Shown one piece after another: positions 1 to 50,867 of a stretch of 50,867 nt of DNA (its first letter is position 1; every line of letters begins with the position of its first letter). Made by a program: the position numbers and the translations under genes. The stretch comes from a bacterium (GTDB taxonomy: Bacteria > Krumholzibacteriota > Krumholzibacteriia > JACNKJ01). Location: contig VGXI01000004.1 in assembly GCA_016873475.1 (NCBI GenBank), forward strand, positions 1-50,867. The letters run 5' to 3'. The notes below the pieces were generated by a model. That model did not search any database, had not been told where the DNA came from, and saw only the letters and a list, made by a program, of their open reading frames with translations.

Positions 1-1138
1 CGCAGCCCCCGCTCGCCAGGGCAGGCGCCAGCGCCGCCTGCAGATCGGCGAGGCCCAGACCGGTCCCGGCGCAGCGGCCGGCCACCGGCAGGTAGCTGGC
101 CTCGCCCGGGGCGAGCGCCACGCTGATCCCGACCAGGTCGGCGGCGAGCGGATCGAGTCCGGTCGTCTCCGTGTCGACGGCGAAGCGCGCTGCCGCGGCC
201 AGCCGCGCGCCGAGGGCGGCCAGCTCCCCGGCGTCTTCCACGCAGCGGTAGCTGGCGAGCGGCGTCGCCCGGCTCTCGCCGAGGAACTCCGCGATCAGGC
301 TCTGGAAGCCGCGATCGACGAGCCAGGCCTGCACGGCCTGGCGATCGGGGGCCCCGGGGCGCCAGGCGGTCTCCGGGGCCGGCAGCGGCAGGTCCTCGAC
401 GAGCCCGATCAACTCCCGGGCGAGATAGGCCTGCTCCCGCCCGGCCTCGAGCTTGCGCCGCAGCGCGGGCGCGCCGATCGCCGCCAGGTTGGCGTAGAGC
501 GCATCCAGCGACGGGAACTCCGCGAGCAGCTTGGCGCTCCCCTTGTCGCCGATGCCCGGCACGCCGGGCACGTTGTCCGCGCTGTCGCCGGTGAGACTGA
601 GGAAGTCGCGGATCCGCGCCGGGGGCACGCCGAACTCCTCGGCCACCTCGGCCGGCCCCAGCTCGCGCGCCGGCCTGGCGCCGCTGGCCGGACGCAGCAG
701 GTGGATGCGCTCGTCGACGAGCTGGCAGAGGTCCTTGTCGCCCGAGGCGATGCGCACCTGCCAGCCCGCGGCCGCCGCCCGGCGCGCCGCGCTCGCGATC
801 AGGTCGTCCGCCTCGTAGCCCGGGCGGATCTCGAAGGCGATCCCGGCCAGCGGCAGGAAGCGCTTGAGCTGCTCGACGCTCGCGCGCAACTCGACCGGCG
901 TCGCCGCCCGCTGCGCCTTGTACGCGGGATAGCGCGCGTGCCGGAAACTCCCCCCGGGTGGGTCGAAGGCGACGAGGATGGCGTCCGGGGCCTGCTCGCG
1001 CCGCAGCGCGAGCAGGCTGCGCAGGAAGCCGAACTCCGCGCTCGTGTTCTCGCCGGCGCTGTTGGTCAGCGGGCTGCGGATCAGCGCGAAGTAGCTGCGG
1101 AAGGCCAGGGCATGGCCATCGATCAGGAGCAGCTTCAC
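1..1138 (-). CDS. polA: DNA polymerase I, N-terminal part (cut by window edge)
   Basis: This is the N-terminal 379 residues of DNA polymerase I, which fills gaps and removes RNA primers in replication and repair. The protein opens MKLLLIDGHALAFRSYFAL, followed by the 5'-nuclease domain with its acidic metal-binding clusters (AFDPPGG, EADDLI, SGDKDLCQLV) and the helix-hairpin-helix segment GVPGIGDKGSAKLL. A 3'-5' exonuclease domain begins near residue 330 with VDTETTGLDP, so the proofreading Asp and Glu are present at the start of that domain. The polymerase domain lies beyond the left edge. The start is GTG, overlapping the nadD stop as GTGA, so the two are translationally coupled. Only completeness is uncertain. 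Confidence 0.95.
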   Translation of the reverse strand, partial: MKLLLIDGHALAFRSYFALIRSPLTNSAGENTSAEFGFLRSLLALRREQAPDAILVAFDPPGGSFRHARYPAYKAQRAATPVELRASVEQLKRFLPLAGIAFEIRPGYEADDLIASAARRAAAAGWQVRIASGDKDLCQLVDERIHLLRPASGARPARELGPAEVAEEFGVPPARIRDFLSLTGDSADNVPGVPGIGDKGSAKLLAEFPSLDALYANLAAIGAPALRRKLEAGREQAYLARELIGLVEDLPLPAPETAWRPGAPDRQAVQAWLVDRGFQSLIAEFLGESRATPLASYRCVEDAGELAALGARLAAAARFAVDTETTGLDPLAADLVGISVALAPGEASYLPVAGRCAGTGLGLADLQAALAPALASGGC

Positions 1139-1731
1139 CCCGCCTCCTGGGGCCGGTAGAGGCCCGCGCGCTCGATGTAGGCCGCGACCGCCGGGGGCAG
1201 CCAGGGCGCCGGCCGCCCCGCCGCGATGGCGGCGCGGATCGTGCGGCTCTGAGCCGGGTGCGTCTCGCCGCTGCCCAGGCGGTGCGGCCAGGCAGCTGCG
1301 GGCGTCTCCCCGGGCCGCGCGACGACCAGCAGCTCGATCTCGGCGCAGAGCTGCGCGGGCTCGCGCCAGCTGTGGAGCTCGGCCAGGGCGTCGGCACCGA
1401 GGATGAGGAAGAAGTGGCAGCGTGCCCCGTCGCGCGCCTTGAGCGCCCGCACGGTGTCCAGCGTGTAGCTCGGCCCGCCGCGCTCTGCCTCGATGTCCTC
1501 GAGCCGGAGCCAGGGCTCGGCCGCGGCGAGCAGGCGCGCCATCGCGGCCCGCTGCGGATAGGGCGAGACAGCGGTGGGCGTCTTGTGCGGCGGCTGGTAG
1601 GCCGGCAGCAGCCAGACGGCGTCGAGCTGCCAGAGCGCGCGGGCGCGGCGGGCCAGCCAGAGGTGTCCTTCGTGCGGCGGATCGAAGCTGCCGCCGAGGA
1701 GCCCCACTCGCTCGCGCGCCGGGGCGCTCAT
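1135..1731 (-). CDS. nadD: Nicotinate-nucleotide adenylyltransferase
   Basis: NadD transfers AMP from ATP to nicotinate mononucleotide in NAD synthesis. The 198-residue length is normal. The nucleotidyltransferase signature GGSFDPPHEGH is at residues 13-23, SYTLDTV at 88-94, LGADAL at 111-116 and the C-terminal SRTIR motif (family consensus SSTxIR) at 162-166. The ATG start lies 3 bases after the bamD stop, and the stop overlaps the polA start, so the gene sits inside a tight operon. Confidence 0.96.
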   Translation of the reverse strand: MSAPARERVGLLGGSFDPPHEGHLWLARRARALWQLDAVWLLPAYQPPHKTPTAVSPYPQRAAMARLLAAAEPWLRLEDIEAERGGPSYTLDTVRALKARDGARCHFFLILGADALAELHSWREPAQLCAEIELLVVARPGETPAAAWPHRLGSGETHPAQSRTIRAAIAAGRPAPWLPPAVAAYIERAGLYRPQEAG

Positions 1732-1734
1732 CGC

Positions 1735-2463
1735 TCAGGGACCCAGCAGGGCCTGCGCGCGCCGGGCCAGCTCGCTGTCCGGTCGCTCGGCCTGGATGCG
1801 GGCGACCAGGCGCTCGGCCTCCGCCCGCTCCCCCTGGGCCAGGCGCAGGCGGATGAGGGCGAGTAGCGCCGTTTCCGCTTGCTGGCTCTCCGGCTGCTCG
1901 CGCAGGAGTTTCTCGTAGTAGAGGACCGCCGCCTGCGGCCGCTCCATGCGCTCGTAGAGCTGGGCGATCGCCAGGCTCTTCTTCGCGAGCTTCGCCCGCA
2001 GCGCCTCCAGGGAGCGCTGCGCCCAGGCCGCCTGCTCGCTCTGCGGGTAATCGAGCAGGAAGTCCGCCAGCATCTGGATCGCCTTGAGCGTCGGCGTCGC
2101 GTCGCGGTCGTAGGGCGGCGACTGGCGGACCCAGGCGAGCGCCTCGTAGAAGGCCGCCGCCGCGAGGGAATCGCTGCGCGGGTAGTCGCGCTGGAAGACC
2201 TCGAACTCGACCGCGGCCGTCGGATAGTCACCGTTCTCGAAGTAGGCGCGGCCGAGTTGGAAGTGCGCGTCCATCGCCTCCGCGCCGAGCCCGCTCTCCT
2301 CGAGGTAGAGCTGGTAGTCCTGGATCGCCGCCGGCCAGTCCCGGCGCGCGAAGGAGCGATCCGCGCGCTCTTTGCGACTCAGCTCGCGCCCCGCGGAGCA
2401 GGCGAGCGCCAGACTGCCCGCCAGGAGCGTCGCGCCCCCGAGCAGCCGCCCCGCTCGCCTCAC
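1735..2463 (-). CDS. bamD: BamD-like outer-membrane assembly lipoprotein
   Basis: The 242-residue protein has a signal peptide with lipobox LALAC (lipidated Cys22), followed by TPR-like helical pairs. Segments such as FQRDYPRSD, DFLLDYPQSEQAAWA and YYEKLLREQPES match the YfiO/BamD family, which helps BamA fold beta-barrel proteins into the outer membrane. It acts at the periplasmic face of the outer membrane. The start is GTG overlapping the stop of the upstream TPR lipoprotein gene as GTGA. The barrel proteins encoded elsewhere in the window would be its clients. Assignment as BamD rather than another TPR lipoprotein is likely but rests on family resemblance. Confidence 0.85.
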   Translation of the reverse strand: MRRAGRLLGGATLLAGSLALACSAGRELSRKERADRSFARRDWPAAIQDYQLYLEESGLGAEAMDAHFQLGRAYFENGDYPTAAVEFEVFQRDYPRSDSLAAAAFYEALAWVRQSPPYDRDATPTLKAIQMLADFLLDYPQSEQAAWAQRSLEALRAKLAKKSLAIAQLYERMERPQAAVLYYEKLLREQPESQQAETALLALIRLRLAQGERAEAERLVARIQAERPDSELARRAQALLGP

Positions 2464-3422
2464 CGCAGCCTCGCCTTCTCGAGGGTCGCCAGACGCTCGA
2501 TCGCGCGGTCGTAGACCCGTCCCGTCTGGGTATTGCTCTCGTCGATGACTTTGCGGTAGCAGGCAACCGCCTCCTGGTACTCGCGCAGGCTCTCGTAGCT
2601 GGCGCCCAGCTCGAGCAGGGCTTCCGCCCGCAGGGGTGGGTTCTCGCCGAAGCCCAGGGCGCGGCGAAGGTAGGCGACCGCCCGCTCGTAGTCCATCCGC
2701 CCGTTCGCCGCCCGCGCCTGCTCGATGAGGAGTTCCTGATAGAGCCAGACCGCCTCGTGGCGCAGGCGATGCCGCGGCTCTCGGCGCAGGAAGGGCTCGA
2801 GGACGTCCAGCGCCTGCAGATCGTGCGCGAGCTGGTGCAAGCTCACCGCGTAGGGGTGGACCGCGTCCTGCGCCGCGCTGCTGTCCGGGTAGGCGGCGAT
2901 CGCCTGGCCGTAGAGCGTCATCGCGACGGGCCAGTCGCGCCTGGCGTAGGCGTGCTCGGCCATGAAGAAGGCGTAGGGCCCGAGATCGAGCCGGGGCGAG
3001 AAGGCCAGGGCGGCTGCCCAGCGCCGCGCCGCGCGACTCTTCTGACCGGCGGCGAAGTCGACCCGGGCGCGCTGGTCGAAGAGCGCGGTGGCCGTCGTCG
3101 CCCGCGCCGGCTCGAGGCCGATCAGCGTCCGGAAGTAGCCCTCGGCCTCGCTGTCGCGGTCCAGGGCCAGCAGGCTGCTCGCCACGAGCTCGAGCGCTTC
3201 GGGATGCTCGGGCGCGCGCAGGAGGACGTAGAGCCCCTCCAGCTGCGCCTCCTCGTAGCGGCCCGCCGTGTAGTGCTCGCGACCGTCGCGCAGGTGCGAG
3301 CGGATCTCGCCGCCGCTGCAGCCGGTCCCCGCCAGGAGCGCGCCGGCGGCGAGGCCGGCGACCACGGCGCGCCCGCTCCGGCCAAGGCGCCGCCCCGCGG
3401 CGGAGCCGACTCTCGCCATCAT
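2460..3422 (-). CDS. TPR-repeat lipoprotein
   Basis: This 320-residue protein begins with a basic N-terminus, a hydrophobic stretch and a lipobox-like LAGTGC (Cys35), then consists of tetratricopeptide-type helical repeats through to the C-terminus (for example HYTAGRYEEAQLEGL, YERAVAYLRRALGF, YQEAVACYRKVIDES). TPR lipoproteins of this kind scaffold envelope complexes. Its overlap with both neighbours (ATGA upstream, GTGA downstream into bamD) suggests a role tied to outer-membrane assembly, which is inference. ATG at 3422 overlaps the preceding TGA; a second ATG directly follows and cannot be excluded as the start. Confidence 0.8.
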   Translation of the reverse strand: MMARVGSAAGRRLGRSGRAVVAGLAAGALLAGTGCSGGEIRSHLRDGREHYTAGRYEEAQLEGLYVLLRAPEHPEALELVASSLLALDRDSEAEGYFRTLIGLEPARATTATALFDQRARVDFAAGQKSRAARRWAAALAFSPRLDLGPYAFFMAEHAYARRDWPVAMTLYGQAIAAYPDSSAAQDAVHPYAVSLHQLAHDLQALDVLEPFLRREPRHRLRHEAVWLYQELLIEQARAANGRMDYERAVAYLRRALGFGENPPLRAEALLELGASYESLREYQEAVACYRKVIDESNTQTGRVYDRAIERLATLEKARLR

Positions 3423-4081
3423 TCGCTGCTCTGGTTGCTGAAGAAGAGGTAGACGAGGGCCGCCACCATGCCGGTGACGACGAAGGGCTCCGCCGACTTC
3501 GACCAGTCGCGCTCCTTCAGCTCCGGCGCCGTGAAAGGGTAGCTCGGCGAGGCGACCAGCTCGCGGAGGGCGTAGGGGAAACGGTCGGCCATCAGCACCT
3601 CGCGCTGCGTCGCGGCCAGTTCGCTGCCCGCCGTCGCGTCCAGCAGGCGGCAGGCGACGATGCAGGCCCCGTGGCGCTCGATTTCCTTGCGCGTCCACAG
3701 CGCGCTGCGATCGACGCCCGTGTAGGCGATGCGCAGATCGAGAATGCGGAACTCGAGGTGGCGGGCGCAGTCCCCGGGCCCCGGCGCCGGCGCGATGCCC
3801 TGGCGGCGCGCCGCCTCGGTGAGCGCCAGCTCCAGGAGACCGTTGCCCGCGTGCTCGGCCGCCGGCGCGATGAAGAGGCAATCCCCGGCGCGGGCGCCGA
3901 GTTCGGCCAGGCTGGCCGCCGCCACCTCGGCCGCCATGCTGTGGGCGAGACCGAGGTTGGTCGGCGTTCCGTCGACGCGCAGGGGCGTCGGCTCCGCGGC
4001 GGGCGCGGCGCTGGCGAGCAGCGGGACGAGGGCGAGCAGGCAGACGAGCGCCCTGGGCGCAGCGGGGCGAGTGGCGCGCAT
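3419..4081 (-). CDS. Unknown secreted protein with C-terminal hydrophobic anchor
   Basis: I do not recognise this 220-residue protein. It has a typical signal peptide (MRATRPAAPRALVCLLALV, probably cleaved near ASAAPAA), a mixed alpha/beta middle with four cysteines (GDCLF, GDCARH, GACIVACRLL), and a C-terminal hydrophobic segment VTGMVAALVYLFF ending in a short polar tail. A tail anchor or membrane-inserted helix is therefore likely. It is the first gene of the operon leading to bamD, nadD and polA, behind a strong promoter, with GGAGA 5 bases before the ATG. An ATG-like start further upstream at 4138 would lie at the promoter -35 box and is rejected. Confidence 0.7.
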   Translation of the reverse strand: MRATRPAAPRALVCLLALVPLLASAAPAAEPTPLRVDGTPTNLGLAHSMAAEVAAASLAELGARAGDCLFIAPAAEHAGNGLLELALTEAARRQGIAPAPGPGDCARHLEFRILDLRIAYTGVDRSALWTRKEIERHGACIVACRLLDATAGSELAATQREVLMADRFPYALRELVASPSYPFTAPELKERDWSKSAEPFVVTGMVAALVYLFFSNQSSE

Positions 4082-4109
4082 GGCTTCTCCGGCGGCTGGA
4101 GTCCCGTTG

Positions 4110-4138
4110 GGTATAGGAAGCGCCCGCGGCAGTGTCAA
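4110..4138 (-). promoter_or_regulatory. Sigma70-type promoter for the bamD-nadD-polA operon
   Basis: A perfect -35 TTGACA (4133-4138), a 17-base spacer and -10 TATACC (4110-4115) predict a start near 4103, 22 bases before the ATG of the first gene. The rimO stop codon TGA is embedded in the -35 hexamer. Confidence 0.7.
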
Positions 4139-5550
4139 GGCAAAGCGCCCCCCGTCCGGCGGCCGAGCAGATCGTAGACGTCGGCGCCGATGACCTCGAC
4201 CTCAACCCACTGCCCGAGATCGAGTTCCGCGTCGTCCTCGAGGAAGAGGTGGCCGTCCACCTCGTAGGCTTCCCGGGCCGTGCGCAGGGCGGCCCGCGCG
4301 CCGGCGAAAGGAGCGCTGCCCAGGGGGTCGAGGCTCCGCTCCGGGCTCAGGCCCTCTCCCCGGCCGGCCAGGGCTTCCACCACCGCCAGAGCGCGCCGGC
4401 CGAGCCAGCGCTGCGCCCGCTCCTCGCTGTGCGCCATCTGCCCGAGCTGGACGGCTTCCACGCGCTCGGCGATCCGCTCGGCCGGCACGGCGGCGCCGAG
4501 CCTCGGAGCGGCCGTGCCCGCTTCGCGGCTGTAGCCGAAGACGCCGAGGTGGTCGAAGGGCAGCTCGGCGAGGAAGTCGAGCAGCGCGGCGAGGTCGGCC
4601 TCCGTCTCGCCGGGGTGCCCGACGAGCACCGTGCTGCGCAGGGTGAGATCGGGGCGCTCTTGCCTCAGGGCGCCGTAGAGGCTGCGCAGGCGAGCCTGGT
4701 CGTGCCCGCGGCGCATCAGGCCCAGCATGCGGTCGCTGGCGTGCTGGATGGGCATGTCCAGGTAGGGCACGACGCGGGGCAGCGCGAAGAGCGCCAACAG
4801 ATCCGGCACCTCGACCAGCGTCGGGTGCAGGTAGAAGACGCGGATCCAGGTGAGGGCCTCCACGCGGGAGAGCCGCTCGACGAGGGCGAACAGACCGGCG
4901 GTGCCGCCGTCGCGCCCGTAGAAGCCGGTGTCCTGGCTGATGAGGTTGATCTCCCGCACACCGCGCGCGGCCAGGGCGCGCACCTCGGCTGCGATCGCCT
5001 CCGGCGGGCGGCTCTGGAAGCGCCCGCGGATGCCCGGAATCGCGCAGAAGCTGCAGCGGCGGCTGCAGCCCTCGCCGACCTTGACGTAGGCGAGGTGCGG
5101 CGGTGTCAGCAGGGGCCGCTCCGCGAAGCCCGCGAAGCTGATGCGCGGCGCCGCGGGCGTCAGGGAGTCGCCGCCGTCGCTCTCCGCGTCCGTGAAGAGA
5201 GCGCTCAGGGCCGCCGCCAGGCGGTCCTGCTGGCCGACGCCGGCCAGCAGGTCGATCTCGGGGATCTCGGCGCGCAGCTCGTCCGCGTAGCGCTGGGGCA
5301 GGCAGCCGATCACGGCGAGCTTGGCGCCGGTCTCGCCCTTGAGCCGGGCCAACTCGAGGATGCGCTCGATCGACTGCTCGCGCGCGCTCTCGATGAAGGA
5401 GCAGGTGTTGAGCAGCAGCAGCTCGGCGGCCGCCGGACTCGGCTCGTGCCGGAATCCGCGGCCCAGGAGCAGGCCCAGCGCGGCCTCGCTGTCGACGAGG
5501 GTCTTGCTGCAGCCGAGGGACTCGAGATAGACGCGCCGACCCGCGCTCAC
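4135..5550 (-). CDS. rimO: Ribosomal protein S12 methylthiotransferase RimO
   Basis: RimO is a radical-SAM enzyme that adds a methylthio group to an aspartate of ribosomal protein S12. The 471-residue protein has the N-terminal UPF0004 domain with cluster cysteines Cys14, Cys50 and Cys83, the radical-SAM motif GCSRRCSFC (Cys162, Cys166, Cys169) followed by IPGIRGRFQSR, and a C-terminal TRAM-like domain. The IPGIRG and FQSR context favours RimO over the tRNA enzyme MiaB. Translation starts at GTG within a GTGA overlap with ftsK, so it is coupled to ftsK. It is the last gene of accC-ftsK-rimO. Confidence 0.94.
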   Translation of the reverse strand: MSAGRRVYLESLGCSKTLVDSEAALGLLLGRGFRHEPSPAAAELLLLNTCSFIESAREQSIERILELARLKGETGAKLAVIGCLPQRYADELRAEIPEIDLLAGVGQQDRLAAALSALFTDAESDGGDSLTPAAPRISFAGFAERPLLTPPHLAYVKVGEGCSRRCSFCAIPGIRGRFQSRPPEAIAAEVRALAARGVREINLISQDTGFYGRDGGTAGLFALVERLSRVEALTWIRVFYLHPTLVEVPDLLALFALPRVVPYLDMPIQHASDRMLGLMRRGHDQARLRSLYGALRQERPDLTLRSTVLVGHPGETEADLAALLDFLAELPFDHLGVFGYSREAGTAAPRLGAAVPAERIAERVEAVQLGQMAHSEERAQRWLGRRALAVVEALAGRGEGLSPERSLDPLGSAPFAGARAALRTAREAYEVDGHLFLEDDAELDLGQWVEVEVIGADVYDLLGRRTGGALP

Positions 5551-7850
5551 GGGCGCGCCTCCCGGTCCTCGGGAGCGAGGGCTTCGGGCCCCACGAGCAG
5601 CTCCCGCGCCTTGCTGCCCGTGTGGGGCCCGACGATCCCGGCGTCCTCGAGCATGTCCATCAGGCGGCTGGCGCGCGTGTAGCCCACGCGCAGGCGCCGC
5701 TGGAGCATCGTCGTGCTGCCGAAGCCGGCGAGGATCACCGTGCGCTTGGCGTCGCCGAAGAGCTCGTCCTCACCCTCGAAGTCGAGCCCGCCCTCGCGGC
5801 GCTGCTCGAGGTCGATGTGCCCGGGCTCGCCGCCCACCGCGCGCCAGTGGGCGACGACCCGCTCGACCTCGGCCGTCTCGACGAAGGCGCCGTGCAGGCG
5901 GCGCGGGAAGGGCTGCCGCCCGTGCTTGAAGAGCATGTCGCCGCGGCCGATGAGCGTTTCAGCGCCCACGGCGTCGAGGATGGTCTTCGAGTCGAAGCGG
6001 CTGAAGACCTTGAAGGCGATGCGGCTCGGGAAGTTCGCCTTGATGACGCCGTCGATGATGTCGACGCTCGGCCGCTGGGTGGCGAGGATCAGGTGGATGC
6101 CCACCGCGCGCGCCATCTGCGCGAGGCGCACGATGGGCGGCTGCACGTCCTTGCCGAGGGTCATCATCAGGTCGGCGAACTCCTCGACCACGCCGACCAG
6201 GAAGGGCAGCGTCTCCTCGACGCGGCGGCCTTCGGCGTCCGTGACCTCGCCGGCGCGCACCTTGGCGTTGTACTCGCCGATGCTGCGCACGCCGACGGGC
6301 TTGAGCAGCAGGTAGCGCCGCTCCATCTCCCCCACGAGCCAGTTGAGGGCCGACAGCGCCACGCGGTTGTCGGTGATCACCGGGTGCAGCAGGTGCGGGA
6401 TCTCGTTGTAGACGGACAGCTCGAGCATCTTGGGGTCGACGAGAAAGAGGCGCAGCGTCTCCGGGGTGTGCGCGAGCAGCAGGCTGAGGAGGATGCTGTT
6501 GATGCACACGCTCTTGCCCGTGCCCGTCGCGCCGGCGACGAGCAGGTGGGGCATCTCGGCGAGATCGGTCCAGACGGCGCGGCCGTCGACGTCGACGCCC
6601 AGGGCAAGCGCCAGCTCGCCGCCCGCGCCCTGCGGCTCGGCCGCCTCCAGCACCTCGCGCAGGCGGATCACGCGCGGCCGCGGATTCGGCAGCTCGATGC
6701 CCACCGCCGCCTTGCCGGGGATCGGCGCCACCATGCGCAGCTCCTTGCTGCGCAGCGCGAGGGCGAGATCCTCGCGCCGGCTGACGATCTGGCTCACCTT
6801 GACGCCCGCGTCCGGCTCGAACTCGTAGGTCGTGACCACCGGCCCCTGGCTCATCGCGCTGACGCGGCCGCCGATGTTGAAGCTGGCCAGCTTGTCGACG
6901 AGCAAGCGGGCCCGCTCCTCGGCGAAACGGCGGTCCGCGGGATCGCCCTGGCCCGCGGCGGGCGCGAGCAGCGTGAGCGCGGGCAGCGGCGCGCCGGCGC
7001 CCCGCGGGCGCCGCGGCGCGGGCTTCGGCCTGGGTGCTCGCTCCGCGCTCGCGGCGAGGGCCGGCGCCGCGGCAGCCGCTGCCCCTCCGCCCGGCGCCGC
7101 CGGCGCCGCCGGCGGCGGCGCGGCGACTGCCAGCGGCGGGCGTGGCGGCGTCTCGGCGGCCACCGCGGCAGCGGCCTCGGCGCGAGCGGCCGCCGCTTCG
7201 GCAGCCTGCGCCCGCCGGCGCGCCCGGGCCGCCGCCAGCCGCGCGCCGCCACGGCGCAAGCCGACAGCCACGCCGCGGCCGCCGGCGCCCAGTCCCAGGC
7301 CCACAGCGCGCGCCGCCCGCAGGAGGGCGCGCGGCAGCCAGCCGAAGAGCAAGCGCGCCGGCCCACGGACCCAGGCAGCGGGCAGCAGGATGACGAGCCC
7401 GATCGCGCTCAGGAGCGCGAGGCAGACGCTCGTGCCCGTCGGGCCGAGGAGGCGACTGATGCCTTCGCTCAGCAGCTCGCCCAGCCAACCTTGGCGGGCC
7501 GCGCTGGGGCCGCCGGCCGCCGGCGCACCCAGCCAGAGCAGCGCCAGCAGGGCGACGGCTGACCAGGGAATTAGCAGGGAGCGCCGCGGGCGACCGGCGA
7601 AGTCGGCGAGGCCGGCGAGCAGCAGGTAGGGACCCAGGAGCCAGGCGCCGAGCGCGCCGAGCAGGAAGCGCTGCGCGCCCGCGAGCAGGGCGCCGACGAT
7701 GCCGAAGGGATGCTGGGTGTCGAGCAGGCGCTCGCCCCAGGTCTGGCCGGGCCAGTCGCCGGGCGGCGGCCCTGCCAGCGCCCCCAGCAGGAGGGTGGCG
7801 GCGAGAAGGGCGACGAGGCCCCGGACCCAATGTCGCTGCGCCCTGGCCAT
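5547..7850 (-). CDS. ftsK: DNA translocase FtsK/SpoIIIE
   Basis: This is a septal DNA pump that moves chromosome ends into daughter cells and activates dimer resolution. The 767 residues begin with about four membrane segments in the first 160 residues, followed by a low-complexity Ala/Pro/Arg linker (about 180-300). The motor follows, with Walker A GATGTGKS near residue 440, the LFLVDPKMLELSVYN segment, and ATQRPSVDIIDG. A C-terminal gamma winged-helix domain (VGYTRASRLMDMLEDAGIVGP) reads KOPS-like polarity sites. The length is close to SpoIIIE and much shorter than E. coli FtsK, the difference lying in the linker. It lies 16 bases downstream of accC and overlaps rimO. Confidence 0.95.
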   Translation of the reverse strand: MARAQRHWVRGLVALLAATLLLGALAGPPPGDWPGQTWGERLLDTQHPFGIVGALLAGAQRFLLGALGAWLLGPYLLLAGLADFAGRPRRSLLIPWSAVALLALLWLGAPAAGGPSAARQGWLGELLSEGISRLLGPTGTSVCLALLSAIGLVILLPAAWVRGPARLLFGWLPRALLRAARAVGLGLGAGGRGVAVGLRRGGARLAAARARRRAQAAEAAAARAEAAAAVAAETPPRPPLAVAAPPPAAPAAPGGGAAAAAAPALAASAERAPRPKPAPRRPRGAGAPLPALTLLAPAAGQGDPADRRFAEERARLLVDKLASFNIGGRVSAMSQGPVVTTYEFEPDAGVKVSQIVSRREDLALALRSKELRMVAPIPGKAAVGIELPNPRPRVIRLREVLEAAEPQGAGGELALALGVDVDGRAVWTDLAEMPHLLVAGATGTGKSVCINSILLSLLLAHTPETLRLFLVDPKMLELSVYNEIPHLLHPVITDNRVALSALNWLVGEMERRYLLLKPVGVRSIGEYNAKVRAGEVTDAEGRRVEETLPFLVGVVEEFADLMMTLGKDVQPPIVRLAQMARAVGIHLILATQRPSVDIIDGVIKANFPSRIAFKVFSRFDSKTILDAVGAETLIGRGDMLFKHGRQPFPRRLHGAFVETAEVERVVAHWRAVGGEPGHIDLEQRREGGLDFEGEDELFGDAKRTVILAGFGSTTMLQRRLRVGYTRASRLMDMLEDAGIVGPHTGSKARELLVGPEALAPEDREARP

Positions 7851-7866
7851 CCTGCTGCGGACCGGC

Positions 7867-9222
7867 TCAGCGCCCGGCGCTGCGCCAGTCCTCCTCCTCG
7901 AGGAAGTGCGTGCTGAACTCGCCGCTCAGGTAGCGCGGATGCTGCATGATGCGCGCGTGGAAGCCCAGCGTGGAGGGCACGCCCTCGATCACGCACTCGT
8001 CCAGCGCGCGGCGCATGCGGCGGATCGCCTCGTCCCGATCGGCGCCGTAGGTGATCAGTTTGGCGATCATCGAGTCGTAGAAGGGCGGAATGCGGTAGCC
8101 GCTGTAGACGTGCGTGTCGACGCGCACTCCCGGCCCCCCCGGCGCGTGGAAGCTGGTCACCGTGCCCGGCGCCGGCGCGAAGTCGCGCTCGGGATCCTCC
8201 GCGTTGATCCGGCACTCGATGGCGTGGCCCTTGAGGACGACGTCCTCCTGGCGGAAGCTGAGCGGCTCGCCCGCCGCGACGCGGATCTGCTCCTTGAGCA
8301 GGTCCAGGCCGGTCACCATCTCGGTCACCGGATGCTCGACCTGGATGCGCGTGTTCATCTCCATGAAGTAGAAGCGGCCGCCGGGCTCGAGCAGGAACTC
8401 GACCGTGCCCGCCGAGTGGTAGCCCACCGTCGTGGCGGCGCGCACGGCCGCGCGGCCCATGCGCTCGCGCAGCGCCGGATCCATGGCCGGCGAAGGGGAC
8501 TCCTCGATCAGCTTCTGATGGCGCCTCTGGATGGAGCAGTCGCGCTCGCCGAGGTGGACGATGCGCCCGTGCTTGTCGCCGATGACCTGGATCTCGACGT
8601 GGCGCGGCCGCAGGACCAGCTTCTCCAGATAGACGTCGCCGCGCCCGAAGGAGGCCTCCGCCTCGCCCTGGGCGGCGCTGAAGGCGCGGCGCAGCTCCTC
8701 CTCGTCGGCGGCCGCGCGCATGCCCTTGCCGCCACCGCCCGCGCTGGCCTTGATCATGACTGGGAAGCCGATCTCGCGGGCGATCTGGAGGGCCTTCACC
8801 TCGTCCTCGACCAGCCCCTCGCTGCCCGGCACCACGGGCACCCCGGCGGCGATCATCGTCTCGCGCGCGAGGGCCTTGTCGCCCATGCGCCGGATCATCT
8901 CCGGGTCGGGCCCGACGAAGATGAGCCCGTGCGACTGGCAGACCTCGGCGAAATGCGCGTTCTCGGCCAGGAAGCCGTAGCCCGGGTGCACGGCGTCCGC
9001 GCCCGTCACGGCGGCGGCGCTGATGATGTTGTGGATGTTCAGGTAGCTGCGGCTCGAGGCGGCAGGACCGATGCAGACGGTCTCGTGGGCGAACTTGACG
9101 TGGAGGCTGTCGACGTCGGCCTCCGAGTGGAGGGCGACGGTCTCGATGCCCAGCTCCTCACAGGCGCGCATGATGCGCAGCGCGATCTCGCCGCGGTTGG
9201 CCACCACGAGCTTCTTGATCAT
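7867..9222 (-). CDS. accC: Biotin carboxylase subunit of acetyl-CoA carboxylase
   Basis: AccC carboxylates the biotin carried on AccB, the first half of the malonyl-CoA reaction feeding the fab cluster. The 451-residue protein shows [18 protein letters not shown] at the N-terminus, [10 protein letters not shown] at 79-88, the ATP-grasp glycine loop GGGGKG at 162-167 and the [14 protein letters not shown] active-site region. ATG 9222 is preceded by AAGGGG at good spacing; the longer reading from 9276 adds 18 unconserved residues and is rejected. The gene has its own promoter and is separated from accB by pilT, which is unusual. Confidence 0.97.
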
Positions 9223-9265
9223 GCCCGCCCCTTCAGCAAGGGCGCGGTCTGCCCGCGCCCGGTCT

Positions 9266-9294
9266 GGGAATAGCACAGGGCGCAGGGAGTGTCC
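9266..9294 (-). promoter_or_regulatory. Promoter for accC-ftsK-rimO
   Basis: TGGACA (9289-9294), a 17-base spacer and TATTCC (9266-9271), with an extended TGC before the -10, predict transcription from about 9259 and a 37-base leader before accC. Confidence 0.55.
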
Positions 9295-9315
9295 AGAAGC
9301 CTTTGCCGGCGCGGT

Positions 9316-10443
9316 CTAGCTGCCCATGTGGCTTTCGCTCTCGCGGCCGATCCAGGTGTCGAGGAGATTCTCCGACCCCTCGATCCCCGCCATCTTCAGG
9401 CGGATCTCGTCGGGGTAGGTAGCGCTACTGAGGGCCTCCTCGAGGCGGATCTTCCCCGCTTGGACGAGCTGGAGCAGCGACATGTCGAAGGTGCAGGTGC
9501 CGTAGACCGACGCGCCTTCGGTCATGAAATCGCGGATCGAGCCCATCTTCTTGGGATCCTGCAGGTACTCGCGGGTCGTCGCGCAGCCGACGAGCACCTC
9601 GCAGGCCGGCAGGCGGCCGCTGCCGTCCTTGGTTGGGATCAGGCGCAGGCCGATGATGCCCTCCAGGTTGTGCGAGAGCAGGTGGCGGATTTCGCTGTGC
9701 TGATCCGGGGGGAAGAGCGACAGCATGCGGTTGACGGTCTGCAGCGCGTCGGTGGTGTGCAGGGTCGAGAGCACGAGGTGGCCGGTGTCGGCGGCCGTCA
9801 AGGCGACCCGCATCGTCGCCGCGTCGCGGATCTCGCCGATGACCAGCACGTCCGGGTCCTGCCGGAGCACGTGCTTGAGCGCCGAGGCGAAGGACAGCGT
9901 GTCGCCGCCCACCTCGCGCTGCGTGACCATGCCGATGCTGTCCGCGTGCAGGAACTCGGCGGGATCCTCGACGGTCATCACGCTGACCGGCTTCGTGTCG
10001 AGGATGCGGCGCACCATCGCCGCCATCGTCGTGCTCTTGCCGCTGCCGGTCATGCCGGTGACGAGCACGAGGCCGCGCGGCGCCATCGCCAGGCGCTGGA
10101 TGACCTCGGGCAGGTGAAGATCCTCGATCTGGGGCACTGCGGTCGGAATGTGCCGGAACACCATCGCGATGCTGCCCCGCTGGAGGAAGATGTTCCCGCG
10201 GAACCGGCCGAGGCCCGGCATGCTGAGCGCGAAGTCCACCTCGTGGTCGCGCTCGAAGGCCTCGCGCTGGGCCTCGTCGAGCGCCTGCCGATAGAGGGCG
10301 ACGGTGTCTTCGAGCAGCAGCGGCTCGTCTCCTGCAAAGAAGAGCTCGCCGTTGATGCGGTAGCCCGGCGGGCGGCCGACCTTGAGGTGCAGATCGCTCG
10401 CGCGGCGCTCGACCATCTCCTGGAGCATCTGAGTGAGTTCCAT
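9316..10443 (-). CDS. pilT: PilT/PilU-type pilus retraction ATPase
   Basis: The 375-residue secretion-superfamily ATPase has an N-terminal PAS-like domain (RASDLHLKVGRPPGYRINGEL), Walker A GMTGSGKST at 130-138, Walker B VLVIGEIRD at 199-207 and the His box TGHLVLSTLHT at 220-230, as in PilT and PilU hexamers that depolymerise type IV pili. The EIRD, HTTDA and IGLRLIPT features fit. ATG 10443 follows GGAGG at 6 bases; the in-frame TTG at 10491 overlaps a possible -10 (TGCTATCGA, 10482-10490). No other pilus gene is in the window. It sits between accB and accC. PilT versus PilU cannot be decided here. Confidence 0.88.
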   Translation of the reverse strand: MELTQMLQEMVERRASDLHLKVGRPPGYRINGELFFAGDEPLLLEDTVALYRQALDEAQREAFERDHEVDFALSMPGLGRFRGNIFLQRGSIAMVFRHIPTAVPQIEDLHLPEVIQRLAMAPRGLVLVTGMTGSGKSTTMAAMVRRILDTKPVSVMTVEDPAEFLHADSIGMVTQREVGGDTLSFASALKHVLRQDPDVLVIGEIRDAATMRVALTAADTGHLVLSTLHTTDALQTVNRMLSLFPPDQHSEIRHLLSHNLEGIIGLRLIPTKDGSGRLPACEVLVGCATTREYLQDPKKMGSIRDFMTEGASVYGTCTFDMSLLQLVQAGKIRLEEALSSATYPDEIRLKMAGIEGSENLLDTWIGRESESHMGS

Positions 10444-10560
10444 GCCGTCCTCCGCTTCGGGCAGCTCGCGCCCGAAACGAATCGATAGCAAGAACCCGTC
10501 CCGTTCACGCCGGAGAAGCGGCCGCCCTGCTCGGGAGCGACGGGGCAGCCGAAGGCAGGA

Positions 10561-11010
<450 letters not shown>

Positions 11011-11051
11011 GCGCACCTCGTCGGGCTGGGGCGGTCGCTCGCCGGGCGCGC

Positions 11052-11498
11052 TCAGCGCGCGCCGTTCGCGAGGCCGCCGGCCAGGTAGAGGAGGGCGAGC
11101 CGGTAGCCCGCCTCGCCTAGTCCGCTGATGACGCCGCGCGCCGCCCCGCCGGTGAGCGAATGCTGGCGCCAGGGCTCGCGGGCATGGAGGTTCGTCAGAT
11201 GGACTTCCACCACCGGCAGCGCGAGAGCGGCGAGGCAGTCGCGCAGGGCGACGCTGCTGTGGCTGAAGCCGCCAGGGTTGAAGACGACGCCCGCGCAGTC
11301 GCTCGCGGCACTCTGCAGGGCCGCGATCAACTCCCCCTCGTGATTGGACTGCCGGCAGGCCACTTCCAGGCCGCGCGCCGCGGCCCACTCGCCGAGCTCG
11401 CGCTCGAGCGTCGCCAGGTCACGAGAGCCGTAGACCGCGGGCTCCCGCCGGCCCAGCAGGTTGAGATTCGGGCCCTGCAGCACGAGGAAGCGCGGCAC
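11052..11498 (-). CDS. aroQ: 3-Dehydroquinate dehydratase, type II
   Basis: This enzyme makes 3-dehydroshikimate, the third step of the shikimate pathway, using the AroB product. The 148 residues match the small dodecameric type II family: [17 protein letters not shown], the catalytic Tyr23 in [28 protein letters not shown], and the active-site His100 and HAREPW region. It starts at GTG inside TAGTG, overlapping the stop of the TPR gene by one base, preceded by AGGGGAG. Both aroQ and aroB lie in this region but in separate transcription units. Confidence 0.95.
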
Positions 11499-12085
11499 TA
11501 GCTCCCCTTTCGGCCCGCCGAGGCGGCCGCCCAGGCCTGGCCGTCGGCCGGCGACGGCGCGGCCAGGTAGCCGGCCGCCGCGCTGCCGAGCTCGACGGCG
11601 AGGAGCCCTTCCGTCGCGGTCTGCTCGGCCCCACCCGCGCCAAGCCAGCCACCCCTCAGCGCCGCCAGCTCCTCGCAGAGATCCCCCAGTTCGGGATCCT
11701 CGGGATCCTCCGCTCGCCAGCGCTGGAGGTAGCTGCCCGCGCTCGCCAGCTCGCCCCGCGCCAGCGCCGCGCCGGCGAGAGCGCGCAGGGCAGGCAAGTT
11801 GTGGGGATCCAGACCTTCGAGGAGCTCGCGGTAGTGCCCGAGCGCCTCGTCCATCCGGCCGAGCTGGGCCTTCAGGCGCGCCAGCGCGACCCAGCCGGAC
11901 ACGCGGCGCGGCCACTCCCGGAGCCCGGCCTCCAGGAGCGCGAGGGACTCCTGGCTGCGCCCCTCGCGGCGCGCCAGCTCGGCCAGGGGGACGAAGAGCT
12001 CGCTCTCCCCCGCGGCGTGCCGCCGACGCAGCGCGCGGCTCAAGTCGCTGGGGAGCGCCTCCTGTTGTCCCACTGGAGCTGACAC
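11498..12085 (-). CDS. Cytoplasmic TPR-repeat protein
   Basis: The 195-residue protein has no signal peptide and consists of helical TPR-type repeats in the first 140 residues (ELFVPLAELARREGRSQES, GWVALARLKAQLGRMDEAL, ALRALAGAALARGELASAG) followed by an Ala/Gly-rich tail. TPR proteins mediate protein contacts; the partner is not evident. Translation begins at GTG with AAGGGG upstream, because an in-frame TAG lies further upstream. It is the first full gene of the TPR-aroQ-accB unit and is preceded by a six-codon leader ORF with a stronger ribosome site than its own. Confidence 0.7.
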   Translation of the reverse strand: MSAPVGQQEALPSDLSRALRRRHAAGESELFVPLAELARREGRSQESLALLEAGLREWPRRVSGWVALARLKAQLGRMDEALGHYRELLEGLDPHNLPALRALAGAALARGELASAGSYLQRWRAEDPEDPELGDLCEELAALRGGWLGAGGAEQTATEGLLAVELGSAAAGYLAAPSPADGQAWAAASAGRKGS

Positions 12086-12095
12086 CTGAAACCCC

Positions 12096-12116
12096 TTATT
12101 GAATAACCACTTGCAC
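12096..12116 (-). promoter_or_regulatory. Putative six-codon leader ORF (M-Q-V-V-I-Q)
   Basis: A GTG codon 7 bases after a perfect AGGAGGAG (12124-12131) opens a six-codon frame ending in TAA at 12096-12098. It lies 10 bases before the GTG of the TPR gene and within the transcript predicted from the upstream promoter. It may couple or tune translation of the operon. Chance occurrence cannot be ruled out, and it would be the only TAA stop I noted. Confidence 0.35.
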
Positions 12117-12140
12117 TAGAGAACTCCTCCTGGGCAATCG

Positions 12141-12169
12141 ACGCTAGCAGAGCCTCGGCAGGCGGTCAA
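12141..12169 (-). promoter_or_regulatory. Promoter for the TPR-aroQ-accB operon
   Basis: TTGACC (12164-12169), 17 bases, then TAGCGT (12141-12146) with extended TGC. The predicted start near 12134 leaves about 50 bases of leader, which contains the six-codon ORF. Confidence 0.6.
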
Positions 12170-12180
12170 CGCAATTGTGG

Positions 12181-13257
12181 TCACTCCGCGTCGGCCAGGA
12201 ACGCGGCCAGCGTCTGCGCGAGCAGCGGCCCCGGCAGCTCGACGTCTCGCCGTGGCTGCCCCCAGCCCTCGAGCAGGACGAAGCGCAACGCCCCCCGGCG
12301 CCGCTTCTTGTCGCTACCCATGGCCGCCAGGAGCGAGTCGATCGCCACGGGGGCCGGCGGCCGCAGCGGCAGCTTCCAGGCGCGGAGCAGGGCCGCCAGG
12401 CGCTGCTCCTCCGCGCGACCCGCGAGGCCGAGGGCGGCGCCCAGGCGCAGGGCCGCCAGCATCCCGATCGCGACGGCCTCGCCGTGCAGGAGATCGGGCC
12501 GCGGCGACAAGCCCTCCAGTCCGTGTCCGATCGTGTGGCCGAAGTTGAGGATCGCCCGCCGTCCCGCTTCCCGCTCGTCGTCGGCGACGACCTCCGCCTT
12601 GAGGGCGCAGGCGCGTCCGAGGATGCCCACGAGCGCCGGCGCGTCCGCAGCCAGGAGGGCGACCCCGCCGCGCTCCAACTCGGCGAGCAGGTCGCGATCG
12701 CGCACCGCGGCGATCTTCGCGATCTCCGCCAGGCCCGCCGAGAGCTCGCGCCGCGGCAGGCTGCCCAGGAAGTCCAGATCCGCGAGCACGGCCACGGGTT
12801 GGTGAAAGGCACCCAGGCTGTTCTTCGCGCCGGGCAGGTTCACGGCGACCTTGCCGCCGACGCTGGCGTCGGCCTGGGCGAGCAGGGTGGTCGGCACCTG
12901 CACGAAGGGGATGCCGCGCAGGTAGCAGGCGGCCAGGAAGCCGCAGAGATCCCCGCAGACCCCGCCGCCCACCGCGACCAGCGCACCGTCACGCCCGAGC
13001 CCCAGGGCAAGGCGCTCGCGCGCGAGCGCTTCCCGGCGGGCCAGCGACTTGCTCGCCTCGCCCGACGGCACGATCAGCCGCGGCAGTCCCCCGAGCAGTC
13101 TCGCCAGGGCCGGCGCCTGCAAGCGGGCCACCTCGCTGTCGACGAGCGCAACGGCCGGCCGGCCAGCCAGCGCATCGGTGAGCAGCCCCGGCGGCAGCGC
13201 GCGGCCGATGTGGATCGGGTAGCTGCGCTCACCGAGATCCAGGCGCAGGCTGCGCAT
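12181..13257 (-). CDS. aroB: 3-Dehydroquinate synthase
   Basis: AroB converts DAHP to 3-dehydroquinate using NAD and a divalent metal. In the 358 residues the NAD loop GGGVCGD is at 97-103, followed by QVPTTLLAQADASVGGK and LPGAKNSLGAFHQP. The likely metal ligands are Glu178 (AEIAK), His241 (NFGHTIGH) and His258 (HGEAVAIGM), with the family's spacing of 17 between the two His. ATG overlaps the DUF4837 stop by one base (TGATG), so the two genes are coupled. Confidence 0.96.
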   Translation of the reverse strand: MRSLRLDLGERSYPIHIGRALPPGLLTDALAGRPAVALVDSEVARLQAPALARLLGGLPRLIVPSGEASKSLARREALARERLALGLGRDGALVAVGGGVCGDLCGFLAACYLRGIPFVQVPTTLLAQADASVGGKVAVNLPGAKNSLGAFHQPVAVLADLDFLGSLPRRELSAGLAEIAKIAAVRDRDLLAELERGGVALLAADAPALVGILGRACALKAEVVADDEREAGRRAILNFGHTIGHGLEGLSPRPDLLHGEAVAIGMLAALRLGAALGLAGRAEEQRLAALLRAWKLPLRPPAPVAIDSLLAAMGSDKKRRRGALRFVLLEGWGQPRRDVELPGPLLAQTLAAFLADAE

Positions 13258-14282
13258 CAGAAGGCGAAGGTGGTGCCCAGGGCCTCCAGCTCCCGCATGT
13301 AGGGGTGCTTGGCCATGCCCGGGGCGTAGAGGAGGAGATCGAGGGCGAGCAGGCGCTGGCGTCGCTCGTCCCAGAAGAAGTAGGTCACGAAGGCGCCGCC
13401 GGTCATGTCCCGCTCGTTCTGCCAGACGCCCTCCAGGCGCAGCGCGGGCCGGCCCGCCTGCTCGACCGCAGTGAAGCGGTAGCTGCCGGCGAGCAGATAG
13501 TCCCCCCCATAGAGGCTGTCGGCGACGTCGCCGCGAAAGGCCAGCAGGCGCAGGGTGTCGGCCAGCGTGGGCGCGCCGCCGAAGTCGTTGTCCCAGAAAA
13601 CGCCGAGCACGCGACTGGGCGCCTCGCAGTGGATCTCGATCGCGCCGAGCTCGGGCCGCTCCTGCAGCAGGTGGTAATCGCTCGGGAAGCGCAGGCTGAA
13701 GCCGTAGCGCTGCATCAGGTACTTGGCGCCGCCCTTGTTCTCGCGCCCGCGCAGCAGGTTCTCCCGCATCCGCGCCCGCGTCGACTCGCGCAGCCGGTCG
13801 CGAAGGGAAGTCGCCATGCGCGAGAGGAGGACCTCTTCGCCTGCCGCGCCGCCGGCGAGCAGGAAGTAGACGTCCTGATCGCGAGCGAAGAAGTCCTCCT
13901 TGTAGTAGACGACGTGTCCCTCCCGCCGTGCCCGTTCGAGGGCGTCCTTGCCCAGGAGCTTCTGCACCTGCGCGAGCAGGCCCCCGGGCTGGTCGACCCG
14001 CACGAAGAGCAGGATGTTCTTGCGGTCCCGGTTCTTGGGGAACTGGGCCTGGTCGCGGAGGAAGACGTCGAACTCGTTCTCCTCCTCGAAGACGTACTGG
14101 ACAGGATGGGTCAGGGTGTCGATGAAGCCGCCCAGCAGCTCGCCGCGCAAGCCCCGCTCCGTGAAGAGGAAGACGTCCGAGTAGGGGCCAACGGCAGGCA
14201 CCAGCTTGCGCTCGCTACAACCGAGCGCGAGCGGGAGGACGGCAAGCAGAGTGAGGCGCTGCGCGCGGCGGGACGCTGCCAT
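13257..14282 (-). CDS. DUF4837-family lipoprotein
   Basis: The 341-residue protein has a short signal with lipobox LALGC (Cys22). The body carries DUF4837-like segments: SLRFPSDYHLLQE mid-protein, then RLEGVWQNERDMTGGAFVTYFF and a C-terminal ELEALGTTF. DUF4837 proteins are known mainly from Bacteroidetes and have no established function. The ATG begins exactly where the promoter predicts transcription to start, and no ribosome site precedes it, so the mRNA appears leaderless. It is coupled to aroB, though nothing in the protein suggests a shikimate role. Confidence 0.75.
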   Translation of the reverse strand: MAASRRAQRLTLLAVLPLALGCSERKLVPAVGPYSDVFLFTERGLRGELLGGFIDTLTHPVQYVFEEENEFDVFLRDQAQFPKNRDRKNILLFVRVDQPGGLLAQVQKLLGKDALERARREGHVVYYKEDFFARDQDVYFLLAGGAAGEEVLLSRMATSLRDRLRESTRARMRENLLRGRENKGGAKYLMQRYGFSLRFPSDYHLLQERPELGAIEIHCEAPSRVLGVFWDNDFGGAPTLADTLRLLAFRGDVADSLYGGDYLLAGSYRFTAVEQAGRPALRLEGVWQNERDMTGGAFVTYFFWDERRQRLLALDLLLYAPGMAKHPYMRELEALGTTFAF

Positions 14283-14288
14283 GCTCGC

Positions 14289-14317
14289 AGCATAGGGTGC
14301 GCGCCCGGTGGGGTCAA
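14289..14317 (-). promoter_or_regulatory. Promoter for DUF4837-aroB, apparently leaderless
   Basis: TTGACC (14312-14317), a 17-base spacer and TATGCT (14289-14294) leave only 6 bases before the ATG at 14282, placing +1 on the start codon. The -35 box lies against the T-rich tail of the anti-sigma terminator. Confidence 0.6.
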
Positions 14318-14347
14318 ACAGAAGACGCCGCCCCGAAGGGCGGCGTC
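14318..14347 (-). terminator. Rho-independent terminator after the anti-sigma gene
   Basis: Read on the minus strand, a perfect 10-base stem GACGCCGCCC / GGGCGGCGTC (14324-14347) is closed by a TTCG tetraloop and followed by TTCTGTTT. It lies 25 bases after the anti-sigma stop and separates that operon from DUF4837-aroB. Confidence 0.85.
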
Positions 14348-14371
14348 CGCTCGGCGAGGGCGCGCGCCGAA

Positions 14372-14998
14372 CTAGCGCAGGCTGTCGCTGCGCCCCGCGC
14401 TGGCCAGGCTGTCCATCGCCATCTGCGCGCGCGGACTGGCGACCACCTGCAGCGGCGGGGCCGCCTCGATCGCGCCGCGCCCTTCGCCGCCCAGGGGCCG
14501 CGCCTCCCGGCCGCCGACGGTCTGGAAGCCGGGCTGCTCGAGCTGCGCGCCCGGGAAGGGCTGCGGATGCGACGGGATTCCGAGCTCGCGGTTCGCCAGC
14601 GCTGTCGGGCGCGGGCTGACCGCGACAGGCGCCGGCGGCTCGGCGGGGGCCTGGGCGATCCGGTAGGCGGTGTAGCCGCCGCCGAGGGCGAGCAGCAGCG
14701 CAGCGGCCGCCGAGAGCAGGAAGCGCGGCCAGAAGCGGGAGCCCTCAGCGTCCTCGGCGTAGCGCCAGCTCTCGAACTGGGCCTGCTGCAGCTTGCGCCG
14801 GAGATTCCAGTCGAAGTTGACGGACGGCTCGACCAGCGGCTCTGCGCGCAGGGCGCCGAGCCCCGCCTGCAGATCGCGCAGGTAGGCCGCGCAATCCAGG
14901 CAGTCCGCCAGGTGACGATTCAGTCGGGTTTGATCCGCGGGCGTGAGCTGATCGTCCAGGAAGAGGGAGATCAGCGCTTGAGCGCGCTTGCAGGTCAT
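14372..14998 (-). CDS. Zinc-finger anti-sigma factor, membrane-anchored
   Basis: The N-terminal domain has the ZAS signature Cys3, then His29-x3-Cys33-x2-Cys36 (LNRHLADCLDC), which in this family binds zinc and clamps an ECF sigma factor. A single membrane helix follows (about residues 92-112, FLLSAAAALLLALGGG), then a roughly 95-residue periplasmic Pro/Gly-rich tail without a recognised domain. Its ATG overlaps the stop of the sigma gene (ATGA), the usual arrangement for a cognate pair. Release is presumably by signal-triggered proteolysis or conformational change. Confidence 0.88.
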   Translation of the reverse strand: MTCKRAQALISLFLDDQLTPADQTRLNRHLADCLDCAAYLRDLQAGLGALRAEPLVEPSVNFDWNLRRKLQQAQFESWRYAEDAEGSRFWPRFLLSAAAALLLALGGGYTAYRIAQAPAEPPAPVAVSPRPTALANRELGIPSHPQPFPGAQLEQPGFQTVGGREARPLGGEGRGAIEAAPPLQVVASPRAQMAMDSLASAGRSDSLR

Positions 14999-15639
14999 CG
15001 CAGGGGGCCTCCTCCATCGGCGGCGTGTTGCGGGTCCTCTTCGGGAAAGCGGGCCAGCCAGTGGCGGCGGAAGTGGGAGCGGGCCCGATTGATGCGACTG
15101 CGCACCGTGCCGAGCTTGAGGCCGGTCGCGGCGGCGATCTCTTCGTAACTGAGGTCGTGAACCTCGCGCAGGATGAAGGGTTCCCGGTAGTGCGCGGGGA
15201 TCTTGACCATGATCTCGGAGATGCTGCGGCTCTCCTCCCGTCGCTCCAAGCCGCGGTCCTGCAGCTCGCCGGGATCGGGCGCCTCCATTTCGACCTTGTC
15301 CTCGCCCTGGCCGATCAGCGGAATGCGCAGGATCGGGCTGCGCTTCTTGCGCCGCGCATGGTTGCGCACCAGGTTGATTGCGATCGTGTAGAGCCAGGTG
15401 CTGAACTTGGCGATGGTGCGGTACTTGTCCGCGTGGATGTAGGCGCGCACCAAGGCGTCCTGGGTGATCTCCTCGGCCAACTCCGGGTCCGCGACCATCC
15501 GCAGGACGAAGTTGTAGAGACGGCGCTTGAAGCGGCCCACGAGCTCGTCGAAAGCCCGCTTGTCTCCCGCCTGGACGGCGAGGATGAGCTCCTCGTCGCT
15601 GAGCACGCCGTGCGCCTCCTGCCGTTGCCTGATCTGCAT
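14995..15639 (-). CDS. ECF (RpoE-type) RNA polymerase sigma factor
   Basis: The 214 residues have sigma region 2 (YNFVLRMVADPELAEEITQD, then FSTWLYTIAINLVRNHARR) and region 4 (AHYREPFILREVHDLSYEEI, then LGTVRSRINRARSHFRR), joined by a linker. Length and layout fit group IV sigma factors acting on envelope or stress genes. The gene is overlapped by its anti-sigma gene and lies 17 bases after the secreted-protein gene, so it probably shares the tatA transcript. Its target promoters are not evident in the window. Confidence 0.93.
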   Translation of the reverse strand: MQIRQRQEAHGVLSDEELILAVQAGDKRAFDELVGRFKRRLYNFVLRMVADPELAEEITQDALVRAYIHADKYRTIAKFSTWLYTIAINLVRNHARRKKRSPILRIPLIGQGEDKVEMEAPDPGELQDRGLERREESRSISEIMVKIPAHYREPFILREVHDLSYEEIAAATGLKLGTVRSRINRARSHFRRHWLARFPEEDPQHAADGGGPLR

Positions 15640-15656
15640 CTCGACGCTCCGCGACC

Positions 15657-16394
15657 TCAGGGATGGGCGGCTGGAACGCCCGCCTCCCGGGCCCGGTTCC
15701 CGGTCGCGTCGAGAAAGAGCCAGTCCGCGCTGTCCACGCCCCCCTCGCGCGGCCGCCGCGCGGTGATCCTCAACCAGCCCGCCTGGGCGCCGCGCACCCT
15801 GAGCAGCCAGCCACCCCCGCCGGCCAGCTCCTGCCAGCTGAAGCGCAGCTCGCCCTGCGGCGAGGACCAGCGCAGCGCCAGGAGGCGGCCGCCGCGCAGG
15901 CGGACAGTCGCCTCGCGGCCCGCGAGGCGCCCCCGCCGGCGCGCCTCCCCGGGGTCGGGCGCCCCGGAGCCGGGTTCCAGGCAGGCGCTCAGCGCCTCAC
16001 CGTCCCCCAGCAGCAGCGCCGTCCAGGCTGCCGCGGGCAGCGCCGCCAGCAGTTCGCGCCAGGGGCTGGCCGCCGGGAGCAGTTCGCCGCCCCCCAGGGG
16101 CTCGCTCCAGCTCAGCAGTGCCCCGCCCTCCTTGACCAGGTACTGGCGCCGGGCCAGCAGCGGCTGGTCGGGCAGTTCCAGACGCAGGGAGACCCGCTGC
16201 GCATCCAGCGCCCGCAACGCGAAGCGACCGCCTCGGTGGAGGGCGCCCACGCCCGCCCGGTAGCGCCCGCTGAGCGCGCCGCCGCGCGCCAGGGGCGCCG
16301 CCTCCGCGGCGCCCGCCAGACAGCACAGCCCGAGCAGGAGGACTGCGGTCAGGCCCGGCGAGCGCCTGCGCTCAGGCCGAGTCCTTCGGGGCAT
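15657..16394 (-). CDS. Unknown secreted protein or lipoprotein
   Basis: The 245-residue product starts with a basic n-region and hydrophobic core (SPGLTAVLLLGLCCLAGAA), so it is exported, either cleaved near AEA or lipidated at one of the adjacent cysteines. The rest is beta-rich (RVSLRLELPD, RQYLVKEGGALLSW, GRLLALRWSSPQGELRFSW), somewhat reminiscent of the LolA/LolB fold, though I cannot establish that. The ATG at 16394 is the only plausible start and lies 23 bases inside the end of tatA. It sits between tatA and the sigma factor in one operon. Confidence 0.65.
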   Translation of the reverse strand: MPRRTRPERRRSPGLTAVLLLGLCCLAGAAEAAPLARGGALSGRYRAGVGALHRGGRFALRALDAQRVSLRLELPDQPLLARRQYLVKEGGALLSWSEPLGGGELLPAASPWRELLAALPAAAWTALLLGDGEALSACLEPGSGAPDPGEARRRGRLAGREATVRLRGGRLLALRWSSPQGELRFSWQELAGGGGWLLRVRGAQAGWLRITARRPREGGVDSADWLFLDATGNRAREAGVPAAHP

Positions 16395-16596
16395 CGTCGT
16401 CCGGCTTGCCGCTCTTCGCCGGCGTCTGGCCCTGTCCCTTGGCGTCGCCCTTCGCCTCGCCGCGCATCCCCTGCTGGAACTCCCGGATGCCGGAACCGAG
16501 TCCGCGGGCCAGCTCGGGGATCTTCCGGCCGCCGAAGAGGAGCAGGATGGCCAGCACGATGAGGATGATCTCCATCTGTCCGATCGCAGCGAACAT
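16372..16596 (-). CDS. tatA: Sec-independent translocase subunit TatA/E
   Basis: TatA oligomerises to let folded twin-arginine proteins cross the inner membrane. The 74 residues have one N-terminal membrane helix (MEIILIVLAILLLFGG), the conserved FGGRKIPELARGLG hinge and amphipathic helix, then a charged tail. AGGAG lies 6 bases before the ATG. No tatB or tatC is in the window. It heads an operon with a secreted protein and a sigma/anti-sigma pair, an uncommon context. Confidence 0.93.
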   Translation of the reverse strand: MFAAIGQMEIILIVLAILLLFGGRKIPELARGLGSGIREFQQGMRGEAKGDAKGQGQTPAKSGKPDDDAPKDSA

Positions 16597-16631
16597 GGCA
16601 ACTCCTATTGGACGCTTTAGTTAGCGAAGAC

Positions 16632-16660
16632 AACATAGGCTGCGTCCGCAGTGCTGTCCA
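16632..16660 (-). promoter_or_regulatory. Promoter for the tatA-sigma-anti-sigma operon
   Basis: TGGACA (16655-16660), 17 bases, TATGTT (16632-16637); predicted start near 16625, giving a 29-base leader that includes the tatA ribosome site. It is divergent from the exporter promoter. Confidence 0.6.
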
Positions 16661-16685
16661 TTCAAAAAGCGCGCCGGCTGCCGCC

Positions 16686-16714
16686 TTGCCCCGCGGGGCG
16701 CGCCCACCTAGACT
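16686..16714 (+). promoter_or_regulatory. Promoter for the ABC exporter genes
   Basis: TTGCCC (16686-16691), a 17-base spacer and TAGACT (16709-16714) predict transcription from about 16721, just before GGAGG at 16727-16731. The GTG at 16651 would lie upstream of the transcript. Confidence 0.5.
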
Positions 16715-16737
16715 GTGCCCTCGCCCGGAGGTGTGGG

Positions 16738-18513
16738 ATCCGACTCCTCATCCGCCTGCGCCCCTACCTGGCCCGCCACAAGGGACGCTTCGCCCTCGGC
16801 CTCGTCTGCCTGCTCCTGGCGAACGCCGCCGCCACCGCCGTGCCCTGGCTCGTCGGGCGGATCGTCGACGGCCTCCGCCAGGCGCAGCTCGCGGGGGGCG
16901 CGTTGCCGCCCGGGTTTCTCAGTCGCAGCGTGCTCCAGCTCACCGCGCTCTCGCTCCTGGGGGGCGCCTTCATGTTCGGCATGCGCTGGCTGCTCATCGG
17001 CATCAGCCGGGACATCGAGTACGAGCTGCGCCGCGACTTCTTCGCCCAGCTCCTCCGCCTCGACCCGCCCTACCACCAGCAGCAGTCCGTCGGCGACCTG
17101 ATGGCGCGCAGCAGCAGCGACATCGGCAACGTGCGGATGCTCCTGGGCCCCGGCATCATGTACACGCTGAACACCGCGGCGGCGCTCGTGATGACCCTCG
17201 CGCTCATGGTGGCCACGGACTGGCGCCTCACGCTGCTCGGCCTCAGTCCCCTGCCCCTGCTCAGCGTGATGATCTACTTCATCAGCAGCCGCTTCCACCA
17301 CGGCTATACCGCGATCCAGGAGCAGTTCGGGCGCCTCAGCACGCGCGCCCAGGAGGCGCTCGCCGGCATCCGCGTCATCAAGGCCTTCGGCCGCGAGGCG
17401 AGCGAGCAGGCCCGCTTCCGCGCTGAGGGCATCGCCTACACCGAGGCCAACCTGCGCCTCTACCGGATGATGGCGCTCTTCATGCCCTCGCTGAAGCTGC
17501 TGAGCGGGCTCTCGATCGTGCTCATCCTGCTCTACGGCGGGCGAGCGGTGGCGGCCCAGCGGCTCAGCCTGGGCGACCTGGTGGCCTTCATCCAGTACAT
17601 GCTGCGCCTGAGCTGGCCGATGGCCGCCCTCGGCTGGGTGACCGGCATCATCCAGCGCGGCAGTGCCTCCTGGCAGCGCTTGCTCGCCGTGCTCGACCGC
17701 GAGCCGGCGATCCAGGGGCCGCCCCCGGCCGCCGGCGACGCACCCTTGCGCGGCGATCTCGATGTGCGCGGGCTCAGTCTCGCGCTCGGCGGCCGGCCCG
17801 TGCTGCGGGACCTCAGCTTCCGCCTGCCGGCCGGCGGCAGCCTGGGCATCGTCGGGCCGACGGGCAGCGGCAAGACGACCCTGCTTCGCCTGCTGCCGCG
17901 CCTCGTCGATCCGCCGCCCGGCACGGTCTTCCTCGCCGGCCGGGACATCACCGGGCTGCCGCTCGCCCAGCTGCGCGCCTCGATCGCCTGGGCCGGGCAG
18001 GAACCGCTGCTCTTCAGCGAGAGCCTCGACGCCAACGTCCGCCAGGGCGACCTGGCGATCCCCCCGGCGGCGCGCGACCGCGCGGCAGCGGCAGCGGCGG
18101 TGCTCGAGGAGATCGCCGGCTTTCCCCAGGGCTGGGACACGCCGATCGGCGAGCGCGGCGTGACCCTCTCCGGCGGTCAGCAGCAGCGGGTCAGCCTGGC
18201 GCGCGCGCTCCTGCGCGAGGCGCCCCTGCTCATCCTCGACGCTCCCTTCGCCAGCGTCGACACGCAGACCGAGGAGCGCATCCTCACAGCCCTCCGCCAG
18301 ACGGCCGGCGCGCGCTCGCTGATCCTCGTCAGTCACCGCGTATCGACGGTGCGCCACTGCGATCAGATTCTCGTCCTCGAGGGCGGGCGGATCGTCGAGC
18401 GCGGCGACCACGCCGGCCTGCTCGCCACCGGCGGGCTCTACGCCCGCCTCCACGAGCGGCAGCTCCTCGAGGACGAGCTGGACGGCCTGCGCGCGGAGGG
18501 CGAGCTGGCATGA
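16738..18513 (+). CDS. ABC exporter half-transporter with degenerate ATPase site
   Basis: The 591-residue half-transporter has six membrane helices and an ATPase domain: Walker A GPTGSGKT at 373-380, signature LSGGQ near 477 and H-loop SHRVSTV. Walker B reads LILDAPFASVD, so the catalytic Glu after the Asp is replaced by Ala. With the next gene, whose Walker B is canonical but whose signature is LSTGQ, it should form a heterodimer with one dead and one active site (YheI/YheH or TM287/288 type). No ATG, GTG or TTG start fits: GGAGG is 6 bases before ATC at 16738, giving an N-terminus like homologues (RLLIRLRPYLARHKGRF). The GTG at 16651 lacks a ribosome site. Substrate unknown. Confidence 0.85.
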   Translation: MRLLIRLRPYLARHKGRFALGLVCLLLANAAATAVPWLVGRIVDGLRQAQLAGGALPPGFLSRSVLQLTALSLLGGAFMFGMRWLLIGISRDIEYELRRDFFAQLLRLDPPYHQQQSVGDLMARSSSDIGNVRMLLGPGIMYTLNTAAALVMTLALMVATDWRLTLLGLSPLPLLSVMIYFISSRFHHGYTAIQEQFGRLSTRAQEALAGIRVIKAFGREASEQARFRAEGIAYTEANLRLYRMMALFMPSLKLLSGLSIVLILLYGGRAVAAQRLSLGDLVAFIQYMLRLSWPMAALGWVTGIIQRGSASWQRLLAVLDREPAIQGPPPAAGDAPLRGDLDVRGLSLALGGRPVLRDLSFRLPAGGSLGIVGPTGSGKTTLLRLLPRLVDPPPGTVFLAGRDITGLPLAQLRASIAWAGQEPLLFSESLDANVRQGDLAIPPAARDRAAAAAAVLEEIAGFPQGWDTPIGERGVTLSGGQQQRVSLARALLREAPLLILDAPFASVDTQTEERILTALRQTAGARSLILVSHRVSTVRHCDQILVLEGGRIVERGDHAGLLATGGLYARLHERQLLEDELDGLRAEGELA

Positions 18514-20396
18514 GCGCACCCGAGTTCGGCCAGCCCGATCAGGCCCCGCAGCAGGTCTACGACGCGCACCTGATGCGCCGCGCCCTGGGCTACCTGCGGC
18601 CCTACCGGCTCCAGGTCCTGCTCGGGGTGCTGCTGCTCGTCGCCGCCTCGCTGGCCGGGCTGGCCGGCCCCTACCTCGTCAAGCTCGGCATCGATCAGGG
18701 CATCGTCGGCGGCGACGGCGGCCGCCTTCTCCAGCTCGCGCTGCTCTTCGCTCTCCTCCAGGTCGCCGAGTTCGGCCTCGGCTACTGGCAGACGCTCATC
18801 GTCGCCCGCCTCGGCCAGCGCTTCATGCTCGACCTGCGCCTGCAGCTCTTCGCGCACGTCCAGCGCCTGCCCGTGCGCTTCTTCGACCGCAATCCGGTCG
18901 GCCGCCTTGGCCAGCGCTTCATGCTCGACCTGCGCCTGCAGCTCTTCGCGCACGTCCAGCGCCTGCCCGTGCGCTTCTTCGACCGCAATCCGGTCGGCCG
19001 CCTGATGACGCGCCTGACGAGCGACGTCGAGCTGCTCAACGAGATGTTCAGCTCCGGCCTCGTGGCGATCATCGGCGACTTGCTCACGCTCGCCGTGATC
19101 CTCGGCTACCTGCTCGCCCTCAACGTGCGCCTCGCGCTGATCACCTTCGCCCTCCTGCCGCTGCTCGCCCTGATCACGCTCTACTTCCGCGGCCGCCTGC
19201 GCCGCAACTTCCGCGACGTCCAGCAGCGCGTGGCCGCGCTGAACGCCTTCCTCCAGGAGCAGCTCAGCGGGATCGAGGTCGTCCAGGCCTACGGCCGCGA
19301 GCCGCGCACCGCGGCGCAGTTCGAGACCCTCAACCGCGCCCATACCCGCGCCCACCTGGACAGCGTCTTCAACTTCGGGCTCTTCTACCCGCTGGTGGAG
19401 CTGGTCGCCGTGCTCTCGATCACGCTCAGCCTCGGCGTCGGTGGCGCCTGGTACGCGGCCGGGGGCGCGCTCAGCCTCGGCGACCTGGCCGCCTTCATCC
19501 TCTACGCGCGGCGCTTCTTCCAGCCGATCAGCGACCTGAGCGAGAAGTTCAACATCATGCAGGCGGCGATGGCCTCCAGCGAGCGCATCTTCCGGCTGCT
19601 CGACACGGAGCCCGAGCCGGCGGTCCCCGCCGCGGTCGCGGCCCCCTCCCGCCTGCGCGGAGAGATCCGCTTCGAGCGGGTCCGCTTCGGTTACGACCCC
19701 GAGCGCCCCGTGCTGCAGGACATCGACTTCACAGTCGCGCCCGGCGAGCGCATCGCCCTCGTCGGACCGACGGGCGGCGGCAAGTCCAGCCTCCTCGGCT
19801 TGCTGCTGCGCTTCTACCGGCCGCAGGCAGGGCGCATCCGCCTCGACGGCATCGACCTCGCCGCGCTGCCGGACGCCCTGCTGCGCGCTCAGGTCGCGCT
19901 CGTCCAGCAGGAGATCTTCCTCTTCCCGGGCAGCATCGCCGAGAACATCCGCCTGGGCAATCCGGCCATCGACGATCGCCGCCTGCGCGAAGCGGTCGCG
20001 GCGGTCGGTGCGCTCGACTTCATCGAGCGCCTGCCGCAGGGCTTCGCGACCCCCCTCCTCGCGGGGGGCGGCGGCCTCTCCACCGGCCAGAAGCAGCTGA
20101 TCGCCTTCGCCCGCGCGCTCGCCCACGATCCCGCCCTGCTCATCCTCGACGAGGCGACGAGCGCCGTCGACACGGAGACGGAAGCGCTCCTGCAGCGCGG
20201 CCTCGAACGCCTGCTCGCCGGGCGCACGAGCGTGGTGGTCGCGCACCGGCTCTCGACCGTGCGCGGAGCCGACCGCATCCTCGTCGTCCAGCGCGGGCGC
20301 ATCGTCGAGAGCGGCCGGCACGATGCCCTGCTCGCCCTGGGCGGCCTCTATGCCCGCCTGCACCGTCTCCAGTATCTCGGCGCCGCCGAGGCCTAG
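18510..20396 (+). CDS. ABC exporter half-transporter with internal duplication
   Basis: This is the partner half-transporter, overlapping the previous stop as ATGA. The 628 residues include Walker A GPTGGGKS at 419-426, signature LSTGQ at 523-527, canonical Walker B LLILDEATSAVD and H-loop AHRLSTV. Residues 100-131 (beginning RLGQRFMLDL and ending DRNPVG) are repeated exactly as 132-163, in the first cytoplasmic loop after membrane helix 2 that carries the coupling helix. Without the repeat the protein would be 596 residues, the usual size. The duplication may alter NBD coupling, be tolerated, or be an assembly artefact. Confidence 0.88.
   Translation: MSAPEFGQPDQAPQQVYDAHLMRRALGYLRPYRLQVLLGVLLLVAASLAGLAGPYLVKLGIDQGIVGGDGGRLLQLALLFALLQVAEFGLGYWQTLIVARLGQRFMLDLRLQLFAHVQRLPVRFFDRNPVGRLGQRFMLDLRLQLFAHVQRLPVRFFDRNPVGRLMTRLTSDVELLNEMFSSGLVAIIGDLLTLAVILGYLLALNVRLALITFALLPLLALITLYFRGRLRRNFRDVQQRVAALNAFLQEQLSGIEVVQAYGREPRTAAQFETLNRAHTRAHLDSVFNFGLFYPLVELVAVLSITLSLGVGGAWYAAGGALSLGDLAAFILYARRFFQPISDLSEKFNIMQAAMASSERIFRLLDTEPEPAVPAAVAAPSRLRGEIRFERVRFGYDPERPVLQDIDFTVAPGERIALVGPTGGGKSSLLGLLLRFYRPQAGRIRLDGIDLAALPDALLRAQVALVQQEIFLFPGSIAENIRLGNPAIDDRRLREAVAAVGALDFIERLPQGFATPLLAGGGGLSTGQKQLIAFARALAHDPALLILDEATSAVDTETEALLQRGLERLLAGRTSVVVAHRLSTVRGADRILVVQRGRIVESGRHDALLALGGLYARLHRLQYLGAAEA
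18806..18997 (+). repeat. 96-base in-frame tandem duplication
   Basis: Two adjacent copies, 18806-18901 and 18902-18997, differ at one position that I can see (C at 18812, T at 18908, synonymous). A few more bases of match (18998-19003) extend past the second copy. The near identity implies a recent event. Confidence 0.92.
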
Positions 20397-20494
20397 CCGC
20401 GCTTCGGACCCATCCTTGCAAGTTCGGCCTGCGAGCGGCCGCGTCATGGCGCGCGGCGGCCCGGGCTGCCTGATCCTGCCGCGTGAGGGTGCCG

Positions 20495-21967
20495 ATGCTC
20501 CTCGAGCAACTCGCGAATGACACCCGCCTCGGGCGCACGCCGGATGCCGAGGAGCGCGCGCTGGTCGCGGACCTCGATCGCTGGGCACCCGATGCGCCGC
20601 CTCTGGACGGCGCGCTCGCCCGCCTGGCCGACGAGGAGCACTTCCTCCGCCGCCGCCAGGGTCTCTGGGAACTGCTCGCGAGCCAGGAGCGCGCCAGCCG
20701 CCAGCGCAGCCTCGAGGCGGTGATCGGCGCCGCGCAGCGCGAGGACCAGGGCGGCCTGCGCCTGCTCTTCAGCTTCCTCTGCGGCCGGCCGCGCAGCTTC
20801 CTCTATCCGGAGCGCATTGCCTCGCTGCGCCACACGGAGCGCCTCGGCCGGCGCCTCCTCTTCAGTCAACCCCCGCGCAGCGACGAGGAGCTCGCCTGGC
20901 TCGAAGCCCTGCAGGGCCTGCTCGCGCGCCACGCGCCGGCAGAGTTCCCGGACGTCCTCGGCCCGCTCCGTCAGTCCCTGGTCGGCTTTCTCGCCCGCGC
21001 CGAGACGCTGACGCCGCCTCTGCCCTCGCCCTACGCGGATCTGATCGCCCTCGAGGGCCGTGCGGCCAGCCTGCGCGGCGCCCGCCTCGTCGATCAGGTC
21101 GGCGAGTACGATCCGGCGGCGCTCGCGCGCCTGCTGCCCCTCGTCGTCGCGCTCGACGAGTGGCAGGGCGACCTGCAGAACCTCGTCGCGCAGGGTGCGC
21201 GCGGCCTCCGCCACCCGCTCGAGCAGTTCCTCGGCGAGGAGGAACTCGCCGGCTGGCAGCGCAGCCTCGCCGGCGAGGAGCGCCTGCCCGCGCGCCTGGT
21301 CGCCGGCTGGGTGCGCTGGATGAGCGAGACGGAGATGGTGGGCAACGAACCGGCGGCCTGGGTCGGGCTCCTGCGCACGCTCGGCGGCCGCCGCTATCGC
21401 AAGACGATCTACGCCGCGCTGCTGCTGCCCCTGCGCTGGCGACAGCGGCGTCTGGGTCTCGACGCGCGCCCGCCCGCCGAACTCTTTCGCGGCCCGGCCG
21501 TGCTGCAGACCGAGGGCCTCTACTGGGTCGACCTCGACGCCCTGCTCTGGGCCGACTGGGTGAGCCCCGACGGCCGCCCGGCGAGCCCCGCAGCCTGGCG
21601 AGCGCCCGACTCGCCGCTCGCGCTGCTGCGCAGCCGCGTCCAGGACGACGCCTTCTGCGAGACCATCCTCGACAACCCGAAGTGGTGCGCGCGCAACGGC
21701 ACCGTGGCGATCATCGCCCGCGCCAGCCGCAGCCTGAAGATCCTGCTGCGCATCGCCCGCGAACGGCGCCTGCACTCCGGCGCGGCCAACCGCGGCGTAC
21801 CGATCGCCCTGCTCGAGAATCCCACCGGGATCCCGCTCTCGGCGCTGCGCCCCTTCTTCGGCCCCCGCTACATCTCCCACCACGAGCTGAGCGCTCTCGC
21901 TCGCGGAAGCAGCGGCGTGCGCCCGGAGATCGTCCGCGAGGCGCGGGAGATGATCAAGCGCGGCTAG
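20495..21967 (+). CDS. Unknown large helical protein
   Basis: I do not recognise this 490-residue cytoplasmic protein. It has no signal peptide or membrane helix and is strongly helical, with repeated Leu/Ala-rich pairs that suggest HEAT-like or other alpha-solenoid structure in the first two thirds. The C-terminal 100 residues look most conserved in style, with LDNPKWCARNGTVAIIARASR, RGVPIALLENPTGIPLSALR and FFGPRYISHHEL. ATG at 20495 is preceded by GAGGG at 4 bases; a GTG at 20483 is the alternative. It follows the exporter genes after 98 bases and ends on the CTAG shared with the aminotransferase. Confidence 0.65.
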   Translation: MLLEQLANDTRLGRTPDAEERALVADLDRWAPDAPPLDGALARLADEEHFLRRRQGLWELLASQERASRQRSLEAVIGAAQREDQGGLRLLFSFLCGRPRSFLYPERIASLRHTERLGRRLLFSQPPRSDEELAWLEALQGLLARHAPAEFPDVLGPLRQSLVGFLARAETLTPPLPSPYADLIALEGRAASLRGARLVDQVGEYDPAALARLLPLVVALDEWQGDLQNLVAQGARGLRHPLEQFLGEEELAGWQRSLAGEERLPARLVAGWVRWMSETEMVGNEPAAWVGLLRTLGGRRYRKTIYAALLLPLRWRQRRLGLDARPPAELFRGPAVLQTEGLYWVDLDALLWADWVSPDGRPASPAAWRAPDSPLALLRSRVQDDAFCETILDNPKWCARNGTVAIIARASRSLKILLRIARERRLHSGAANRGVPIALLENPTGIPLSALRPFFGPRYISHHELSALARGSSGVRPEIVREAREMIKRG

Positions 21968-23091
21968 CCCCGTCCGTAGAACGCGGCCAGGCTGTCCAGC
22001 ACGCGCTGCTCCCGCGCCGCCCCCAGCTCCGGATAGATCGGCAGGGAGAGGACCTCGCGCGCGAGGCGCTCCGTCACCGGCAGCGGCCGCCGCGCGCCGG
22101 CGAGCCCCGCGAAGCAGGGCTGCCGGTGCAGGGGCACGGGGTAATAGACGGCGGCGCCGATGCCCGCCGCCTGCAGGTGCGCGAGCAGGGCGTCGCGCGT
22201 GCCGTCCAGCACCCGCAGCGTGAACTGGTGGAAGACGTGCTCCTCGCTGTCGGGCGCGGGCAGGCGGGGCGCGCGCAGGCGATCGGCGAGGCCGCGCGCG
22301 GCGATGCCCTCGGCGTAGCGGCGCGCGATCGCGCGCCGCTCGCGGTTCCACTCCGGCAGATGCGGGAGTTTCGCGTGCAGCACCGTTGCCTGCAGGGCAT
22401 CCAGGCGCCCGTTCACGCCGACTTCCGCGTGGTGGTAGCGCCGGGTCTCGCCGTGGTTTCGGTAGCGGCGGGCGCGCTCGAGCAGCGCGGCATCCGGGCC
22501 TGCGAGCAGGCCGCCGTCGCCGGCGCCGCCCAGGTTCTTGCTCGGAAAGAAGGAGAAGGCGCCGATGTCACCGAGACTGCCGCTCGCGCCGAGGGCGTCG
22601 CGCGCACCCACCGACTGGGCGGCGTCCTCGATCAGCCGCAGCCCCTGAGCGGCGGCCAGGGCGCGCCAGGGCCGCCAGTCCATCTGCCGGCCGTAGAGGT
22701 GGACGCCGATCGCCGCCTTCGTGCGCGGCGTGATCAGCGCCTGGGCGTCCGCGGGATCCATGAGGAAGTCCTCGTCGACGTCGACGAAGACGGGCGTCGC
22801 CCCGCGCTGCACGACCGCGCCGGCGGTGGCGAAGAAAGTGAAGGCCGGCAGCAGCACCTCGTCGCCGGGACCGATGTCGAGCACCGCGAGCGCGATGATC
22901 AGCGCCTCGCTGCCGCTGGCGACGCCCACCGTGGCCGGCACGCCGAGGAACTCCGCCATCGCGGCCTCGAAGTCGCTCACCGCAGCGCCGAGGATGAAGC
23001 TCTGCGCAGCGAAGAGCGCGTCGACGCGCGCGCGGATGTCCTCGCGCAGGGCCGCGTACTGGGCGGGCAGATCGAGCTGGGGCACCCTCAT
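21964..23091 (-). CDS. DegT/DnrJ/EryC1-family aminotransferase
   Basis: The 375-residue PLP enzyme belongs to the family that aminates keto-sugars for surface polysaccharides. VGVASGSEALIIALAV binds the cofactor phosphate, EDAAQSVGA holds the Asp that pairs with the pyridine nitrogen, and SFFPSKNLGG places the Schiff-base lysine at Lys185. HHAEVGVNGRLDALQATVL and the C-terminal VYYPVPLHRQPCF are typical. It stands alone, so the sugar substrate cannot be told. Its stop TAG overlaps head-on with that of the preceding plus-strand gene. Confidence 0.93.
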   Translation of the reverse strand: MRVPQLDLPAQYAALREDIRARVDALFAAQSFILGAAVSDFEAAMAEFLGVPATVGVASGSEALIIALAVLDIGPGDEVLLPAFTFFATAGAVVQRGATPVFVDVDEDFLMDPADAQALITPRTKAAIGVHLYGRQMDWRPWRALAAAQGLRLIEDAAQSVGARDALGASGSLGDIGAFSFFPSKNLGGAGDGGLLAGPDAALLERARRYRNHGETRRYHHAEVGVNGRLDALQATVLHAKLPHLPEWNRERRAIARRYAEGIAARGLADRLRAPRLPAPDSEEHVFHQFTLRVLDGTRDALLAHLQAAGIGAAVYYPVPLHRQPCFAGLAGARRPLPVTERLAREVLSLPIYPELGAAREQRVLDSLAAFYGRG

Positions 23092-23121
23092 CCCGGGAAC
23101 TCCCTTCGCGGCGGGCGCGCC

Positions 23122-23150
23122 ACTCTAGCACTTCCGGCCCGCCTGACGGA
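23122..23150 (-). promoter_or_regulatory. Possible promoter for the aminotransferase gene
   Basis: An extended -10 TGCTAGAGT (hexamer at 23122-23127) lies 31 bases upstream of the ATG. The hexamer at -35 spacing, TCCGTC (23145-23150), is poor, so recognition would rely on the extended -10. No convincing plus-strand promoter was found in the same gap. Confidence 0.3.
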
Positions 23151-23197
23151 GACGAACTTGCAACACAGGACGGGAAGACAGGAAGGAGCCTTTCCCG

Positions 23198-24628
23198 ATG
23201 ATCCGCAGCGCCCGCCTCGCCGCCTCAGCGCTCTCGATCCTTTCGGCCCTCGCGGCGCCGGCCACGGCGCAAGATGATGGCGGTCTTGCAAAAATCCAGC
23301 GCCTCGAGGGCGGTCGGTACCGCCTCGAAGTCGGCGCGGCCAGCCTCGCCCTGCTCGGGCCGGGGATCGCGAGCCAACTGGGCAGCGTGGCCCCCGTCTA
23401 TCCCGGGCCGGGACGCCAGCTCCACAACCCGGCTCTGCTCGGCATGCTGCGCCGCCCGCTCTTCGCGGCGGATCTCGCGCCCCCCCTCGAGCTGGACCTG
23501 GGCGCCCGCCTCGACCTCGACGAGCGGCTCCGCGACGAGACGAACGCGCTGCTCGCCGACCAGATGGCCGAAGACGGCCTTCTCGTCGCGAGCCGCGGCG
23601 AGGCGGCGGTCCGGCACCCGGGCGGCCTCAGCGCGGCCGGTCTCGCGCTGCCCGGTCGCCACGGCGCGCTCGCCCTCGCCATCGACGCGCCCTTCCGGCT
23701 GGACCTCGACCTGCTCGCCACCGGCATCCAGGCCTGGGCCGACATCGAGAAGACCGTGGGCGAGGAGACGGAGATCGTCGCCCTGCGCGCGGATCTCGAC
23801 GCCGCCCTGCGCCTCGCCCTCCACGCCCGCCGCTACAGTCTCGCCGTCGGCAGCGAACTCGCGCCCGGCTTCTGGCTGGGCGCCGGCCTCGACTGGCTGG
23901 CGCTGAGCGCGCGCGTGGACGCCCTCGCCGACACCGAGGGCGTCATGGCGACCAACGGCCGCGAGTTCAGCTTCGGCGATCCGGAGGACCCCTGGGAGAA
24001 CTCCCTGGATCAAGAGCTCACGGGCGACTACGCCGGCCAGGGCTGGACCCTGCGCGGCGGCCTGGGTTGGCGGCCCTTCTCGCGGCTGGCCATCGGCCTC
24101 GTCTACCAGCGCACGCCCTCGCTCACGCTCGCCGGCGAGGCCGCGCTCTCGCTGCGCCGCCTCGCCGCCTACGCGGACGGCGGCATCGATCCCAGCCAGC
24201 TCTCGCTCTCCCGGCCGACCGAGACGGTGGCCGTCGCGAGCCCGGTGGACGACGCGATCGCCGTCGAGCTGCCGAGCAGCCTCAGCCTCGGCCTCGCCGG
24301 CTTCCTCGGTCCGCTCACGCTGACCCTGGACGGCAGCCTCTTCCAGGGCGACCTGCGCGTCGCCTACCTCGACGCCGCCGGAAGTCTGCGGCCCGCCGGC
24401 CTCGCCAAGCTCGGCCTCGCGACCGGGCCGCTGGCCCTGTCGGCCGGCGTGCTGCTCGTGCGGCCCCGCCTCAGCCTCGACGGCGAGACGGAGAGCCTCG
24501 ACCCGCTGCCCCTGCCGCTGCTCGGCATCGGCGGCGGCTGCCGCTTCGGCCAGCACCTGCGCCTGGACGCTGCGCTCGGCGCCGCGCCCCTGCCCTCTCT
24601 GCGGCTCAGCGCCGCGTTGCTCCTCTAG
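23198..24628 (+). CDS. Outer-membrane beta-barrel protein
   Basis: The 476-residue protein has a signal peptide (MIRSARLAASALSILSALAA, cleaved near ATAQ) and then alternating amphipathic strands with paired glycines and aromatic girdles, for example GFWLGAGLDWLALSARV, WTLRGGLGWRPFSRLAIGLVYQ and TLTLDGSLFQGDLRVAYL. It ends in a barrel-like LRLSAALLL. It resembles the FadL/PorV-like barrels of FCB bacteria; the cargo is unknown. GGAAGGAG lies about 9 bases before the ATG. It heads an operon with a giant repeat protein and a second barrel, so export or surface anchoring of the repeat protein is a plausible role. Confidence 0.75.
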   Translation: MIRSARLAASALSILSALAAPATAQDDGGLAKIQRLEGGRYRLEVGAASLALLGPGIASQLGSVAPVYPGPGRQLHNPALLGMLRRPLFAADLAPPLELDLGARLDLDERLRDETNALLADQMAEDGLLVASRGEAAVRHPGGLSAAGLALPGRHGALALAIDAPFRLDLDLLATGIQAWADIEKTVGEETEIVALRADLDAALRLALHARRYSLAVGSELAPGFWLGAGLDWLALSARVDALADTEGVMATNGREFSFGDPEDPWENSLDQELTGDYAGQGWTLRGGLGWRPFSRLAIGLVYQRTPSLTLAGEAALSLRRLAAYADGGIDPSQLSLSRPTETVAVASPVDDAIAVELPSSLSLGLAGFLGPLTLTLDGSLFQGDLRVAYLDAAGSLRPAGLAKLGLATGPLALSAGVLLVRPRLSLDGETESLDPLPLPLLGIGGGCRFGQHLRLDAALGAAPLPSLRLSAALLL

Positions 24629-24645
24629 GACCGCCGGAGATGCCC

Positions 24646-27600
24646 ATGCCCAGCTCGCGCACCGCCTGCCTCGCCGCCTGCCTCGCGCTCGCGGCCGCCG
24701 CGCCCGCCGCAGCCGGCGACCTCCACCCGACGAGCCTGCCCCAGGGTCTCCTCGCGCAGACCGACAGCGTGATCATCGCCTGGTCCGAAGCCCTGCGCTG
24801 CCAGCTGGAGCTGGGACCCGCGCCGGATGCCCTGTCGCCCCTGGCCGGCGCGGCTGGCGGTCCGGGGCGCCTGGCCTTCGTGCCCGCGGCCCTCGGTCTG
24901 GGCGCGGGTGTCTGGGCCGCGCGCCTGGTCAGCCTCGACGGCGAGAGCAGCAGCCTGCCCTTCACGCTCATCGTCGAGTCCGCGACGGCGCCCAACCTGA
25001 TCGCCCCGGGCAACGGCAGCGAGCTCGAGCCCGGGGGCGTCCAGCTGCGCTGGGAGCCCGTGCTCGGCGTTCCTTACTATCACGTGCTCTTCAGCGACCA
25101 GGAGATCCTCATCGAGGAGAACGCCGAGGGCGACCCGGTGATCGTCGGCGCCTCCTTGATCTGGCAGGCGATCACCCCGAGCACCGCCATCGCCTACGGC
25201 GCCGCCGATCCCAGCGGCGTCTTCACGGCCCCGAATGGCAATGCGCCGCCCCTGGTCGCCGGACCCGAGTACAACTGGCTCGTCCTCAACAACTACGGCA
25301 ACAACCCGGCCCTGACGAGCACCCGCCAGGCCGGGGTGGCGGCCTTCCGCATCGCGCTGCGCGCCGGTCTCGCGGCGCCGGAGCTGCTCGCGCCGGCGGC
25401 CGGCGACAGCCTCGCCGCCCCGGCCCTCGAGTTCGCCTGGACTGTCGCAACGGGCGCGTCGCACTACCAGTTCACCCTCACCCGCATCGTCGACGAAGAC
25501 GGCAACGAGGGCGCGGTGAGCGTCTTCGAACAGGTGACGAGCCAGACCCAGCTCAGCCTGCCGGCCGCCGATCTCCTCGTCGACTCGCGCTACCGCTGGA
25601 AGGTCTACGCGCTCGACGCCACGGGCCAGGGCGCCGCGAGCAGCCCGCGCGAGTTCCACTACCGCGTCGCCATGGGTCAGGTGACGCTCTACACGCAGGA
25701 CGGCCACGGCCAGCCCCTCCCCTACGTGCAGGTCGTCCTCACCCCGCTGGGCGGCGGCGGCAGCGCGCTGCCGGTGATCACCGGCAGCAGCGGCGGCTGG
25801 GAGGAGGAGCTCGTCGCCGGGGCCTACCGCGTCGAGGCCAGCAAGGGCGGCCACGAGACCGCCAGCGCCGAGTTCTCCCTCGACGCGAACGGCACCTGCG
25901 AGCGGGTGCTCGTGCTGCCCGCGAGCCCGGCCACCCTGGCCGGCGGCGTGCGCGACACTGCCGGCCAGCCCTTCGCCCATGCCCAGGTTCGCGCGCGCAA
26001 CCTGCAGACGGGCGAGCTGCGCCTGGCCACGAGCACGGCCGGTGGCGCCTTCTCGCTCGGCGTGACCCCCGGCCAGTGGGGCCTGCGCGCCACCGCCGCG
26101 GGCTACCAGAGCGCCGACAGCCTGCTCCTCAGCGCGCAGGCCGGCGCCTACCAGACGCTGCCGGCGCCGCTGCACCTCGCCCCCAGTGCCTGCTCGCTCG
26201 CCGGCAGCGTGCGGAACACCGGCGGCCAGCCGATCCTCGCTGCCACGGTGACCGTCGCCGGCGCGGAGGGGAGCCAGAGCGCGCTCACGGGCGCCGACGG
26301 CAACTTCCAGTTCAACCTCGCTGCCGGCAGCTGGACGCTGACGGCGAGCAAGCCCGGCTACGTTCCGCCGGCGCCGCGCCCGATCAGCCTCGCGCCTGGC
26401 CAGCAGCTGAGCCTCGCGCCCCCGCTCGGCCTGGACGCCCAGGCGGCCATCCTCAGCGGCTACACGCGCGGGGCCGCGGGTGTCGTCGGCGGCGCGCTCG
26501 TCACGGCAACGCCGGCGAGCGGACTGCCGCGGGCCGTCACCGCGAACGCGCAGGGCGCCTGGCTGCTCAGCCTGCCGGCTGGTACCTGGACGCTGACGGC
26601 AAGCAAGGCCGGCTACAGCGGCGCCGCGCCCCTGCAGCTCACCCTCGCCGCCGGCGCGGAGCAGAGCGGCCTCGCCCTTCTGCTGGTCGCCGATCCCTGC
26701 GCCGTCAGCGGCCAGGTCACGGACGGGACCCAGCCGCTGGCGGGGGCCACGGTCAGCGCCGGGGCGGCCACCGCCACCAGTGCCTGGGACGGCGGCTTCA
26801 GCCTCACCCTCGCTGCTGGGGAACACCGGCTCGAGGCCTTCCGCACGGGCTACACGAGCGCGGCGGTGCTCCTGAGCCTGGCGTTGGGGCAGACCGTGAA
26901 CGGGGTTGCGCTCGCCCTCACGCCCGGCGCCGCCACGGTGAGTGGCCGCGTGTTGGCGGAGGGAGCGCCGGTGGCCGGGGCCCTGCTGCAGCTCGCGGGC
27001 CCGGCGTTCACCGCCGAGCGCACGAGCGGCGCCGCTGGCGACTTCGCGATCAGCGCTCCGCCGGGCGCCTACACCCTCAGTGCGAGCAAGAGCTGCTTCA
27101 TCGCCGGCGCGCCCCTCGCCCTCACGCTGGCCGCCGGGCAGACCCTGCCGGGACAGGACCTCCTCCTCACGCCCGCCGGGGCGCGGCTCGCCGGACGCGT
27201 GGTGGTCGCGGGCAGCGGCGCCGCACTCGGCGGCGCGCTGCTGGCGGCCGCCTCCGCCCAGGGCGACTTCACGACCAGCAGCGCGGCCGACGGCAGCTGG
27301 GCCCTGCTCCTGCCGGGCGGCCAGAACTGGGCGCTGAGCGCGCTGAAGAGCGGGCACGCCACCGCCACCGCGCAGACTCCCTTGCTCGCCGATGGCAGCG
27401 CCTGGAGCGGCGACTTCGCGCTCAGCCCCCAGGCCGCAGCGCTTGGCGGCTGCGTGCGCGACGAGAGCGGCCTCGCCCTGGCGGGGCTGCGCATCGCGCT
27501 GCGGCCGAGCGCAGGCGACAGCCTGCAGTGCCTGACGGACGCCGCCGGCCGGTATGCCTTCGCCTGCGCGACGGGCCCGGCGACCCTCAGCGTCGGCGCC

Positions 27601-29667
27601 CCGGGCTACGCGCCCTACAGCAGCGCGCTCGCCCTGCCGGACGGCGCGAGCAGCCTGGACATCGTCCTCGACGCGCGCTTCGCGCGCCTCGCCGGCAGCA
27701 TCCGGGATGGCGAAGGCGCGCCGCTGGCCGGGGTCCTCCTCACGGTGAGCGGCGCCGCGAGCGGGTCGGCGCTCAGCGACGCGACTGGCGCCTTCCTGCT
27801 GCCGCGTCTCCTGGCCGGCGCCTCGACCCTCAGCGCCAGCAAGCTCGGGTACGCGCCGCTCAGCCAGAGCCTCGCGCTCGCCGAGGAAGAGGACGCTGCG
27901 CTGTCCCTTGCCCTCGAGCGCCTGCTCGGCACGCTCGCGGGGCGCGTGCTCGATTCCGCGGGCGCCGGCCTGGGCGGCGCCAGCCTGCAGCTCCGGGCGG
28001 GCGCGGCGCTCGTCGCCCAGACGCTCAGCGCGGCGAACGGCGACTTCGCGCTCGGCGGCCTGGACCCGCTCGCGCCGCTGGATCTCTATCTCAGCCTGGC
28101 CGGCCACTCCGTCCTCGGCGGCAACCCGCTGCGAGACCTCCTGCCGGGGGGCGAGCCGCTCCTGCTGCGGCTCGTCCCGGACGATGGCCGGCTGCGCGGC
28201 AGCCTGACCAGCGCGACTGACGGCGCGCCCGTCGCCGGCGCCCTCGTGAGCGCGGTCGACGGCGCCGGGGTCTACGCCGAAACGCGCAGCGATGCCGGGG
28301 GCGCCTTTGCGATCGGCGCCCTGCCGCGCGCTTCGCTCTACACCCTGCACGCCGACGGGCCCGGCTGGGCGGCACTCAGCGTCGCCGGCCTCGCGCCCGA
28401 CGGCGCGCCGCTCGCCCTCAGCCTCGAGCCGGCCGGCGCGACCGTCTACGGCAGCCTCGTCGCCGACACTCCGGGCAGCGGCCGGCTGCCGCTCGGCAGC
28501 GCGCTGCAGGCCATCCCCGCCGAGGGCGGTCCCCTGCGCGCGCTCGCGCTGAGCGCCCTGGGCGAGTACAGCCTCGAGGCGCTGCCGCCCGGAGACTTCC
28601 TGCTGGTCTGCCGCGTCGACGGCTGCCTGACGCTCCCGCGCCAGCAGAGCGTGCGCGTCGACGAAGGCCAGGTGCTCGGTCCCTATGACTTCGAGTTGGT
28701 GCCGACTCCGCTCGCGAGCCTCGCGATCAGCGGCCTCGAGGAGCTCGAGGGCGGCCAGAGCGCGATCTACCAGGGCGCGCAGCGGGCTGCCGACGGCGAG
28801 TCGCTGGACTACCCGCTCATCTGGAGCCTGGAGCCGCCTGGCGCCGGCACCTTCGATACGGCCAGCGGCCGTTTCGCGGCGCGCGCCGACTTCCTGGGCA
28901 CCGCCACGCTGCGCGCTCGGCATGCGGCCAGCGGTCTCGGGGCCGCACGCGCGGTCACCGTCGGCGCCCGCCTGACACCGCAGACGGCGCGCGCGCTGGA
29001 CGACGGCGCCGGCCTGCGCCTGCGCGTGCCTGCGGGCGCTCTCGGCCAGGCGACCCGCATCGGCCTGCGGCGCGAGACGCCGACGCCGCTCAAGCGGCGC
29101 GCCGGGAGCTATCGTGTTGAGGGCGAGCTCTACCGCTTCCTCCCCAGCGGGCTCGCGTTCGCGGACAGCGCGCAGCCGACTCTAACGCTGCCCGTTCCCA
29201 ATCCGCTGTTCAACGAGCGCCTCGCGCTGGGCTGGTGGGACCCGAGCGGCCTCGCGTGGACGGCGCTGCCGGGCACGAAGGGCACCCAGGGGCTCAGCCG
29301 CGCGCTGGCGCACTTCTCCGATTACGCTCTGCTCGTCGCCAACGCGCCCCTCGGGGTCGGCGAGGCTCGACTCTCCGCGAATCCCTTCAGTCCGGCCCTC
29401 GCTCCCCTCGAGCTGCGCTTCACGGTGAGCAGCCAAACGATGGCCGCACCCCTCGTCGACGTGGAGGTCTTCAACCTGCTCGGCGACCCCGTGTGCCGAC
29501 TCCTGCGCAGGCAGGCCCTGGCCGTCGGCGTCGAGCACAGGCTCGCTTGGGACGGCCTCACACAGGCCGGCGAGCTGGCCCGGAACGGCCGCTACCTGCT
29601 GCGCATCCGCGTCGAGGACGGCGGCGAGGCAGCCGAGCGCATCCTGCAGGTCGTCCTGGTGAAATGA
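24646..29667 (+). CDS. Giant secreted protein with 12 carboxypeptidase-regulatory-like repeats
   Basis: The 1673-residue secreted protein has a signal peptide (TACLAACLALAAAAPAAAG), then FN3-like domains (about 30-340; PELLAPAAGD with AFAWT-type strands), about 12 tandem carboxypeptidase-regulatory-like beta-sandwich repeats of about 84 residues (about 343-1353; motif G-x-V-x-D-x-x-G-x-P-L-A-G-A, then TLTASKxGY), an Ig-like domain with ISGLEELEGGQSAIY, a ZU5-like segment ending HFSDYALLV, and a C-terminal FlgD-type Ig domain (EVFNLLGDPVCRLL, AWDGLTQAGELARNGRY). Such C-termini occur on surface proteins of FCB lineages. Of two ATGs, 24646 has better spacing from GGAG. Probably an adhesin or cell-surface stalk; no catalytic domain seen. 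Confidence 0.85.
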   Translation: MPSSRTACLAACLALAAAAPAAAGDLHPTSLPQGLLAQTDSVIIAWSEALRCQLELGPAPDALSPLAGAAGGPGRLAFVPAALGLGAGVWAARLVSLDGESSSLPFTLIVESATAPNLIAPGNGSELEPGGVQLRWEPVLGVPYYHVLFSDQEILIEENAEGDPVIVGASLIWQAITPSTAIAYGAADPSGVFTAPNGNAPPLVAGPEYNWLVLNNYGNNPALTSTRQAGVAAFRIALRAGLAAPELLAPAAGDSLAAPALEFAWTVATGASHYQFTLTRIVDEDGNEGAVSVFEQVTSQTQLSLPAADLLVDSRYRWKVYALDATGQGAASSPREFHYRVAMGQVTLYTQDGHGQPLPYVQVVLTPLGGGGSALPVITGSSGGWEEELVAGAYRVEASKGGHETASAEFSLDANGTCERVLVLPASPATLAGGVRDTAGQPFAHAQVRARNLQTGELRLATSTAGGAFSLGVTPGQWGLRATAAGYQSADSLLLSAQAGAYQTLPAPLHLAPSACSLAGSVRNTGGQPILAATVTVAGAEGSQSALTGADGNFQFNLAAGSWTLTASKPGYVPPAPRPISLAPGQQLSLAPPLGLDAQAAILSGYTRGAAGVVGGALVTATPASGLPRAVTANAQGAWLLSLPAGTWTLTASKAGYSGAAPLQLTLAAGAEQSGLALLLVADPCAVSGQVTDGTQPLAGATVSAGAATATSAWDGGFSLTLAAGEHRLEAFRTGYTSAAVLLSLALGQTVNGVALALTPGAATVSGRVLAEGAPVAGALLQLAGPAFTAERTSGAAGDFAISAPPGAYTLSASKSCFIAGAPLALTLAAGQTLPGQDLLLTPAGARLAGRVVVAGSGAALGGALLAAASAQGDFTTSSAADGSWALLLPGGQNWALSALKSGHATATAQTPLLADGSAWSGDFALSPQAAALGGCVRDESGLALAGLRIALRPSAGDSLQCLTDAAGRYAFACATGPATLSVGAPGYAPYSSALALPDGASSLDIVLDARFARLAGSIRDGEGAPLAGVLLTVSGAASGSALSDATGAFLLPRLLAGASTLSASKLGYAPLSQSLALAEEEDAALSLALERLLGTLAGRVLDSAGAGLGGASLQLRAGAALVAQTLSAANGDFALGGLDPLAPLDLYLSLAGHSVLGGNPLRDLLPGGEPLLLRLVPDDGRLRGSLTSATDGAPVAGALVSAVDGAGVYAETRSDAGGAFAIGALPRASLYTLHADGPGWAALSVAGLAPDGAPLALSLEPAGATVYGSLVADTPGSGRLPLGSALQAIPAEGGPLRALALSALGEYSLEALPPGDFLLVCRVDGCLTLPRQQSVRVDEGQVLGPYDFELVPTPLASLAISGLEELEGGQSAIYQGAQRAADGESLDYPLIWSLEPPGAGTFDTASGRFAARADFLGTATLRARHAASGLGAARAVTVGARLTPQTARALDDGAGLRLRVPAGALGQATRIGLRRETPTPLKRRAGSYRVEGELYRFLPSGLAFADSAQPTLTLPVPNPLFNERLALGWWDPSGLAWTALPGTKGTQGLSRALAHFSDYALLVANAPLGVGEARLSANPFSPALAPLELRFTVSSQTMAAPLVDVEVFNLLGDPVCRLLRRQALAVGVEHRLAWDGLTQAGELARNGRYLLRIRVEDGGEAAERILQVVLVK
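25672..28705 (+). repeat. Twelve-unit beta-sandwich repeat array
   Basis: About 12 units of about 250 bases encode the carboxypeptidase-regulatory-like domains. Units share the ASKxGY strand and a closing LxLxP motif but are diverged in sequence, so the array is old rather than recently amplified. Confidence 0.8.
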
Positions 29668-29684
29668 CGAGGAGGCCCCACGCC

Positions 29685-30608
29685 ATGCTCGCCTACGGAA
29701 CCTTGCGGCGCGGCGTCGCCGCGTTCGCTTTCCTGCTTGCGCTCGCGCCGGCCGCGCGCGCCGGCCAGAGCGCCCTGCCCGGCGCCTTCGCCGACATCGG
29801 CCTCAGCGCCCGCGCGATGGGCATGGGCGGCGCCGCGGCGGCCGGCTTCGGCCGCGCCGCGGATCTCAGCGGCAATCCCGCAGGGCTCGGCGGCCTCGTC
29901 CGGCCCGAGCTCTCCGCGCTGCAGACCGAGCAGTTCGGCCTCGTGCCGACCTACTACCTCGCCGCGGCGCGCCGCCTCGGCGGCGCCGGCTTCGGCCTCG
30001 GCCTGCTGTCGAGCGGCGACGCGCTCCTGCGCGAGAACACGCTGCTGATTGCCGGCGGCCGTCCCCTCGGCGACGGCCGCTTCGGCGCGCTCGCGCTCGG
30101 GCTGGCGCTCAAGCTGCGCCACGCCGCCTTCGGACCGGAGGGCGATCTACCGGGCATCGAGGGCAGCGCCTACGGGGGCGCCATCGACCTGGGTCTCCAG
30201 CTCCGGCGCGGCAGCGCCCGCTACGGGCTCTTCGTGGAGGAACTCGCCAGCGACCTGCGCTGGCAGAGCAGCGGCCTGGGCGCCTATCACGAGGGCGTGC
30301 CGCCGACGCTGCGCGCGGGCCTCGGCGTCGACGCGGGCGCCCTCAGCCTCGCCGCAGACCTCGAAGTCGCCCTCGAGGCCGAGCGCGCGCACAAGGCGGC
30401 CCTCGGCGTCGAGTGGCGGCCGCATGCGGTGCTCGCGCTGCGCGGGGGGCTGAGCCAGCGCCTCGCGACCCAGGAGCAGCGCTTCCTCAGCGCCGGCCTC
30501 GGTCTGGGCGCCGGCCTCGAGGGCGGCCGTCGCTTCCAGTTCGACGCCGCCTATCTCTTCCACGAACTCGGCGGCAGCCTGCGCCTGGAGGCCGCCCTCC
30601 TGCTCTAG
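29685..30608 (+). CDS. PorV/UPF0164-like outer-membrane barrel protein
   Basis: The 307-residue protein has a signal peptide (GVAAFAFLLALAPAARA) and then FADIGLSARAMGMGGAAAAG plus DLSGNPAGLG, the hallmark opening of PorV/PorQ-like (UPF0164) barrels, which in Bacteroidetes hold type IX-secreted proteins at the outer membrane. Later strands include AGFGLGLLSSGD and LRGGLSQRLATQEQRF. AGGAGG lies 9 bases before ATG 29685; an ATG at 29664 inside the previous stop is a poorer choice. Placed after the FlgD-ended repeat protein, it is a candidate anchor for it, which is inference. Its stop shares CTAG with the regulator gene. Confidence 0.82.
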   Translation: MLAYGTLRRGVAAFAFLLALAPAARAGQSALPGAFADIGLSARAMGMGGAAAAGFGRAADLSGNPAGLGGLVRPELSALQTEQFGLVPTYYLAAARRLGGAGFGLGLLSSGDALLRENTLLIAGGRPLGDGRFGALALGLALKLRHAAFGPEGDLPGIEGSAYGGAIDLGLQLRRGSARYGLFVEELASDLRWQSSGLGAYHEGVPPTLRAGLGVDAGALSLAADLEVALEAERAHKAALGVEWRPHAVLALRGGLSQRLATQEQRFLSAGLGLGAGLEGGRRFQFDAAYLFHELGGSLRLEAALLL

Positions 30609-31303
30609 GCCCGATCGCCGAGAATCGCCCGCAGGCGGCGTGGGTTCTGCACCCAGATCCCCGAGCGCGTCAGACGCAGCGCGCCTTCTCGGGCGAGCCG
30701 ATGCAGGACGCGCGAGAGCGTCTCCGGGCTCGTGCCGACCATCTGCGCCAGCTCGCGGCGCAAGAGGGGCACGGTGACCGCCGCGCCGCTCTCCAGGCCC
30801 ATCCCCGTGTCGGCCAGGAAGGCCAGGAGCTGCCGCACGGTCCGCGTGCGCACGTTTTCGTGGGCGAGGGCCAGCAGCAGCTCCTCGGAGACGCGCAGCT
30901 CCCTGGCCATCAGGGCGAGCAGGCGGGCGCAGAAGCCGGGCGACTGCGCGAGGAGCCGATGGAAGTAGTCGCCGGGGATGGTGCAGAGCTCGAGCTCGCC
31001 CACCGCCTCGGCGCTGGCGGCGAAGGGCTCCCCGCTCAGCAGCGGCCGATAGCCGAGCAGGCGGCCCCGCCCGAGCAGGCGGATGATCAGGGGATCGCCC
31101 GTCGCGCTGGTCTTGCTCAGCTTGACGATGCCCGAGCGCACGCAGAAGACGGCCAGCGCCGGATTCCCTTCCTGGAAGACGGTCTGCCGATCCCCGTAGC
31201 GGCTGACGGAAATCGCGGCCCGATCCTGGCCCGGATCCAGGCCGGCCAGCTGGCAGAAGGCCGCTGACTCGCGGCTGCCGCAGAAGCTGCAGGCCTCGCC
31301 CAC
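30605..31303 (-). CDS. Crp/Fnr-family regulator with FNR-like cysteines
   Basis: The 232-residue regulator has a cyclic-nucleotide-type beta-roll (GDRQTVFQEGNPALAVF, VRSGIVKLSK), a dimer helix and a C-terminal HTH (LAQMVGTSPETLSRVLHRL, about 185-203). N-terminal Cys5-x2-Cys8 and Cys17 precede the roll, and Cys107 in ELELCTIP aligns with Cys122 of E. coli FNR (MVCEIP), so a 4Fe-4S oxygen- or NO-sensing cluster is plausible, although the spacing differs. GTG 31303 has GAGG 6 bases upstream. It is 8 bases downstream of the SIMPL gene and probably cotranscribed. Targets unknown. Confidence 0.88.
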   Translation of the reverse strand: MGEACSFCGSRESAAFCQLAGLDPGQDRAAISVSRYGDRQTVFQEGNPALAVFCVRSGIVKLSKTSATGDPLIIRLLGRGRLLGYRPLLSGEPFAASAEAVGELELCTIPGDYFHRLLAQSPGFCARLLALMARELRVSEELLLALAHENVRTRTVRQLLAFLADTGMGLESGAAVTVPLLRRELAQMVGTSPETLSRVLHRLAREGALRLTRSGIWVQNPRRLRAILGDRA

Positions 31304-31311
31304 CGCGCGCC

Positions 31312-32073
31312 TCAGCGCAGCTCGAACTCGAAGGTGCTGACCACGCGGATCTTCTTGAGCGGCGTGCTCGTCGGGCTGTAGGGCGCCGACTCGTCGTTGC
31401 CGTCGCTGCCGAAGATCTGGATCGCGCCCTGGTTCGCCGTGCGAATGCGGCCCACCGCGGCCCCCGCGTCGGCCGCGAACTGGCGCGCCGTCTCGCGGGC
31501 GTTGGCGGTCGCCTCGGCGAGGAGCTGTGGCCGCAGGGCGCCGAAGGCGGTGACGGCGTAGCGCGGATTGGCGAAGCCTCCTTGCTCGCCGTCCAGGACG
31601 ACGCCCGACGCGACGAGGCTCTCCGTCGCCCCGACCGCCTTCGCGATGCGGTCGACATCCGGCGTCGTCACCTGGACGGAGCTGGTCAGCACGTAGCGGA
31701 AGCGATCGCCGGCCTGGTTCTCGCCGTACTCGCGAGCCAGCTTGTCGATGATCCGCGTGCCCTGACGGCTGATCGCCTCGGAGGGAAAGCCCTGCGCAAC
31801 CAGGAAGGCGACAGCGGCTTCCCGGTCGGCGCTGATGCGGGCGTGGGCTTCCTTGAGGTCCGCGCCGGCGCGCCGGAAGTAGAGGGTCCAGGTCGCCTGG
31901 TCGGCCTTGACCTCTTTCTCGACCAGTCCCTTGACGGTCACCGTTCGCGTCTCGGAGCGAAAGCGCGCGACCCCGCCGCCGATGAAGCGCCCTGCCAGGG
32001 CGAGGCCGACGACGAGACCGAGGGCGAGGATCGCCGCCGCCGGTACCAGGTCCCTGCGCTCCGAGATCGCCAT
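31312..32073 (-). CDS. SIMPL (DUF541) domain protein
   Basis: The 253-residue protein has an N-terminal membrane helix or uncleaved signal (VPAAAILALGLVVGLALAG) followed by a SIMPL domain: RTVTVKGLVEKEVKADQATW, ISRQGTRIIDKL, QVTTPDVDRIAKAVGA, and a C-terminal ARETARQFAADAGAAVGRI. SIMPL proteins are periplasmic or envelope proteins of unclear function, some linked to oxidative stress. AGGGG precedes the ATG. It is the first gene of a two-gene unit with the FNR-like regulator. Confidence 0.87.
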   Translation of the reverse strand: MAISERRDLVPAAAILALGLVVGLALAGRFIGGGVARFRSETRTVTVKGLVEKEVKADQATWTLYFRRAGADLKEAHARISADREAAVAFLVAQGFPSEAISRQGTRIIDKLAREYGENQAGDRFRYVLTSSVQVTTPDVDRIAKAVGATESLVASGVVLDGEQGGFANPRYAVTAFGALRPQLLAEATANARETARQFAADAGAAVGRIRTANQGAIQIFGSDGNDESAPYSPTSTPLKKIRVVSTFEFELR

Positions 32074-32105
32074 GTCCGCACCCCTTCCGCGCTGGCAAGC
32101 AGGGG

Positions 32106-32134
32106 AGCATAGCGAGTCCTGCGACCGGAGTAAA
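32106..32134 (-). promoter_or_regulatory. Promoter for the SIMPL-regulator operon
   Basis: TTTACT (32129-32134), 17 bases, TATGCT (32106-32111); predicted start near 32099 with a 26-base leader. A run of nine C (nine G on the transcribed-direction strand) lies 17 bases upstream of the -35 at 32151-32159. Confidence 0.5.
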
Positions 32135-32243
32135 CAAGAAGCGGATCTGGCCCCCCCCCTGCCGCGCTAGAAGCGCCCCATGCACCCGGATGCCGATGCC
32201 GTGCTCGCCGGAGAAGGGCGCGGCGAACTGGGCGGCCTTCAAC

Positions 32244-32277
32244 GCGAAGGCCGCGGACATCGTCCGCGGCCCTTCGC
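32244..32277 (-). terminator. Strong hairpin after the lipoprotein gene
   Basis: Arms 32244-32258 and 32262-32277 pair over 15 bases with one bulged base around a 3-base loop, starting about 38 bases beyond the lipoprotein stop. There is no T-run, so it may terminate weakly or protect the 3' end. Confidence 0.5.
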
Positions 32278-32314
32278 CCTTCAGGCCCCTACCGCTGGCG
32301 AGCGGGTCCGGGGA

Positions 32315-33412
32315 CTAGTCGAGCAGGCTGCTGTCCAGCAGGTAGTCGAACTGGGCGAGGTCGGGCTGGAAGACCAGGTCCGGCTCGTCCGGATCCCCCA
32401 CCTTCACCGTCTTGTCGAGATCCCGGAAGGTGATCACGACGACGGGGCCGAGATCGGGGGCGAGGAGGTAGAGCCCGAGGTCGCGGCGGGCGATGCGCGT
32501 GCGGGCGCGCTCGGGAATGTACTCCTCCGGGATCGCGCTCTCGCCGGGCTCGGTGTTCGGATTGCGCTGGTTGCTCAGGTGGAGATCCGCCTCGAGGCTG
32601 ACGCGCACCCAGCGGCAGCTCGGAATCACCGTGTCCGCGAGATCGGGAAAGAGCGAGTCCACCTCGGCGCCGACCGAAGCGTAGGCGAAATTCTCCGCGG
32701 CGATGACCTCGCCGACGATGCGCACGGCAGCGATGCCGTCGACGTAGGTGTCGTGATCGACGTCCGAGGGATCCCAGGGCGTGTTGCCGGGCTGGTTGGT
32801 GCCGTCGTAGAGGCGGCGCGGATAGTCGAAGCCGACCGCCTCGTTGACGAGGACCTTGCCGACTTCATCGCCGGCGTAGTCCACCGGCATGCTCTCGTCG
32901 CTGTAGTCGGCGAGCAAGGCCTCCCAGCGCAGCGTGCCGAAGCGAATCCACGCGTAGGGCAGGCCCTCGCCGAAGGCGAAGCTGCTGTCGGTGGCGCCCC
33001 CTTCGCCGACGACATCGTAGCCGCCGCTGGTCGCATCGAGGTACACGGTCAGCTCGTGCCGGAGCTGGCCGCCGAGATCCGCCCGCCCGGTCGTGCGCCC
33101 CAGGAGGGCGAGGTCGCCCCCGGCGCCGCCCGCGCTGCACTCCCAGCGGGTGTTGCCCGACGGCAGGCGGGGATCGAAGTAGTCGAGCGTGGTGTCGGGG
33201 CTGAAGACCCCCTCCTCCTTGCGGACGAAGTTCCACCACTCGCCGGCGGCGAGGGGCAGGAAGTTCGCGCTGAGGGGCGCGAGCCCCGTGCCGCCCGCGC
33301 CCGTGGGCCCCTTCGACTCGTCGTCGGAGCAGGCGCCGAGCGCCAGGAGCAGCGCGAACAGGACGAAAGCCCCCGTCAGACCGGGGCGCCGCCAGAGGAG
33401 ACTCGGCCGCAT
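32315..33412 (-). CDS. Unknown lipoprotein
   Basis: The 365-residue protein has a signal peptide with lipobox LALGAC (Cys28) and then an acidic SDDESKG linker. The motif FLPLAAGEWWNFVRKE near the N-terminus of the mature part resembles a large, poorly characterised group of lipoproteins in FCB bacteria that begin with a 'YFPLxxGNxW' strand. The rest is beta-rich and acidic (DPSDVDHDTYVDG could bind calcium), with no catalytic motif I can name. ATG 33412 has GAGG at 9 bases; the ATG at 33418 is close behind it and possible. Confidence 0.7.
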   Translation of the reverse strand: MRPSLLWRRPGLTGAFVLFALLLALGACSDDESKGPTGAGGTGLAPLSANFLPLAAGEWWNFVRKEEGVFSPDTTLDYFDPRLPSGNTRWECSAGGAGGDLALLGRTTGRADLGGQLRHELTVYLDATSGGYDVVGEGGATDSSFAFGEGLPYAWIRFGTLRWEALLADYSDESMPVDYAGDEVGKVLVNEAVGFDYPRRLYDGTNQPGNTPWDPSDVDHDTYVDGIAAVRIVGEVIAAENFAYASVGAEVDSLFPDLADTVIPSCRWVRVSLEADLHLSNQRNPNTEPGESAIPEEYIPERARTRIARRDLGLYLLAPDLGPVVVITFRDLDKTVKVGDPDEPDLVFQPDLAQFDYLLDSSLLD

Positions 33413-33432
33413 CGCCATCCACCTCGTTGCCG

Positions 33433-33450
33433 GGCGCGCAAACGCGCGCC
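33433..33450 (-). promoter_or_regulatory. Hairpin in the lipoprotein 5' leader
   Basis: A perfect 7-base stem GGCGCGC / GCGCGCC with a 4-base loop lies in the predicted leader, about 10 bases before the ribosome site. It could affect translation or stability; nothing else supports a function. Confidence 0.3.
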
Positions 33451-33484
33451 GTACCATCGTTTTCGGAGCCGTGGGGACCCAAGC

Positions 33485-33513
33485 AGTCTATTGCCCGTCC
33501 GCGCTCCGAGCAA
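33485..33513 (-). promoter_or_regulatory. Promoter for the lipoprotein gene
   Basis: TTGCTC (33508-33513), 17 bases, TAGACT (33485-33490), the same -10 as the ABC exporter promoter. The predicted leader is about 66 bases and contains a hairpin. Confidence 0.5.
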
Positions 33514-33529
33514 GGGGGATTTTCACCAC

Positions 33530-33558
33530 TTGCGGGCGCGCCCGCCTTGCGCTAGGCA
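33530..33558 (+). promoter_or_regulatory. Weak promoter for the M28 peptidase gene
   Basis: TTGCGG (33530-33535), 17 bases, TAGGCA (33553-33558); only 3 and 2 consensus matches, but position and spacing suit a 24-base leader before the ATG. Confidence 0.35.
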
Positions 33559-33588
33559 TTCGGGATCCACCCCAGCCGGAGCCGCGCC

Positions 33589-35001
33589 ATGGTCCAGCCG
33601 CCTGCCGCCCCCGCCCGCCGCCTCGCGCTCAGCCTCGCCCTGCTCGGCGCCCTCGCCGCCCGCCCCTCGGCGGCCCAGCCGCTCGCCGCCGACACGCTTC
33701 GTCTGCGCGCCACCCTCGACGAACTCTGCGCGCCCGCCTGCGCCGGTCGCCGCAGCGGCAGCCCGGGCATCGAGGCCGCGCGCCGCGCGCTGACGGCGCG
33801 CCTGGTCGCGCTCGGCCTGGAGCCGCTGCCGGGAGCCGAGACCTACGCGGCCCCCTTCGCCGTCCAGGGCCTGGCGCTGGACAGCCTGCGCGGCCGCCTG
33901 CTCGATCCGGAAGGCAAGGTGACGCCGCTTCAGCTCAGCCCCTCCGCACCTGGCGCCCCCCTCGGCGCTGTCCGGCTCGCGCCCTGGCCCGCCGGCGGGC
34001 CGCTCCCGCTCACCGCGCGCGGCGCCCTCGTCGTGCGCCAGGGTCCGGCCGCCTCGGCCGGCGCCGAGAGCTTCTCACCAAACGCCCTCCTGGAAGAGGT
34101 GCGGGCCGCGGGCGCCCTCGGCCTGCTGCTCGTGCCGCACCCGGCCGATTCCGCCGGCATCCTGGCCCGGCATCGGGCGCGCAGCCAGGGCCGCGACCCG
34201 CGGGTCTACGCCCTCGCGGGCGAAGCGCCGGCGCCCCTGCTCGCCTTCGCCGACGGTCCGGCCGCGCCCGGCGTCTTCGCCGGCGCGACCGCCCAGCCGA
34301 TCGGCTGGCGGCTCGCGCTGCCCGGCGGGCAGGCTCTCGCTCACCGGGGCGTCACTCCCCCCGGGCGCCTGCGCGCCTCGGCGGCGCCGGCGGAGACGGC
34401 GCCCGTCGTGCTGCTCTGCGCCCACCACGACCATCTCGGCGAGGGTCCCGAGGGCGTCTTCCCGGGCGCCGACGACAACGCGAGCGGGGTGGCCGTCCTC
34501 CTCGAAGTCGCGCGCCTGCTCGCCGGCCGGCCCCTGGCGGCCGAGGTCCGCTTCCTATTCACCGATGCCGAGGAGCTCGGCATGCTCGGCGCCAAGGCCT
34601 ACCTCGCGCGCTGGGACCCGCCCGCGCTCGCGATCAATCTCGACTCCGTGGGCCGCGCCGGCGCGATGAGCTACCGTCAGCTCCGCGATCCGGCCGCCGC
34701 CAACCCACGCCTGATGATCCACTGGACCTCGGCGTCCGGCGACAGTGCCCTGGACGCAGCCCTGGCCGCCCGGGGCTTCCAGGTGCAGCGGGGCGAGGGC
34801 CCAATGTTCGCCCTCGGTGGCGATCACCGCGCCTTCGTGGAGGCCGGCGTCCCGGCGCACTTCCTCTTCGGCGGCTTCCACGCCGACTACAACACGGTGC
34901 ACGATCGCCCCGAGCGGATCCTCGTCGGACGCCTGGCCTCCCTCGCCGAGGCTCTGGCCGACTTCGTCGCTGCGGGACCGGCGGCCCCCGCGCCGCGCTA
35001 G
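33589..35001 (+). CDS. M28-family zinc aminopeptidase, secreted
   Basis: The 470-residue protein has a signal peptide (LALSLALLGALAARPSAAQ), a PA-like insert (about 90-250) and an M28 catalytic domain. The two-zinc site is complete: HHDHLG from His279, GADDNASG with Asp295, TDAEELG with catalytic Glu328/329, NLDSVG and the C-terminal HADYNTVHD. M28 enzymes release N-terminal amino acids from peptides outside the cytoplasm. GGAG is 6 bases before the ATG. It converges with the degenerate hydrolase gene on a shared CTAG. Confidence 0.92.
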   Translation: MVQPPAAPARRLALSLALLGALAARPSAAQPLAADTLRLRATLDELCAPACAGRRSGSPGIEAARRALTARLVALGLEPLPGAETYAAPFAVQGLALDSLRGRLLDPEGKVTPLQLSPSAPGAPLGAVRLAPWPAGGPLPLTARGALVVRQGPAASAGAESFSPNALLEEVRAAGALGLLLVPHPADSAGILARHRARSQGRDPRVYALAGEAPAPLLAFADGPAAPGVFAGATAQPIGWRLALPGGQALAHRGVTPPGRLRASAAPAETAPVVLLCAHHDHLGEGPEGVFPGADDNASGVAVLLEVARLLAGRPLAAEVRFLFTDAEELGMLGAKAYLARWDPPALAINLDSVGRAGAMSYRQLRDPAAANPRLMIHWTSASGDSALDAALAARGFQVQRGEGPMFALGGDHRAFVEAGVPAHFLFGGFHADYNTVHDRPERILVGRLASLAEALADFVAAGPAAPAPR

Positions 35002-35762
35002 GGTTGCTCGCCTGCCAGCCAGCGGAGGAACTCGGCCGGCAGCGCCGGCCGCGCCGCGAGGAGCCACGCGCCGCGGCTGCGGCAGTCGAGCCGCTCCAAG
35101 CGCCGGGCCGGGCCCGGCTGCGCTGCCGCGAGGGCTCGCGCCGCGGCGAGGGACTCGGCGTCCTGGTCGCAGACCGCGAGCAGGACGGGCTGCGGCGCGC
35201 GGGCGGCCTGGGAGTCGAGATCGGCCGGCGCCAGGGGCGACAGCAGCAGGGCGCCCGCGAAGCGGCCGCCCCGGGGCCCCGCGAGCAGCTCGAGCGCCAG
35301 CGCCGTTGCTTCGCCCTCGGCGGCCAGCAGCCAGGGGCGGCCGGCCAGACCCGGCTGCTGATCGACGAAGGCGAAGAGGGCCTCGAGATCGCGAGCGAGG
35401 AGGGCGCGGGCGGGCCCATCCCAGCGCGGGGCTGGCGGCACGGGCCCGGCAACGCTGACCCGACTCTGGCCTTCGCCCCGGAGGTCGGGCAGGAGGACCT
35501 CGACGCCGAGGGCCTGGAAGGTCCCGCCGAGGCTCGCCAGGGAGCCACCCGCGACGCCGCGATCGTGCAGGAGCAGGGCGATGGGCCGCGGCTGCGCGCC
35601 GGAGGGCGTGCGCAGGTAGCCGCCGACGAGGGCGAGCGAGTCGGCGGTCCAGATCTGGAAGCGCACCAGGTCCTGCGCGCGGAGGGACCCGCGGCCGGAC
35701 GGTTCGGCCAGGAGCGCCGCGGCAACCGCGGCGGCGGTCCACCGCCGGCGTGCGACCCTCAT
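34998..35762 (-). CDS. Alpha/beta-hydrolase-fold protein, probably non-catalytic
   Basis: The 254-residue secreted protein (signal-like MRVARRRWTAAAVAAALLA) shows the alpha/beta-hydrolase framework: PIALLLHDRGV at the oxyanion strand, LLPDLRGEGQS, and VLLAVCDQDAES at the acid position. At the nucleophile elbow, where GxSxG is expected, it reads LLAAEGEATALALEL, with Gly150 in place of Ser, and at the histidine position SRGAWLL has Arg230. It therefore looks like a pseudoenzyme, perhaps a binding protein. Its ATG overlaps the HNH gene stop (ATGA) and its own stop overlaps that of the M28 peptidase. Confidence 0.72.
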   Translation of the reverse strand: MRVARRRWTAAAVAAALLAEPSGRGSLRAQDLVRFQIWTADSLALVGGYLRTPSGAQPRPIALLLHDRGVAGGSLASLGGTFQALGVEVLLPDLRGEGQSRVSVAGPVPPAPRWDGPARALLARDLEALFAFVDQQPGLAGRPWLLAAEGEATALALELLAGPRGGRFAGALLLSPLAPADLDSQAARAPQPVLLAVCDQDAESLAAARALAAAQPGPARRLERLDCRSRGAWLLAARPALPAEFLRWLAGEQP

Positions 35763-36313
35763 CGCTGGTAGAGGTAGGCTTCCCAGCTCTGGTGCATCGC
35801 GTCGCCGAGGAAGCGCCGGAAGAGCAGGGGCGGCAGCCAGCGCGGCTCGCGCGGCGCCGCGAGCAGGCGCATCCCGGCCTCGGCCGGCAGGCGGTTGCCC
35901 TTGCGGTGGTTGCAGCTCACGCAGCAGGTCACGCAGTTCTCCCAGCTCGTCGCGCCGCCCCGGGGGAACTCCGGCGTCTGGCGGCTGCGCGGAACGACGT
36001 GGTCGATCGTGAAGGGCCCCGCCGTGCCACCGCAGTACTGGCAGCTGCAGCGGTCCCGCGCGTAGAGGTTGCGCCGGTTGAGCTGCACGCGCACCACCTT
36101 GTAGACCCGGTGCGCGATGGCGATGAAGAGGCGGATGATGCGCGGCAGGCGCCACTCGGCCGCCGCCGAGCGCACGACGAGGGCGGACTCCTCCACCGCC
36201 ACCGCCCGCCCGCTCACCAGGAGCACCAGGGCGCGCCGCGCGCTGACGATGTTCACGGGCTGATAGCCGGCGTCCAGAACGAGGACGTGCTGGCGGAGTG
36301 TGGCTCTGTTCAC
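35759..36313 (-). CDS. HNH endonuclease family protein
   Basis: The 184-residue protein belongs to the widespread small HNH family opening LVLDAGYQPVNIVSARRALVLL. The HNH core has zinc cysteines CQYC (91-94) and CVSC (131-134), DHVVPRSR with Asp104-His105, SWENC with Asn126, and CNHRKGN with His136. These proteins are common housekeeping-like nucleases of unproven role. The start is probably GTG 36313, which aligns with the family's usual N-terminus; the frame is open upstream to 36367 but that part looks non-coding. It follows rnc and is coupled to the hydrolase-like gene. Confidence 0.85.
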   Translation of the reverse strand: MNRATLRQHVLVLDAGYQPVNIVSARRALVLLVSGRAVAVEESALVVRSAAAEWRLPRIIRLFIAIAHRVYKVVRVQLNRRNLYARDRCSCQYCGGTAGPFTIDHVVPRSRQTPEFPRGGATSWENCVTCCVSCNHRKGNRLPAEAGMRLLAAPREPRWLPPLLFRRFLGDAMHQSWEAYLYQR

Positions 36314-36394
36314 GCTGATCTCACTTCGACGCTGGCCGGCCGTCCTCCCGCCGGCGCGACCTCGCAAAAGCTTGTCGAAGCGCCGCAGGCGCCG

Positions 36395-37204
36395 TCAAGA
36401 GAATTCCCCGGACTCCGTCGCCGCCGGCGGCAACTCGGGGAAGCCCGCCTCGCCCTCGCCGAGGCGGGCGAGCGCGGCCCGGGCCGCGTCCTGCTCCGCG
36501 TCCTTCTTGCTGCGGCCACTGCCCCGGCCCACGACCTGCCCCTGCACGAGCACCTCCACCTCGAAGTCCTTGGAATGGTCCGGCCCCCAGGTCGCTTCGA
36601 CGCGGTAGCGCGGCGGCAGCTTGTAGACCGACTGCACGCGCTCCTGGAGCAGGGACTTGAAGTTGCGGTGGCTGTCGTCGGCCAGGAACTCCTCCTTGCG
36701 GGCGAGCACGCGGGAGGCAACCAGCTTGCGGGCCGGGAGCAGGCCGCCGTCCAGGTAGACCGCGCCGAGGACGGCCTCGAAGGCGTCGGCGAGAATCGAG
36801 TCGCGCGTGCGGCCGCCCGTCTCCTCCTCGTTGGCGCTCAGGCGCAGCACGGCGCCCAGGCCGAGGTCGCCGGCGACGCTGGCCAGCACCACGCGGCTCG
36901 CGAGCAGGCTCTTGAGCTTGGTCAGGGTGCCCTCGTTCTCCTCCGGGAATTCGGCGACGAGGGCGACGTTGATCGCCAGTCCGAGCACCGCGTCACCGAG
37001 GAACTCCAGGCGCTCGTTGCTCGCCTCGCGCTCCATCCCCTCCTGGAAGGCCCAGGAGCGGTGGGTGAGGGCGAGCAGCAGCAGCGCGGGATCCTTGAAG
37101 CGGTAGCCGAGGCGCTCCTGGAAGGCGGCGAGGGGCGCGCGATCGGCCTCCTCGAGCGTGGGCGGGAGCTTCCCCGGGAAGAGCTTGCGGAACCAGGCGC
37201 GAAT
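36395..37204 (-). CDS. rnc: Ribonuclease III, apparent ATT start
   Basis: RNase III cuts double-stranded RNA in rRNA processing and decay. The 269 residues have the signature [13 protein letters not shown] at 63-75, the second acidic site [16 protein letters not shown], and a C-terminal dsRNA-binding domain ([12 protein letters not shown], then [20 protein letters not shown]). The frame between the fabF stop and the conserved domain contains no ATG, GTG or TTG. GGAAGG (37211-37216) lies 6 bases before ATT 37204, which would start [13 protein letters not shown] rare ATT start is the simplest reading. It ends the fab operon, as in many bacteria. Confidence 0.9.
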
Positions 37205-37248
37205 GGCGGGCCTTCCTTGCCGTTCCGGCCGGCGGGAACCGGGCGCCC

Positions 37249-38496
37249 CTAGCGCTCGCCGGGCGCCCGCCCCAGCAGGAGCACGATGTTGTGGCCGCCG
37301 AAGCCGAGCGAGGTGCTGATCGCCGTCTCCACCGCCTGCTTGACGGCGCGGTTGGGCGTGTAGTCGAGGTCGCAGTCGGGATCGGGGTGCTCGTAGTTGA
37401 CGGTCGGCGGAATCTCGCCGCGCTCCAGCGCGAGGACCGTGATCCCCGCCTCGAGCCCGCCGGCCGCGCCGAGCAGGTGGCCCGTCATCGATTTCGTGCT
37501 GCTGATCTTGAGCCGCTCGGCGTGGGCGCCGAACGCCGTCCTGATCGCCAGCGTCTCGATGCGGTCGTTGTAGGGCGTGCTCGTCCCGTGCGCGTTGACG
37601 TAGCCGACGCTCGCCCCCGGCAGGCCGGCCTCGGCGAGCGCCAGGCGCATCGCCTGCGTCGCGCCGCGGCCCTCGGGGTCGGGCGCCGTGATGTGGTGCG
37701 CGTCCGCCGTGAGCCCGGCGCCGAGCAGCTCGGCGAAGATGCGCACGCCGCGCGCCTTGGCGTGCGCGTAGTCCTCGAGCACGAGGACGCCCGCGCCCTC
37801 GCCCATCACGAAGCCGTCGCGCTCGGCGTCGAAGGGGCGGCAGGCCTTCCCGGGCTCCTCGTTGCGCGTCGAGAGGGCCTTCATGTTGCCGAAGCCGGCC
37901 AGGGCCATCGGCGAGATCGTCGCCTCGGCGCCGCCGGCCAGCATCAGGTCCGCACGGCCCGCGCGGATCTGCAGCGCCGCGTCGGCGATCGCGTGCGCGC
38001 CCGTCGCGCAGGCGCTGACGACGCCGAAGTTGGGCCCCCGCAGGCCGTAGCGCATCGAGACGAGACCGGTGGCGATGTCGCCGATCATCATCGGGATGAA
38101 GAAGGGGCTCACGCGGCGCGGGCCCTTCGCGATGAGGGTGCTGTGCTCCTCCTCGAAGGTGAGCATGCCGCCGATGCCAGAGCCGATGATGACGCCCATG
38201 CGCTCGCCGGCCGGTGGCTCGGCGAGCAGCCCGGCCTGGGCCATCGCCTCCTCGGCGGCCACGAGCGCGAACTGCGCGTAGCGGTCGGTCTTCTTGCGCT
38301 CCTTGGGCTCGACGATCTCGCCGGGGTCGAAGTCCTTGACTTCGGCGCCCAGGCGGGACGCGTAGCCCTCGGTGTCGAAGGCCGTGATCCGTCCGATGCC
38401 CGAACGGCCGGCCAGCAGCCCCTGCCAGGTGGCCTCGCGGTCCTTGCCGACCGGGCTGATCAGGCCCAGGCCCGTGATGACGACGCGGCGGTCCAT
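37249..38496 (-). CDS. fabF: 3-Oxoacyl-ACP synthase II
   Basis: FabF condenses malonyl-ACP with a growing acyl-ACP in fatty-acid elongation. The 415 residues hold the Cys-His-His triad: Cys163 in [11 protein letters not shown], His303 in [11 protein letters not shown] and His340 in [12 protein letters not shown], with Lys335 nearby and the C-terminal SLGFGGHN loop. It follows acpP after a 57-base gap that contains an 8-base hairpin, and precedes rnc by 45 bases. Confidence 0.97.
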
Positions 38497-38522
38497 GCGA
38501 CATCCCCTCCGGTCCGCGGCTT

Positions 38523-38542
38523 CCCGCCGCTCGGGCGGCGGG
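38523..38542 (-). promoter_or_regulatory. Intercistronic hairpin between acpP and fabF
   Basis: An 8-base perfect GC stem (38523-38530 with 38535-38542) and a 4-base loop sit just after the acpP stop. Without a T-run it is more likely a partial attenuator or a 3'-end stabiliser than a full terminator, consistent with acyl carrier protein being needed in excess. Confidence 0.4.
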
Positions 38543-38553
38543 CGGCGGCGGGA

Positions 38554-38796
38554 CTAGGCCTCGGGCAGGGCGGCCGTGAGATAGTCGATCACCGCCTGCA
38601 CGTTCGTCAGCTTCTCGGCGTCCTCGTCGGAGATCTCCATGCCGAATTCCTCCTCGAAGGCCATCACCAGCTCGACGGTGTCGAGGGAATCGGCGCCCAG
38701 GTCCTCGATGAAGGAGGCGCTCGGCGTGATCTGCTCCGGATTGACGCCCAGTTCCTTCTCGATGATCTGGTGGACGCGCTCTGCGATCGAAGCCAT
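38554..38796 (-). CDS. acpP: Acyl carrier protein
   Basis: The 80-residue acidic four-helix protein carries fatty-acid intermediates on phosphopantetheine. The attachment site is Ser37 in [20 protein letters not shown] strong ribosome site GAGGAGG lies 8 bases before the ATG, and the gene has its own promoter within the fab cluster, both suited to high expression. Confidence 0.98.
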
Positions 38797-38853
38797 GGGA
38801 CGAACCTCCTCGGGTCCGCGGGGAGCCTCCGCCCCCCGTCTGGAATTGCCAAC

Positions 38854-38882
38854 TGCTTAGGGGATCGCCATCCCCCTGTCAA
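38854..38882 (-). promoter_or_regulatory. acpP promoter with palindromic spacer
   Basis: A perfect TTGACA (38877-38882), 17 bases, then TAAGCA (38854-38859). The spacer contains the inverted repeat GGGGAT-N4-ATCCCC (38860-38875), an operator-like site placed where a bound protein would block polymerase. Predicted start near 38847, leader about 50 bases. Confidence 0.6.
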
Positions 38883-38892
38883 ATGCAAAACC

Positions 38893-39633
38893 TCACATCG
38901 CCATGCCGCCGTTGACGGCGATGACCTGCCCCGTGATGTAGCGCCCGCCGGGGCCGAGCAGGAAGAGCACGGCAGCGGCCACGTCCTCCGGTTCGCCCAG
39001 ACTGGCGAGCGGAATCCCGGCGAGGAGCTGCTTCTGCACCTCTGCGCTGAGCGTCGCCGTCATGTCCGTGCGGATGAAGCCCGGCGCCACCGCGTTCACG
39101 GTCACCCCGCGCGGCGCCAGCTCCTTGGCCAGGCTCTTCGTCAGCCCGATCAGGCCGGCCTTGCTCGCCGCGTAGTTGGCCTGGCCCGCATTGCCGATCT
39201 GGCCGACCACGCTCGTGATGTTGACGATGCGCCCGCCTCGCTTCAGGAAGGGCCGCGCCAGCGCCCGCGCGAAGTGGAAGGCGCCGCCGAGATTGACGGC
39301 CAGCACGCGCTCCCACTCCGCGGCCTTCATCCGCGCGAGCAGGTTGTCCTGGGTGAGGCCGGCGTTGTTGACGAGGAAGTCGACCTCGCCCATCTCCTCG
39401 CGGATGCGCGCGACGAGCGCGGCCACCGCCTCGCCGTCGCCGATGTCGCCGCCGTAGCCGCCGAGGTCGGGCCCGCCGCCGAGCTCGGCGGCCGCTGCCC
39501 GGCCGCGTTCCTCGCTGCTGGCGACGAGCGCGACGCGACAGCCCTCGCCGCGCAGGGCGACGACGATGGCCCGGCCGATGCCGCGCGAACCCCCGGTCAC
39601 GAGGGCGAGCTTGCCCGCAATGCCGCTGTCCAT
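38893..39633 (-). CDS. fabG: 3-Oxoacyl-ACP reductase
   Basis: FabG reduces 3-oxoacyl-ACP with NADPH. The 246-residue SDR protein has the cofactor loop TGGSRGIG at 13-20, NNAG at 89-92 and the catalytic Ser141, Tyr154 and Lys158 (NYAASKAG), ending with the VIAVNGGMAM family signature. It is 14 bases downstream of fabD, and the acpP promoter begins just after its stop. Confidence 0.97.
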   Translation of the reverse strand: MDSGIAGKLALVTGGSRGIGRAIVVALRGEGCRVALVASSEERGRAAAAELGGGPDLGGYGGDIGDGEAVAALVARIREEMGEVDFLVNNAGLTQDNLLARMKAAEWERVLAVNLGGAFHFARALARPFLKRGGRIVNITSVVGQIGNAGQANYAASKAGLIGLTKSLAKELAPRGVTVNAVAPGFIRTDMTATLSAEVQKQLLAGIPLASLGEPEDVAAAVLFLLGPGGRYITGQVIAVNGGMAM

Positions 39634-39647
39634 GCCCCCTCCTCGAC

Positions 39648-40589
39648 CTAGGCCGCGCCGGCGCTCGCGCCGGCCAGCCAGGCGTCCAGCGCGGCCTTGT
39701 CGCCCAGCGCCGTCACGCGCGTCTCGCGGTCGATCTTGCGCATGAGGCCCATGAGCACCTTGCCCGGACCGATCTCCAGGGGATCCGCGCCGTCGAGCCG
39801 GCGCAGCGCCAGCATGGAGTCCGACCAGAGCACGGGACGTGTCAGCTGCTCGCTGAGCAGAGCGCGCAGGCGCTCGCCGCGGGTCTCCGGCTGGGCCGTG
39901 ACGTTGGGGATCACTGGCGACTGCGCATCCGCGAAGGGTGTCGCGCGCAGGGCCTCGCCGAGCGCCGCTGCCGCCGGCGCCATCAGGGCGGAGTGAAAGG
40001 CGCCGCTCACCGTGAGCGGGACCACCTTCTGCGCCCCCGCCGCACTGCAGGCCGCCATGCCGCGCTCGACCGCGGCGACGGCGCCGCTGATCACGAGCTG
40101 GTCCGGGCTGTTCAGGTTGGCGAGCGCGAGCACTTCGCCCGCGGCCGCCTCGGCGCAGCAGCGCGCGACCGCCTCGCGCGTGAGGCCGAGCACGGCGGCC
40201 ATCGTGCCGGGCACGGCCTCGCCGCTGGCGAACATCAAGCGCCCGCGCAGGGCGACCAGGCGCAGGGCGTCCAGGGGCGCCAGCACGCCGGCCGCGACGA
40301 GGGCGCTGTACTCGCCCAGGCTGTGGCCTGCCACCACCGAGGGCGCGAGGCCGCGGCGGGCGAGATAGGCGTGGCAGGCGAGACTGACCATCAGGATGGC
40401 CGGCTGCGCGTGGCGCGTCTCGGTGAGGCGCTCCAGCGGCCCCGCGAAACAGAGGTCGCGCAGGGGCAGGCCCGTCACGCCCTCGGCCTCGGCGAAGAAG
40501 CGGGCGCTCTCGGGGTCCTCGTCGTTCAGCTCCCGGCCCATGCCCACGAACTGCGAGGCCTGCCCGGGGAACAGGAGCGGTCTGCGCAC
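39648..40589 (-). CDS. fabD: Malonyl-CoA:ACP transacylase
   Basis: FabD loads malonyl groups from CoA onto ACP. The 313 residues begin RRPLLFPGQASQFVGMG, with the nucleophile Ser90 in GHSLGEYSAL, TVSGAFHSALM (catalytic His) and the C-terminal EIGPGKVLMGLM. The start is GTG 40589, four bases after GGAGGG; the open frame continues upstream through fabH but is not conserved there. It lies 11 bases after fabH. Confidence 0.96.
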   Translation of the reverse strand: MRRPLLFPGQASQFVGMGRELNDEDPESARFFAEAEGVTGLPLRDLCFAGPLERLTETRHAQPAILMVSLACHAYLARRGLAPSVVAGHSLGEYSALVAAGVLAPLDALRLVALRGRLMFASGEAVPGTMAAVLGLTREAVARCCAEAAAGEVLALANLNSPDQLVISGAVAAVERGMAACSAAGAQKVVPLTVSGAFHSALMAPAAAALGEALRATPFADAQSPVIPNVTAQPETRGERLRALLSEQLTRPVLWSDSMLALRRLDGADPLEIGPGKVLMGLMRKIDRETRVTALGDKAALDAWLAGASAGAA

Positions 40590-40600
40590 GGTGCCCTCCC

Positions 40601-41593
40601 TCACAGCTTCATCAGCGTGGCGCCCCAGGTGAGGCCGCCGCCGAAGGTCGCCATCAGCACGTAGTCCCCGGGACCGATGCGGCCTGACCGCCGCGCCTCG
40701 TCCAACGCGATCGGGATCGAGGCCGCGCTCGTGTTGCCGTACTCCGCGATGTTGACGTAGACCCGCTCGGCGGGGATCGCCAGCCGCTCGCCGATCGCGT
40801 CGATGATGCGCATGTTCGCCTGGTGCGGGATGAAGAGCGCGAGGTCCGCCGCGCTCAGACCGGCGGCCGCGAGGGTCTGCTGCGCGGCGGCGGCCATGTT
40901 GCGCACGGCGTGCTTGAAGACCTCGTTGCCCTTCATCTGGATCTTGTTCGTCCGCGCCGCGATGATCGCCGGCGTCGGCGGCTCCGCGCTGCCGCCCTGG
41001 GGAGCGTTCAGGAGCTCGGCGAGGCGACCGTCGCTCCGGCTGACGCTGGCGAGGATGCCGCGGCCGTCGACCGGCCGTGCTTCGAGGAGGACGGCGCCGG
41101 CCCCGTCGCCGAAGAGCACGCAGGTCGCGCGGTCCTGCCAGTTGGTGAGGCGGCTGAGCAGCTCCGAACCGACGACCAGCGCCCGCCTGCCGCGGCCCGT
41201 CTCGAGCAGGGCGGCGGCCTGCTCGAGCCCGAAGAGGAAGCCGCTGCAGGCGGCGGAGAGGTCCCAGGCCGCCGCGTTGTGGGCCCCGATCTTCGCCTGC
41301 ACGAGGCAGGCCGTGCTCGGAAAGATGAGATCGCCCGTCACCGTGCCGACGAAGACGTAATCCACCGTCTCGGCCGGGCAGCCGGCGTCCGCGAGGGCGC
41401 GCTCGCAGGCGAGGGCGGCGAAGTCGCTGTTGCGTTCGTGATCGGCCGCGATGTGGCGCGTCTTGATGCCGGTGCGCGTGGTGATCCACTCGTCGCTGGT
41501 CTCGACCAGGCGGCTCAGCTCCTCGTTACCGAGGACGCGTTCAGGCACCGCGCTGCCGGTGCCGACGAGTTGCGCGCTGAGTCTAGGCGCCAA
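40601..41593 (-). CDS. fabH: 3-Oxoacyl-ACP synthase III
   Basis: FabH starts fatty-acid synthesis by condensing acyl-CoA with malonyl-ACP. The 330 residues have Cys116 in DLSAACSGF, His256 in FIPHQANMRIID and Asn286 in YGNTSAASIP, the complete triad. Translation starts at TTG 41593, preceded by GGGGAG, inside the last bases of plsX (11-base overlap). No later ATG or GTG would preserve the first strand. Confidence 0.96.
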   Translation of the reverse strand: MAPRLSAQLVGTGSAVPERVLGNEELSRLVETSDEWITTRTGIKTRHIAADHERNSDFAALACERALADAGCPAETVDYVFVGTVTGDLIFPSTACLVQAKIGAHNAAAWDLSAACSGFLFGLEQAAALLETGRGRRALVVGSELLSRLTNWQDRATCVLFGDGAGAVLLEARPVDGRGILASVSRSDGRLAELLNAPQGGSAEPPTPAIIAARTNKIQMKGNEVFKHAVRNMAAAAQQTLAAAGLSAADLALFIPHQANMRIIDAIGERLAIPAERVYVNIAEYGNTSAASIPIALDEARRSGRIGPGDYVLMATFGGGLTWGATLMKL

Positions 41594-42623
41594 GGCTCTC
41601 CCCCTGGAGCTTGCCCAGCAGCCCCTGCGTGCGCTCGGCGGTGTGCAGTTCCTGGAAACGCAGCGCCGTGCGCAGGGCGTTCATGATCGCCAGCTCGTTG
41701 CTCTTGCCGTGGCTGATGATGACCGTGCCGGCCACGCCCATCAGGGGCGCGCCGCCGTGCTCGGCGTAGTCGAGGTCCTTGCGGATGCGCCGCTCGCCCT
41801 CGCGCAGGCCGCCGCGGGCCAGGAGGACGCCGAGCTTGCCGGCGAAGCTGGTGAGCACGGTCTCTTTCATCCGGCCCATCAGCAGGCGCGTCGTGTAGCC
41901 GACCATGCTCTCGGCGAGCTTGAGGACGACATTGCCGGTGAAGCCGTCGCAAACGATCACGTCGGCCTCGCCCGCGAGGATGCCGGCGCCCTCCACGTTG
42001 CCGACGAAGTCGACGGGCGCGCGGCCGAGCAGCTCATGGGCCCGCGTGTAGAGTTCGCTGCCCTTGCTCGCTTCCTCGCCGATGTTGAGCAGGCCGACGC
42101 GCGGATTCTCGCGGCGTAGCACGGCCTCGGCGAAGAGCCGCCCCATGACGCCGAACTGCGCGAGGTGCTCGGGCTTGTTGTCGGAGTTGGCGCCCACGTC
42201 GAGCAGGACGCAGCCGCCCGCCTTGCTCGGGAACCAGGTGGCGATGGCCGGCCGCAGCACGCCCGGCAGCGCGCCGAGGTAGAGCATCGCCCCGGCCACC
42301 ATCGCGCCCGTCGAGCCGGCGCTCACAATGCCGTCCACGGCGCCGGCCTTGAGGTCCTGCATGCCGCGCACGATCGGCGAGTCCTTCTTGCGCCGCACCG
42401 CCGTGGCCGGCGACTCGTGCATCTCGATGGACTCGCTGGTGGGCACGATCTCGAAACTGTCCGCCGACTCGCCCGCCGACCTCAGGATTTCGGCGATGGC
42501 TGTCGGCTCGCCGTAGAGCCGCAGCGTCGGCGCCGGCTCCAGCTCGCGCCGGGCGCGGAGGGCGCCGCGAACCAGCACCGCCGGCCCGTGATCGCCTCCC
42601 ATCACATCCAGGGCGAGCTTCAC
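41583..42623 (-). CDS. plsX: Phosphate acyltransferase PlsX
   Basis: PlsX converts acyl-ACP to acyl-phosphate for phospholipid synthesis. The 346-residue protein opens with KLALDVMGGDHGPAVLVRGA and contains VSAGSTGAMVAGAM, FPSKAGGCVLLDVGANSDN, and VCDGFTGNVVLKLAES, all family hallmarks. It starts at GTG, 5 bases after the rpmF stop, in the standard rpmF-plsX-fabH order. Confidence 0.97.
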   Translation of the reverse strand: MKLALDVMGGDHGPAVLVRGALRARRELEPAPTLRLYGEPTAIAEILRSAGESADSFEIVPTSESIEMHESPATAVRRKKDSPIVRGMQDLKAGAVDGIVSAGSTGAMVAGAMLYLGALPGVLRPAIATWFPSKAGGCVLLDVGANSDNKPEHLAQFGVMGRLFAEAVLRRENPRVGLLNIGEEASKGSELYTRAHELLGRAPVDFVGNVEGAGILAGEADVIVCDGFTGNVVLKLAESMVGYTTRLLMGRMKETVLTSFAGKLGVLLARGGLREGERRIRKDLDYAEHGGAPLMGVAGTVIISHGKSNELAIMNALRTALRFQELHTAERTQGLLGKLQGESLGA

Positions 42624-42628
42624 GCCGC

Positions 42629-42817
42629 CTAGTCCGCCTCGACCGTCTGCACCTGGCGGCCCGCGTACCAGCCGCAGTTCGGGCAGATCCGGTGGCTGGG
42701 CTTCATCTGACTGCAGTGCTTGCAGCGCACCAGGCTGGGCGTGCGCGCGGCGGCGAGCCAGACGGCCCGCGTCATGCGCGAGCGCGAGCGGCTCTTGCGC
42801 TTCTTGGGGAGACCCAT
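42629..42817 (-). CDS. rpmF: 50S ribosomal protein L32
   Basis: The 62-residue basic protein starts MGLPKKRKSRSRSRMTRA, a little different from the usual MAVPKRRTS but clearly L32, and carries a zinc ribbon CKHC (32-35) and CPNC (45-48). It lies 3 bases after the DUF177 gene, the normal pairing. Confidence 0.95.
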   Translation of the reverse strand: MGLPKKRKSRSRSRMTRAVWLAAARTPSLVRCKHCSQMKPSHRICPNCGWYAGRQVQTVEAD

Positions 42818-42820
42818 CGT

Positions 42821-43372
42821 TCAGTCCTTTCCGGTGTCGTCGCCGGGAAGCGCCTCGCCTTCGCGCTCGGCTTCCAGACGCCGCTTCAGTTCCGCGAGCG
42901 GCCCCCAGCGGGGGTCCCGCTCCTCATCCGCGCGGCCCTCGCCGGTCGCGGCGCCCGGCGGGCCGGGGCAGGGACCGGCGCCTGCCGCCTCGCAGCTGAG
43001 CTGGATCGGCAGATCCAGCCAGAGCGCTTCGCGCAGCGGACCCGTCAGATCCAACTCCTGGCTGCCCGCGGGCAGGACCACGACCTCGTCGGACTCCTCG
43101 GGGTCGAGATCCGGGGTAGCCGCCGCCAGCACCAGAAGCTGGAAGTCGCCCGTCAGCCGGCCGGTGAAGGGCCGATCGCAGCGGTCACAGCGAAAGGGGA
43201 AGCGCGCTTCCACCTCGCCGCGCACCGTCCAGCGCTGCCCGGCCGGATCCACGGTCACCCGCAACTCGGCTTCGCCTTCGCCCGCGCGGTCGCCCAGGTC
43301 TTCCAGGCACAGGGGCGCGGTGAAGCGGAACTCCTCGCGGTGTTCCCTGATGCCGCTGAGCAGGATTCTCAC
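42821..43372 (-). CDS. DUF177/YceD-family protein
   Basis: The 183-residue protein matches the YceD family, which sits next to rpmF in most bacteria and is linked to 23S rRNA accumulation. It shows FRCDRCDRPF with a zinc-type Cys62-x2-Cys65, two further cysteines near 126-134, an acidic PEESDEVVVL segment and DPRWGPLAELKRRLE at the C-terminus. The start is GTG, the first codon of the fab operon, about 24 bases after the predicted transcription start. Confidence 0.9.
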   Translation of the reverse strand: MRILLSGIREHREEFRFTAPLCLEDLGDRAGEGEAELRVTVDPAGQRWTVRGEVEARFPFRCDRCDRPFTGRLTGDFQLLVLAAATPDLDPEESDEVVVLPAGSQELDLTGPLREALWLDLPIQLSCEAAGAGPCPGPPGAATGEGRADEERDPRWGPLAELKRRLEAEREGEALPGDDTGKD

Positions 43373-43402
43373 GGGCGCCTGCCGGTCCGGGCAAGATGGC
43401 GC

Positions 43403-43431
43403 ATCTTAGTCCGCAACTCCCCCATTGTCAA
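43403..43431 (-). promoter_or_regulatory. Promoter of the fab operon
   Basis: A perfect TTGACA (43426-43431), 17 bases, TAAGAT (43403-43408); the best-scoring promoter in the window. It starts the DUF177-rpmF-plsX-fabHDG unit near 43396. Confidence 0.75.
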
Positions 43432-43452
43432 GGCCTTGCCCCGCAGGCCGGT

Positions 43453-43854
43453 TCAGCCGCCGAAGACGATGCCCAGCTCCCGCGCCGCCGAGGCGTCCGA
43501 GTCGCTGGCGTGCACGCCGTTGGTCTGCAGGCTCTGGCCATAGAGGTAGCGGATCGTGCCCGGCGCCGCCTCGGCCGGGTTCGTGGCCCCGACTAGAAGA
43601 CGTAAGTCCTTGACCGCATTGTCTTTCTCGAGTCGGACCGCCACGATGGGTCCGCTCGTGATGTAGGCGACGAGGTCCCCGTAGAAGGCCTTGCCCTGGT
43701 GCTCGGCGTAGAAGGCCCCCACCTGTGCGGCCGTCAGGCGCTTCAGCTCCAGGCCCGTGATCCGGAAGCGGTTGGCGGTGAGCATGGCGAGGATCTCGCC
43801 GATGGTCTGGGCCGCCACCAGCTCGGGCTTGATCATTAGATAGGTCTGGCTCAC
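43453..43854 (-). CDS. ndk: Nucleoside diphosphate kinase
   Basis: Ndk balances nucleoside triphosphates by phosphotransfer through a histidine. The 133 residues include YLMIKPELV, HQGKAFYGDLVAYITSGPI, VGATNPAEAAPGTIR and the catalytic His115 in NGVHASDSD. The usual RGDF and NxxHGSDS segments are slightly altered here (YGQSLQTNGVHASDS). The start is GTG 43854 with GAGGAG 5 bases upstream. Pairing with sucCD is sensible, as succinyl-CoA synthetase makes NTP and Ndk redistributes it. Confidence 0.95.
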   Translation of the reverse strand: MSQTYLMIKPELVAAQTIGEILAMLTANRFRITGLELKRLTAAQVGAFYAEHQGKAFYGDLVAYITSGPIVAVRLEKDNAVKDLRLLVGATNPAEAAPGTIRYLYGQSLQTNGVHASDSDASAARELGIVFGG

Positions 43855-43876
43855 GGATTCTCCTCGCGGGCAGGGG

Positions 43877-44745
<869 letters not shown>

Positions 44746-44749
<4 letters not shown>

Positions 44750-45885
44750 GCCGCAGCCCCCTTGGCGAGGGCGATCGCCTTCTGCACCGCCTCGTCCATG
44801 CTCTCGGCGGCGACCAGATCCGTCTCGGCGAGGAGGCGCCGCGCCTCGTCCTCGTTCGTGCCGACCAGACGCACGACGATGGGCAGGTGGATGCCCGTCT
44901 TCGCCTTCGCCTCGATGATGCCGCGCGCGACGTCGTCGCAGCGGGTGATGCCGCCGAAGATGTTGAAGAGGATCGCCTTCACGTTGCGGTCGCGGGTGAT
45001 GATGTCCAGGGCGCGCACCACCTTGTCCGGGTGCGAGCTGCCGCCGATGTCGAGGAAGTTCGCCGGCTGGCCGCCGTAGTGGGCGACGAGGTCCATCGTC
45101 GCCATCGCGAGGCCGGCGCCGTTGACGAGGCAGCCGACGTCCCCTTCGAGCTTGACGAAGCTGAGACCGGCCAGGCGGGCCTCGTCCTCCTCGGGCGTCG
45201 CCTCGGCGGGATCGCGCCAGCCGGCGATCTCGCTCTGGCGGTAGAGGGCGTTGTCGTCCAGGACCATCTTGCCGTCGACGGCCCAGACCTCGCCCGTGGG
45301 CGTGACGACGAGGGGGTTGATCTCCGCCAGCGTGGCGTCGCTGTCGGCGTAGGCCTGCCAGAGGCGCGTCAGCACGTCGGCCATCCGCAGCGCGATGCGA
45401 CCCGAGGCGACCTGGAAGGCCACGTGCCGCGCCTCGTGCGGGCTGAGGCCGGCGACCGGATCGAGGCGCAGCTTGATGATCTGCTCCGGCGTCTTCGCCG
45501 CCACCTCCTCGATGTCGACGCCGCCCGCGGCGGAGACCATCAAGGTCGCCCGCTGCGCCGCGCGGTCCTGGACGATGCCGAGGTAGTACTCCTGGGCGAT
45601 GTCCACCGCCCGCGTCACGAGCAGGCGACGCACGGTGAGGCCCTTGATCTCCATGCCGAGGATCTGGTCGGCCTTGTCGCGCACCTCGTCGTGCTGCCTG
45701 GCCAGCTTGACGCCGCCCGCCTTGCCGCGGCCGCCGACCAGGACCTGGGCCTTGATGACGACCGGCCCGCCGAGCTCGCGCGCGCGCTCCTTGGCCTCCT
45801 CCGGCGTGCCCACGACGAAGCCGTCGGGCACGGGGATGCCCTGGCGCCGGAAGAGCTCCTTGGCCCGGTACTCGTGGATCTTCAC
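44746..45885 (-). CDS. sucC: Succinyl-CoA synthetase beta subunit
   Basis: The 379-residue ATP-grasp subunit binds nucleotide and succinate. [21 protein letters not shown] opens the protein, followed by [40 protein letters not shown], the [15 protein letters not shown] loop and [13 protein letters not shown]. The start is GTG with AGGAG upstream, 32 bases after hldE. Confidence 0.97.
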
Positions 45886-45917
45886 TCGTCGCTCCTGCGT
45901 TGGGACCCGCGCGGCGG

Positions 45918-47429
45918 CTAGCCTGAGCCGCGCGCCTGGCCGTCCTTCTGTTTCGCGATCGTCGCCGTGCTCGAGTAGCCCGTCAGCATGCCCGCCCGGT
46001 GCACGCGCCCGCCCCAGCCCTTCACCGCGGTGGCGCCGACGATCTCGGCTTCCGCGTACTCGCCGCCCTTGACCAGCACGTCCGGGCGCAGCGCTTCGAT
46101 GAGCGCGAGCGGCGTGTCCTCGTCGAAGAGGGTCACGGCGTCCACCGAGCGCAGGTGCGCGAGCAGCGCCGCGCGATCCGCCTCGCCGTTCACGGGCCGG
46201 GTCGGGCCCTTGAGCCGCCGCACGGAAGCGTCGCTGTTCAGGCCGACGATCAGCCGCTCGCCCTGCGCCGCCGCCTCGGCGAGCAGCGCCCGGTGTCCGG
46301 CGTGCAGCACGTCGAAGCAGCCGTTGGTGAAGACGACCCGCTGCCCGCGCGCCCGCGCCTGCTCGGCCCAGGCCACCGCCGCGGCGCGGCCGAGGACGGG
46401 GGCCTCGCTCTCCGGCGCCCCGGCCTCGCGCAGGGCGTCGTCGAGGAGGGCGGCGAGCAGCTCGCCGGGCGTCACCGCCGCGGTGCCGACCTCGCCGACG
46501 ACGACGCCCGCCGCGTGGTTGGCGAGCACGGCGCCCTCCTCGAGGCTGGCGCCCGCCGCCAGGGCGAGTGCGAGCGTGGCCACCACCGTGTCGCCGGCGC
46601 CCGTGACGTCGAAGACCCGCCGCGCCTTGGCCGGGAAACGGCGGGACGGACCGGCCGCCGTGAAGAGGGCAATGCCCCCCTCCCCGAGCGTGATCATCAG
46701 CGCCTTCAGCTCCAGGCGCGCCATGAGGCCGGCGCCGACGCGCTCCAGGTCGGCCTCGCTGCGGATGGGCAGGCCGAAGGAGCCGCCCGCCTCGGCCTTG
46801 TTCGGCGTCACGAGGTCGACGCCGCGATAGGCGGCGAAGTGCCCCTCCTTCGGATCGACGATCACCGGCACGCCGCGCGCGCGCGCCGCCGCGACGAGGG
46901 CCGTGACGAGCGCGTCGACGAGCACACCCTTGCCGTAGTCCGAGAGCACGAGGGCGCGCGCCTCGCCCAGCAGCGCGCAGGCGCGGGCCTCGAGGGCGGC
47001 GAGCGCCTCGCCCGTCGCCGGACGGCGCTCCTCGCTGTCCACGCGGCAGATCTGCTGGCCGGCGCCGAGGATGCGCGTCTTGACCGTCGTCGGCCGGCCG
47101 GACTCGACGACGAGGTCCTCGGCGGGGATGCCGGCGGCCGCGAGGGCTGCGACCAGCTCAGCGCCCGCCTCGTCCGCGCCGCGCAGACCGACGAGGCGCG
47201 GCGCGCCCCCCAGAGCGGCCAGGTTGCGCGCCACGTTGGCCGCCCCGCCCAGGCGCTGCTCGCGCTCGCGCACGGCGACCACGGGCACGGGCGCCTCGGG
47301 ACTGATCCGCTCGACGCTGCCCTTGAGGTAGCGGTCCAGCATCAGGTCGCCGAGGACGAGCACGGGCAGACCCTGCATGGCGTCCAGCAGTCGGCGCAGG
47401 CGATCCAGGCTGGGGGTGACGGGCTCCAT
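45918..47429 (-). CDS. hldE: Bifunctional heptose-7-phosphate kinase / heptose-1-phosphate adenylyltransferase
   Basis: HldE makes ADP-heptose for the LPS inner core. The N-terminal PfkB-type kinase (1 to about 330) has [31 protein letters not shown] and the [15 protein letters not shown] catalytic loop. The C-terminal nucleotidyltransferase has [13 protein letters not shown] near residue 363 and [13 protein letters not shown]. The 503 residues equal the fused enzyme, so both activities are expected. ATG 47429 lies after GAGG; the ATG at 47492 overlaps the -10 and is rejected. It heads the operon with sucCD and ndk. Confidence 0.95.
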
Positions 47430-47482
47430 GTCGGCCTCGGGAATGGCGTCGGTGGCGGGCGGCGCGGGCGCGGCTGCGGCGC

Positions 47483-47511
47483 AAGCTATCATCGGCCCCA
47501 GGGGGTGTCAA
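47483..47511 (-). promoter_or_regulatory. Promoter for hldE-sucC-sucD-ndk
   Basis: A perfect TTGACA (47506-47511), 17 bases, TAGCTT (47483-47488); predicted start near 47476, giving a 47-base leader. Confidence 0.6.
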
Positions 47512-47520
47512 GAAAGGGGC

Positions 47521-47549
47521 TGGCGCGGGCCCAGCGCGCGTGCTTTCAT
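47521..47549 (+). promoter_or_regulatory. Weak promoter for the DUF3467 gene
   Basis: TGGCGC (47521-47526), 17 bases, TTTCAT (47544-47549), 52 bases before the ATG; few consensus matches at -35, so uncertain. Confidence 0.3.
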
Positions 47550-47600
47550 CCCCGCGCGGTGGGCCGCCCGGCCCCTGCCACCCCGCACCGAGAGGACGTC

Positions 47601-47918
47601 ATGAGCGAGCCGACGAAGACGACCGGCCCCGTCAAGCGCATCGAGATCGATCTCGAGTCCGCGACCGAGCACTACGCGAACATCACCCTGATCAATCAGT
47701 CGAGCAACGAGTTCATCCTCGACTTCGCGCGGCTGATGCCGGGCCGGCCCAAGGCCACGGTGAGCGCGCGCGTGATCATGGCGCCGGCCAACGTGAAGGC
47801 CCTCCTGCGCGGCCTCGCCCAGCACGTGCAGCGCTTCGAGGAACTGCACGGCGCCTTGCCCGAACCGGCGGTGCAGCCGCCGACGGTGGGCTTCGGTCCC
47901 GAGACGGGCCGCGCCTAG
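47601..47918 (+). CDS. DUF3467 protein
   Basis: This 105-residue acidic protein carries the DUF3467 pattern: a central YANITLINQSSNEFILDFARL, then RPKATVSARVIMAPANVKALLRGLAQHVQRFE. The family is small, widespread in FCB and related bacteria, and of unknown function. AGAGGA lies 4-5 bases before the ATG. Its TAG stop shares the CTAG palindrome with the convergent acyltransferase gene. Confidence 0.88.
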   Translation: MSEPTKTTGPVKRIEIDLESATEHYANITLINQSSNEFILDFARLMPGRPKATVSARVIMAPANVKALLRGLAQHVQRFEELHGALPEPAVQPPTVGFGPETGRA

Positions 47919-48838
47919 GCCGCGGCGCCCGGGCTCGCCGCGCGACGCGGCAGGCCATCCTCCCCGCGCGGGGCGCGCTTCCAGCGCCGGTGCAGCCAGA
48001 ACCAGTGCTCGGGATGGCGGCGGATGATCGCTTCCCAGCGCGCCGTGTGCGCGGCGGTCAGGCGGGCGACGGCGTCGGCGTCCGCCTCGCCCGCCGGCCA
48101 GAGCGGCGCCTCGTAGACGACGCGGAAGCGCCGGCCTTCGCGCAGCAGGTAGCTGGGGACGATCGGCGCGCCCGTCTTCAGGCTGAGGAAGGCCGTGCCC
48201 GGATGCGTCAGGCTCTCGCGCCCGAAGAAGGGCACGAGGATGCCGGGCCAGCGCGCCTCCTGGTCGCCCTGGACACCGATGCCGCCGCCCGCGCGCAGGG
48301 CCTTCATCACCCCGCGCAGGCCCATGCCGCGGTGCTCGACAGAAAAGCCGAGCGAGCGGCGCAGGTCGTTCATCGCCGCGTCGACGGCCGGGTTCGCGAG
48401 GTCCCCCACGAGCAGGTGGACGGGCACGCCGCGCGCCTGCGTCGCGAGGGCGAGCAGCTCCCAGTTGCCGAAGTGCGCGGCGAGGAAGAGCACGCCCTTG
48501 CCGGCCGCCCGGGCGGCGGCGAGCTCGTCGAGGCCCTCGTAGTCGATTCGCGCCAGCAGGCGGCGGCGCCGGAAGGCGGGCAGTGCGAAGTACTCCAGAT
48601 AGCTGCGCCCGAACTGGCGGTAGCAGGCGGCGCCGATGCGCCGGCGCTCGCGCTCGCTGCGCTCGTCGCCGAGGGCGAGGCGCAGGTTGGCCAGGGTCAC
48701 GCCGCGGCGGATACCCAGCCACCAGGCGAGCTGGCCGAGCGCCGCGCCCTCGGCGCTGATCCAGCCCCAGGGGAAGAGACTGCCCAGGCTGAGACCGCCG
48801 CGGACCAGCGCGGCTTCGATGCGGTGCTTCAGGCGCAT
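47915..48838 (-). CDS. lpxL: Lipid A biosynthesis acyltransferase (LpxL/HtrB family)
   Basis: The 307-residue membrane-associated enzyme adds a secondary acyl chain to lipid A. It has an N-terminal hydrophobic region, SYLEYFALP, the catalytic His122-FGNW-Glu127 (LAAHFGNWELLAL), VQGDQEARWPGILVPFFG and PEHWFWLHRRWK. Which acyltransferase step (LpxL or LpxM) it serves cannot be told. It is 12 bases after dprA. Confidence 0.9.
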   Translation of the reverse strand: MRLKHRIEAALVRGGLSLGSLFPWGWISAEGAALGQLAWWLGIRRGVTLANLRLALGDERSERERRRIGAACYRQFGRSYLEYFALPAFRRRRLLARIDYEGLDELAAARAAGKGVLFLAAHFGNWELLALATQARGVPVHLLVGDLANPAVDAAMNDLRRSLGFSVEHRGMGLRGVMKALRAGGGIGVQGDQEARWPGILVPFFGRESLTHPGTAFLSLKTGAPIVPSYLLREGRRFRVVYEAPLWPAGEADADAVARLTAAHTARWEAIIRRHPEHWFWLHRRWKRAPRGEDGLPRRAASPGAAA

Positions 48839-48850
48839 GGCGGCGGCAGT

Positions 48851-49906
48851 CTAGCCCCCCGCTTCCTCCCCCGCAACCGCGACCAGGCGGAAGCGCCCGC
48901 CCGCCAGGCGCTCGATGCTGCCCTCGCGCTCCCACTCGGCGAGCCGGGCGAGCGTCTCCGTCAGCAGCCAGCCGGCGCGCGCGGAAAGGCGCTCGGCGTC
49001 GAGGAGGCCCTCGCGCCCGCAGCGCTCGGGCGTCCAGGCCTCCGGCGCCGTCCCCGCGCCCGCCGGCGCGGCGCCCGCCTCGCCCCAGAGGCGCGGCAGG
49101 TCCTCCGGACCGAGAATGAGCTGGCAGCCTTCGGCGAGCAACCGGTTGCTGCCTGCGGCCGAGGGGTTCAGCGGATTCGCCGGCACGGCGCCCAGCTCGC
49201 GCCCCAGGCCCTGGCTCTCGCGAGCGGTGTGCAAGGCGCCGCTGGCCGCCCCCGCCTCGACGACGAGCAGCCCCACGCCGAGAGCGGCGATCAGGCGATT
49301 GCGGCGCGGAAAGTGGAAGGGCAGGGGCGGCGTGCCGGGCGGGAACTCGCTGAGCAGGGGGCCGGCGGCGACCAGGGCCTCGGCGAGGCTGCGCGCCTCG
49401 GGCGGGTAGATCCGGTCGAGCCCGCAGCCGAGCACGGCCCAGCTCGGCCCCAGCTCCAGACTACCGCGCTGCGCGGCCTGGTCGATGCCCCGCGCGAGGC
49501 CGCTGACGACGGGATGCCCCGCCGCCGCCGCGGCGCGGCCGAGGCGCCGCGCCATCTCGAGACCGGCGGCGCTCGCGCGCCGACTGCCGACGACAGCGAG
49601 CAGGCTCTCCGCCGCCGCCGGCAGCCGGCCCCTGTAGAAGAGCAGCGGCGGCGGCTCGCGCAGCAGGCGCAGGGCCGCCGGGTAGGTCGCCGCCTCGAAG
49701 GGCACGGCGCGGATGTCCAGGCTGCGGCAGCAGGCTCTCTGGGCGGCCAGCGCGCCGGGCGAGGGCAGGTCGCTGGCTGCGTCTTCGGCGCGCAGGGCAG
49801 CCAGCCAGTCCGCGCCCGTGCCGCCGGCCCCGGCCAAGGCCGCCAGGCGCTCGGGGCGATACAGGAGCCTGTGGGCCAGCTCCAGTTGCTCGGGAGTGGG
49901 ATGCAC
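48851..49906 (-). CDS. dprA: DNA-processing protein DprA
   Basis: DprA protects incoming single-stranded DNA and loads RecA during natural transformation. The 351 residues have a short SAM-like N-terminus, a Rossmann domain with AVVGSRRASAAGLEMARRLG, VVSGLARGIDQAAQRGSLE and FPRRNRLIAALG, and a C-terminal winged-helix (DML1-like) region (LLTETLARLAEWEREGSIERL). It starts at GTG with GAGG 7 bases upstream. With pilT in the same window, competence machinery is suggested but not shown. Confidence 0.94.
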   Translation of the reverse strand: MHPTPEQLELAHRLLYRPERLAALAGAGGTGADWLAALRAEDAASDLPSPGALAAQRACCRSLDIRAVPFEAATYPAALRLLREPPPLLFYRGRLPAAAESLLAVVGSRRASAAGLEMARRLGRAAAAAGHPVVSGLARGIDQAAQRGSLELGPSWAVLGCGLDRIYPPEARSLAEALVAAGPLLSEFPPGTPPLPFHFPRRNRLIAALGVGLLVVEAGAASGALHTARESQGLGRELGAVPANPLNPSAAGSNRLLAEGCQLILGPEDLPRLWGEAGAAPAGAGTAPEAWTPERCGREGLLDAERLSARAGWLLTETLARLAEWEREGSIERLAGGRFRLVAVAGEEAGG

Positions 49907-49950
49907 GGCGAGACCTCAGCCGGCGCGCGAGCAGCCAGCGTACCAACGGG

Positions 49951-49979
49951 TAAGCCAAGGTAACTACCATGATGACAAT
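49951..49979 (-). promoter_or_regulatory. Possible promoter for dprA-lpxL in an AT-richer patch
   Basis: TTGTCA (49974-49979) is a good -35, but the hexamer 17 bases on, GGCTTA (49951-49956), is a poor -10. The surrounding 49940-50000 is visibly AT-richer than the rest of the window and probably regulatory. Confidence 0.3.
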
Positions 49980-50061
49980 TAGTTAGCGTGATTCCCTCAG
50001 TGGCGGGCTCAGGGGCTGCCCACGGCGGCGCCAACCCGGCGCCCGCGCGACGCCGGCGGCG

Positions 50062-50867
50062 TCAGGGGCGGCCCAGCAGGTCGGCGAGGGCGCCTTCCAG
50101 GCGCGGCCAGCGCCACCGGAAGCCGGCCGCCTCCAGGCGGGCCGGCCGCACGGCGGCTCCCGTGAGCAGCAGCTCCCCGGCCATCTCGCCGAGGAGCAGC
50201 CGGAGCGCGAAGCCCGGCGCCGGCACGAGCGCCGGCCGCCCCAGCGTCCGCCCCAGGGCCCGCGCGAAGTCGACCTGCCGGCGCGGGTCCGGCGCGACGA
50301 GATTCACCGGACCGGCGATGTCCTCCCGCTCCAGGCAGAAGCGCAGGGCGGCGACGAGGTCCTCGAGTGCGATCCAGCTCAGGTACTGCCGCCCGCTGCC
50401 CAGCGGCCCGCCGAGCCCCAGGCGGGCGAGCGGCGCGAGCCGCGCGAGGGCGCCACCCTCCCGGGCGAGCACGGTGCCCAGGCGCAGGTTGACCACGCGG
50501 ATTCCCGCCGCGCGGGCCGGCGCGCAAGCGGCCTCCCAGTCGCGCGCGAGTTCGGCGAGGAAACCCCGGCCGGGTGGACTCCCCTCGTCGACCGGCGTCT
50601 CTCCGGCGTCGCCGTAGATGCCCACCGCCGAGGCGCAGAGAAACGCGCGCGGCGGCCGGGCCAGGCGCGCGAGAGTCTCGGCGAGCAGGGCCGTGCTGGC
50701 GAGGCGGCTCTCCCGCAGCAGGCGCTTGCGCGCCGGAGTCCAGCGCCCCTCGGCGATGCCGGCGCCGCCCAGGTGCACGAGGGCCGCGAGATCCTCCAGC
50801 CCGGCGGGATCGAGCGCGCCGCGCGCCGGGTCCCAGGCGATCTCCGCCGGGCCCGCCGCCGACCGGC
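50062..50867 (-). CDS. SDR-family epimerase (YfcH/TIGR01777 type), N-terminus outside window
   Basis: The visible 268 residues match the TIGR01777 sugar-epimerase-like SDR family: LVHLGGAGIAEGRWTPARKR, a catalytic region SAVGIYGDAGETPVDEGSPP, LRLGTVLAREGGALARLAP, and the C-terminal substrate-binding part ending GFRWRWPRLEGALADLLG. The Rossmann GxxGxxG loop should lie beyond the right edge. Function of the family is poorly known. Confidence 0.9.
   Translation of the reverse strand, partial: RSAAGPAEIAWDPARGALDPAGLEDLAALVHLGGAGIAEGRWTPARKRLLRESRLASTALLAETLARLARPPRAFLCASAVGIYGDAGETPVDEGSPPGRGFLAELARDWEAACAPARAAGIRVVNLRLGTVLAREGGALARLAPLARLGLGGPLGSGRQYLSWIALEDLVAALRFCLEREDIAGPVNLVAPDPRRQVDFARALGRTLGRPALVPAPGFALRLLLGEMAGELLLTGAAVRPARLEAAGFRWRWPRLEGALADLLGRP

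Follow-up and report, generated by a model that had tools for sequence, protein, structure and literature searches.

A three-gene operon that may form a type IX secretion cassette with its own PorV-family barrel

A 50,867-nucleotide stretch of a Krumholzibacteriota genome (hereafter 'the window') carries an operon in which the gene for a giant secreted protein (G) is flanked by genes for a FadL-fold outer-membrane barrel (B) and a divergent homologue of PorV (V). We consider it fairly probable that the three genes make up a self-contained type IX secretion cassette, built for one cargo, G, and equipped with V as a private carrier and anchor. The anatomy of the genes, their homologies, the presence of core type IX genes, the co-occurrence of the trio and the separate clade formed by V were all computed. 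We take V to be the private carrier of G, and its anchor, because the genetic layout is that of type B cargo systems, and the families of the C-terminal domain (CTD) and of the carrier are those of type A.

Organization of the operon

The window lies on contig C4 of a 3.6 Mb host genome (425 contigs) and has a G+C content of 73.6%. B, G and V share one strand and stand alone as a three-gene unit, with opposite-strand genes on either side (Table 1). The extent originally predicted for a barrel/giant/barrel operon, 23198-30608, is right. B and G are separated by 11 bp and G and V by 17 bp, the latter gap becoming an overlap of 4 if V starts at 29664. That start would give V 314 residues and overlap the stop codon of G; a start at 29685, which follows an AGGAGG sequence and yields 307 residues, is more likely, and either form ends at 30608. 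G may begin at ATG 24640 (1675 residues) or at ATG 24646, the latter matching the 1673 residues first assigned to it, and ends at 29667. Signal peptides are predictions made by eye, and a scan of the region for promoters and terminators returned nothing above chance.

Table 1. Genes and protein regions of the operon, with positions in the window
Feature	Positions	Strand	Basis or description
B, FadL-superfamily outer-membrane barrel with HNPA motif	23198..24628	+	476 aa, predicted signal peptide
G, secreted multidomain protein, predicted signal peptide	24640..29667	+	Pfam and full-length orthologues
G N-terminal part (residues 27-346), Ig/FN3-like	24718..25677	+	Alignments A5, A9; Pfam Ig_Rha78A_N, E 1.5e-4
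G stalk (residues 345-1355), 11-12 CarboxypepD_reg (transthyretin-like) repeats	25672..28704	+	PF13620, 11 stretches, E 5.9e-115
G pre-CTD region, Ig-like (1356-1443) and ZU5-like (1444-1568) domains	28705..29343	+	AlphaFold2 model
G CTD, seven-strand domain ending VVLVK, a putative type-A-like sorting signal for type IX secretion	29344..29667	+	Profiles and predicted fold
V, PorV-family barrel with NPAGL motif	29664..30608	+	NF033709, PorV profile match

The head of G is strongly conserved across phyla in the two alignments, and a profile search of the PDB with this region gives Ig/FN3 chains as weak matches only. The 12 regulatory-like sandwiches initially recognized in the stalk are consistent with its Pfam annotation. 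In the predicted structure of the region preceding the CTD, fold comparison (VIA) matches LigA (Z 12.4) and the ankyrin ZU5 domain (Z 11.9). Full-length orthologues of G occur in two other genera of the same family, and relatives are present in other phyla. In these two genera the orthologues of the operon are 43-57% identical and keep the same gene order. Among the 35 loci whose open reading frames (ORFs) have both ends, the length of G ranges from 1631 to 3164 residues.

In KSB1, G is divided into two genes at five loci and lies in pieces at one more. The five divided loci (L175, L179, L183, L185 and L190) carry a head gene of about 1400 residues, then a gene of about 2250 residues with a strong CTD, and then V. 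Some of the head genes have a weak CTD match of their own.

Recurrence of the trio across phyla

Searches with a model of B (alignment A2) located 77 loci, distributed among KSB1 (46), the phylum of genome G081 (15), Cloacimonadota (12) and the phylum of the host (3), with one locus (L113) unplaced. The original prediction was to be abandoned if type IX core genes were lacking and the trio was found nowhere else; core genes are present, as described below, and B, G and V stand side by side at 52 of the 77 loci. Because 23 of the others are cut by a contig end, this amounts to 52 of 54 assessable loci. The two exceptions are L153 (G113:C139), which has B and G without V in a genome that holds a second, complete cassette, and L157, where B accompanies a broken G. 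Recurrence of the trio across phyla rules out chance or a local oddity as its origin.

The genes are mostly ordered B-G-V, and 11 KSB1 loci have the order G-V-B. When seven G-V-B loci were read further upstream, G was whole in six, and in the seventh (L248) it runs to the edge of the stretch; among nine upstream stretches, those at L253 and L254 gave no match. One of the 23 cut loci (L195) has B at the first base of its contig and nothing downstream, which fits the G-V-B order.

The frequency of the cassette varies among phyla. In the host phylum, B occurs in 3 of 80 genomes, the same three have full-length G, and all three have the trio. B was found in 35 of 82 KSB1 genomes below an E-value of 1e-40 (46 loci, 11 genomes having two), in 11 of 124 Cloacimonadota genomes below 1e-30 (12 loci) and in 15 of 20 genomes of the G081 phylum. 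Weaker B matches were dropped from these counts; at E 0.001 the tallies were 47/82 for KSB1 and 20/124 for Cloacimonadota. Four sequences in the query alignment for B come from these phyla (one from Cloacimonadota, two from KSB1 and one from that of G081), and the genomes that supplied them match by construction. A direct hmmsearch, without the first filter of the genome scan, recovered 44 of 44 KSB1 loci. The 11 KSB1 genomes with two B loci (e.g. G113, G112 and G153) have G proteins of differing length, which suggests that they carry paralogous cassettes.

A separate contig search with G found seven relatives, titled Krumholzibacteriota (1), KSB1 (2), Cloacimonadota (1) and simply 'bacterium' (3, one being G003 of the same family as the host). 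This search missed most of the loci found later, and its lack of Bacteroidota therefore says nothing about absence there.

Across all genes flanking the 52 complete loci, no families but G, B and V recur in three or more phyla. The next flanking family reaches 7 loci in 2 phyla, and no conserved neighbour beyond the trio offers a clue to function. This clustering used coarse gene picking, and its B and V clusters cover 48 and 39 of the 52 loci, respectively. Mirror-tree correlations among B, V and parts of G are high (r 0.77-0.89 over 41 loci); they are not counted as evidence because shared descent alone yields such values.

Type IX secretion genes in the host and in other trio genomes

The link to type IX secretion that was proposed from the window is supported by the rest of the host genome. 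SprA/Sov scores 381 bits in a genome search and 514 bits as a protein, against a cut-off of 200. A PorU sortase on contig C20 reaches 429 bits (cut-off 420), and it adjoins a PorV_fam protein of 193 bits (cut-off 90) that attains 124 of the 250 bits set for the PorV equivalog model. The genome also gives 13 matches to C25 peptidases and 35 to Por_Secre_tail. SprA exceeds its cut-off in seven of seven genomes reached through trio loci, two of those loci (L110 and L113) showing just B and G before the contig end, and in three relatives without the trio. For the motor and ring (PorK/L/M/N), the analysis covered GldM (TIGR03517); this search found no match in the host genome and none in 14 control genomes either, and is thus uninformative. 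Beside the PorU-PorV pair (L061:3-779) lies the start of a protein that resembles an inactive M6 protease dependent on type IX secretion (E 2.4e-10).

V, a PorV-family barrel apart from the general PorV

The proposal that the second barrel is PorV/PorQ-like holds in terms of family. V matches the NCBIfam PorV/PorQ model NF033709 (PorV_fam) at E 2.8e-9, with 37 bits against a curated cut-off of 90, and its relatives match the same model in six of six cases (best 4e-28). A profile of V finds PorV, chain F of the solved translocon 6h3i, at E 2.4e-7, and an NPA motif lies near the N-terminus in 51 of 52 V ORFs. Judged from these sequence matches, V is a divergent PorV homologue that falls short of being filed as PorV; among the eight PorV_fam matches in the host genome it is the weakest.

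In a phylogenetic tree, the 52 cassette V proteins and the seven other PorV homologues of the host fall into two separate sets with support of 100/97. The branches are long, and because the profile used to gather V had been trained on cassette V, this monophyly is partly by choice. The part of the result that is independent of this bias is that the V of the window groups with those of other phyla, apart from the PorV proteins of its own genome. Six of the eight host PorV-family genes (C4, C20, C204, C5, C84 and C105, as opposed to C83 and C200) lie directly downstream of a CTD gene, with the reservations that the CTD neighbour on C20 is PorU, which is in the training set of the profile, and that the CTD score on C204 is weak (E 1.2e-5).

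The strongest of the competing explanations is that G is an ordinary type IX cargo, which the general PorV would export and PorU would process, and that V and B merely lie nearby and perform unrelated work such as hydrophobic uptake. The host does have a general PorV beside PorU, and B has the fold of FadL, with an NPA motif in many members, canonical FadL being reported to move hydrophobic molecules (PMC12611786). We nevertheless regard this explanation as unlikely, given that nearly all assessable loci in four phyla keep the trio through two gene orders, that other neighbours are never kept across more than two phyla, that V forms its own clade, and that most PorV-family genes of the host follow a CTD gene.

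Several other PorV-family loci of the host have arrangements of their own. The C200 protein (L067:856-1908) has the NCBIfam model PorV2 as its closest (125.6 bits of 325) and has no adjoining CTD gene. Another PorV-family barrel (L066:2420-3670) has a C-terminal FlgD_ig domain of its own (E 1.6e-6), an arrangement that looks like a fusion of carrier and CTD. On C84 (L065:3683-7533), the gene preceding the PorV-family gene encodes a CTD protein that contains seven TSP3 repeats. On C5 (L063:4782-12399) and C105 (L066:3-9508), a CTD gene and a PorV-family gene precede same-strand genes for ExbB, two ExbD proteins and TonB. These could represent a proton-driven motor linked to export of the PorV type, in a genome that gave no GldM match.

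The C-terminal domain of G as a candidate sorting signal

Profile tests used the last 108 residues of G and of five relatives from other genera or phyla (n=6). All six members matched FlgD_ig and also FlgD models; five matched the PorU model at its tail, four each matched CHU_C (a type IX signal) and TIGR04183, and two matched PF18962 (Por_Secre_tail). The FlgD-type C-terminus first noticed in G was recovered weakly in the protein of the window itself (Pfam FlgD_ig, E 0.0044); in the test of the CTD, FlgD_ig scores 19.3 bits against a curated cut-off of 27. Among the matches listed for the window CTD are FlgD_ig, one DUF, FlgD models and the PorU tail, with TIGR04183 and PF18962 absent there. 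A profile of 14 CTDs from the host genome, from which G was left out, finds the end of G at E 2.4e-10; it was built from CTDs of C25 proteases and other proteins, and its training set includes PorU of C20.

An AlphaFold2 model of the end of G, made with six sequences, has a pLDDT of 88.4 and comprises Ig-like, ZU5-like and seven-strand domains. The last of these has the seven-strand Ig-like sandwich that characterizes type A CTDs, and among solved structures it matches the Porphyromonas gingivalis PorU CTD best (6za2; VIA Z 11.8, rmsd 2.5 over 99 residues, 24% identity). Of the 52 cassette CTD proteins, 48 end in K and 51 have a W[DSN]G motif in their final 60 residues. In a PDB search with the CTD profile, the top matches are WD-40 repeat and designed propeller chains, which we read as artefacts because none of their single stretches passes by itself; FlgD and PorU come below them.

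The best reading of these profiles and of the predicted fold is that the G CTD is a type-A-like type IX sorting signal with a putative role in export, and the earlier suggestion that the FlgD-type end might be such a signal is supported to this degree. From the likeness to the PorU CTD and from the precedent of type B cargo, it can be argued by analogy that the domain would stay uncleaved. That G is no type IX cargo at all, its end being a mere Ig domain and its release or anchoring taking another route, is very unlikely: FlgD_ig is not confined to type IX systems, FlgD chains too are matched by the CTD profile, and FlgD models match every member tested, but the domain is terminal in complete loci, resembles the CTDs of host C25 proteases as well as TIGR04183 and the PorU tail, has the PorU CTD as its best solved match, and belongs to genomes that all have SprA where reached through trio loci.

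B, a predicted FadL-type barrel

G was thought from the outset to lie between two outer-membrane barrels, and this is borne out for B by its predicted structure and for V by PorV homology. The AlphaFold2 model of B (pLDDT 77.8, pTM 0.74) most resembles FadL (VIA Z 26.5), chain B of the Flavobacterium johnsoniae BAM complex (26.3) and CymD (25.8), followed by PorV of 6h3i (22.9-23.0). In sequence, aligned residues are 10-18% identical between B and BamG, FadL or TodX. The Pfam model Toluene_X matches weakly (E 0.0028, four of eight members). Close to the N-terminus, 37 of the 52 B ORFs show an NPA motif and some show HPA; some of these ORFs are partial or over-extended. On the strength of the model, B is predicted to be a FadL-type barrel with an N-terminal hatch.

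Resemblance to the BAM complex raises the prospect that the operon encodes an assembly scaffold, in which B would act as BamG, the subunit of the Bacteroidota BAM complex that has the FadL fold, and G as a canopy-like extracellular part comparable to BamH or BamM. BamG is reported to bind an elongated surface protein (PMC12611786, PMC12578637), and BAM chain B gives the tightest superposition of the top matches (rmsd 3.0 over 334 residues). However, about 1 Z is all that separates the FadL, BAM and CymD matches; BamG is reported from nearly all FCB phyla (PMC12611786), as against 3 of 80 genomes for B in its own phylum, counted with the model that recovers 44 of 44 KSB1 loci; and BamH is a lipoprotein, whereas G has a putative type IX CTD and two close orthologues of G are without a lipobox by eye. 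This distribution rules out B as the core BamG, and we consider the scaffold explanation as a whole very unlikely. Within the cassette that we favour, B may be a second tether for the head of G (the boldest reading), a BamG-like helper or a channel for hydrophobic solutes.

A model for secretion and anchoring of G

Research on F. johnsoniae provides the framework for the proposed mechanism. Type A CTDs are reported there to be taken from SprA by loops of PorV and to leave CTD first (PMC10994853), and one PorV serves all of them (PMC12618676). Type B cargo is described as requiring a PorP/SprF shuttle that is usually cognate, is needed in stoichiometric amount and is thought not to be recycled (PMC12618676); such cargo has been found bound to PorP/SprF, which stays on as its anchor (PMC9143113). 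The CTDs of PorU and PorZ are reported to remain uncleaved on PorV and PorQ, respectively, and it has been proposed that cognate PorV-like barrels protect CTDs from cleavage (PMC10202324). Because the type A CTDs of F. johnsoniae use one PorV, PorZ/PorQ is the only tested precedent that we found for a private PorV acting on a type-A-like CTD.

In the proposed mechanism, G, B and V would pass through the inner membrane by Sec, as their predicted signal peptides indicate, and B and V would fold into the outer membrane. The C-terminal Ig domain of G would then enter the SprA pore as a type-A-like CTD, where V, rather than the general PorV beside PorU, would take it. By leaving SprA sideways, V would draw G out CTD first. 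The CTD would remain uncut and be kept on V as a permanent one-to-one anchor, in the way reported for PorU with PorV, for PorZ with PorQ and for cargo of type B with PorP/SprF. G would then stand as a long surface rod of transthyretin-like domains with its Ig/FN3-like head outward, and B, being always present, may be a further partner in the membrane for G or V.

Comparison with known systems

The closest parallels in layout are the PorP/SprF shuttles (SprB-SprF and PG1035-PorP), in which a CTD cargo, often a large adhesin, is encoded beside a FadL-family barrel that acts as carrier and anchor. The cassette differs from these in its barrel, which belongs to the PorV rather than the PorP family, in its type-A/PorU-like CTD and in the constant presence of a second barrel with the FadL fold. 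The attachment-complex pairs PorU-PorV and PorZ-PorQ are similar in that the CTD is reported to be uncleaved on the barrel, and the CTD of G is most like that of PorU. However, G lacks a peptidase domain, and the host has a separate PorU-PorV pair on C20.

V is homologous to PorV, the general type A shuttle (NF033709; PDB 6h3i chain F), but forms a separate clade, scores below curated cut-offs, is shorter (307-314 residues) and is linked to one cargo. B shares the fold of BamG, FadL and TodX but is patchy in distribution and tied to G and V. The NCBIfam families PorV2 and PorU2 (NF052325 and NF052324) likewise include PorV-family proteins outside the general pair, but the C200 protein fits PorV2 better than does V, which reaches 22.6 bits of 325.

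Among open-licence PMC papers, our literature search turned up the work on type B cargo and the idea about PorZ and PorQ. It found the cassette described nowhere, in agreement with the initial impression that no system with this exact trio had been described. Nor did we find, in the same collection, a paper joining Krumholzibacteriota with type IX secretion.

Implications

A bolder version of the model would have V hold the uncleaved CTD of G while B holds the head, so that a rod whose transthyretin-like domains number from 12 to perhaps 25 would be tethered at both ends as a surface arch, and would extend to these deep FCB phyla the principle of one private PorV homologue per type-A-like CTD cargo, in place of a single general PorV. 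We offer this version tentatively and think it rather improbable in full.

The current rule, drawn from F. johnsoniae, has type A CTDs share a single PorV and reserves private PorP/SprF shuttles for type B CTDs. The cassette occurs in at least four phyla and is near-universal in one of them (15 of 20 genomes). Its composition suggests that private PorV-family shuttles exist also for type-A-like CTDs, which would extend the pairing shown for type B CTDs. As a natural cargo-carrier pair, it makes testable the idea that a CTD can be shielded from PorU (PMC10202324). For lineages known mostly through metagenomes, the proposed rod would offer a first concrete surface structure.
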